NCBI RefSeq assembly: GCF_902784195.1
Contig: NZ_CACZTX010000010.1
Span: 1-36,211, forward strand
Direction of reading: 5' to 3'
DNA length: 36,211 bases
Source of the DNA: an uncultured Methanobrevibacter sp.
Lineage (GTDB): Archaea > Methanobacteriota > Methanobacteria > Methanobacteriales > Methanobacteriaceae
Below the pieces are notes generated by a model. The model made no database searches and was not told where the DNA came from. It was given only the letters and a program-made list of their open reading frames with translations. Positions 1-36,211 of this stretch are shown piece by piece (position 1 is the first letter of the stretch; every line of letters starts with the position of its first letter). The translations under genes were made by a program, and so were the position numbers.

Positions 1-686
1 TGAAAAGTGAATGGGAACCTCTTCTCCCAATTCCTCCAATACGAAATTGCAGATTGATCTTATGTGGTCCTCATCTGTATTCAAGTCATTGATCAAAAGG
101 GTGGTGATTTCCAAATGGGACTTGCTTTGATGAATTGCTTTTAGATTGTCAAGAACAATATCCAATTTGCCTCCACATATTTTCCTATAGAGCCCGTCAT
201 CAAAGAACTTCAAGTCTATGTTGAAGGCATCGATAAATTTCACTGTTTCCTCTAATGATTCCTCACTCATATAGCCATTGGAAACATATGCATTTTTAAG
301 ATTTTCCTTATGTGAAATCAAGGAGGTTTCACGGGCGAAGTCAAAGTATAGCGTAGGTTCATTGTAGGTCCAAGCAATCGATAGGCAATTATCATTAATG
401 GCATTTTTAACGATGGTTTCTGGTAGTATTTTAGTTGAGTTGAATTCATTGAAAGAATTCATTGAAAGCATATATCGATAGGATCTGTATGACAGGAAGC
501 AATCCTATGATAATTTAAGGAATAAAGCTTTCCATCAATGTTTTTTTGAGTATTGCAAAATCCAGTGCTGTTTTCAGCTATTTTACACTTTTTTCCACAA
601 AGATTGCATTGAAGCAGTTTTTTTATTTGTGAATTTTCATCATTTTCGTCATATAATCTTGTGTAAAATCTGCTTTCATGCAACAT
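1..686 (-). pseudogene. Radical SAM enzyme (PflA-like / AmmeMemoRadiSam type), disrupted, runs off the left edge
   Basis: The first part (686 down to 459) begins with a good start (AGGTG before ATG) and encodes MLHESRFYTRLYDEN, the N-terminal cysteine motif CNLCGKKCKI and a GKLYSLNYHRIAS segment, as in radical SAM proteins annotated as pyruvate formate-lyase activating enzyme-like. It meets a TGA at 461-459. The family resumes in another frame from 462 down to 1: IAWTYNEPTLYFDFARE, VSNGYMS, NIDLKFFDDGLYRKICGG. The stretch that should lie between, about 35-40 codons including the CxxxCxxC cluster ligands, is absent. A perfect 13-bp tandem duplication sits exactly at the junction. The product could not bind the catalytic [4Fe-4S] cluster, so I call it a pseudogene; a local assembly error is the alternative. 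The 3' end lies outside the window. Confidence 0.85.
442..467. repeat. 13-bp perfect tandem duplication at the radical SAM gene junction
   Basis: GAATTCATTGAAA occurs twice head to tail (442-454 and 455-467). It lies at the point where the radical SAM reading frame shifts and its central segment is missing, so it is probably a scar of the rearrangement. Thirteen is not a multiple of three, which accounts for a change of frame. Confidence 0.9.
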
Positions 687-766
687 AAAAACACCTGATA
701 AATTTAGTAAAAAATTTAGATTCATTAAATTAAAATTCATTGCGAAAAAATAAGAAAAATTATTGC

Positions 767-1873
767 CTATTTTAGATGTTGGTAACCTCTTGAGCTTATT
801 TTTTCAATATTGCCATTTGAGAGTACTATTTCAACTGTATTATTATCTGTAATCTCTCCAATTACATAATAATTCATATCGCTTGACAATTGATCTTTCA
901 ACTCTTTGTTTATTGTGAATAAAAGTTCAAAATCTTCTCCTACATGGAAGAATAAATCCAAGTAATTTAATCCTAAGACATTAGCTATTTCCTTGAATTC
1001 ATCTTCTACTGGAAGCTTTTCTTCATATATCCTTATTCCTTTTGTGTATGAATCCTCACCATTATGATATTTCTTATCAGAGCTTATGATCTCATATAAT
1101 TCACTTGCCAAGCCATCTGTAATGTCGGTAGCTGTGATTCTATTATTGTTTGTATTGTAATCTCTTAAAATATGGCCTTCTTTATATTTTGCCTCTGGCT
1201 TCAATGCCTTTAAAATAGCTAAATCAATAAGTGTTGAATCAATTGATTTAATCTTTTCAATGATTTCTTTGCTTTTAGGGTTTTCTTCAATGAGCTTTAA
1301 GAGTTCAAATCCAAGTGCAGCATAAGCCAATTCACCGCTTATGCAAAGCAAATCTCCAATTTCGAACCCATATTTCATCAATGCCCTTTCCTTATCTACC
1401 TGACCAATGGCTGTTCCAGAGATTATGATTTCACTGGCTTCATTGGTATCTCCACCGATTAATGGGATATTATAATTGTCACAAGCCTGTATAACTCCAC
1501 AGACTAATTCATCAAAGTCATCTAGCAATGTGTCTTTAGGAATAGCTAGGTTCAATAAAAATCCAATATTCTCTGCACCCATGCTTGCAAGATCGCTTAC
1601 ATTGACTACAACTGACTTGTATCCCATTTGAAAATGAGTCATGGCCTTTGGGAAGTGGCTGGATTGAATCAGCATGTCAGATGATGAGACCAAATAGCTA
1701 TTGTCATCAATGTTGACATTTGTAAGTGCAGAATCGTCTCCTATTGATGTTTTATCATCAAAATCATTAAAATCGGAAGGCTTATAGATAGAGCATGATT
1801 TTGACTTTTGAATGATTCTCTCAATCAATTGCTTTTCACCGAGTTCGGAGACTTTTATTTGGCTTGATTTCAT
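767..1873 (-). CDS. thiL: Thiamine-monophosphate kinase
   Basis: A cytosolic enzyme that phosphorylates thiamine monophosphate to thiamine diphosphate with ATP, the last step of thiamine cofactor synthesis. The 368-residue product has the ThiL/PurM fold signatures in order: IGDDSAL (about 44-50), the acidic SSSDM at 63-67, NVSDLASMGA (91-100), GGDTNEA (140-146) and a SGELAYAALG segment near 180. The aspartates in these motifs are the Mg/ATP ligands of the family. Length is slightly above the usual 310-340, through an insert around 240-285. No Shine-Dalgarno is visible before the ATG, so the mRNA may have a very short leader. It ends 98 bp from the GNAT gene upstream, probably as a separate transcript. 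Confidence 0.9.
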   Translation of the reverse strand: MKSSQIKVSELGEKQLIERIIQKSKSCSIYKPSDFNDFDDKTSIGDDSALTNVNIDDNSYLVSSSDMLIQSSHFPKAMTHFQMGYKSVVVNVSDLASMGAENIGFLLNLAIPKDTLLDDFDELVCGVIQACDNYNIPLIGGDTNEASEIIISGTAIGQVDKERALMKYGFEIGDLLCISGELAYAALGFELLKLIEENPKSKEIIEKIKSIDSTLIDLAILKALKPEAKYKEGHILRDYNTNNNRITATDITDGLASELYEIISSDKKYHNGEDSYTKGIRIYEEKLPVEDEFKEIANVLGLNYLDLFFHVGEDFELLFTINKELKDQLSSDMNYYVIGEITDNNTVEIVLSNGNIEKISSRGYQHLK

Positions 1874-1971
1874 ATAAAAATATTTGATTTTTTTAGTATA
1901 AAAAATTTTTAGATATTATTAAAAAAAGAAAAAAAGTTAAAAAAATAGATTAAAGAAAAAGATATGATGGG

Positions 1972-2433
1972 TTAGAAAATAAGGCTTTTAAACTGTTTTT
2001 TCATGCAGATGCAGAAATCATCCCCTTCAAACATGCCAAAACTGTCGATGACCTCATAGTCCAGCTTCTTATATAGGTTAATGGCTGCAGTGTTTTCTCT
2101 TCCTGTTTCAATGACTGAATACTTGAAATTCTCTTCCATTGCCAATTTTTCAAGCTGCTTTATAAGCTTGTATGCTATTCCATTTCTTCTGTATCTTTTC
2201 TTGACATAAACTCTTCTTATCTCAATGGTGTCCTTATCAAATAGCCTAAAGCTTGCACAAGCTATTGGCCTGCCCCAATTTAAAGCCAGGATTACAATAT
2301 GAGGGTCCTTTAAATCGTTATATTCCTGATATTTCAATACTTCCTCACCGCGAAGCTGGAACCATTCATTGTCCAACTCCTTTGTAAGCTCAATGAATCT
2401 CTCATCCTTTTCATTTGTAATAATGGATTCCAT
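1972..2433 (-). CDS. GNAT family N-acetyltransferase
   Basis: A 153-residue Gcn5-related acyltransferase. The acetyl-CoA pyrophosphate-binding loop is visible as RRNGIAYKL (82-90), after the hydrophobic beta-4 strand TIEIRRVYV. The typical C-terminal IETGRENTAAINLYKKLDYEVI segment (about 108-129) is the GNAT motif B helix and strand. The substrate cannot be told from sequence; small molecules or protein amino groups are both possible. The start has a GTGAG-like ribosome site 4-5 nt upstream. It begins 12 bp after the deaminase stop, so both are very likely cotranscribed in the order deaminase then GNAT. A T-rich tract on the minus strand at 1910-1950 probably ends the transcript. Confidence 0.85.
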   Translation of the reverse strand: MESIITNEKDERFIELTKELDNEWFQLRGEEVLKYQEYNDLKDPHIVILALNWGRPIACASFRLFDKDTIEIRRVYVKKRYRRNGIAYKLIKQLEKLAMEENFKYSVIETGRENTAAINLYKKLDYEVIDSFGMFEGDDFCICMKKQFKSLIF

Positions 2434-2445
2434 ATTCTCACTTCA

Positions 2446-2913
2446 TCATTTCTTTAGCTCTGTAGTGTTTCCTACCTTTGCAAGCTCCTTCTCCCAAACT
2501 CCTGGGTTTTCATTTACAAAGCTTTCAAATAGCTCATTGCATCTTGAATCGTTTAGAACAATAATCTCTACATCATTATCCTTCAAGAGATTTTCAGCAC
2601 CCATCAAGGTTGTATTATCACCTATAACCACTCTTGGAATATTGTATAGGAGCACTGCTCCAGAACACATTGGACAAGGTGAAAGGGTTGTGTAAAGGGT
2701 GCATTTTCTATAATCGTCATAATCAAGGCCCTTTGCATTTTCTATTGCATCCATTTCACCATGAAGAATTACTGAATTGTTCTGTATAATCCTATTATGG
2801 CCTCTGGATATTACTTCATTGTCCTTTACAAGGACTGCACCGATAGGGATACCACCTTCAGACAATGATATTTCGGCCTCCTTGATTGCTTCATCCATGA
2901 ATTTCTTATGCAT
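2446..2913 (-). CDS. Nucleoside/cytosine deaminase (zinc CDA fold)
   Basis: A hydrolytic deaminase of the cytidine deaminase superfamily. Counting from the preferred start (MHKKFMDEAI) the zinc-site motifs are HGEMDA (H51, catalytic E53) and SPCPMC (C80, C83), with TLYTTLSPCPMCSGA typical of the TadA/guanine/cytosine deaminase branch. The run HGE..IEN..TLYTTLSPC.MC.GA...Y.IPR.V.G.N closely resembles fungal cytosine deaminase, so salvage of cytosine to uracil is my first guess; guanine deaminase or another small-base activity is possible. An ATG four codons upstream (2925) is less likely, because the GGGG ribosome site lies six bases before the inner ATG. The gene is first of a two-gene set with the GNAT gene. 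Confidence 0.85.
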   Translation of the reverse strand: MHKKFMDEAIKEAEISLSEGGIPIGAVLVKDNEVISRGHNRIIQNNSVILHGEMDAIENAKGLDYDDYRKCTLYTTLSPCPMCSGAVLLYNIPRVVIGDNTTLMGAENLLKDNDVEIIVLNDSRCNELFESFVNENPGVWEKELAKVGNTTELKK

Positions 2914-3066
2914 AAAATACCCCATAATTAGTTTTTATGATATTTTCAATATTATATTTAAAAAAAGAATATTAATAATTTTACTAAAAATAGGAAATAA
3001 ATGTTTATAAAGAAAAAATAAGATAAAATTTTTACTAAAAAAAGAAATAAGGAAATTAGAATAAAA

Positions 3067-4050
3067 CTATTCTAATGCCTCTTTAACCATGTCTTCAAGG
3101 ATTTCAATTAAAACATCATCGTCACAGATTGGGTCTGGATATAATATTTCCCCATCAAATTCCATTTTCACATCATCATGGCCATGATGATGGTGATGAT
3201 GTCCATGAGAATGACTATGGCCATGATCATGGTCGTGGTCATGACTGTGTTCATGGTCATGGGAGTGAGAATGTCCATGGTCGTGATGATGGTGATGGTG
3301 ATGGCCAGTTCCATCATCTTCTATGAATCCTAAAATAGTTGGAATGTCCCTTGTAGTATGTGCTCCAGGAGCAATGAATACAGGAACGACAACCAATCGG
3401 TCAACTTCATTTTCGCTTACAAGCTTATTGATTGAAGTTGGAATGTTAGGGTCTACAAGTTCCATGAATCCAAAGTCACATGGATATTCAGTTTGAGCTT
3501 CAAATTGTCCGAAAAGGTCTGTGATAAATTCCTTGCTGTAATTCAATCTGCTTCCGTGTACAACTAGCAATACTCCGGTTTTTGCATCTGCGTCAAGCTC
3601 TGATTCTTCAAGTGCACCGCTTATTTTATTGTTGATAATTTTCAATAGCTTTGGATTAGGGCCAATAGGACCTAATAAGTCAATTTCTCCATCGAAATCA
3701 ACCTCTTCAAGGCCGTATAAATAATGTCCTTCAGGATAGATTCCATCCGGTTGTCTTGGATCTGTTTCCTTAGGTTCAAGACCAAGTATGATTGGTATGT
3801 CAATGTTAGTGTGAATTCCAGCAGCTAAAAATACTGGAGTAGCTATAATGCGTTTTAAGTTAGGATTGCGTTCTTTTAAAATGTTAATGGCTTCAGGTAA
3901 GTTTGGACGAGCCACTTTCATGTATCCTACTTCAGCATCAAATTCTGTCTTTGCCTTAAACTTAGCGCATATCTTTTTAAAAACTTCCTCTGCATAGGGA
4001 AGAGTACTTCCATGGCTTAACAATAATACAGCAGTGTCTTCATAAGTCAT
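3067..4050 (-). CDS. cbiX: Sirohydrochlorin cobalto/nickelochelatase, duplicated CbiX with His-rich segment
   Basis: It inserts Co2+ (for cobamides) or Ni2+ (for coenzyme F430, where the family is called CfbA) into sirohydrochlorin. The 327-residue protein holds two tandem CbiX domains. Domain 1 has LLSHGS with H13 and AAGIHT with H80; domain 2 has VVHGS with H165 and APGAHT with H231. The two halves also share their tails (VDFDGEIDLLGP versus MEFDGEILYPDP). Methanogen enzymes are commonly single-domain and homodimeric, so this is an internal duplication. Residues 250-291 contain 27 histidines mixed with D, S and G, placed as an insert in domain 2; such segments are thought to store or deliver metal. 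GTGATATT precedes the ATG. The gene is monocistronic and not next to other corrinoid genes. Confidence 0.9.
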   Translation of the reverse strand: MTYEDTAVLLLSHGSTLPYAEEVFKKICAKFKAKTEFDAEVGYMKVARPNLPEAINILKERNPNLKRIIATPVFLAAGIHTNIDIPIILGLEPKETDPRQPDGIYPEGHYLYGLEEVDFDGEIDLLGPIGPNPKLLKIINNKISGALEESELDADAKTGVLLVVHGSRLNYSKEFITDLFGQFEAQTEYPCDFGFMELVDPNIPTSINKLVSENEVDRLVVVPVFIAPGAHTTRDIPTILGFIEDDGTGHHHHHHHDHGHSHSHDHEHSHDHDHDHGHSHSHGHHHHHHGHDDVKMEFDGEILYPDPICDDDVLIEILEDMVKEALE

Positions 4051-4164
4051 AATATCACAGTTTTACGTATTTTTAAACACATATCTAAATAAATTTTAAT
4101 CTTTGATAATAATAAGAAAGTATTACTTTATAATAATAATTTGGAAAAAAGTATTACTCAAGGT

Positions 4165-4196
4165 TTATAAAAAAATAAATAGCTAAAAAGCTATTT
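4165..4196 (-). terminator. Hairpin plus T-run after the DUF35 gene
   Basis: AAATAGCT and AGCTATTT form a perfect 8-bp stem with an AAAA loop (4177-4196, plus-strand reading). On the minus strand it follows the DUF35 stop codon by six bases and is followed by a T-rich tract (4176 down to 4165), the arrangement of an intrinsic-type terminator. Confidence 0.6.
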
Positions 4197-4202
4197 AAAA
4201 AA

Positions 4203-4601
4203 TTATTTTACAATTTTAAATTTGAATCCGTATGAAATTACACCATCAGGGCCGTCTTCACGGATTTTTCTAAAGACCATTTCTACAGGGTCTCCGATTT
4301 GAATATCATCAACATCTGCGTCAACGATTTGTGCAGTTACTTTAGCACCTTCTTCAAGTTCAATGATAGCTACAGCATAAGGAGCTATTTTCTTGAAGTC
4401 AGAAGTAGGTGTTCTAATTACAGAATAGGTAAATATTTTTCCTTTTCCTGAAAATTGGATATTTTCAATGTTTCCTTTTCTTCTACAATCAGGACAGATT
4501 ACTCTTTGTGGGAAAAACACTTGACCACAAGTAGTACATTTTGATCCAACAAGGTTATATCTTTGTTGGATATGACGCCAGGTTCTTACAGTATCAGACA
4601 T
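4203..4601 (-). CDS. DUF35 Zn-ribbon / OB-fold protein
   Basis: A 132-residue protein with a rubredoxin-like zinc ribbon (C22-x2-C25 and C36-x2-C39, in CTTCGQVFF and CPDCRRKG) followed by an OB-fold from about residue 48 (GKGKIFTYSVIRTP, AIIELEEGAKVTAQIVD). In archaea members of this family bridge acetoacetyl-CoA thiolase and HMG-CoA synthase, channelling acetoacetyl-CoA into the mevalonate pathway. Here no thiolase or HMG-CoA synthase gene lies within the window on either side, so that role is inferred from the family only. A strong ribosome site (AGGAGGA, six bases before ATG) fixes the start and suggests good expression. A hairpin with a T-run follows the stop. Confidence 0.88.
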   Translation of the reverse strand: MSDTVRTWRHIQQRYNLVGSKCTTCGQVFFPQRVICPDCRRKGNIENIQFSGKGKIFTYSVIRTPTSDFKKIAPYAVAIIELEEGAKVTAQIVDADVDDIQIGDPVEMVFRKIREDGPDGVISYGFKFKIVK

Positions 4602-4931
4602 TAAATTCCTCCTAATATAATAAGCATGATAAAAATGATTAAAAATTCATTAATTTTGTTTATAGTTTTTATTTATTTATTAATTTTTTAGTTAATAAAT
4701 ATTATCTTTACTTATAATATTATTTTATTTATAATTCATCTATAATAAAGTTTTAAGTTAAATGGCTATTCTTTACCAAAATAAGTTTCTTAAATAATTA
4801 AACTATAACAAAAGTGAAAACTTATAATTAAAAAGTAATTTACACTCTTTTGATTAAATTATAATGATTTAAAAAGATTAAAATTAAAATTGAGAAAGAT
4901 TTAAATATTATTTTTAAATATAAACCAATTA
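4602..4931. other. AT-rich intergenic region, divergent promoters
   Basis: No credible reading frame is seen. It should hold the promoter of the DUF35 gene (minus) and that of the pilin-like pair (plus). TATA-like ATTTAAATATTA around 4899-4911 is about 25-30 bases before the ATG at 4932, so the plus-strand transcript may be nearly leaderless. No obvious repeats or structured RNA were found. Confidence 0.6.
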
Positions 4932-5972
4932 ATGAAGATTAATAATAAAAATAACGAATATGAAAAGGATAAAAAGTATAGTAATGATTCTACAAGAAAA
5001 GAATTGTTGAATGATGAGAAGGGAAATTTTTCAATCATCCTCACAAGCCTGATTCTAATCGGCTTTTTACTATTGTCGATAATCATTTTAAATGTTGCAA
5101 TTAATCAGGAAAGGGAAAATGGAGAGATTGTTTCATCCAATAACTTTCAATATATTGTAAATGACTACATAAGAAACCTTCCACTTATTGAACATGAAGC
5201 ATTGGAAGACTTAAGTGAGGAGATTATAAAAGACAAAAGGCCATCTTTAGACTCCAAAAGCGATTTGAAGGAAATAGTTGATGGAAAGCTAAGTGCAAAA
5301 AACAAGGAATACTATGAAAACTACGGTATCCAAATCAATTCATCACTAATAGCTATTGAAAATACATCAAATCCCTTCTCATACAAATTCAAGACTCACA
5401 TCTTAAGTGTGAAAGGAGATTACTCATTTGAAAAAATCGTGTCATCTGATGTTGACTGCATTGATTTAAAGGATCCTGTTCCTATTCTTTATTTGAAAGA
5501 TTATCATGGCCTTTCATACAATGAGAGCTTCTACAATTATGGTAATTCATTGTCTGAATTCTTAAGGTCAAAGGGTGTTGAAAACTACTCTTTTTATATC
5601 GATGCCAACTCTCCATTGATTATAAGGAAATGTCCATATGACCCTTACAAGCATCATGGAGATGACAATGGAAAGATAATGAAAAACTGCAGGGACAATG
5701 GATATTATCATGAAAGCAGAGATGGAGCATGTTATCTATGCAGGCTTGAAGGAAAAAGCGGATGTGAGCATTACGGTTTTGAAACCTTCATCAATCCTCA
5801 AAAGACAAATGAAACTGGCCGTGTCTCAGCATGCGGATCAGACCATGTTATATTCAGCGATGACATTTATCCGGGAGTTGAAGTCATCTATAATGATGAG
5901 GATAGGTTAAAGGAGATTCTATACCTTGACCCTCATGGCCATAAGGTCAAGTATGGAATGAGTGGCTTTTAG
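4932..5972 (+). CDS. N-terminally anchored extracellular protein, pilin-like N-terminus
   Basis: A 346-residue protein of unknown function. A charged N-terminus (about 40 residues, rich in K, N and E) precedes a single hydrophobic helix (FSIILTSLILIGFLLLSIIILNVAI, about 33-57, here listed only to locate it). The KGNFS junction before the helix recalls the class III (type IV pilin) signals of archaea, though the usual Q and E are not conserved. The rest is predicted to be outside the cell and contains a cysteine-rich patch (about 228-277: C, C, CYLC, C, then C at 298) that could form disulfides or bind metal. The following gene has the same architecture and its ribosome site overlaps this stop codon, so both are one operon. 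No close family was recognised. Confidence 0.65.
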   Translation: MKINNKNNEYEKDKKYSNDSTRKELLNDEKGNFSIILTSLILIGFLLLSIIILNVAINQERENGEIVSSNNFQYIVNDYIRNLPLIEHEALEDLSEEIIKDKRPSLDSKSDLKEIVDGKLSAKNKEYYENYGIQINSSLIAIENTSNPFSYKFKTHILSVKGDYSFEKIVSSDVDCIDLKDPVPILYLKDYHGLSYNESFYNYGNSLSEFLRSKGVENYSFYIDANSPLIIRKCPYDPYKHHGDDNGKIMKNCRDNGYYHESRDGACYLCRLEGKSGCEHYGFETFINPQKTNETGRVSACGSDHVIFSDDIYPGVEVIYNDEDRLKEILYLDPHGHKVKYGMSGF

Positions 5973-5982
5973 GAGATTTACT

Positions 5983-7059
5983 ATGAAGATAAAGGATATA
6001 ATCAAAGACCAATATGGCATCCTATACTCCAGTGAACTGCTTCTGTCAATCATACTGCTTATTTTCATAATAGGAGTTATAGCCAATTTAAGTGATGGGC
6101 TGAATGAAAGAATGATAAGTGAAGAAGAATTTTCATCTCTTGAAACTATTGCTATCGAATCATCGGATTATCTTTTGAATAATCCTGGAAATCCTGAAAA
6201 TTGGGAAGATGATGAGGGATTGAAAAATGGAATCGTGTCGAAAAATATCATTCCAGGACTTGCAATAAAGAATAAAAATGTGGAAAATGGTGAGTTTTTT
6301 GATGAAAGTGCAAGTGATGAAATGATAATGTCAAATGCAATTTCCTATAATAAGCTAATTAAGATAAAAAACAATTACGATTCGCTTGTAGATAGTAATC
6401 TGTTAAATGATAGTGTCATAAGTTCAATGGCTATTTATCCTTTAAACAGTGAAATAAAGCCTATAGAGATGGGATATGATTTTGAAGATAAAAATGATAA
6501 TGTCAATGATAATAACATTGTAACAGTGAATAGAACAGTGAAATGTGATTTTTATTCAAACTTTGTAGTGTATAATTTCAATGATTTTGAGCTGTTCGGA
6601 GATGATTACAATAAAGATATGTTTTGTAATCATGACACTAATCCTTATCTAACTAATCATTCAAATGATGGAAGATCTCTTTGGCTATGTAAAAACTTTA
6701 GAGTCTATAAAGAATCATTGGATGAATATAACTATTATCTGATAAGCGATGAATCTGTAAAAGACACTGGCACTTACTGGATTTTAGAGAGTCTAAATAG
6801 AACAAGTGAAAATAAGGAAATAATAAATCAGGAAGTCATTGACTTAAATCCATTCCTTATGGAAGATTTGGGTAATTCTTCTGATGAAATCTATTCAATA
6901 CACTTTAATGTTCCTAAAAATAGAGTAGGTGATTTTAAAACTGTTTTAGTGGCCATTCCAAAGAACATGACAGATGTTTTAATATCAAATGATGAGTTGA
7001 ATTACGATTACTTTAAAGTGCAGGATGTAAATTTCATTTTAAAAATAGGTTATAAATAG
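5983..7059 (+). CDS. Pilin-like membrane-anchored protein, second of pair
   Basis: A 358-residue protein starting MKIKDIIKDQYG. The chosen ATG is preceded by AGGAG seven bases upstream; a GTG at 5962 in the same frame would overlap the preceding gene and lacks a ribosome site. A short charged leader is followed by YSSELLLSIILLIFIIG, a hydrophobic helix at about 16-35 resembling the SxExLL pattern of archaeal type IV pilin signal regions. The remainder (about 320 residues, acidic and Asn-rich) should face outside. The AGGAG begins within the last base of the upstream TAG, so translation is probably coupled. Together the pair may be minor pilins or pseudopilins of a surface structure; this is inference, as no assembly ATPase is in the window. 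Confidence 0.65.
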   Translation: MKIKDIIKDQYGILYSSELLLSIILLIFIIGVIANLSDGLNERMISEEEFSSLETIAIESSDYLLNNPGNPENWEDDEGLKNGIVSKNIIPGLAIKNKNVENGEFFDESASDEMIMSNAISYNKLIKIKNNYDSLVDSNLLNDSVISSMAIYPLNSEIKPIEMGYDFEDKNDNVNDNNIVTVNRTVKCDFYSNFVVYNFNDFELFGDDYNKDMFCNHDTNPYLTNHSNDGRSLWLCKNFRVYKESLDEYNYYLISDESVKDTGTYWILESLNRTSENKEIINQEVIDLNPFLMEDLGNSSDEIYSIHFNVPKNRVGDFKTVLVAIPKNMTDVLISNDELNYDYFKVQDVNFILKIGYK

Positions 7060-7068
7060 CCAATATTA

Positions 7069-7124
7069 AAAAAAATAGCTAAAAAAAGAAAAAAAGATTT
7101 TTTACTCCCAACTGGGGTAAAAAA
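7069..7124 (-). terminator. Second hairpin and T-run downstream of orc1/cdc6
   Basis: Read on the minus strand, TTTTTTAC and CCC pair with GGG and GTAAAAAA (one bulged A, loop AGTT) at 7124-7098. Two runs of seven T and one of eight T follow, down to about 7069. It lies directly beyond the conserved hairpin element that abuts the orc1/cdc6 stop codon, mirroring the arrangement after the histone gene. Confidence 0.6.
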
Positions 7125-7166
7125 TTTTGGTCCAGGTTTTCGCTCCGAAGGAGCGGAAAAGCTGGG
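7125..7166 (-). repeat. Conserved 3' hairpin element, copy 1 (after orc1/cdc6)
   Basis: Immediately after the orc1/cdc6 TAG the minus strand reads CCCAGCTTTTCCGCTCC, a TTC loop, then GGAGCGAAAACCTGGACC and AAAA. Stems CCAG/CTGG, TTTT/AAAA and CGCTCC/GGAGCG stack into one hairpin with small C mismatches or bulges. The same sequence follows the histone stop codon at 32842-32887, differing by one inserted C and one A. It is GC-richer than its surroundings. Confidence 0.9.
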
Positions 7167-8336
7167 CTATAAAACACTATACAAATTCTCTTCCAAAAGA
7201 TCTGTATCAATTTGCAAGCTAATGATATTGGTTCTGCCTTTAGCTCTGCCTTTGGATACAGTGTTTGTGGAAATGATACCTAACATCTCCAACTCATTTA
7301 CAAAGTCAAAGATTCTTCTATAGGTAACAGCATCCCCTTTTGAAATCTCCTTATAGGCCTCAAATAATTTACCTGAAGTGATTTCCTCTCCTTCTTGAGT
7401 CAATCTTAAGATAGCAGCAAGAACCCTTTGCTGTTGGGTAGGCAATGTTACAATGACATCCTTAACCTTATTGTACTCAATGACATCTTTAGCTTCACGT
7501 ACATATTGACCTAAAACCTTTTCAGATCCCTTGTCAATTGCAATGTCTCCTGCGCTTTCCAATAAGTCAAGTGCATATCTTGCATCCCCTTCCTCTTTAG
7601 CAGCCATAGCTGAACATAATGGAATTACGCTGTCTTCAAGAGTGTTTTCATAAAATGCAAGTTCGGATCTTTCATTCAAGATGTCAGCCAATTGCTCCGC
7701 ATCATAAGGTGGGAACACTATTTCCTTATCCATTAGACTGCTTGCAACTCTTGGCTTAATGAATTGCTTGAAGTTAAGGTAATTACTGATTGACAATATT
7801 GCAATGTTGTCTGTTCTGGTAAGGGTATATAATAAGCCGTCACCATCCTTCTCAAGAAGAATGTCAACTTCGTCTAAAATGACAATCAAGATACGGTTCC
7901 TTCCAAATACATTTCTTTTCAATACATCTCTAAATGCATTTACAATTTCCCCTTTTGTCCAACCACGATTAGGAACTTCCCTTCCTAGCTTTTGACATAA
8001 GTAAGTGAGCACTTGATACTCTGTATTGAAATCCGTGCATCTGACATATTCCACTGAAATGGAAACAGGCTTGTCACGAGCTGCTTCAATCAATTGCTCT
8101 CTTGCAAATTTTGCAGCTGCTGTCTTACCTGTTCCTGTTTTTCCATAAATAGTAATGTTTGATGGAGTAGTGCCTTTTAATGCCTCTACCCAATATCTGG
8201 CAATAGATGTGATCTGTTCTTTCCTATGTGGCAAGTTATCAGGTAAGAAACGATGATCCAAAGGTTTCTTATCCTTAAAGATATTGTCATCCATAGGCAA
8301 GTATTCATCAAGCCCTTCGAAAATGTTGTCACTCAT
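7167..8336 (-). CDS. cdc6: Orc1/Cdc6 replication initiator
   Basis: The archaeal origin-binding AAA+ ATPase that marks the origin and helps load MCM. The 389-residue product has Walker A GKTGTGKT (65-72), Walker B ILDEVD (153-158), a sensor-1 SISN segment (182-185) and a C-terminal winged-helix domain (about 300-389, [19 protein letters not shown]) that contacts ORB repeats. Length fits the family. The start has GAGATGAT a few bases upstream. The gene reads away from a gene-free kilobase full of ORB-like repeats, the usual position of the initiator next to its own origin. Its 3' end carries a conserved hairpin element shared with the histone gene. Weak ORB-like sites 180-350 bp upstream could allow self-regulation. 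Confidence 0.95.
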
Positions 8337-8398
8337 ATAATCATCTCATAAATATAATGTGTTTTTTAAAATTCGATTAATGCGTTGGCGAATTTTAA

Positions 8399-8406
8399 AT
8401 TATAAA
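8399..8406 (-). promoter_or_regulatory. TATA box of orc1/cdc6
   Basis: TTTATAAT on the minus strand, 63-70 bases before the ATG, implies transcription starting near 8375 and a leader of about 40 nt. This is the best TATA-like site between the gene and the origin repeats. Confidence 0.45.
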
Positions 8407-8518
8407 CCCTTTTTAATAAAAATTAAGCATAAGATCTAAAATCGTGTTTTTTGAAATTTTAGAAAAATTAAGTTAAATAATATTAAAAAAATAGAAATTT
8501 TCATATTCAATAGTAAAA

Positions 8519-8691
8519 TTTCAACTGTATTACTATTGTTTATCAGATTATATATTTAAACTTTTTTATAATTTCAAATTTAAGGAACATTCTCAAAAAT
8601 TCAAACAATGGAAAAACTTTAATAATATTAGCTAAAATTGCAAGTGTAATAAAGAAATTAAAAGCATTTAAAATAAATTTTACAGTTGAAA
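8519..8691. promoter_or_regulatory. Three degenerate mini-ORB-like sites
   Basis: TTTCAACTGTATT (8519-8531), TTGCAAGTGTAAT (8638-8650) and TTTACAGTTGAAA (8679-8691). The last differs from the mini-ORB consensus by one base. They lie between the orc1/cdc6 promoter and the strong ORB cluster and could be weaker initiator contacts or autoregulatory sites. Confidence 0.4.
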
Positions 8692-8898
8692 TGGTAGTCT
8701 ATTTTAAAATAAACCTAATTTTTTAATTCAATTTGAATAATTTAAGCTATTTGTAATAATTTTTTAAAAATAATAAAATTTTAACGTTTGATTTTAATAT
8801 TACAAATTAATTATTGTTTAACAATGATTTAATGAAAATTTAATTGCTGACATGATAATTATTTGTAAAAAATAGTTAAAAAAAGACAGAGAGTACCA

Positions 8899-8911
8899 TT
8901 TCAAGTGAAAG
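8899..8911 (-). promoter_or_regulatory. ORB repeat 1
   Basis: TTTCAAGTGAAAG on the plus strand, i.e. CTTTCACTTGAAA on the minus strand, with GAGAGTACC to its left giving the CTCTC box at the usual distance. Confidence 0.7.
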
Positions 8912-8945
8912 CAAAATTGGTGAAAAACGAAAATGAAGGGATGTA

Positions 8946-8958
8946 TTTCAAGTGTAAA
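8946..8958 (-). promoter_or_regulatory. ORB repeat 2 (perfect mini-ORB)
   Basis: TTTCAAGTGTAAA is the exact reverse complement of TTTACACTTGAAA. The extension reads TACATCCCT on the minus strand, sharing TACAT with the distant ORB at 12809. Confidence 0.85.
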
Positions 8959-9055
8959 TTTTTTTCATTGAAAAATTTAAAAACATTATTTGGTCTTTAA
9001 ATCCTGAAAGAAGAATTTTAATGAGGAATTTTTTTAAAAAAGATAGAGACTTAAA

Positions 9056-9068
9056 TTTCAAGTGAATA
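9056..9068 (-). promoter_or_regulatory. ORB repeat 3
   Basis: TTTCAAGTGAATA with AGATAGAGACTTAAA to its left, giving a CTCTATCT box on the minus strand. Same orientation as repeats 1 and 2. Confidence 0.65.
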
Positions 9069-9112
9069 CAAATGAAATATACCTGTCGATACTTTCAAGA
9101 CCCTCGAAATCG

Positions 9113-9125
9113 TTTCACTTGAAAC
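9113..9125 (+). promoter_or_regulatory. ORB repeat 4 (inverted)
   Basis: TTTCACTTGAAAC followed by ACATCTCTCACTCTCT. It faces the other three repeats, giving the inverted arrangement seen in archaeal origins. Confidence 0.7.
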
Positions 9126-9378
9126 ACATCTCTCACTCTCTAAAAAACATGAAAAAAGAATCGTATAAATCATTGAAAATGAAGAAAAATCGTTGAAAAA
9201 TGTGGAAAATAAAATAACATTAATAAATAATTTTTAAAAAAATGATAATAGTAAAATAATGAGGATAATGATAATAAAAATGAAACAAAAAATCATAAAT
9301 AAATCTAAAGAATAATAATTAAAAAATAAATTAATAAATATTAAATAAATAAAAAATAATTAAATTAGAGATTAATGA

Positions 9379-9849
9379 TTATAAATCAGGAATATCATTG
9401 TTTTGAATAGATCCATATGTTTTTCCAAGAATCCATATGCATTGAAGCTTTCCCTTGAACACTTTCTTTATTGTTTTGATTAAAACATGTTTTGAGAGTC
9501 CATCTCCAAATATGTCATCTGTGATGATGAATCTTTTCAATTGATCATTGGGATGATCCAATTCAAAATCAAGAAGCATTTCATTCAATGCAAATCTTAT
9601 CTTCCAAATGAATTCCTGATTGATGTCTTTAGGACTGCTTTTAATAATGTTCTGCTCTTCCTGTGAAACTTCAGTTGCACATCCAATCAATAGAATATCT
9701 GGTTTTCCTTTAGGATTGATTATGTCCATTGCATTGTTGTTTGGAAAGTTAATGATGTAATGGAAATTAGCGTTTTCATCAAATATCTTTTCACGGATAA
9801 GATCCTCTTCCATTAACCAGTTTCTGACTTGTTCTTCATCTATTGCCAT
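9379..9849 (-). CDS. DUF2299-like conserved archaeal protein
   Basis: A 156-residue soluble protein. The opening EEQVRNWLMEEDLIREK, then NANFHYIINFP, INPKGKPDILLIGC and WKIRFALNEM match my memory of the DUF2299 family, small archaeal proteins with a fold related to type III secretion chaperones and no known reaction. No catalytic motif or membrane segment is seen. The start is well set by GGGATGAT four bases before ATG. It lies just beyond the origin region on the same strand as orc1/cdc6, but the kilobase between rules out an operon. The proximity to the origin may be chance. The family assignment is moderately sure. Confidence 0.65.
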   Translation of the reverse strand: MAIDEEQVRNWLMEEDLIREKIFDENANFHYIINFPNNNAMDIINPKGKPDILLIGCATEVSQEEQNIIKSSPKDINQEFIWKIRFALNEMLLDFELDHPNDQLKRFIITDDIFGDGLSKHVLIKTIKKVFKGKLQCIWILGKTYGSIQNNDIPDL

Positions 9850-9978
9850 ATTATCATCCCATAAAATAAATATGAATATTTAGTTTTAAATTAAAATTTT
9901 TATAAAATTTCAATATAACATTTTAAATCATTTTCATATAATTTAAATAATTTTTTAATAAATTTATCATATCAATAA

Positions 9979-9987
9979 ATTATATAT
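9979..9987 (+). promoter_or_regulatory. TATA box of cbiB
   Basis: ATTATATAT lies about 27 bases before the ATG at 10012. Initiation would fall at or a base or two before the start codon, predicting a leaderless mRNA, consistent with the missing ribosome site. Confidence 0.55.
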
Positions 9988-10011
9988 AGTTTGCTAATAT
10001 ATTTAATTTTA

Positions 10012-11037
10012 ATGATAACTGAACTTTACTCAAATTCAATTTATATGCTGCTAACAATACTGCTCTTTGCTTTGGCATTTGATTTATTGATAGGAGAGTT
10101 TCCTGCAAAATTGCATCCTGTTGTATGGATTGGAAGCATCATCAGCTTTTTCAAGAAATATCTTATAGGATATGACAATAAGATATCTGGACTTATTCTT
10201 TCTATCGGTGTAATAGCTGTTTCTTCACTTATTGTTTTAGTGCCAATGCTAGTCATAAAGCATTTCATGTACCTTAATGATGGAATGATATACCTATTCA
10301 AATTAGTGGCCCTTTTATTGTTGTCATCCACTTTTTCAGTTAAACTTCTCATTGATTCAGCACGAGATGTGGCACATGACTTGAAAAACAATAATTTAAA
10401 GAAGGCACGTCAAGCAGTAAGCTATTTGGTAAGCAGGAAAACAAGTGAATTGAATAAGGAGCATGTCATTTCAGCTGTTATTGAAACATTAACTGAAAAC
10501 ATTCCAGATTCCTATGTTTCAACTATTTTTTACTATTCAATCGTTGGTATCATAGCATTCCTTTTAGGATTCAATGATTTCACTGTAGTTATATTGGCTG
10601 TGCTTGCAGCAATGATCCATAGAGTTGTCGATACCATGGATTCAATGCTTGGATACAAAACAGATGAGCTTTATAATATAGGATTTGTTCTCGCTCATTT
10701 GGATGATATATTGAATTATATTCCTGCCAGGATATCCGGATTTCTAATAATAATATCTGCAGCATTCTTAGCTCTAAATTGGAGAGGGGCATATTACATA
10801 ATGCAAAGAGATGCTAGAAACTGTGACAGTCCTAATTCAGGATACACAATGGCAACTGTGGCAGGAGCATTGAACATTCAGCTTGAAAAAGAGGGAGTCT
10901 ATACATTAGGTGACAATTTGCATCCTCTTAAAGTGGAATGCATTGACAAGGCAATAGACATTGCAAGACTTAGCATATTCTTGATTACAATATTTTTCTT
11001 TTTCGTATTTATGGATTTGATTCTTCTTCAGTTATAG
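10012..11037 (+). CDS. cbiB: Adenosylcobinamide-phosphate synthase
   Basis: An integral membrane enzyme that attaches the aminopropanol (phosphate) arm to adenosylcobyric acid in cobamide synthesis. The 341-residue product has several hydrophobic helices (about 10-20, 60-78, 92-112, 178-205, 240-262 and the C-terminus). It carries family signatures HPVVWIGS near the N-terminus, ENIPDSYVSTIFYY in the middle, and RVVDTMDSMLGYKTDELYNIG with DDILNYIPARISG. The C-terminal DARNCDSPNSGYTMATVAGAL is the most conserved stretch of CbiB/CobD. A TTG codon at 9991 extends the frame, but the ATG fits the TATA position better. It stands alone; the other corrinoid genes of the window are elsewhere. Confidence 0.93.
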   Translation: MITELYSNSIYMLLTILLFALAFDLLIGEFPAKLHPVVWIGSIISFFKKYLIGYDNKISGLILSIGVIAVSSLIVLVPMLVIKHFMYLNDGMIYLFKLVALLLLSSTFSVKLLIDSARDVAHDLKNNNLKKARQAVSYLVSRKTSELNKEHVISAVIETLTENIPDSYVSTIFYYSIVGIIAFLLGFNDFTVVILAVLAAMIHRVVDTMDSMLGYKTDELYNIGFVLAHLDDILNYIPARISGFLIIISAAFLALNWRGAYYIMQRDARNCDSPNSGYTMATVAGALNIQLEKEGVYTLGDNLHPLKVECIDKAIDIARLSIFLITIFFFFVFMDLILLQL

Positions 11038-11240
11038 AAGAAATTATTATTTTTTAATTTATTTTTTCACGTTATTATTTTTAAAAAAAGTTTATTTATT
11101 ATTATTTTAATCAAAATTATTTGATTTAAGATTATTTAATTCAATTATTGATCATTAAAAAAGAGTATGGTGCAAAAGGATATTACTTTCTAAGTGATTA
11201 ATTGATGCAAAAAGAGTTTATAAAAATAAGAGAAATGAAG

Positions 11241-12242
11241 TTAGATAATAACTTCATTGATTACAAAATCCTTAAAGAAAGTCATGTGAATCAGTTCATC
11301 CTCCCATACAAGGCCAGAACCTGATCCGAAATCATTTGAAAACTTGAGATTGTCCCCAAGACCTATAGATTTTTTAGACTTGAACTCGCTTTGTGAGATG
11401 TTCTCCAAAACCTTCATGAGTTCCAATCTGTCAATATCATCTACAGATTTCTTTTCAACAATAGCTTCTATGATATAGCTTCTGCAGAGCTTTTCATGAT
11501 ACTCCTTGTAAATGCTATGATTGTAGAACAATTCCAATCCTTTAACTTCCCCATTCACTATGAATATAACTCCATTTTGACCATCTTCGATATGGAATTT
11601 GCTCAAGTAGTCATTTTGCTTATCCTTAAGGTTTTCATAGCTGTCGTTTAAAGCACTGGTCATTGATTTGAAATTTGATCTTGATTCAAATTCACTAATG
11701 GAATCCCATACTTCACCTTGATAGTCACGTTCTTCATAGGAAGCTCTTGATTTTCTGCTTCTTGTACTGTGATTTGCAGAGTACAATGATGGCTTGAAGG
11801 TTCTTGATTCCGCACCTTCTCCTTTAGTGTGCCATCTTCCATGTTCAGTGCAGCTAACTGGAATATTAATTGTTGATTTGGCTGGAATGAGCAAAGTGTC
11901 ATTTATGATACGGTTTTGCATTGCACCGGTAATTTCATCACCATCAATTAATATTAGTGGAGTTACTGAATCGTTTTTGCATGAAACGGTATTCACTGTT
12001 GAATGCTCAAGTTCCTTGATTTCAACAAGGTTCATCTCATATCCTTTCTTAAGAGTAAGGAAATCCTTTTTCCCAAAGAAATCACTCTTAATTGGAATTG
12101 CCTCTACATTTTCGTACTTTTGGCTATCCAATAGCTCAATGGATATTTTAGTGCCGTTTATGTCAATAAATGCAATGTTTTCAAATTTGTTCAAGTCTTC
12201 ATTCACTTCGCTATTTTCTATATTTTTGTTTGTCTTTTCCAC
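11241..12242 (-). CDS. ARPP-1 domain protein
   Basis: A 333-residue protein with the features of the ARPP-1 domain: LILIDGDEITGAMQNRIINDT, then LIPAKSTINIPVSCTEHGRWH, a low-complexity S/R/H stretch, QGEVWDSISEF, and a GVIFIVNGEVKGLELF strand pair near the C-terminus. The domain is predicted to belong to nucleotide- or ADP-ribose-linked stress and conflict systems, but its reaction is unknown. I prefer the GTG at 12242 because GGGGTGAT lies just before it; an ATG 11 codons upstream has no ribosome site. It follows the HIRAN gene after 80 bp on the same strand, so they may share a transcript. Confidence 0.75.
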   Translation of the reverse strand: MEKTNKNIENSEVNEDLNKFENIAFIDINGTKISIELLDSQKYENVEAIPIKSDFFGKKDFLTLKKGYEMNLVEIKELEHSTVNTVSCKNDSVTPLILIDGDEITGAMQNRIINDTLLIPAKSTINIPVSCTEHGRWHTKGEGAESRTFKPSLYSANHSTRSRKSRASYEERDYQGEVWDSISEFESRSNFKSMTSALNDSYENLKDKQNDYLSKFHIEDGQNGVIFIVNGEVKGLELFYNHSIYKEYHEKLCRSYIIEAIVEKKSVDDIDRLELMKVLENISQSEFKSKKSIGLGDNLKFSNDFGSGSGLVWEDELIHMTFFKDFVINEVII

Positions 12243-12322
12243 ATCATCACCCCATGTTTGTTTTATACTATTCAAACTAATTTATTATAGATTATTTAAA
12301 AATTTGATTTTGATAAAATGCC

Positions 12323-12688
12323 TTAAATGAAATTCACATCATTTTCAGGATCTTTTCTAAGTTCAGCAAGTTCATCCTCTTCGATGATTTTAGCAATGAC
12401 ATTTTGATGGGAAATGAACTTTACAATCGCATATGCATTTTCATCATCGATCTTATCATAAACCCTTCCTGAACTCATAGTGCCTCTAACAACGGTTTTA
12501 GTGCTGTTTGCCAAGTATCCCACTTTGCCGGCATATCTCATTTCAACTCTTATGGCTTCTGAGTCGTGGTTGTTATCCGGCTCTTTAATGAGCTTTAAAA
12601 TAGAACCAATCTTAAATATCTTCTTTCCATGAAATTGGTTAAAACAGATTACAGTTACATATTTTTCATTGAATTTTTCTTTGTTCAT
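12323..12688 (-). CDS. HIRAN domain protein
   Basis: A small protein (121 residues from the preferred start) made almost only of a HIRAN domain: VTVICFNQFHGKK, then the LIKEPDNNHDSEAIRV core, GKVGYLANST and VVRGTM. In other proteins HIRAN binds 3' single-stranded DNA ends at stalled forks (HLTF/Rad5); stand-alone versions occur widely in prokaryotes, often near nucleases or phosphatases. The start at 12688 has GGGGTGA five bases upstream; the ATG three codons earlier is too near that site. A TATA box lies at 12740-12747 and a full ORB repeat at 12809-12830, suggesting a link to Orc1/Cdc6. The ARPP-1 gene follows on the same strand. Confidence 0.8.
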   Translation of the reverse strand: MNKEKFNEKYVTVICFNQFHGKKIFKIGSILKLIKEPDNNHDSEAIRVEMRYAGKVGYLANSTKTVVRGTMSSGRVYDKIDDENAYAIVKFISHQNVIAKIIEEDELAELRKDPENDVNFI

Positions 12689-12739
12689 ACATTTCACCCC
12701 TATAAAAATAGTATGTACATTATTTTATGAAATTCGTTA

Positions 12740-12747
12740 CTTATAAA
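12740..12747 (-). promoter_or_regulatory. TATA box of the HIRAN/ARPP-1 genes
   Basis: TTTATAAG on the minus strand, preceded by AACC. It predicts a start near 12718 and a leader of about 30 nt. The extended ORB is about 60 bp further upstream. Confidence 0.5.
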
Positions 12748-12808
12748 GGTTATCAATTTGAAAAATTTTTAAAAATAATCAATGAAATCAATATAAAACT
12801 TTCTTAAT

Positions 12809-12830
12809 TTTACACTTGAAATACATGTCT
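12809..12830 (+). promoter_or_regulatory. Extended ORB repeat outside the origin
   Basis: A perfect mini-ORB (TTTACACTTGAAA) plus the extension TACATGTCT. It shares 18 consecutive bases with the origin repeat at 8946-8958 and its flank, and keeps a pyrimidine box at the right distance. It is 120 bp upstream of the HIRAN gene and 3.7 kb from the origin cluster. Confidence 0.75.
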
Positions 12831-13005
12831 AGGTTTCCTATAATTTGACCTAATTGAATTAGAGATAATTACAGCAAATATAATTGTTTTAAAAATTAGA
12901 TAGAAAATGAAAAATAATGATAAATTATTGTAAAAAATAGAGAATTGTAAAAAATAATTCAAATAATTTAAAAAAAGTAAAAAAAGAATAATTAAATTGG
13001 AAAAT

Positions 13006-13260
13006 TTAAACTGTGATAGCTTCCAATTTAGATAAGATTTCCCAAATTAAGGTTCTTGCATGAACTGGGATATTTGGATCGTTGCTGATTTCATCTAACT
13101 TTAAGATTACAGCACTAGCTCTTACAGTTGGATCTTCACTTTCATCGTTTAATGTTTGGAAAGATTCATCTGCAGCTCTTCTAATATTACGTGGTACACT
13201 TGGGTTTTCCATAATATGTTTTAAAATTGCGGATACTTCTTCAAAAGTTTCTTCTACCAT
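13006..13260 (-). CDS. UPF0147 family protein
   Basis: An 84-residue all-helical protein conserved across archaea, recognised by [17 protein letters not shown] and [25 protein letters not shown]. The two related NPSVP/DPNIP segments make a short helical repeat. Its function is unknown. A strong ribosome site (GGGAGGA, seven bases before ATG) indicates high translation. It is monocistronic, divergent from the Panacea gene, and ends in a T-rich minus-strand tract (12990-12968). Confidence 0.88.
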
Positions 13261-13420
13261 AATAATTCCTCCCTATTCATCAATTTTTGAAAATATTATC
13301 AAAATAAGTATAAATCAGTTTCAAAAAAAGTAAATAGTCTATAACAATATAAGATATGCTTTTTAAAGTATATATATTTATGGTATATTGTTAGTAAATT
13401 AAGAAATGATTATCTTCTTT

Positions 13421-13502
13421 AAGTTCAAATAAAAAGTTTTTGATAAATAATGAAACATTTCCTTTTCATCTTTATTAAGTTGAAATAAAAAGTTTTTAAT
13501 AA
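13421..13502 (+). repeat. Imperfect 26-bp direct repeats upstream of the Panacea gene
   Basis: AAGTTCAAATAAAAAG plus TTTTTGATAA (13421-13446) recurs as AAGTTGAAATAAAAAG plus TTTTTAATAA (13477-13502), two mismatches in 26 and a 56-bp period. The second copy ends 36 bp before the start codon, so these are candidate operator sites. Confidence 0.7.
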
Positions 13503-13538
13503 TTTATTTGTGATATATAATTTCAAAGAGGGTTAAGA

Positions 13539-14045
13539 ATGGACTTTGATAAAGATAAATTCAAAATGGTGTTGCATCACATCATCTACAAGTGCGGTTT
13601 CAGAAACACTGTTGGAAGAACAGTTCTTCACAAGTTGCTTTACTTTTCAGACTTCAATTATTATAAGGAGTTCAACCAATCAATTACAAATGAATCCTAC
13701 GTAAAGAAGGAAAGAGGGCCTGTGCCGATTCATTTTGAAATGGCCATAGAGGAATTGGTTGAGGAAAATAAGATAAGCTTGGGAAAGAGAAGATTGCCTT
13801 GCGGCAAGATAATGAATAGGTATTTTTCCTTAAAGGGACCTGAAATTGATTTGAAAAATGAGGAATTGACCATTGTAAATAAGGTCATTAAGGAATTGAG
13901 TCATTTAAACGGCAAGCAGATTGGAGAGTATTCCCTTAGGGATTATCCTGTCAAGCGTACTGAAGAGGATGAAATTATTGATTATGACTTGACATTTTCT
14001 CGAAAATCAAATAATCATGATAAAGTCTATGTTAAAATCAGTTGA
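13539..14045 (+). CDS. Panacea (DUF4065, SocA-like) antitoxin-type protein
   Basis: A 168-residue protein with the hallmark of the Panacea domain: LHKLLYFSDFNYYKEFNQ, followed by KKERGPVPIHFEMAIEELV. In prophage and plasmid modules this domain neutralises very diverse toxins, acting as a chaperone-like antitoxin; some members (SocA) are proteolytic adaptors. No toxin-like gene is adjacent: the upstream neighbour is UPF0147 in the other direction and the downstream neighbour is trmO, convergent. It is therefore an orphan here. The start has GAGGG five to six bases upstream. Two 26-bp direct repeats precede it and may be its own operator. Confidence 0.8.
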   Translation: MDFDKDKFKMVLHHIIYKCGFRNTVGRTVLHKLLYFSDFNYYKEFNQSITNESYVKKERGPVPIHFEMAIEELVEENKISLGKRRLPCGKIMNRYFSLKGPEIDLKNEELTIVNKVIKELSHLNGKQIGEYSLRDYPVKRTEEDEIIDYDLTFSRKSNNHDKVYVKIS

Positions 14046-14134
14046 AAAAATTGAATTATATTAAAATAATTTTATTTAAAAAGCATAATAAAAAGAAAAA
14101 AACTTATTTTTAATAAAAAAGAGGCATGATAAAT

Positions 14135-14626
14135 TCATTTTATGAATCTGTCATCTGCCTTTTGGCTTTTTGCCTTTTGATGGTTTTTTTCAAACCATCC
14201 TATTTTTAAATCATCAACTAAAGTGTCTTCAAATAGCTGAGGAACATATGGCTTGATGTCAAGTAGTGGAGTGCCGTCAAGTATGTCCACATTGGAAATA
14301 TAGAGAATGTCGTCTTCCACCTTATCCAATTTTACAGTAGTCATTCCAATATTGTTAGGCCTTTTTGGAGATCTTGTAGCAAATACTCCATGTGTTTGAG
14401 TGTCCATGAATGGTTTCACTTCGAGTGCATTTCCATTTGTCTTATGCAAGTGATATATGAGTATAAGATGTGAAAAACCATCAATATCCTTTAATCCTGG
14501 CTTGAATTCATTTTTAAGGCATATTTTTCCCTTTATTCCCTTAGCGCCAGTTGGTTGGATTGGCATTCCCTCTAACTCTTTAAATGGGGAATGTATTGTT
14601 CCAATGCTTTCAAATTCAATTTTCAT
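14135..14626 (-). CDS. trmO: tRNA m6t6A37 methyltransferase (TsaA/TrmO family)
   Basis: It uses SAM to methylate t6A37 of ACY-decoding tRNAs. The 163-residue product shows the TsaA-like beta-barrel signatures FESIGTIHSPFK, PTGAKGIKGKICL, FSHLILIYHLH, the near-invariant GVFATRSPKRPNNIGMTTVKL (about 92-112, SAM binding) and DILDGTPLLDIKPYVPQ. Archaeal members often consist of this domain alone, as here. The ribosome site is weak. It is convergent with the Panacea gene and a separate unit from the aldolase upstream. The exact modified nucleoside in archaea is inferred from the bacterial enzyme. Confidence 0.88.
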   Translation of the reverse strand: MKIEFESIGTIHSPFKELEGMPIQPTGAKGIKGKICLKNEFKPGLKDIDGFSHLILIYHLHKTNGNALEVKPFMDTQTHGVFATRSPKRPNNIGMTTVKLDKVEDDILYISNVDILDGTPLLDIKPYVPQLFEDTLVDDLKIGWFEKNHQKAKSQKADDRFIK

Positions 14627-14711
14627 AGTATCTTATTTTATTTTTGATGTATATAAATTTTTATAACGAAAGATTATTTATAAATTCAATTTATTTAAAA
14701 TTATTTATTTT

Positions 14712-15293
14712 CTATTCAATTGAATTCAACACATGAGTCACAAACTGTGTTTTAGCTATTTCCTCAACGAATTCAACAAGAGCAGCCGCTTCCTTCACTG
14801 TCTCTCCAGTAGCTATGACTCCATGGTTCTTCAAGATGATTGCATCCTCTGTCTTTAGAGCTTCACTTGCAGCTTCAGCAAGTTCCTTGCTTCCAGGCTT
14901 GAAGTATTCAATGTCCTTAAGGTATTCTGACTTAATAGCTCCAAATCCTTCAAGACGCTTTATTTTCTTGGCAGAAAATGCAAATCCTGTTGCATATGGT
15001 GAATGGGTATGTGCGATTCCATAAACATCAGGCTTTTCTCTATATATCGCCAAATGCATTCCCACTTCAGATGATGGCTTTCCTTTGGTTAGGAGTTCAC
15101 CCTTTTCATTTACAAGAACAATATCCTCTTCCCTTAAGTCTGCAAGGGATTTTAAGGTAGGTGTAATGGCTACAATATCACCCTTTTCACCTTTGAATCT
15201 TGCACTTACATTGCCCGCTTTTCCAGAGACCAATCCTCTTTCAAAAACATAAGCTGACATTTCAACTACGGATTTTACAATTTCCTTTTCCAT
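14712..15293 (-). CDS. fucA: Class II aldolase, L-fuculose-phosphate aldolase-like
   Basis: A zinc-dependent aldolase of the AraD/FucA family (193 residues). The motifs are GNVSAR near residue 30, TPT, KPSSEVGMHLAIY with the catalytic glutamate, HTHSPYATGFA (zinc histidines) and ILKNHGVIATG (third zinc histidine). In Methanocaldococcus the homologue makes lactaldehyde and DHAP and is proposed to supply lactate for coenzyme F420; that role is possible here. The start at 15293 is chosen because GGATGAT lies just upstream; an ATG ten codons earlier exists without a ribosome site. It lies 94 bp after the polymerase D gene start region's downstream neighbour boundary, i.e. upstream of no other gene in its unit. 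Confidence 0.85.
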   Translation of the reverse strand: MEKEIVKSVVEMSAYVFERGLVSGKAGNVSARFKGEKGDIVAITPTLKSLADLREEDIVLVNEKGELLTKGKPSSEVGMHLAIYREKPDVYGIAHTHSPYATGFAFSAKKIKRLEGFGAIKSEYLKDIEYFKPGSKELAEAASEALKTEDAIILKNHGVIATGETVKEAAALVEFVEEIAKTQFVTHVLNSIE

Positions 15294-15386
15294 ATTATCA
15301 TCCTTATAAATATTATAATTCATAAAAAAGCAGATGTAAACAGCTGTTTAAATAGCCAAACATCTGAATAAGCCATTTCAATTAAT

Positions 15387-17132
15387 TTAATCAATAAATT
15401 TCAATTGCTTGTAATTTCCACCTACATCAATGATAGGAACCTCTGCAGGTGTTGGCACGATGTTGTAAATTTTCTGGAACTCTGTTTGAGTCTGGAAAGT
15501 ACCTGAATTTATGCAGTGAATTCCCTTATAGTTTGCATAGGTGTTAATGTGAACGTGTCCTGTATGCAATACATCAGGTACAGAGTCAATAACCAAATGA
15601 TCCTCAAGTTCTGAAGCAAGTGGAGTTCTCTCACCATACAATGGAGCCAAATGTCTTTTTCTTAGGAATTCCTTCATTACGAGGTCATTTCGCTCGTGTG
15701 AGAAGTCATTTGATCCCATCACCATGTCATCTATTCCTCTTCCGTGGTAAATCAATACCTCAAGGCCATCCAAGCTTACTGTACTTGGATTTGATAGGAA
15801 TTCCACATTATTTAGCTTGTATAATGATTTAGCGTACTTTTCAGGCACTGCTGGCTGTGGCTCTGCAACTCTTGAAGCATCGTGGTTTCCAGGAGTGATG
15901 ATGATCTTGATGTCACTTCTGATATCACCAACTAAACGAGCAGCCTCATCATATTGAGCTGTAATGTCCTTGATTGCCAATTCCTTGTCCTGGTTTGGAT
16001 AAACTCCAATTCCGTCTACAATATCTCCACCGATAATCATGTACTTGACGTTATTGGCCATTTCCCTTTGCTCTTCGTTACCATAGTCACCATTAAGCCA
16101 TCTTGTGAATCTTACAAATGCATCTTCAAGGAATGTTGAACTTCCTATGTGAATGTCTGATGTGAATACGGTACCGAAATCAACCTCTTTCCTTTCCTTT
16201 CTTGGAACGTCAGGGTCAATGAGGTTTTGGCAAATTGCCAATCTGTTTTCGCTTGGGCCAGCTCTTTTCTGTGCAATGACTCCAATGACCTCATCTCTCA
16301 TAAGGTTTCTTGCAGCCCTTATCAAGTCATCATTGTCCTTGCTTACCAATATAGGCATTGAACCGGTATCATCTTCCACTTCAATCAGATAATGGCCGTT
16401 TTTAGTGCTTCTGATATCTGTAATCATTACGATTAGGTTCAAGTCAGTCTGATTTTCAGTGATTTCATTGATCTTTTGCCAGGTTCTAAGTTCAGGCCTC
16501 TTTTCCAATATTCCAGATAGCTTCTTGTATCTGTTTTGGAAGTATTCTATTAGGTTTCCAATCTCACCGCTTGTGTAAGATTTATTGCTTGTGTCTTTGA
16601 GGACCTTGAATTTATCAAAATTGACTTTGGATTCAGTAAGGTTTCTTTTGTATTTTATTTCCACATCTTTTGAAACTTCTGAATCTTCAATTTTAACTAC
16701 ATGTTCACTACCATAACCCGGATTTACTCTTGGCTGTTCTTTTTCTGGTGTTTTAGCAGTTTCAATTGTTTCAGGTTCTGGTTTTTGAGCACTAGTTTCT
16801 GTAGCTATTGGTTTTTCTTCTTTAGCTTGTGTTTGGGTTTTTATCTCTGGTGGCTTGGTTTCAAGTGGCTTTTTTTCTATTGGTTGGCTTTGCTTTGCAG
16901 GGCCTGATGTGATATCACTTAGCTCTTGCATTTCTAAATTGAGCCCTTCCATATTTTTAATGGTGTTTACATCAACTGGAACCATCTCATTAGAATAATT
17001 TCCGCTTTTCAATTTTACAATAATCTCTGAACTTAAATTTATAGGATTTTTAGAGTTTTTGATTAAATCATAAGCCTCTGGAGATAGGATTATCCCTTTC
17101 CTTGCAAATTTAATAAGAATTTCAGCAGTCAT
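15387..17132 (-). CDS. polB: DNA polymerase D small subunit (DP1)
   Basis: The proofreading subunit of the archaeal replicative polymerase D. The 581-residue protein has an N-terminal helical region (1-60), a long Pro/Lys/Glu/Thr-rich disordered linker (about 75-135), an OB-fold (about 225-310, [22 protein letters not shown]) and a calcineurin-like 3'-5' exonuclease domain. The metal ligands are intact: TSDIHIGS (D325, H327), GGDIVDG (D370), GNHDAS (N416, H417), YHGRG (H463) and HTGHVH (523-528). AAGGAAG precedes the ATG. The large subunit DP2 is not in the window, as usual in methanogens where the two are unlinked. Together with orc1/cdc6 and the histone, this makes the window rich in chromosome-replication genes. 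Confidence 0.95.
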
Positions 17133-17503
17133 GTTTTTACTTCCTTTATCTTGGCAAAATCACCTGGAATAATTATTGTGATTTTCCCTTTTGAGAGTTC
17201 CATTACATTCGTTAATATTTTTAATTTAATCTTATATTTATATTATCTTCTTATTGTTAATAAAATAATCTATATTGCATTATTTTTCGATAATCTTATT
17301 ATATATAAATAATATAAACTATATCATTATAAGATACTAACAATATATCTTCATCACATTTAAAACTTATTGAGACTAATGAAAAGTATTTGTTTTTAGT
17401 GATGAACATATGAAGATTGCTTATAAAATGATTTAAAAAATAATTTAATCATAACTTCAGAAATTTAAAAAATTTAAAAAATTAATTCATAAAGGGTATA
17501 AAA
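17133..17503. other. AT-rich divergent intergenic region
   Basis: No convincing gene. It separates polB (minus) from the Ser/Gly-rich protein gene (plus) and should hold both promoters. Many TATATA/ATAATA runs occur at 17220-17350, too many to pick a TATA box with confidence. A near-repeat of TAAAAAATTTAAAAAAT lies before the plus gene. Confidence 0.5.
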
Positions 17504-18286
17504 ATGAAAATTTCAAGAATAATACTTATAATTTTGTTATTTTTTGTATTTTTTGAAATAGGGCTGTTCAGTTCCTATACTTTAGCAACTGGAGAGGTTC
17601 CTGATCCAGGAGAATTAATAAATATGCAGGTCAGCACTGTCACTTCATTTTTCAGTCCTGAGAATGTTGGCGGATTGCTTATTAAAGATCCGGACCAAAT
17701 CAATGTAACAAATAAATTTGAATTGGCTGATAAGCTATCAGAGGTGGCGGATGTCGACGGTGTCAATGTAGAGAACATGACAATCACAACCACTGACGAC
17801 ACTGACAAGGAAGAATTCAATGTAACCGTAACCGCTTTCGGATATTCCAAGCCTAGCGGAAAATCCGGTTCCATCATAATCAACGGTGAGCCAGATTATA
17901 AAATCATTGCTACAGCCACTGCTGAACATACCATTAACGGTATTGAAGTTAAGTTGGACACTTTAAAGGTTGATTCAATCTTGAAAATATTTGATGCTAA
18001 TGACAATAGCTATTCCATCTTGGACGAATCTAATTCAAGCTCAAAATATAAATCAAGTTCAAAATCTAAATCAAGCTCTAAATCAAGTTCCAGCTCTAGC
18101 AGTTCCAGTTCAAGCAGTTCCAGTTCCAGTTCCGATTCAGGATCAGGTTCATCATCTGATGGAGGCTCTTCTGGTGGTTCTAGCGGAGGTTCCTCATCTG
18201 GTGGAGGTTCTTCTTCTGGCGGATCATCTGGTGGCTCTAGTGACTCTACAAGTGAGTTATTAGCTCCTTTATTCTATTTGTTTTAG
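17504..18286 (+). CDS. Secreted Ser/Gly-rich protein
   Basis: A 260-residue protein with an N-terminal hydrophobic signal/anchor (IILIILLFFVFFEIGLFSSY, about 5-24) and a structured middle (about 30-165). The middle has beta-strand-like segments such as VTVTAFGYSKPSGKSG and DYKIIATATAEHTINGIEV. The C-terminal tail (about 178-250) is almost pure serine, lysine-serine and then glycine-serine. Such tails act as flexible linkers or as heavily glycosylated stalks through pseudomurein; a C-terminal membrane anchor or sorting motif is not visible, though the last residues (LLAPLFYLF) are hydrophobic. No family recognised. The ribosome site is weak (GGGT). A perfect hairpin follows the stop codon. Confidence 0.65.
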   Translation: MKISRIILIILLFFVFFEIGLFSSYTLATGEVPDPGELINMQVSTVTSFFSPENVGGLLIKDPDQINVTNKFELADKLSEVADVDGVNVENMTITTTDDTDKEEFNVTVTAFGYSKPSGKSGSIIINGEPDYKIIATATAEHTINGIEVKLDTLKVDSILKIFDANDNSYSILDESNSSSKYKSSSKSKSSSKSSSSSSSSSSSSSSSSSDSGSGSSSDGGSSGGSSGGSSSGGGSSSGGSSGGSSDSTSELLAPLFYLF

Positions 18287-18287
18287 G

Positions 18288-18307
18288 TTTAGCTATTATT
18301 AGCTAAA
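18288..18307 (+). terminator. Hairpin directly after the Ser/Gly-rich gene
   Basis: TTTAGCTA and TAGCTAAA form a perfect 8-bp stem with loop TTAT, starting two bases after the stop codon. It is followed by only a modest T content, so it may be an mRNA 3'-end stabiliser rather than a terminator. Confidence 0.45.
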
Positions 18308-18371
18308 TCAATTATTTATTAAAGCTTTTTCAAAAAGATAAAAAATGACTAAGGTCCTAAAAGGTGATATG

Positions 18372-19508
18372 ATGATTAATCTTATTAGCGTGGGTTCTGA
18401 TATAGGAAACATTACCATAAATGTATTCAATGCCATAATAGAATCTGATATCATAGTCAATTATGATAATCTTGATTTAAGCGTTTTGGATACATACATT
18501 AAAGACAAGGAAATCATTGTAAATGCTTTGGATGAGTCCAATAATGAAGTGATTATTGGTTTGGATGAGTCAGAATCCATAGAGGATAGTTCTGATGTCT
18601 ATTCCAAACTTGAGGAATCCTATTCCAAGATAGAATTGGCCATTTCAAAGGCATCTCAAAATAATGTTGCTCTTATCTGTTCCAATAAAAGAAACATTTA
18701 TGGTATAGCCAATCTTTTGATTCAAATCAGTTCAAAGTATGATGATCTTGACTTGAAGATTTATCCTGCAGTTTCTCCAATTGATTACAGTTCAGCTGTA
18801 TTGGGAGCTCCATTCAATGATTTTGTATCAATTGACTTGAACAATCCTCTTGTATCAGAAAAAGAGCTCAAGAATAAGATTAAGTTTGCATTGAAGAATG
18901 ATTTTGTTTTATTCATTCATAATCCACTTGGCGAGGATGATGATAAGGCCAATTTCAACTTGCTTAAGGAAACAGTGAATGATTTCAATGATGAGTTATT
19001 GCTAGGAATTGTGAATGAAAGCTATTCATATGAAATCTCATGCTTCAAGGACATCAATGAGGAAAGCATAAAAGAGGATTCCGCTTTGATTATAGGAAAC
19101 AGGTTGACTTACAAGCTTGAGGATTATATGGTCACCTCATCTGAATATATTGTAAAGCCTAAGTTCATTTCACAAAACATTGATTTCTTTGAAAGGTATT
19201 TGAAGGATGAAACCCCTAAGGGCCTTGACTATGATTGCGAATATTTGCCATGCCATAAGGCATTGGAGGCATGCGATTTCTGCTATTGTCCTTTCTATCC
19301 ATGTGCTGATGGATTGACTGGCGGTGAATGGATCAAGAACAAGGATGTTTGGAGCTGTCAACACTGTGATTGGATTCATCTTGAAGAGCCATGTCAGGCA
19401 GTAAGAAAAGGACTTGAAGACATTCTGGAAGATAAGAATGATTTGAAAGCCAAGCATATGGAATTATTGAAATTAAGACGTGAATGTCTATTGAAAACTT
19501 TAAAATAA
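18372..19508 (+). CDS. CbiH-like tetrapyrrole methylase with C-terminal Cys-rich domain
   Basis: A 378-residue two-part protein. Residues 1 to about 235 align in layout with precorrin/cobalt-factor methylases of the CbiH (C17) type: ISVGSDIGNITINVFNAIIESDIIV at the N-terminus, NIYGIANLLIQ, PAVSPIDYSSAVLGAPFNDFVSIDL, FVLFIHNP. The SAM-binding loops are degenerate: the usual GxGxG is SVGSDIGN (6-13) and the usual GDPGIYG is SNKRNIYG (104-111). Residues 289-341 form a cysteine-rich small domain (CEYLPCHKALEACDFC, CPFYPC, TGGEWI, WSCQHC, then C341), likely a metal or Fe-S site. An in-frame ATG at 18345 is less likely than the ATG at 18372, which has GGTG five bases upstream. It is unlinked to other corrinoid genes except through the window. 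Confidence 0.75.
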   Translation: MINLISVGSDIGNITINVFNAIIESDIIVNYDNLDLSVLDTYIKDKEIIVNALDESNNEVIIGLDESESIEDSSDVYSKLEESYSKIELAISKASQNNVALICSNKRNIYGIANLLIQISSKYDDLDLKIYPAVSPIDYSSAVLGAPFNDFVSIDLNNPLVSEKELKNKIKFALKNDFVLFIHNPLGEDDDKANFNLLKETVNDFNDELLLGIVNESYSYEISCFKDINEESIKEDSALIIGNRLTYKLEDYMVTSSEYIVKPKFISQNIDFFERYLKDETPKGLDYDCEYLPCHKALEACDFCYCPFYPCADGLTGGEWIKNKDVWSCQHCDWIHLEEPCQAVRKGLEDILEDKNDLKAKHMELLKLRRECLLKTLK

Positions 19509-19616
19509 TTTATAATTTAATTTTTTAACAATAAAATCATTAATAATTTTCATTTAGAAATTAATTGAAAATAGAATTTACTTATTTATTACATATTAAT
19601 TAAAGAAGGTTTTAAA

Positions 19617-20225
19617 ATGCCAAGCGTAAAAGATATTTTAATTGAAATGAAAGATATGTCGGAATTAATGGTTGATTTAGCTTATTCTGCTGTTTTATTC
19701 AATAACAAAGCTGCGGCAGAAGAGGTATTGACCCTTGAAAACAGACTCAACAGCATGAATTATGAGATTAAGAAGCAATCTCTTGTAGCTGCTCGTTCAC
19801 TTGAGGATGCAGAAAAATTGACTACATTGCTTGAGATTGCAGAAGCTGCTGAATCCATGGGTAATGCTGCAAAGGATTTAGCTGATTTGACTTTAAAAGG
19901 ATTCGAACCTCACCTTGTATTCAAAATGGTTATGGAAGAATCCGAAAGGAACATCATTCGTGTAAATGTTGAAGAAAGTTCCGCTTTAGCAAACCAATCT
20001 TTAGGAGAATTACTATTGCTCAACCGTACTGGTATGAGAATCATTTCCATCAGACGTGGAGATTCCTGGATTTACGGACCTGACAAGAACACTGTTATCC
20101 TTGCAGGAGACGTTTTAATAGCTAAAGGATCCGAAACAGGAACTGAAATCATTGAAAAGCTTGCTGATGGAGAAATGCAATTAGAGGATTTAGGAAACAT
20201 TGAGGAATTTATTGATGATGATTAA
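19617..20225 (+). CDS. PhoU-like / TrkA-C (RCK_C) regulatory protein
   Basis: A 202-residue soluble protein. The N-terminal half (1 to about 110) is helical and PhoU-like ([33 protein letters not shown]). The C-terminal half (about 113-190) is a TrkA-C domain: [42 protein letters not shown]. TrkA-C domains bind nucleotides or other small ligands and gate cation channels or carriers. The gene is 110 bp before an MgtE-like transporter on the same strand, so it is very probably that transporter's regulatory subunit. AAGG precedes the ATG by about seven bases. Confidence 0.85.
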
Positions 20226-20334
20226 ATTAACATTTTAGTTATGTGTATTTAGATTTTATATGAAAATTGATTTCAATTAAATTATTTATTTAATATGTAT
20301 GGATGTGACACTATGATGATGGGAGGTGAACCAA

Positions 20335-21675
20335 TTGAAAAGTCTAATGAAGATGGCACGTCAATTTGGGGAATCTATCATCACATTGGTTGTTGGCATC
20401 ATTCTATTTTTATTTAATGCTGTAAAGTTCATCGTTTCACTTCCAGCACGTTTTGTAAGCTATATAAGAGAATTTTTAGCTGACACTGATTCTGTTTTAA
20501 AGGAAAGTCTTATAGCCCTTTCCATTTGTGCTGTTGGTGACTTGTGTGCAGGTATCATTTTAGGAAACATGGAATTCTTCCTACAGACCTATCCTGGCCT
20601 TATGGTAATTATTCCAGGAGCTATTGGTATGAGAGGAAACATTTTCGGCTCCTTCGGTTCAAGGTTAAGCACTCACCTCCACATTGGTACAATATCCCCT
20701 GAATTCAAAAGGTCAGACCTTTTGGATGAAAACATTACAGCATCAATTATATTGACTATGGCTCTTTCAGTCTTGCTTGGAGCTATTGCAAAGGTAATCT
20801 GCATATTATTCGATTTCCCAAGCATAAGCCTTTTCGACTTTGTATTAATTTCATTTATAGCCGGATTGATTTCTACAGTCATCATGCTCCCTATTACAAT
20901 GTTCATTTCACTTAAGAGCTTTGAAGGTGGTTGGGATCCAGATAACATCACAACACCATTCATTGCAGCGGTTGGAGACTTCTTTACCTTGCCTGCAATC
21001 ATTTTAAGTGTTTTGATTGTTAATCTAATAGGTTTCAATCCAATCGTCAAGATGGTATTGTTTGCAATCATTATCTTGATTACAGTGGTTTCATTGATTT
21101 CAGGATACACTGCTGACAATGAAGTAAGGCATATCGTTAGGCAATCCACTCCAGTCCTGTTCTTCTGTTCCATATTGGGAACCGTTGCAGGTGGAATATT
21201 GAACAACTCACTTAGCACACTCCTTAAGAATCAAACATTGCTTACATTGGTTCCATTGTTCTCTGGTGAAAGTGGCGGTTTGGTAAGCATATTAGGTGCA
21301 AGATTGTCTTCAGGTCTTCACTCCGGTTTAATCGATCCGGTATTGAGACCTAAAAAGCATACAATGGAAAACTTCATAGCTATTGTAACTTTAGCTGTTG
21401 TAATGTATCCTTTAATTGGATTCTTGGCTGAATCCTCTACAATAGCTTTCAATAACATTGGTGTCGGATACCTTCAATCCATTTTGATAAGCCTTATTGC
21501 AGGTATGATCCTGATTTTAGTCATGTTGCTTGTAGTCTTCTATATCTCTACAATTTCATATAGAAGAGGGCTCGATCCGGATAATATTGTCATTCCTTTA
21601 TCTACAAGTCTGACAGATTCAATATCCACATTGATTTTGATTGTAGTGTCTTTAGGTCTTTTGAGTTTGATTTAA
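20335..21675 (+). CDS. MgtE/SLC41-like divalent cation transporter
   Basis: A membrane protein (about 446 residues) containing two copies of the MgtE integral-membrane domain. Each carries the PG/SGE...GxxxGxxGSRLS signature: IPGAIGMRGNIFGSFGSRLS in the first half and FSGESGGLVSILGARLSS in the second. Both are followed by a conserved DPDNI loop (GWDPDNITTPF and GLDPDNIVIPL). The fused-pair layout without CBS domains resembles eukaryotic SLC41 Mg2+ transporters. I prefer the TTG at 20335 because GGGAGGTG lies six bases upstream; a GTG at 20326 overlaps that site. It pairs with the PhoU/TrkA-C gene just upstream, which probably senses or gates it. Mg2+ is the likely substrate, Co2+ or other ions are possible. 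Confidence 0.85.
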   Translation: MKSLMKMARQFGESIITLVVGIILFLFNAVKFIVSLPARFVSYIREFLADTDSVLKESLIALSICAVGDLCAGIILGNMEFFLQTYPGLMVIIPGAIGMRGNIFGSFGSRLSTHLHIGTISPEFKRSDLLDENITASIILTMALSVLLGAIAKVICILFDFPSISLFDFVLISFIAGLISTVIMLPITMFISLKSFEGGWDPDNITTPFIAAVGDFFTLPAIILSVLIVNLIGFNPIVKMVLFAIIILITVVSLISGYTADNEVRHIVRQSTPVLFFCSILGTVAGGILNNSLSTLLKNQTLLTLVPLFSGESGGLVSILGARLSSGLHSGLIDPVLRPKKHTMENFIAIVTLAVVMYPLIGFLAESSTIAFNNIGVGYLQSILISLIAGMILILVMLLVVFYISTISYRRGLDPDNIVIPLSTSLTDSISTLILIVVSLGLLSLI

Positions 21676-21784
21676 TCTTGAATAGTTATTTATAATGTTT
21701 TTAGGTATTAAACTTGATTTAATTTAAAAAAATAGTTGGTTTTATTGATTAGTTATTTTAAAAAAGACCTAATTCTTTTTTATT

Positions 21785-24121
21785 CTATTTTTCATTCCAG
21801 GACTTTTCCATTTCACTTTTAAAGAACTTATATACATTTTCAGCACCCAATATTTCCTCTTCCAATGACCATTCACTTGGATATAGGATGAATGGATATT
21901 GCTGGTTTCCTCCAGCACCTCCGTGGCTTCCGATCAATTCCTCAAATGCATAGACCTCATCACTGTCAATGTCATATGCACTGTTTACCAAAATGTCTGG
22001 CACATGTGCGAATCCATCTGTTCTTTTAAGCTTTCTGATGGTGTTTTCTCCAAACCTGTCGAGGAAATGATTTCCATAATACTCTTCTGTGTCAAGGTAA
22101 AGCACATCATCATCTGAAAACACTATTGTATCATATATCTCAGATTTCACCATAACGAATCCTATTCCTTCATGATGGGCTAATCCACTGATGAGTCCAG
22201 GAAATGCATCCTCTATCTGCTCATATGTCATTCTATTGGACCAGTCTGTAAAATAAATCAATCCTAAATTTCCAGAAGCGAGAACCAATGTTTGAGCGGT
22301 TTTCTCACTCACTTTTGTCTTTTTTGAAAATTGCATATTCAAGTTCAAGTCAGTTGAAATGTTATTAAGTCTTTTGGCGAATGGCTCATCGCTGTTTAGG
22401 AAACTTCTTTCGCTTTTCAGTTTATTGAAATACTCTAAGGTTGAGGAGTTGTTTTTTATCTCATTGAACTTTTCACGTGGGCTTATTTCAAAGTCAAGCC
22501 TTGAATCTATTCTTTCCCTTGTATTATCAATTCTTGTGTCTATTTTTTCTTTTGTGTTGTCTATTCTTTCCTTGGTGTTGTCTATTCTTGTGTCTATTTT
22601 TTCTTTTGTGTTGTCTATTCTTTCCTTGGTGTTGTCTATTCTTGTGTCTATTTTTTCTTTTGTGTTGTCTATGGATTTTTCAATTCTTCTATCCACCTTT
22701 TCAAGATTGTCTTCAACATATGGCTTTAGAGAGTATTTTTCCCTAAAGTGGTCATCATTTGAGTGAAGAATACTGTGAACTGTAATGTCATCAGGCAAGA
22801 GATCCTTTACCAAATCATTCAAGCTTTCACCGTATTTTTCCTTGAATGTGAATCCATTGGATTGGCCATGGTCTGACAATACAATTATCTTGTAGGTTCT
22901 GGCAGATTTTTCCATTGCCTTTTCCAAACGCTTGAATTGCCTGTCTATTTGCCTAAGTGCATAAAATGAATCGTAATCCTCAACTCCTGAATGGTGAGCT
23001 ATTTCATCATAGCCCATATATGTTGCATAAATCACATTGTGGTTTCCAGCAAGGATATCCCCAATTAAGGTGAGTGTTGTAATTTCTCTCATGGCCACAT
23101 TTGCACCTGCCCGTGCCACATAGTATGCAAATCCTCTCCACTTCAATCTAGGCTGTATGTTCTTGAACAAATGTCTCATCCTTGATGCAAATTCCATGAT
23201 CATGTCATATATGAAGAGTATCAGGATTCTTGTGATTGCATAAGGCTTTGAGTATAGGTAATACCAGCTTCTTGACTTGATTGCTTTGGAAATTGCGAAT
23301 TTGCTGAAAGTCAATATGTGGTCTGTTGCATCCCCTGAAAAGAGATTGCTTCTGCTTGCTCCATTGTTTGAAAGCAAGCCTTTTCCATTTGATATTCTCT
23401 TTTCAATGAGTTCAGAGTTAGTCCTTCCGTTAGAGGATATTATGCGATTGTCCTTTTCCTTTTCGACCCAACGGAATGCTGGAATGTTATTGTTGTTTCC
23501 ATGAAGGATCCCTGCCTGTGATGAGGATGTCTGGCTTGACAAGTCTGTTTCCCATTTTACAAGCTTATGGCTTCCATCGGATATCCATTTGGACAATGTA
23601 GGCATATCTCCATTTTCCAACGCCTTTTCTAATGTATGATGGGAAAGGCCATCTATTTCCAGAAATATGAAACCTTCTTTGTCATTAGCTTCGGTGTAGA
23701 TTGCCTTCATTTCCTTTTCCAAGATGTTGTGGTAATAGCTATCGTCATCATCAATGTTCAATACAAGTGAAACAAGAGATGATATGAGTCCAATCAGAAG
23801 AGGAACGGAAAACAATGCTATTCCACTGATAAAAACTCCAGGAATGAATAGGCTTATGAAGTAAAGGAGTATTCCGTCGATAAGGAATGTTCCGAATCCA
23901 AGTGTAACCACAATGAATCTCAGTGAAAAATAGCTTAAAAGAGGCCATAATATGGCGTTTACTAAAGAAAGGAGTATTATGACTATGAATGCGGTTCTGA
24001 AGTTTGGTATTGATATTCCTCCAAGGGTTTTAGTTATGATGAAGAATATGCTTACCTCTAGAATCAAGTAAACGATAAAATAAATGATTTTCTTTATCTC
24101 TTCTCTTATTGTGCTAGTCAT
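21785..24121 (-). CDS. Membrane-anchored phosphodiesterase/alkaline phosphatase-fold protein
   Basis: A 778-residue protein. The first 130 residues hold four hydrophobic helices resembling the small 4-TM holin-like family (phage_holin_4_2 type). From about 150 an alkaline phosphatase/PDE-fold domain starts: FLEIDGLSHHTLEKAL with the metal aspartate, SSQTSSSQAGILHGN with the presumed Ser/Thr nucleophile, YATYMGYDEIAHHSG (D, H ligands), VLSDHGQSNG (D, H) and a late SHGGAGG histidine. Inside it is an insert (about 470-560) of charged coiled-coil repeats, IDNTKERIDNTKEKIDTR, from 54-bp DNA repeats. The substrate is unknown; lipid- or nucleotide-phosphodiester or a polymer-modifying role at the envelope are guesses. 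It is monocistronic and has no clear ribosome site. Confidence 0.8.
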   Translation of the reverse strand: MTSTIREEIKKIIYFIVYLILEVSIFFIITKTLGGISIPNFRTAFIVIILLSLVNAILWPLLSYFSLRFIVVTLGFGTFLIDGILLYFISLFIPGVFISGIALFSVPLLIGLISSLVSLVLNIDDDDSYYHNILEKEMKAIYTEANDKEGFIFLEIDGLSHHTLEKALENGDMPTLSKWISDGSHKLVKWETDLSSQTSSSQAGILHGNNNNIPAFRWVEKEKDNRIISSNGRTNSELIEKRISNGKGLLSNNGASRSNLFSGDATDHILTFSKFAISKAIKSRSWYYLYSKPYAITRILILFIYDMIMEFASRMRHLFKNIQPRLKWRGFAYYVARAGANVAMREITTLTLIGDILAGNHNVIYATYMGYDEIAHHSGVEDYDSFYALRQIDRQFKRLEKAMEKSARTYKIIVLSDHGQSNGFTFKEKYGESLNDLVKDLLPDDITVHSILHSNDDHFREKYSLKPYVEDNLEKVDRRIEKSIDNTKEKIDTRIDNTKERIDNTKEKIDTRIDNTKERIDNTKEKIDTRIDNTRERIDSRLDFEISPREKFNEIKNNSSTLEYFNKLKSERSFLNSDEPFAKRLNNISTDLNLNMQFSKKTKVSEKTAQTLVLASGNLGLIYFTDWSNRMTYEQIEDAFPGLISGLAHHEGIGFVMVKSEIYDTIVFSDDDVLYLDTEEYYGNHFLDRFGENTIRKLKRTDGFAHVPDILVNSAYDIDSDEVYAFEELIGSHGGAGGNQQYPFILYPSEWSLEEEILGAENVYKFFKSEMEKSWNEK
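22531..22672 (-). repeat. 54-bp in-frame tandem repeat within the phosphodiesterase gene
   Basis: Units begin at 22531, 22585 and 22639 with TTCTTGTGTCTATTTTTTC and are identical at the base level, about 2.6 copies. Each encodes 18 residues (IDTRIDNTKERIDNTKEK). Being a multiple of three, copy-number change would lengthen or shorten a charged coiled coil without breaking the frame. Confidence 0.9.
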
Positions 24122-24449
24122 AATATGATGCCTGTTTGAATTTATTATAAAAAGTTTATCTTCCTATCCTAATATATGATTTTTATTTTATTAAATATTT
24201 TTTTAGTTGAATTGTTAAGTATATTAAGTATTCTTTCTATAATATTAATGGGAAGTTTTATATTGTTTAAAAGATTGTATAAAATATTTTTTTAGAGATT
24301 TATAATTCATTCGAAATAAAATTGAGTGTTCATATCATATAATATTTTGGTATACCTAAAAATTTATATAATTTAAGAAACAAACTTTATGATGAGAACA
24401 ATTTAATTTGATAAAATCTTGTTAATTAATCATTAAAATGAGGGTTGAC
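24122..24449. other. AT-rich divergent intergenic region
   Basis: No gene seen. It carries the promoter of the phosphodiesterase gene (minus) and that of the ABC transporter (plus), described separately. No repeats beyond the palindrome at 24349-24356. Confidence 0.55.
24345..24370 (+). promoter_or_regulatory. Palindrome and TATA box before the ABC transporter genes
   Basis: TTTTGGTATACCTAAAA has a perfect GGTATACC centre (24349-24356) with near-symmetric A/T arms. It lies immediately upstream of TTTATATA (24363-24370), which predicts a start near 24395 and a leader of about 55 nt. The palindrome overlaps the position of the BRE, where a dimeric repressor would block TFB. Confidence 0.5.
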
Positions 24450-25154
24450 ATGTCAACAATGATAGAATTTGAAAACGTATCCAGAATCTATAAAAGCGGA
24501 GACCATGAATTGAAGGCCTTGGATAACTTAAGCCTTAAGATTGAAAAAGGGGAATTCGTTGTTATTTTAGGTCCATCCGGTGCAGGTAAATCCACCTTAT
24601 TGAATCTGCTAGGTGGCTTGGATTCAGCTACAAGCGGAAAGATAATAGTTGATGGTCAAAACATTGTAGATTTTGATGATGATGAGCTTACCAAATACAG
24701 AGCCAAAAGCGTTGGCTTCATATTCCAGTTTTATAACCTGATTCCAAACTTGACAGCAAAGGAAAACGTTGAATTGATGAAGGATATTACAGATGTGGAT
24801 GTCAATGGTGATGAGATTCTTGAATCTGTAGGCCTTACAGGCCATGGAAACCAATTCCCAGCTCAACTTTCAGGTGGTGAACAGCAAAGGGTGTCAATTG
24901 CAAGGGCTTTGGCAAAGGAGCCTGCGATGCTCTTATGTGATGAGCCCACTGGAGCTCTTGATTCAAATACAGGAGTATTGATTCTTTCATTGCTTCAAAA
25001 CAAGTGCCATGAAAAGGATACCACTGTAGTCATTGTAACCCACAACTCAAAATTGGCCGAAGCTGCAGACAAGCTGATTAGAATCAAAAACGGAAAGATT
25101 GAAAGTGTTACTGTCAATGAAAATCCCTTGGATATACATGAGATAGAGTGGTAA
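24450..25154 (+). CDS. ABC transporter ATP-binding protein (LolD/MacB type)
   Basis: A 234-residue ATPase with all motifs intact: Walker A GPSGAGKS (41-48), Q-loop in GFIFQFYNL, signature LSGGEQQR (140-147), Walker [13 protein letters not shown] (from 160) and the switch histidine in VIVTHNS (H198). The subfamily exports lipids, peptides or drugs by mechanotransmission with an FtsX-type permease. The start at 24450 has GAGGG five bases upstream; an ATG four codons earlier is less likely. The permease gene follows after 102 bp on the same strand and must be its partner. Confidence 0.92.
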
Positions 25155-25256
25155 GAATTTTTATTTCAATTAGAGATATGTAGAGTGTTGATTCACTCTA
25201 TTTTTAAAGTGATAAATTATTGATGTTAGTTCCTCTATTTTTAAAAAAGTGATAAT

Positions 25257-27551
25257 ATGAAAATGCTATATAGGAAAATGCTACGTGATTTCAAGGATCA
25301 TAAGGCCCAGTTTCTCTCTATCTTTTTAATGGCTCTTATAGGAGTCTTTGCATTTACAGGAATTAGCGGTGAAGTTGTAGGTATGGTGGATGTATCAAAC
25401 AGCTATTATGAGAATACAAACCTAGCTGATGGGTGGATCTATGGAGAGGAAATAAGTGACGATGTATTTTCCGATATTAAATCCATGGAAGAAATCAAGG
25501 ATGCCCAAAGGGAGATGGTAGTGGATACGGTTGCCAATTACTCATCAGACCCAGAGATTACTTTGCATGTTGTAGAGGGAAATCAAAACATATCCAAATT
25601 CTACCTTTTCAAGGGGAAAGACTTTGACCCTAATGATGAGGAAGGAATTTGGATTGACAAAAGGTTTGCAGATGGCCGTAAATTGGATATTGGAGATAAG
25701 ATCACCTTAAAGTTCGATGGAAATAAGGTGTCTAAAACAGTTAGGGGAATAATGTATTCTCCGGAATATGTCTATTATATCCAGGAAGGTAGCTTGCTTC
25801 CTGACTTTTCTCAAGTGGGCTTTGCTTACATCCCATCTAAAGGCGCTGATTTTGACATTGTGTATAATACAATAGCTCTTGATGGCTATGAGGAATTGGA
25901 TGAGAAGGACTTCAAGTCTGCATTGGAGGATAAATTGGGCCAAAAGGCCTATGTTCAGTATGTCGACCGTGACAATAATGTTGGCATAAAGACATTGCAG
26001 GATGAGATATCTCAACACCAGATGTTTTCAGGAATATTTCCAGCCATTTTCGTTCTTGTATCACTTTTGACTTTGGTAACAACAATGTCCCGTGTCATTT
26101 CAGCTCAAAGGATGCAGATAGGAACCTTAAAGGCAATGGGATACAGCAACAAGTCAATAATCCTTCACTATCTCTCTTATGGATTCGTATTGTCATTAAG
26201 CGGTTCTGTTATAGGTCTTGTTGTAGGGCCTTTGACTATACCTTATCTATTCTATCCAACAATGTCATCTACCTATTCGCTTCCTCGCTGGGGACCTTCA
26301 TGGGACATCAGCTTCTTTGCTGTTGCAGGACTTATGGTAGTCTCTTCTGTATTGATAAGCTACATTTCAGTAAAGGGAATCAGCGATGAGAATCCTTCAG
26401 AAACAATCAGGCCAAAGGCTCCAAAACTTGTAAGTTCCGGCCTTATTGAAAGAACCAAGATTTGGGAAAGATTCAGCTTCAATGAAAGATGGAACTATAG
26501 GGATGCAAAAAGGAACAAGACCAGAGCGATAATGAGCGTTTTCGGTGTATTTGCATGTGCCCTTTTGGTAATGTCTGCATTCGGAATGGTCGATTCAATC
26601 AATGATGTTGAGGATTGGCAGTACAATCAAATCTATAACTTCAATTCAAAGCTATTATTAGAAGAAAACATCACAGATTCACAATTGGATCATATCTTGG
26701 ATGAGACTGGCGGTGAAGGAATAAGGGAAGAAGCCATTGAGTTGAAGTATAAGGGCATCAAGAAGACAGGAACCCTTACGGTAATGAACGATACAGAGTA
26801 TTACAAGGTTACCGATGCCAACAGAAACTATATAAGCCTTGATCCTGATGGAGTGGCCATTTCAGACAAGATGGCTGAAGTCCTTGGATTGAAGGTTGGA
26901 GATAAGGTAAGATGGCATGTTGCAGGAAACCCTAAATGGATTGATTCAGAGATTACAGAAACATACTCAATTCCTTTTGGCCAAGGATTGATAATGTCTC
27001 CTGAAGTCTTTGATGAGATTGGAGGGGATGACTACAACTACAGCACAAATGTTGTATTGACCAAAAAGAACGTGAAAGAAAACTATACTGGAGTAAGCAG
27101 CATTACAACAAGTGAAGACATCAGGAAGGGATGGAACACAATGACTGAAGCATTGGACTTGATGGTCAGTGTCCTCACTACCTTTGCAATTGTCTTGGCA
27201 GTTGTGGTATTGTACAATTTAGGTCTATTGTCATTCACTGAGATTCAAAGGGAGCTTGCGACACTCAAGGTTCTTGGATTCAACTCAAAAAGCTTGAGAA
27301 GGCTTTTGTTAACTCAAAACCTATGGTTCTCAACTATTGGATTTATTCTAGCTATTCCTGGAGCTTATGTTTTGATGGGCATCATGATGGGGTCAACTGG
27401 TGATGAGTATTGCTTCCCAATCAACATTTACTTATGGAACTTCATAGTCAGTTTCCTCATTACCTTTGGATTGTCTGTTCTTGTCAACTTGGCATTTTCA
27501 AGAAAGATCAAGAAGGTGAATATGGTTGAATCCTTGAAGAGCAATGAATAG
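25257..27551 (+). CDS. ABC transporter permease, FtsX/MacB family
   Basis: A 764-residue membrane protein with two FtsX units. An N-terminal helix (AQFLSIFLMALIGVFAFTG, about 14-33) is followed by a large extracellular MacB-like domain (about 40-250) and a first three-helix FtsX core (about 258-375, including RVISAQRMQIGTLKAMGYS). A second anchor (RAIMSVFGVFACALLVMSAFG, about 425-445), a second extracellular domain and a second FtsX core (about 640-755, EIQRELATLKVLGFNSKSL) complete it. Both TLKxxG coupling segments that contact the ATPase are present. One long chain with two units should work with two copies of the preceding ATPase. Substrate unknown. GTGAT lies before the ATG. Confidence 0.9.
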   Translation: MKMLYRKMLRDFKDHKAQFLSIFLMALIGVFAFTGISGEVVGMVDVSNSYYENTNLADGWIYGEEISDDVFSDIKSMEEIKDAQREMVVDTVANYSSDPEITLHVVEGNQNISKFYLFKGKDFDPNDEEGIWIDKRFADGRKLDIGDKITLKFDGNKVSKTVRGIMYSPEYVYYIQEGSLLPDFSQVGFAYIPSKGADFDIVYNTIALDGYEELDEKDFKSALEDKLGQKAYVQYVDRDNNVGIKTLQDEISQHQMFSGIFPAIFVLVSLLTLVTTMSRVISAQRMQIGTLKAMGYSNKSIILHYLSYGFVLSLSGSVIGLVVGPLTIPYLFYPTMSSTYSLPRWGPSWDISFFAVAGLMVVSSVLISYISVKGISDENPSETIRPKAPKLVSSGLIERTKIWERFSFNERWNYRDAKRNKTRAIMSVFGVFACALLVMSAFGMVDSINDVEDWQYNQIYNFNSKLLLEENITDSQLDHILDETGGEGIREEAIELKYKGIKKTGTLTVMNDTEYYKVTDANRNYISLDPDGVAISDKMAEVLGLKVGDKVRWHVAGNPKWIDSEITETYSIPFGQGLIMSPEVFDEIGGDDYNYSTNVVLTKKNVKENYTGVSSITTSEDIRKGWNTMTEALDLMVSVLTTFAIVLAVVVLYNLGLLSFTEIQRELATLKVLGFNSKSLRRLLLTQNLWFSTIGFILAIPGAYVLMGIMMGSTGDEYCFPINIYLWNFIVSFLITFGLSVLVNLAFSRKIKKVNMVESLKSNE

Positions 27552-27799
27552 ATTTAGGGTTTTATTCCATATTTTTTTCTTTTTTTATTTATTTTACATT
27601 TTCCTTTTTTAAAACATTTAGCATGGTTTACTATATAAAACTATATCTGTTTAAATCACTCTAATTTTACTATATTACTATAATATTGATTTAATTTTGT
27701 TAAAAATACTGTTTTGTTTAGTTAACTTTAAATATAACTTTTTTTAAACTTTTATTTAAGAAATAAACAATTTTAATTAATTTTTAAAAAGGTGATATT

Positions 27800-28138
27800 T
27801 TGTTAATCCATGAAAACAATAAGGGGTGTGTATTGGATAATTTTAAGTTAGTAAATCGTGATGAAATAATTGATTTTATTAATTCTCACAATGGCTTATT
27901 GGAATTAATAGAAAAAGCATATCCTTTGCTAAAAATCTATTTTCCAAAATATTCTTATTGTTTATTATATTCAATAGATCCTGAAATTATCAATCTCGAG
28001 CATATCATGCTATTTATCAATGGTGATGAAAAGGTTTATGATGAGGATTGTTTGAGATTAAAAGAATTGGAAAATGAAATAGAGAAATTGAAAGTTTCTA
28101 ATTGCAATGTTAAGCCATTGCTTTTAGTTGATATATGA
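27800..28138 (+). CDS. Small partner protein of HEPN cassette, copy 1
   Basis: A 112-residue soluble acidic protein of no firmly recognised family. It begins with a TTG codon preceded by GGTGAT. Features are DNFKLVNRDEIIDFINSHNGLLELIEKAYPLL, YFPKYSYCLLYSIDPEI and a charged C-terminal helix ending KVSNCNVKPLLLVDI. The YFPxxxxxLxxxxDPEI layout recalls small proteins encoded just before HEPN-type genes in bacteria and archaea, which probably act as antitoxin or partner. The next gene is a clear paralogue (about half of residues identical), starting 18 bp downstream. The region is free of other genes for 250 bp upstream, giving a self-contained cassette. Confidence 0.6.
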   Translation: MLIHENNKGCVLDNFKLVNRDEIIDFINSHNGLLELIEKAYPLLKIYFPKYSYCLLYSIDPEIINLEHIMLFINGDEKVYDEDCLRLKELENEIEKLKVSNCNVKPLLLVDI

Positions 28139-28156
28139 TTTGATACAAGTGATAGT

Positions 28157-28501
28157 ATGTTAATTGAAGAAAATAAAAGAGATTGCATATTAGATAATTT
28201 TAAATTAATCAATCAAAAAGAGATTATTGATTTTATTCGTTCAAATACTGGATTATTGGAATTAATTGAGAAAGTCTATCCTTTGCTTGAATCTTATTTT
28301 CCAGATTATTTCTATTCATTATCATATGCAACAGATCCGGAAATAAAGGATTTGGAAGATTTGATGCTATGCATTCATGGTGATGAAAAGGAATTCAAAA
28401 GCAATCGTAAAAAGTTGCATGATTTAGAAAGGGAAATAGATGGCTTGAAAGTCTCTAACTGCAAGGTAAAGCGTTTGCTGTTAGTGGAGGTATTGTTTTG
28501 A
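28157..28501 (+). CDS. Small partner protein of HEPN cassette, copy 2
   Basis: A 114-residue paralogue of the preceding gene: DNFKLINQKEIIDFIRSNTGLLELIEKVYPLL, YFPDYFYSLSYATDPEI, LMLCIHGDEKEF and the same KVSNCKVKRLLLVE ending. GTGAT precedes the ATG. Its last four bases (TTGA) contain the TTG start of the HEPN-like gene, so the two are translationally coupled. This overlap, typical of toxin-antitoxin pairs, makes it the likelier direct partner; copy 1 may be a spare or may have diverged in specificity. Function is inferred from context only. Confidence 0.65.
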   Translation: MLIEENKRDCILDNFKLINQKEIIDFIRSNTGLLELIEKVYPLLESYFPDYFYSLSYATDPEIKDLEDLMLCIHGDEKEFKSNRKKLHDLEREIDGLKVSNCKVKRLLLVEVLF

Positions 28502-28869
28502 CTTTCACTTGGGATAAATTTTATGATGTTGGAAACTGTATGAAAAATATTTCCAAAAAGGAAGAGTATCAACGTTCTGCTGTAGGCCGTTTTTATTATG
28601 CAGCTTTTGGATTAGTGAAGAATTATTATGAAGATAAATATCAAAGAACAGTTCCTTCGAATGATTCTCATTCATTTCTAATAAATGAATTGGAAAAATC
28701 TTATGGTGATGAGAAGGCTTTAGGTGAAAACTTGAGAAAAATAAGAAGATTTAGGAATTACGCCGATTATGATAGCAAATTCTATATGAAAAATGTAGGT
28801 GTCAGTGAAGAAATCTATAATGAAATAATTATATTATTGAATAATTTAAATAAAAAAAGTAAAAGGTAA
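28498..28869 (+). CDS. HEPN-like protein
   Basis: A 123-residue all-helical protein with the HEPN pattern: QRSAVGRFYYAAFGLVKNYYED (about 25-46) and LRKIRRFRNYADYD (79-92). HEPN proteins are often RNases using R-x4-6-H; here the site reads RNYADYD (R86-N87), so the usual histidine is replaced by Y or D. This fits the sub-branch with an RN-x-ADY signature, whose activity is uncertain. The TTG start overlaps the previous stop by four bases and has GGAGG eight bases upstream. With the two small upstream genes it looks like a toxin-antitoxin-type or defence cassette; a housekeeping role is not excluded. It is convergent with pyrB, stop codons touching. Confidence 0.75.
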   Translation: MTFTWDKFYDVGNCMKNISKKEEYQRSAVGRFYYAAFGLVKNYYEDKYQRTVPSNDSHSFLINELEKSYGDEKALGENLRKIRRFRNYADYDSKFYMKNVGVSEEIYNEIIILLNNLNKKSKR

Positions 28870-29793
28870 TTACTCATACCTATGAGTAATCAAGTTTCTT
28901 AGGATAGCCATTCTTACTGGAATTGCATTTGCAGCCTGTTCAAAGTACTTGTTGTACTTTGTATCGTCAACATCATATGCAATCTCATCTATTCTTGGTA
29001 GTGGGTGCATTACAATAAGGTCCTTTCCTTCAAGCAATTCCTTATTGATCAGGTAAGCTCCCTTGATCTCTTCATATTCCTCTTCGTCTGGGAACCTTTC
29101 CTTTTGGATTCTGGTAACGTAGAGGACATCAACATCATCAATGACATCCTTAAGGTTGTTTGTTTCCTTGAACTTGATATTGTTCTCTTCAAGGTCATGC
29201 AATGTTTCCTTAGGCATCTTAAGCTGGTCCGGTGAGACAAATGTCATCTCAACATCATACATTCCCAAAGCGTATGAGAGTGAATGTACGGTACGGCCGT
29301 ATTTTAAGTCTCCAAGAAGCGCTATGTTCAATCCGTCTATTTTTCCGAAGTGCTTTTTGATTGTGTAAAGGTCCAATAATGTCTGGGTTGGGTGTTGGCC
29401 TGCACCGTCACCTGCATTTATGATTGGAACATCCACGATATCTGAGAGGAAACGTGACACTCCTTCAAGGTCGTGTCTTATTACAATTGCATCACAGTAT
29501 GATTCAAACATCTTTGCTGTATCTGCTATGCTTTCACCTTTAGCCACTGAACTGATTGATGTGTCCCCAAGTTCAATGCATTCCCCTCCAAGTCTTTTCA
29601 TGGAGGCTTCAAAGGAAAGTCTTGTTCTTGTGGAAGGTTCGTAGAATAAGAGTCCTAATATTTTTCCTTCAAGCTCTCTGGATAACTTCTTTGATTTAGC
29701 AACATCTTCAAGTTTGCTTGCTTCATCTAAGATGAATTCAATTTCATCCTTTTCAAAATCCTTTAATGAAATAAGGTTTTCATGGCCAAATAT
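28870..29793 (-). CDS. pyrB: Aspartate carbamoyltransferase catalytic subunit, with a non-canonical start
   Basis: It condenses carbamoyl phosphate and aspartate in pyrimidine synthesis. The frame carries FYEPSTRTRLSFEASMKRLGG (STRTR at 54-58 binds carbamoyl phosphate), AGDGAGQHPTQTLLDLYT, GDLKYGRTVHSL and the closing HPLPR. The first ATG (29601) would remove the STRTR loop. The frame is open to about 29850, yet has no ATG, GTG or TTG before that methionine. The best start is ATA at 29793: AAGGAG lies nine bases upstream, and it yields 307 residues beginning FGHENLISLKDF, like known archaeal PyrB. An ATT at 29823-29825 without ribosome site is the alternative. The regulatory subunit gene pyrI is not adjacent. 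Confidence 0.9.
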   Translation of the reverse strand: MFGHENLISLKDFEKDEIEFILDEASKLEDVAKSKKLSRELEGKILGLLFYEPSTRTRLSFEASMKRLGGECIELGDTSISSVAKGESIADTAKMFESYCDAIVIRHDLEGVSRFLSDIVDVPIINAGDGAGQHPTQTLLDLYTIKKHFGKIDGLNIALLGDLKYGRTVHSLSYALGMYDVEMTFVSPDQLKMPKETLHDLEENNIKFKETNNLKDVIDDVDVLYVTRIQKERFPDEEEYEEIKGAYLINKELLEGKDLIVMHPLPRIDEIAYDVDDTKYNKYFEQAANAIPVRMAILRNLITHRYE

Positions 29794-29812
29794 ATTATTA
29801 CGCTCCTTAAAT

Positions 29813-29841
29813 TTTACACTTGGAATAGTGGTCTTATAAAT
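29813..29841 (+). promoter_or_regulatory. pyrB core promoter overlapped by an ORB-like sequence
   Basis: TTTATAAG on the minus strand (29841-29834) is the likely pyrB TATA box. Next to it, plus-strand TTTACACTTGGAA (29813-29825) differs from the mini-ORB by one base and ends in GGTCT like the ORB at 12809. If bound by Orc1/Cdc6 it would cover the core promoter. The match is weaker than at 12809 and could be chance. Confidence 0.35.
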
Positions 29842-29934
29842 AAAAAGAAAAAAATAGAAATATTAATTTTACTTTAAAAAAAATGAAAAAAAGTTTTTAA
29901 TTAGATTAAAAACCTTTTAATTCTTTCACATGTT

Positions 29935-30078
29935 TTAGAATATGTATCCTAGCAATGCCATGATGATGAATACAAGAATTGCTATGATAAACACTTTCAT
30001 GCCGATTTTCATCATCCATTTCAATAGCCCAAATATAATCATCAATAGTATAGCTATTATTATGATCTCTATAATCAT
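29935..30078 (-). CDS. Tiny membrane protein, 47 residues
   Basis: MIIEIIIIAILLMIIFGLLK, then WMMKIGMKVFIIAILVF and a short hydrophobic end: two transmembrane helices joined by a basic loop. GGTGA precedes the ATG by four to five bases, which supports translation. It follows another tiny membrane protein by 29 bp in the same direction. No family is recognised; the size and composition fit small-subunit, stress or toxin-like membrane peptides equally. Confidence 0.6.
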   Translation of the reverse strand: MIIEIIIIAILLMIIFGLLKWMMKIGMKVFIIAILVFIIMALLGYIF

Positions 30079-30107
30079 GTTTTCACCAGGCTATATAAAA
30101 AGGACAC

Positions 30108-30272
30108 TTAAGGAGCTATTTCGTCTCCTTTGAACCATCCGATGATTCCAACAATAATGGAAATGATGATTCCTAAAATTAACATTTTCCAAAAGTGGTG
30201 CATAAAGAATCCTATTATTGGGAATAAAAAGAATAATACGATCGCACATAAACAAATTTTATTTAATTCCAT
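30108..30272 (-). CDS. Small membrane protein, 54 residues
   Basis: MELNKICLCAIVLFFLFPII is the first helix, followed by GFFMHHFWKM, a second helix (LILGIIISIIVGIIGW) and FKGDEIAP. A strong AGAGGTGA ribosome site four bases before the ATG supports it. It heads a two-gene operon with the 47-residue protein and is preceded by a hairpin carrying a CACCT sequence complementary to that ribosome site. Function unknown. Confidence 0.65.
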   Translation of the reverse strand: MELNKICLCAIVLFFLFPIIGFFMHHFWKMLILGIIISIIVGIIGWFKGDEIAP

Positions 30273-30290
30273 ATTTTCACCTCTTTTTTA

Positions 30291-30317
30291 AGAACTCCTT
30301 TTTGAAAAAGGTGTTCT
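30291..30317 (-). promoter_or_regulatory. Leader hairpin with anti-Shine-Dalgarno arm
   Basis: On the minus strand AGAACACC plus TTTTT pairs with AAAAAGG plus AGTTCT (one mismatch). The first arm contains CACCT, complementary to the AGGTG ribosome site 20 bases further on, so two alternative foldings are possible: hairpin closed with the site free, or CACCT paired with the site. Confidence 0.45.
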
Positions 30318-30372
30318 GTTTTATAATATTTCTAAAGTATTATAATAATTTATCTATTTTATTCAATTTTGT

Positions 30373-31182
30373 TCATTCTTCTTTGATTAAATAGCTCTTT
30401 AATGTTCCAATGTCTTCTATTGTCACTTCAACTATTGAATCTGCCTTCATTTCACCTACACCTGGAGGTGTTCCTGTAGCTATCACATCTCCTGGATTCA
30501 ATGTCATTGTCTGTGAAACGTATGAGATGATTTCCTGTGGAGAGAAGATCATTTGTGAAGTGCTTGAGTTTTGCTTTGTTTCTCCATTTACCTTGGTTAT
30601 GATCTTTTGATTCAATGGGTCAAGGTCTGTTTCTATATATGGTCCCATTGGAGCAAAGCCGTCACAGCTTTTTCCTCTTGTCCATTGGCCATCTCCAAGG
30701 GTGAAGTCCCTTGCTGTAACGTCATTTATTATTGTGTATCCGAAGATGCAATCATCCGCTTCTTCTATACTAACTTGTTTGGTTGTTTTTCCTATTACAA
30801 CCGCAAGCTCTCCTTCATAATCTATTTGCTTTGACACATTAGGATAGATGATTATGTTGTCTGTTCTATTTACTGTAGTGGATGGCTTTATGAATATTAC
30901 AGGGCTTTCAGGTAGGTCTAGATTCAATTCCTTTGCATGATCCTTGTAATTGAGGCCAATGCAGACTATTTTAGACGGTTCAGTTGGGGATAGTATTTCA
31001 ATGTCATCTAAGCCGTGTGATGATACCATATTGTATAAAATGAATTTTATGTCCTTATTGAAGTAGTCTAGAATGTCTCCATTTAGTTCGATGACCTTAC
31101 CTTCATCGTCTAGGAAACCTGATTTTATTTCTTTATCTTCATTTAGACTGTCGGCCTTGTTCTTGAATCTTAGGAATTTCAT
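30373..31182 (-). CDS. Fumarylacetoacetate hydrolase (FAH) family protein
   Basis: A 269-residue metal-dependent hydrolase/decarboxylase of the FAH fold. The motifs are IVCIGLNYKDHAKELNL, PVIFIKPSTTVNR, DYEGELAVVIGK (acidic metal ligands), GYTIINDVTARDF, the RGKSCDGFAPMGPYI catalytic stretch and PGDVIATGTPPGVGE near the end. The N-terminal 55 residues are the usual cap. Real substrates in archaea are not settled; acylpyruvate hydrolysis or oxaloacetate decarboxylation are typical. GTGATTTA precedes the ATG. It lies downstream of hisG by 55 bp, possibly as part of the same transcript, though no functional link is obvious. Confidence 0.88.
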   Translation of the reverse strand: MKFLRFKNKADSLNEDKEIKSGFLDDEGKVIELNGDILDYFNKDIKFILYNMVSSHGLDDIEILSPTEPSKIVCIGLNYKDHAKELNLDLPESPVIFIKPSTTVNRTDNIIIYPNVSKQIDYEGELAVVIGKTTKQVSIEEADDCIFGYTIINDVTARDFTLGDGQWTRGKSCDGFAPMGPYIETDLDPLNQKIITKVNGETKQNSSTSQMIFSPQEIISYVSQTMTLNPGDVIATGTPPGVGEMKADSIVEVTIEDIGTLKSYLIKEE

Positions 31183-31237
31183 TAAATCACTGAAAATAAA
31201 TAATAATAAAATTTAACCATTAAAAAATTATTTTTAA

Positions 31238-32101
31238 TCATTGAATGATCCTTTCTATTGGAACTACAAGAATGTCACGTGCACCTGCATTTCTAAGTTT
31301 GTTTACAAGCTCGAAGACCTCATCCTCTCCAACCACTGCCTGAACTGCCATTGTTTCCTCTTTTGACAACACTTCAGATACGGTTGGTCCGCTCATTGCA
31401 GGCATGACCTTTTGAACTTCACATAGGTCCTTTTTAGCTACATTCATCATAAGCAATTTCTTTCTTCCAGCTTCAAGCACACCTTGAATGGAGGTGCTTA
31501 CAGCTTCCACAAGATCCTTCTTCTCTTCATATGAGTTCTTGTTAGCTATTAATTTTATTGAGCTTTCAAGTATTGTATCAACAATCTTCAAATGGTTCAT
31601 GTTGAGTGTAGTTCCTGTGCTTGTAAGGTCTGTGATTGCATCAGCTATTCCAATGAATGGAGCTATTTCAGTTGATCCTGTAAGCTTTACAATCTTGATG
31701 TCCAAGTTGTTTTCCTCTAGGTACTTTCTAGTGAGATTTGGGAACTCTGTAGCTATTGTCATTCCGTCTTTTAGGTCTTCCTTTGTTTCTATTTCACTGT
31801 CATCAGGTGAAGCGAGAACTAATTTTGTTGCTCCAAAGTTCAAATCCAAGAGTATTTCAACATCTGCATCGTTTTCCTCTATGAGATCGTATCCTGTGAT
31901 TCCCATATCACAGATTCCTTCATCCACAAATTCAGGAATGTCTGCAGCACGTGCAAACATCACGTCTATGTCTTCGTTGTAAGTTTGTGAGAATAATTTT
32001 CTGTTTGAGCTGTCCTTGAGGCCAAGTCCTGCCTTTTCCAGGATTCTTACTGCAGGATCACTGATTCTGCCCTTAGACGGCACTGCAATTTTAAGTTTCA
32101 T
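31238..32101 (-). CDS. hisG: ATP phosphoribosyltransferase, long form
   Basis: First enzyme of histidine synthesis, joining ATP and PRPP. The 287-residue product begins MKLKIAVPSKGRISDPAV, with VDEGICDMGITGYDLIEE, KLTGSTEIAPFIGIADAITDLTSTGTTL (PRPP site, about 140-168) and a C-terminal regulatory domain (about 210-287, MSGPTVSEVL, VQAVVGEDEVFELVNKLRNAGARDILV) that binds histidine. It is thus the self-sufficient HisGL form needing no HisZ. An ATG four codons upstream (32113) exists, but GGATGA lies just before the inner ATG. No other his genes are adjacent. Confidence 0.93.
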   Translation of the reverse strand: MKLKIAVPSKGRISDPAVRILEKAGLGLKDSSNRKLFSQTYNEDIDVMFARAADIPEFVDEGICDMGITGYDLIEENDADVEILLDLNFGATKLVLASPDDSEIETKEDLKDGMTIATEFPNLTRKYLEENNLDIKIVKLTGSTEIAPFIGIADAITDLTSTGTTLNMNHLKIVDTILESSIKLIANKNSYEEKKDLVEAVSTSIQGVLEAGRKKLLMMNVAKKDLCEVQKVMPAMSGPTVSEVLSKEETMAVQAVVGEDEVFELVNKLRNAGARDILVVPIERIIQ

Positions 32102-32113
32102 GATTTCATCCAT

Positions 32114-32447
32114 ATTGTTTTATCTAAAGACTAGCTTATTATCAAAGCTATTGATATTTTTTATCTACAATTATTTTAGTTTTATTTCTATATAATATTA
32201 ATCAATTTATTGAATTTTTTCACATAGTTGATTTTTGAAAAATTTCAATATTTTTTAATCATTTGTAATATGTAAAAAATTAATTTTTACTTTTGTTTAG
32301 TTTGAGTTTTAATAAACTAATTTTTTATATGCCATATGAATAGTTAGAATTTTATTTGTTGTATATATAGTTTATGATTTTTAATTATAAATCATTACAA
32401 TTACTGAATTCAAATTCTATATTCTAATATATCATATTTTGTTAATT
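32114..32447. other. AT-rich intergenic region
   Basis: Between hisG (minus) and the histone promoter (plus). No reading frame of note; long A/T runs and no clear repeats. The hisG promoter must be in the first 100 bases. Confidence 0.5.
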
Positions 32448-32637
32448 AAGGGCGTTATAAGGGCTATTTTTTAGAAACCTTTATATAGTAGTAAATATTA
32501 AGATATTATTGTACTTATGAAAAAAAGCTTGTTCAGCTAGTATTTTTTAAAAATATGAACTCTGAATAAGCTTACACTAATTATTGCATTAGTAATAAGT
32601 ATAGTTTTTTAAAATAAAATTATGGAGAATGATATTT
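32448..32637 (+). promoter_or_regulatory. Histone promoter and long structured leader
   Basis: Two AAGGGC repeats 11 bp apart (32448, 32459) precede GAAACC and a strong TATA box TTTATATA (32480-32487). Initiation near 32510 leaves a leader of about 130 nt. It starts with a seven-codon frame (32517-32540, MKKSLFS). Then a hairpin with 12-bp stem (32525-32536 with 32562-32573, one G-U) and a second hairpin (ACTAAT/ATTAGT, 32576-32593) extended by CTTA/TAAG. The arms of the two overlap at 32571-32573, so they compete. GGAG at 32624-32627 is the ribosome site. Confidence 0.6.
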
Positions 32638-32841
32638 ATGGCAATTCCTGTAGCTCCTATCGGAAGAATCATTAAAGATGCTGGTGCTGAAAGAGTAAGC
32701 GAAGACGCTAAAAAAGAATTAAACGCTTACGTAGAAGCACAAGCTGCTAAAGTTGCTAAAAAAGCTATTAAATTCGCAGAATTAGCAAAACGTAAAACCG
32801 TTAAAGCTGAAGACATCGAATTAGCTATTAGCGAATTATAG
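32638..32841 (+). CDS. Archaeal histone (HMf type)
   Basis: A 67-residue histone-fold protein that wraps DNA as dimers stacking into hypernucleosomes. MAIPVAPIGRIIKDAGAERV is the HMf-like N-terminus; the central helix contains the R/K DNA contacts and the final KRKTVKAEDIELAISEL is the third helix, with RKT as the DNA-binding loop. Usual length. Codon usage is strongly biased (GCT, AAA, GAA), as expected of an abundant protein. The inner ATG is taken as start because it fits HMf proteins; an ATG three codons earlier overlaps the ribosome site. It has an unusual leader and, right after the TAG, a hairpin element shared with orc1/cdc6. Confidence 0.97.
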   Translation: MAIPVAPIGRIIKDAGAERVSEDAKKELNAYVEAQAAKVAKKAIKFAELAKRKTVKAEDIELAISEL

Positions 32842-32887
32842 ACCCAGCTTTTCCGCTCCTTCGGAGCGCAAAACCTGGACCAAAATT
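32842..32887 (+). repeat. Conserved 3' hairpin element, copy 2 (after histone)
   Basis: Directly after the TAG: A, CCCAGCTTTTCCGCTCC, TTC, GGAGCGCAAAACCTGGACC, AAAATT. The stems are CCAG/CTGG, TTTT/AAAA and CGCTCC/GGAGCG with two C-C mismatches. It matches the orc1/cdc6 copy (7125-7166) in the same sense orientation except for one inserted C in the 3' arm and the A after the stop codon. Both genes also end in TTA TAG, so identity begins inside the coding sequence. Confidence 0.9.
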
Positions 32888-32960
32888 CTTATCACTACGT
32901 GTTAGTGATAAGTCTTTTGTTTTTTTACTGTTTTTTTATATTTTTTTACATTTTTTTCTA
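32888..32960 (+). terminator. Histone terminator: second hairpin and T-runs
   Basis: CTTATCACTA and TAGTGATAAG make a perfect 10-bp stem (32888-32912, loop CGTGT). Then TCTTTTG and four runs of seven T follow to about 32957. A clear intrinsic-type terminator for a highly expressed gene. Confidence 0.8.
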
Positions 32961-32978
32961 GTACTGTTTTTTTAAGAT

Positions 32979-33838
32979 TTATTTTGAGCATTGTTGTTTT
33001 AGTTTTTCATACTCTTTTTGGTTTAGTTTTGTTATTCTTTTTATTGTTTCATCGTCTAGTCCTTCTTTTATGAGGTCTTTTGCTATTTGGTAGTTTCTTG
33101 ATTTTTGCCCTTCTTCATAGTATATTCGGTCTCTTCTTCCCAGTATTCCTTTAAAATCCAGTGCACTTTCATCTATCATTTTCATCACTTCCTTATATTC
33201 TTCATTATCGGTTATGAATTTTTTAGCTAAAAATGATTGGAGAACTGCTGTGTGTAACTTTTCTGTTTCATTCATTTTTGCATCGACTGTAAGATCGATT
33301 GATTTGATTAGCAATTCTTTAGGTGATCTTTTTGATTTCATGAATGTAAGTATTCTTAAATCCCCTATTTCTGATTTGCTAAGCTCTTCGTTGTTTTTAT
33401 TTTTCAAACTTATATTATTTATAGTTTTATCACCATCCAAGGTCTTAAACGATTTATAAGGTATAGTAAACCCGTCATTGTTGTGCCAATTGAAAATAAG
33501 CTCATCATTGTCCTTATAATGAGTGTTGAGGACTAATGTGTGGACTTTTCTTCGATATTTGGTGCTCATATAACATGCATAGTCAAAAAATTTTTCCTTA
33601 TCTTCCTTTCTTATTGCAGTTGAGTGTGCCTCTAAACTAATTATGTCCTCATTGTCCAATTCCCAAAGAAATCTGCCATTCTTTCCTTTCCATCATATGT
33701 TACGATTTTGGTTGGACATGGTCTCACTATTTTATATGGAAATCCAAATTTTTCAAGAATGGTGTTTATTCCAGGATATAGAAGGCAAAAGTACTTGTCT
33801 TCAGTTTTTTCTAAATCTGTTTTTTCATTATTTTTCAT
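32979..33838 (-). pseudogene. PD-(D/E)XK-like family gene, frameshifted copy
   Basis: Two frames together match the intact paralogue at 34280-35119. The first (33838 to about 33665) reads EDKYFCLLYPGINTILEKFG and ends MADFF. The second (from about 33664 to 32979) continues WELDNEDIISLEAHS, FDYACYMSTKYRRKVHTLVLNT, FNWHNNDGFTIPYKSFK and MKSKRSPKELLIKSIDL. The break sits at a TTT run (AAA at 33665-33667, plus strand); adding one T would restore MADFFWELDNED and give 286 residues, against 279 for the paralogue. The ExK of the paralogue (LEFKS) is LEAHS here, so the nuclease site is probably lost too. Decay, a phase-variable tract or a sequencing error remain possible. Confidence 0.8.
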
Positions 33839-33992
33839 TTTTTCGCCAAGATAATCTATAAATAACCCTAGTTTAAAGTTTATCTTATTTAAATGGATTA
33901 GTTTTTTTAAATATGAGATTTCAAATGTTTTTTAATATTATAACGAAATTAAAACAATTTTTCCAAATGAAATTAATTTATCGAAACATTTA

Positions 33993-34044
33993 AATATAAC
34001 AATTGTTATATTATAGTATAGAGAAATATAACAATCGTTATATT
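33993..34044. promoter_or_regulatory. Two related 20-bp palindromes, 32 bp apart
   Basis: AATATAACAATTGTTATATT (33993-34012) is a perfect palindrome. AATATAACAATCGTTATATT (34025-34044) differs by one base. Centre-to-centre spacing is 32 bp, three helical turns, so dimers would sit on the same face. This is typical of operators for MarR- or TetR-like winged-helix or helix-turn-helix repressors, but no such gene is adjacent. Confidence 0.7.
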
Positions 34045-34054
34045 TTTTCTAAAG

Positions 34055-34090
34055 AAGAAATTTTAATCATTTCTAAAATTTCTTTTTTTA
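34055..34090 (+). terminator. Hairpin with T7 tract, just past the palindromes
   Basis: AGAAATTTTA and TAAAATTTCT form a perfect 10-bp stem (34056-34083, loop ATCATTTC) followed by seven T on the plus strand. Together with the palindromes 10 bp upstream it would bound a very short plus-strand transcript, or end one coming from the left. Confidence 0.5.
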
Positions 34091-34279
34091 AAAACGATAC
34101 CCTCCTTAATATGCAATTTTATTGCTAAAGACATTTTATTTATCGCTCTTAAAACACAAATCATAACACACACAAAAACACGATATGATTAAAATAATGC
34201 AATCTCCTAAAAAAGTAATTTCTTCACAAGTCTTTAAATCTCAATCATTTTATTATTTTAATCATATTAATTTCTTTTT

Positions 34280-35119
34280 TCATTGCTTTTGTATTTCTTT
34301 TTTTGCTTTATCTGTTACTTTTTCTATAAGTTCTGATTCTATTCCGATTTTTTCAAGTTCTATTGCAACACTATCTATCCCTTTTTCTCCATATATTCTT
34401 TTCATTTGTTTTACTGTGTTTTGTATCATTCCGCCTTCCATTTTCACCAACCTCTCTATTTCATCAAATTCTTCATCCGTATCAGTATATTTGGTAGCTA
34501 GAAACAATAATAAATTTTTAATGTCATTTAATTTGTCTCTGTTTACAGTTCTTATCTGATTTGCTAATGTAATGCATTCAACAATCAATTCCTTAGGTGA
34601 TTTGTCCGATTCCATAAATGGAATCAGCAATAGATCATTAAGTTCCTGGGTTTCATCATCTATTCCACCCTTTTCCAATAGATTTTTTAAATTTTCCAGA
34701 TGCTCTTCTCCACTGAATTCCTTAAAAGTCTTTAATGGAATTTTATACTTGTTTTCGTTATGCCACTCATCTTCGTATTCGTTATTTTTCTTCTGTACTG
34801 TGCTGATGAAGTAGCTGTTTGTTTTCTGTTTGTATTTTATTCTAAGATACGTTGCATAGTCCAGAGATTTTTCTATGTCCTCTTTTTTTACATATGTTGA
34901 TTTAAATTCGAGATTTAAGGTTTCCTTTGATTTCAAATCAAATACCAGATCCATTGTTTTGGTTTCATCTCTATAGTTCTGATATTCATTTGGAAGAATT
35001 TTAACAATTTCCCCAGGTATGCCAAGTACATTCAATAATCGATTTAATCCAGGGATGCTTTGCTTGAAATACTTATCCTCTATCTTGTCTTTATCTCCTG
35101 TATTTTTTTCTTCATCCAT
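34280..35119 (-). CDS. PD-(D/E)XK-like family protein, intact paralogue
   Basis: A 279-residue protein I cannot assign to a named family. MDLVFDLKSKETLNLEFKST (about 56-75) has the D57...E71-x-K73 pattern of PD-(D/E)XK nucleases such as Rpn/transposase-associated families. The next SLDYATYLRIKYKQKTNSYFIST fits the beta-alpha element after it. The C-terminal half (about 150-279) is helical and ends in a charged IEKVTDKAKKEIQKQ. Such genes occur in many copies in some prokaryotic genomes and relate to recombination-promoting nucleases. GGAGGAT lies ten bases before the ATG. A frameshifted copy lies 440 bp downstream on the same strand. Confidence 0.6.
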   Translation of the reverse strand: MDEEKNTGDKDKIEDKYFKQSIPGLNRLLNVLGIPGEIVKILPNEYQNYRDETKTMDLVFDLKSKETLNLEFKSTYVKKEDIEKSLDYATYLRIKYKQKTNSYFISTVQKKNNEYEDEWHNENKYKIPLKTFKEFSGEEHLENLKNLLEKGGIDDETQELNDLLLIPFMESDKSPKELIVECITLANQIRTVNRDKLNDIKNLLLFLATKYTDTDEEFDEIERLVKMEGGMIQNTVKQMKRIYGEKGIDSVAIELEKIGIESELIEKVTDKAKKEIQKQ

Positions 35120-35310
35120 ATTATTTAAAATCCTCCATAAACTAATATTTATGTTTATTTTGGATTTTATCTTATTTAAATACTTTTAATGACGATTTTA
35201 ATTATTATTTAATAGTTAAATCGTAATTTACAACTTTTATACAATTTTTTAAAGATATTATTAAATTATAATGAGATTAAAATAATTTCACCGAATCATA
35301 TCAACAGTGC

Positions 35311-35514
35311 CTAAAGATTCATTTCCATTTCATTTGCGAAATCCTTATTTGCTTTAGAGCGATTAGCGCTTCTTTCTTCCTCTATGCACCTTATAAGTGA
35401 AAAGTATTCTTGAATTTCATTGAAATCATCGGACTTTTCGCATGCATTTTCCAATAGTTCTATGATTTTATCGAATCTGTGGCTTCTTAGTGTAATTGTT
35501 TCATATATTCCCAT
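35311..35514 (-). CDS. Small hypothetical protein, helical
   Basis: A 67-residue acidic protein: MGIYETITLRSHRFDKIIEL, then ENACEKSDDFNEIQEYFSLI and RCIEEERSANRSKANKDFANEM. It looks like two or three helices; no family is recognised. The ATG at 35514 is taken because GAGATGAT lies just upstream; an ATG six codons earlier (35532) has none. It precedes the PD-(D/E)XK gene by about 190 bp on the same strand and could be associated with it, but they are probably separate transcripts. Confidence 0.5.
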   Translation of the reverse strand: MGIYETITLRSHRFDKIIELLENACEKSDDFNEIQEYFSLIRCIEEERSANRSKANKDFANEMEMNL

Positions 35515-35792
35515 TGTATCATCTCTTTTCAATTGCTTATTAAAGCATGATTGATTGCTTATATTATGATTTTAATCTTATATAAGCTTTGTTGGTTTAA
35601 ATAAGTGATTTACTATTCGTAATAAATAGTTAACTAAATATATATCGTTTTTTTCAAAAAGCAATCGTTCTAAATATAAGACCATAAAAGCATTATGCAA
35701 TGTCTTATTAATCTTAAAAAAAAATAAATTATTTATACGGATTTCTAAAGAAATATTATCATTAATACCAGCTTTAAAAAAGGACTGATTAT

Positions 35793-36211
35793 ATGAGATT
35801 CAAAAACATATTTTTAAGCGTAATGATTTTGATATTGGTAGGAAGCATGACAGCTATTGCAGCTGCAGATGACTATGAGTCATTAGGTGACTATACCTTT
35901 GACATTCCTGATGGATATCAAGTGACAGATAAGACTGATGAAATGGTGACAATGCAAGTTGATGAGGATCATCCTATTATTGTTTATAAGTTGGATTCAG
36001 TAGCTGATGTTGATTCCTTCATCTCACTTTTGGAAACTACTGGATGTGAATTAGTGAGTGAAGATGCTTTCCAAGCTGGAAGCTTTAATGTAACTCCATA
36101 TGCTTACACTTACTTAGACGCTCAAGGATTTTTCTACATCTGTGATGATGGAAAAGGAACTCCTATTTTAGTTGCAAGTTCAGGACCATCAACTGAAGAT
36201 CCTTTGACTGT
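35793..36211 (+). CDS. Secreted protein with signal peptide, truncated by the window end
   Basis: Open to the last base (139 codons seen). MRFKNIFLSVMILILVGSMT plus AIAAADDY is a classical Sec signal peptide with a cleavage site after AIAAA or near it. The mature part (YESLGDYTFDIPDGYQVTDK, SVADVDSFISLLETTGCELV, YLDAQGFFYICDDG) looks like a small beta-rich extracellular domain with two cysteines; similar exported proteins occur in several copies in Methanobrevibacter. AAAGGACTG precedes the ATG. Function not known. Confidence 0.75.
   Translation, partial: MRFKNIFLSVMILILVGSMTAIAAADDYESLGDYTFDIPDGYQVTDKTDEMVTMQVDEDHPIIVYKLDSVADVDSFISLLETTGCELVSEDAFQAGSFNVTPYAYTYLDAQGFFYICDDGKGTPILVASSGPSTEDPLT

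Follow-up and report, generated by a model that had tools for sequence, protein, structure and literature searches.

Why do an orc1/cdc6 replication initiator gene and an archaeal histone gene of one methanogen carry nearly the same hairpin at their 3' ends? The question is raised by a stretch of 36,211 nucleotides from an uncultured Methanobrevibacter species (assembly GCF_902784195.1, contig NZ_CACZTX010000010.1, positions 1 to 36,211), called the window here, in which an initial annotation recognized the two copies and proposed a mobile element or a 3'-UTR module, along with coordinated control of chromosome genes. The observation was right yet understated, as there are far more than two copies. 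The interpretation was partly right, the evidence supporting a dispersed repeat and probable 3'-UTR module, and no regulator of chromosome genes.

Two Copies of One Hairpin in the Window

The first copy (7125..7166, minus strand) abuts the stop codon (TAG, 7169-7167) of the orc1/cdc6 gene (7167..8336, minus; 389 amino acids; TIGR02928, E 1.6e-118), and the second (32843..32885, plus strand) starts one base past the stop codon (TAG, 32839-32841) of the histone gene (32638..32841, plus; 67 amino acids from the ATG at 32638; NF043032, E 1.4e-24). Both are recognized by sequence, by fold and by covariance model, confirming the coordinates first assigned to them, and at both genes TTA precedes the TAG, also as first noted. 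Each copy forms a single long hairpin with an unpaired ACCAAAA tail and a T-run, followed by a second hairpin and further T-runs. In copy 1 an outer stem (CCAG, 7165-7162, with CTGG, 7135-7132) is separated by a C.C mismatch (7161/7136) from a lower helix (TTTT, 7160-7157, with AAAA, 7140-7137), and the upper stem (CGCTCC, 7155-7150, with GGAGCG, 7146-7141) closes on the loop TTC, the tail occupying 7131-7125. The corresponding parts of copy 2 are CCAG (32844-32847) with CTGG (32875-32878), the mismatch 32848/32874, TTTT (32849-32852) with AAAA (32870-32873), CGCTCC (32854-32859) with GGAGCG (32863-32868), and ACCAAAA (32879-32885). Lower helix and upper stem are joined through a C.C mismatch or a bulged C, and since the additional C of the histone copy merely converts the bulge into a mismatch, every stem pair is kept, in agreement with the initial reading.

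Copy 1 folds at about -17.3 kcal/mol (z -3.9) and copy 2 at about -17.5 kcal/mol (z -4.6); with the second hairpin added, z reaches -4.8 for copy 1 and -6.8 for copy 2, none of the shuffles folding equally well. A covariance model built from the genome copies finds exactly two strong copies in the window (E about 1.8e-16) and 33 in the genome, and a chance similarity of two genes can be dismissed with dozens of copies across the genome.

Upstream of orc1, positions 8336-9379 of the window are AT-rich, down to 18% G+C, and contain repeats of TTTCAAGTG(A/T)AA in both orientations (near 8884, 8937, 9041, and 9113) that resemble origin recognition boxes. This region is a probable replication origin.

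A Frozen Base and Tail, a Variable Paired Top

The copies conform to the consensus CCMAGC-TTTT-(variable GC-rich stem with a UUC loop)-AAAA-CCTKG-ACC-AAAA, in which M and K pair as A-U or C-G. Frozen parts are the base of the hairpin, CAAG-C-TTTT/AAAA-C-CTTG with its C.C mismatch, and the tail ACCAAAA; the upper stem varies wholesale with its pairing kept. Among 31 distinct sequences of one length class, standard pairs fill 97% of the pair cells, 55 cells are changed on both sides versus 19 +/- 3 in shuffles, and the covariation score is 0.348 versus 0.093 +/- 0.014 in shuffles, dropping to 0.08 or below when the partner is slid by one column; these controls remove the relatedness among copies only in part. 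Covarying pairs of the kind that mark a structured RNA are present on the strand that would be transcribed. Of 180 copies, 138 have A-U as the outer pair, 41 have C-G and one has a mismatch. Almost no variation is seen in the T4/A4 helix, the C.C junction, the tail, or the outer G-C and A-U pairs. Part of this invariance is built in, because the copies were chosen by a strict pattern, but it is seen as well in the genome copies underlying the covariance model and in the model hits. One exception is the stem ACTCGCC..GGCTCGT, whose 2x2 mismatch is retained in several copies. Among the 12 non-Watson-Crick events in distinct stems, read on the sense strand, G.U outnumbers A.C by 10 to 2 (p about 0.04), a small sample that favours pairing in the mRNA strand. 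A frozen base and tail beneath a variable but paired top would resemble a protein recognition site set on a structural handle.

Copy Number and Placement in Methanobrevibacter

The genome that contains the window (2.05 Mb), of the M. ruminantium/olleyae type, holds about 20 copies by sequence search and the 33 strong copies of the covariance model, below which come weaker hits to related short hairpins. A further 18 genomes of the genus were searched; 15 give 6 to 83 matches each, one gives a single match, and two give none. Outside the genus, the family sample shows matches, all weak, in just one other genus, and among named contigs, those with the exact core come overwhelmingly from Methanobrevibacter, M. 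olleyae included. Rfam produces no window match at the gathering threshold and only sub-threshold, chance-like hits at a relaxed one, and no description of the element was found by sequence or concept in open-licence papers, a search that is weak evidence of absence.

Placement was read from 191 distinct main-type copies, drawn from all fetched Methanobrevibacter loci. Of these, 144 (75%) begin within 8 nt past a same-strand stop codon, and 32 more lie within 60 nt of one, the gap being mostly taken by another copy or by left halves (CCAAGCTTTTNNN); the remainder are found at tRNA 3' ends, at contig edges, or are open cases, and the opposite orientation is essentially absent. As the median gap between long ORFs is 245 nt in a related complete genome (G011, one contig, 2,937,203 bp), copies placed uniformly and oriented at random would fall this close in only about 2% of cases. 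The search of this and related genomes reveals copies that are not scattered, nearly all of them being at gene 3' ends. At six loci (L171, L184, L223, L124, L168, and L265) left halves (CCAAGCTTTNNNN) form arrays between stop codon and full element, with a period of about 13 nt, and some left-half remnants differ in stem type from the adjoining full copy (L138), as expected if one copy overwrote another.

The hosts in the genome that contains the window are FtsZ, a zinc alcohol dehydrogenase-like protein, a DUF2207 membrane protein (at L031, where a reading as DnaK proved wrong), histone, Orc1, LysRS, GlnK, ArgRS, serine hydroxymethyltransferase (GlyA), Kae1-Bud32, MetX, two thermosome subunits, geranylgeranyl reductase, L15, an XPD/DinG-like helicase, a flavodoxin-like protein, S2, GlmS, IlvC, RibB, pMurD1, ThiC, IMP cyclohydrolase (PurO), LeuRS, a PfkB-type kinase, and tRNA-Val. 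Coordinated post-transcriptional control of chromosome genes, as first suggested from orc1 and histone, is unsupported because these hosts are general housekeeping genes without a chromosome theme and because the histone paralogue never carries the element (absent in 13 of the 13 genomes read). In G011, elements are co-oriented with replication in 56 of 68 cases (82%), versus 178 of 270 sampled genes (66%; p 0.008), an excess that may reflect the housekeeping hosts or a lagging-strand mechanism.

A Candidate 3'-UTR Module

The reading that we favour, tentatively and at somewhat less than an even chance, is that of a REP-like dispersed palindrome that would have become fixed in the genus as a sense-strand 3'-UTR hairpin, shielding mRNA 3' ends upstream of separate U-tract terminators. 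The suggestion of a 3'-UTR module in the initial annotation gains support from the sense-strand, stop-adjacent placement, the conserved pairing, and the greater tolerance of G.U than of A.C. RNA polymerase would transcribe through the hairpin and terminate in the downstream U-tracts, in the manner of aCPSF1/FttA; the 3' end of the transcript would be trimmed back to the hairpin, where the base and the short ACCAAAA tail may act as a barrier to, or a landing site for, a 3'-to-5' exonuclease or RNA-binding protein, and the whole reading frame would thereby be protected. Copies would spread, swapping upper stems through recombination between copies or by another non-Y1 route, and such exchange would produce stem turnover over a frozen, protein-recognized base and tail. 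Bacterial REPs in 3' UTRs are known as exoribonuclease barriers whose deletion shortens mRNA half-life (PMC12306157). As a further, speculative idea, ACCA plus the hairpin might mimic a tRNA acceptor end as a target for RNase P/Z.

A Dispersed Repeat with Relatives across Archaea

The serious rival to the 3'-UTR hairpin, if an unlikely one by our estimate, is a selfish or neutral DNA repeat that would spread by single-stranded DNA or recombination and survive best just outside coding ends, its pairing serving its own spread. One line of evidence in its favour is the patchy presence at orthologous sites. The element follows orc1 in 9 of 17 genomes, the others having T-rich or unrelated sequence past the stop codon and no clear copy, and at the orthologue of the window histone it is present in 8 of 13 genomes, degenerate in one, and absent in four, so that any benefit must be dispensable. 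Where the site is occupied, stems turn over: four genomes with 100% identical histones (L404, L405, L406, and L407) have the stems CGCTCC, CAGCCC, CGGCCC, and ACGGACC, all with pairing kept, and in two genomes TTC/GAA replaces TTTT/AAAA at the histone site. The flanking target-site duplications that would mark a MITE, a non-autonomous DNA transposon, were not seen by eye, a weak indication given how far the empty-site flanks have diverged. Identical stems are enriched between different genes of the same genome (8.1%, versus a background of 3.0%), as selfish spread would suggest, but they are likewise frequent at the same gene in different genomes (10.5%), which points to sites that are partly inherited and to stems that are also exchanged between copies. 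The tandem copies and left-half remnants would fit such a repeat, as would the wider archaeal family described below, which occurs in both orientations relative to genes, and the co-orientation excess, which is also expected of a lagging-strand mobile element. In bacteria, REPs of the GTAG type likewise adjoin stop codons and may even provide them (PMC3733652). What speaks against it is the near-absolute sense orientation in Methanobrevibacter, the recurrence of the element in at least two genomes for many housekeeping gene families, and the lack of an identified mobilizer: the Y1 (HUH) transposase of the RAYT type (PF01797), the one kind of autonomous partner sought, is found in none of the 19 Methanobrevibacter genomes, the 2 that have it among 41 overall belonging to other genera, and no other mobilizer was identified. 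A REP/RAYT origin is thereby rejected. The mobile-element guess of the initial annotation is supported as to a dispersed palindrome with archaeal relatives and with gain and loss between species, though the element is no classical transposon-mobilized REP.

These relatives make up a wider family with the motif CAANC-TTTT..AAAA-NNTTG-AYC-AAAA. The pattern CTTTT-N(2-24)-AAAANNTTGAYCAAAA has hits in 78 of 396 archaeal genomes, covering 39 of 204 genera, versus about half a dozen hits for the reversed control, and several genomes have a variant with a fully paired junction and the tail ATCAAAA. Matches outside Archaea (Flavobacterium, Verrucomicrobiales, and others) and one in Haladaptatus show no clear hairpin and are taken as chance. 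Copies of the wider family adjoin stop codons, ribosome-binding sites or the ends of tRNAs, and either orientation relative to genes is seen. One example is presented by the Altiarchaeota, in which this base and tail directly abut tRNA 3' ends and also form tandem arrays. Three tandem CAAGCTTTT..AAAA(C/G)CTTGACCAAAA hairpins lie directly 3' of a tRNA-Pro gene in genome G157 (C4:3915-4019, L273). An Altiarchaeota genome (G155, L284, around 1500) has CAAGC-TTTTTGGAAAAAA-GCTTGACCAAAA within a tRNA gene, where an anticodon-loop intron would sit, the tRNA (CTCGTA / TACGAG arms) having been read by eye where ARAGORN gave no call. A single copy is found at the 5' side of a tRNA (L272). A further example is given by the apparent Methanocaldococcus genomes, in which the element adjoins stop codons or ribosome-binding sites of opposite-strand genes; at five loci (L349, L355, L358, L362, and L364) CAACC..AAAAGSTTGAYCAAAA is found immediately upstream of a ribosome-binding site that belongs to a gene on the opposite strand, and repeats of the 5' half, like the left halves of Methanobrevibacter, occur as well (L350, L351). 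Two IMG/VR viral contigs contain TAAGCTTTTTGAAAGATCAAAAACCTTGACCAAAA with similar flanks (L237 near 4468, L238 near 5092).

Across the few dozen loci inspected, a shared rule seems to hold, with the CAANC side turned towards the gene and the tail pointing away from it. In archaea other than Methanobrevibacter this points to an insertion rule at the level of DNA, and since placement there is independent of the direction of transcription, the family probably began as a DNA repeat. It is possible, if doubtful, that all these elements form an unnamed pan-archaeal hairpin family with a frozen base (C.C or paired junction), an A(C/U)CAAAA tail and a fixed polarity at gene boundaries, which a conserved archaeal protein would mobilize without Y1 or use in processing RNA 3' ends, the Methanobrevibacter form being a general housekeeping 3'-UTR module whose upper stem is swapped between copies.

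Termination, Translation, and Duplex Binding as Less Likely Readings

Distinctly less probable is a transcription terminator, in which the hairpin and the following AAAAUUUUU would act as a terminator of the intrinsic type or as a pause site aiding aCPSF1/FttA. The sequence beyond the element does invite the idea, T-rich tracts always coming next: the five bases right after ACCAAAA are 82% T, a run of T5 or longer lies within 60 nt downstream of 92% of copies versus 42% in the control, and a second hairpin is often there. Past copy 1, this hairpin (7097..7124, minus strand; predicted by folding) is terminator-like (ACCCCAGTTGGGAGT, with T6/A6 flanks) and is followed by T-rich tracts (7072..7096, minus), presumably an archaeal U-tract terminator, judging from the sequence and the aCPSF1 literature (PMC8716108). 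Past copy 2, the predicted hairpin CTTATCACTA-CGTGT-TAGTGATAAG (32888..32912, plus strand) is likewise followed by a T-rich tract and presumed U-tract terminator (32913..32926, plus). The initial description of the second hairpins as unrelated holds only in part: a motif, ACTAGTTGGGAGT.., trails a subset of copies and is almost absent elsewhere, the hairpin at 7097..7124 being a degenerate member of it, and the one past the histone gene is conserved between species, resembling those of histone orthologues in several others. However, the U-run begins 7 nt past the element's hairpin, unlike intrinsic terminators, which need it within 0-2 nt, and a terminator scan of 6900-7300, around copy 1, found none. 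Moreover, the element is not required for termination, because orc1 orthologues without it mostly go from the stop codon directly into T-rich sequence. The Altiarchaeal relatives usually lack a T-run past the hairpin. Archaeal U-tract terminators, whose characteristic U-tracts are found downstream of these genes and separate from the hairpin, need no hairpins (PMC8716108). An intrinsic terminator is thus rejected by its spacing and by its dispensability at orthologues.

Control at the level of translation appears very unlikely. By analogy with bacteria, a stable hairpin no more than 15 nt from the stop codon might slow terminating ribosomes and so lower or tune protein output, and the 75% of main-type copies within 8 nt of a stop would satisfy the distance rule set by the E. 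coli REPs, which stall ribosomes when within 15 nt of the stop according to Liang 2015, as cited in PMC12306157. Yet the element also lies flush with tRNA 3' ends, a mere roadblock needs no such extreme sequence conservation of base and tail, and down-regulation of highly expressed housekeeping genes would be surprising. Weakest of all, a duplex-DNA binding site for a chromatin or replication protein, though matching the frozen base and tail motif and the two chromosome genes that are hosts in the window, is highly improbable with most hosts unrelated to the chromosome, the histone paralogue without the element, and compensatory stem changes that such a site would not lead one to expect.

Relation to Known Systems and Significance

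The closest known systems are the bacterial REP/BIME sequences, including those with GTAG or CGTC tags, palindromes of 20-50 nt in tens to hundreds of extragenic copies, often directly at ORF 3' ends, with a variable stem and sometimes in tandem, for which mRNA stabilization and ribosome stalling have been proposed as roles. The archaeal element likewise is a short palindrome in many extragenic copies (33 strong copies in its own genome, up to 83 matches in relatives). Unlike them, it has no GTAG or CGTC tag at either end, its flanks being the stop codon and an invariant 3' tail, ACCAAAA; it has a frozen TTTT/AAAA lower helix and in Methanobrevibacter is almost uniformly in the sense orientation. 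As two defining features, the tag and the RAYT, are missing, it is not claimed as a classical REP and is best filed as REP-like, of a new archaeal type. The 'untagged' REP-like palindromes of Mycobacterium, Deinococcus, Brucella, and cyanobacteria (PMC3733652) are also dispersed and without a known mobilizer, but the present element is archaeal, has a motif common across phyla, and is stop-adjacent in Methanobrevibacter. With the aCPSF1/FttA terminators it shares the U-tracts directly downstream, but, unlike these, which need no hairpin (PMC8716108), it is itself optional and separate from the U-tract.

Some likeness may also be seen to a eukaryotic system. The metazoan histone mRNA stem-loop is a hairpin with an A/C-rich 3' flank near the histone stop codon, and is analogous to the element; the latter, however, differs in size and loop, is not restricted to histones, and is absent from the histone paralogue.

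Archaeal mRNA 3' ends have so far been described mainly through U-tracts and aCPSF1. That distant archaea have relatives beside tRNA ends, within a tRNA intron and next to ribosome-binding sites raises the question of which protein reads the motif and how it spread without a REP transposase, and the element supplies a ready covariance model along with natural pairs of genes with and without it. If the 3'-UTR reading is true, a genus-wide, stop-adjacent hairpin whose recognition base is frozen and whose stem is interchangeable would represent a new layer of 3'-UTR architecture in common methanogens of the gut and rumen.
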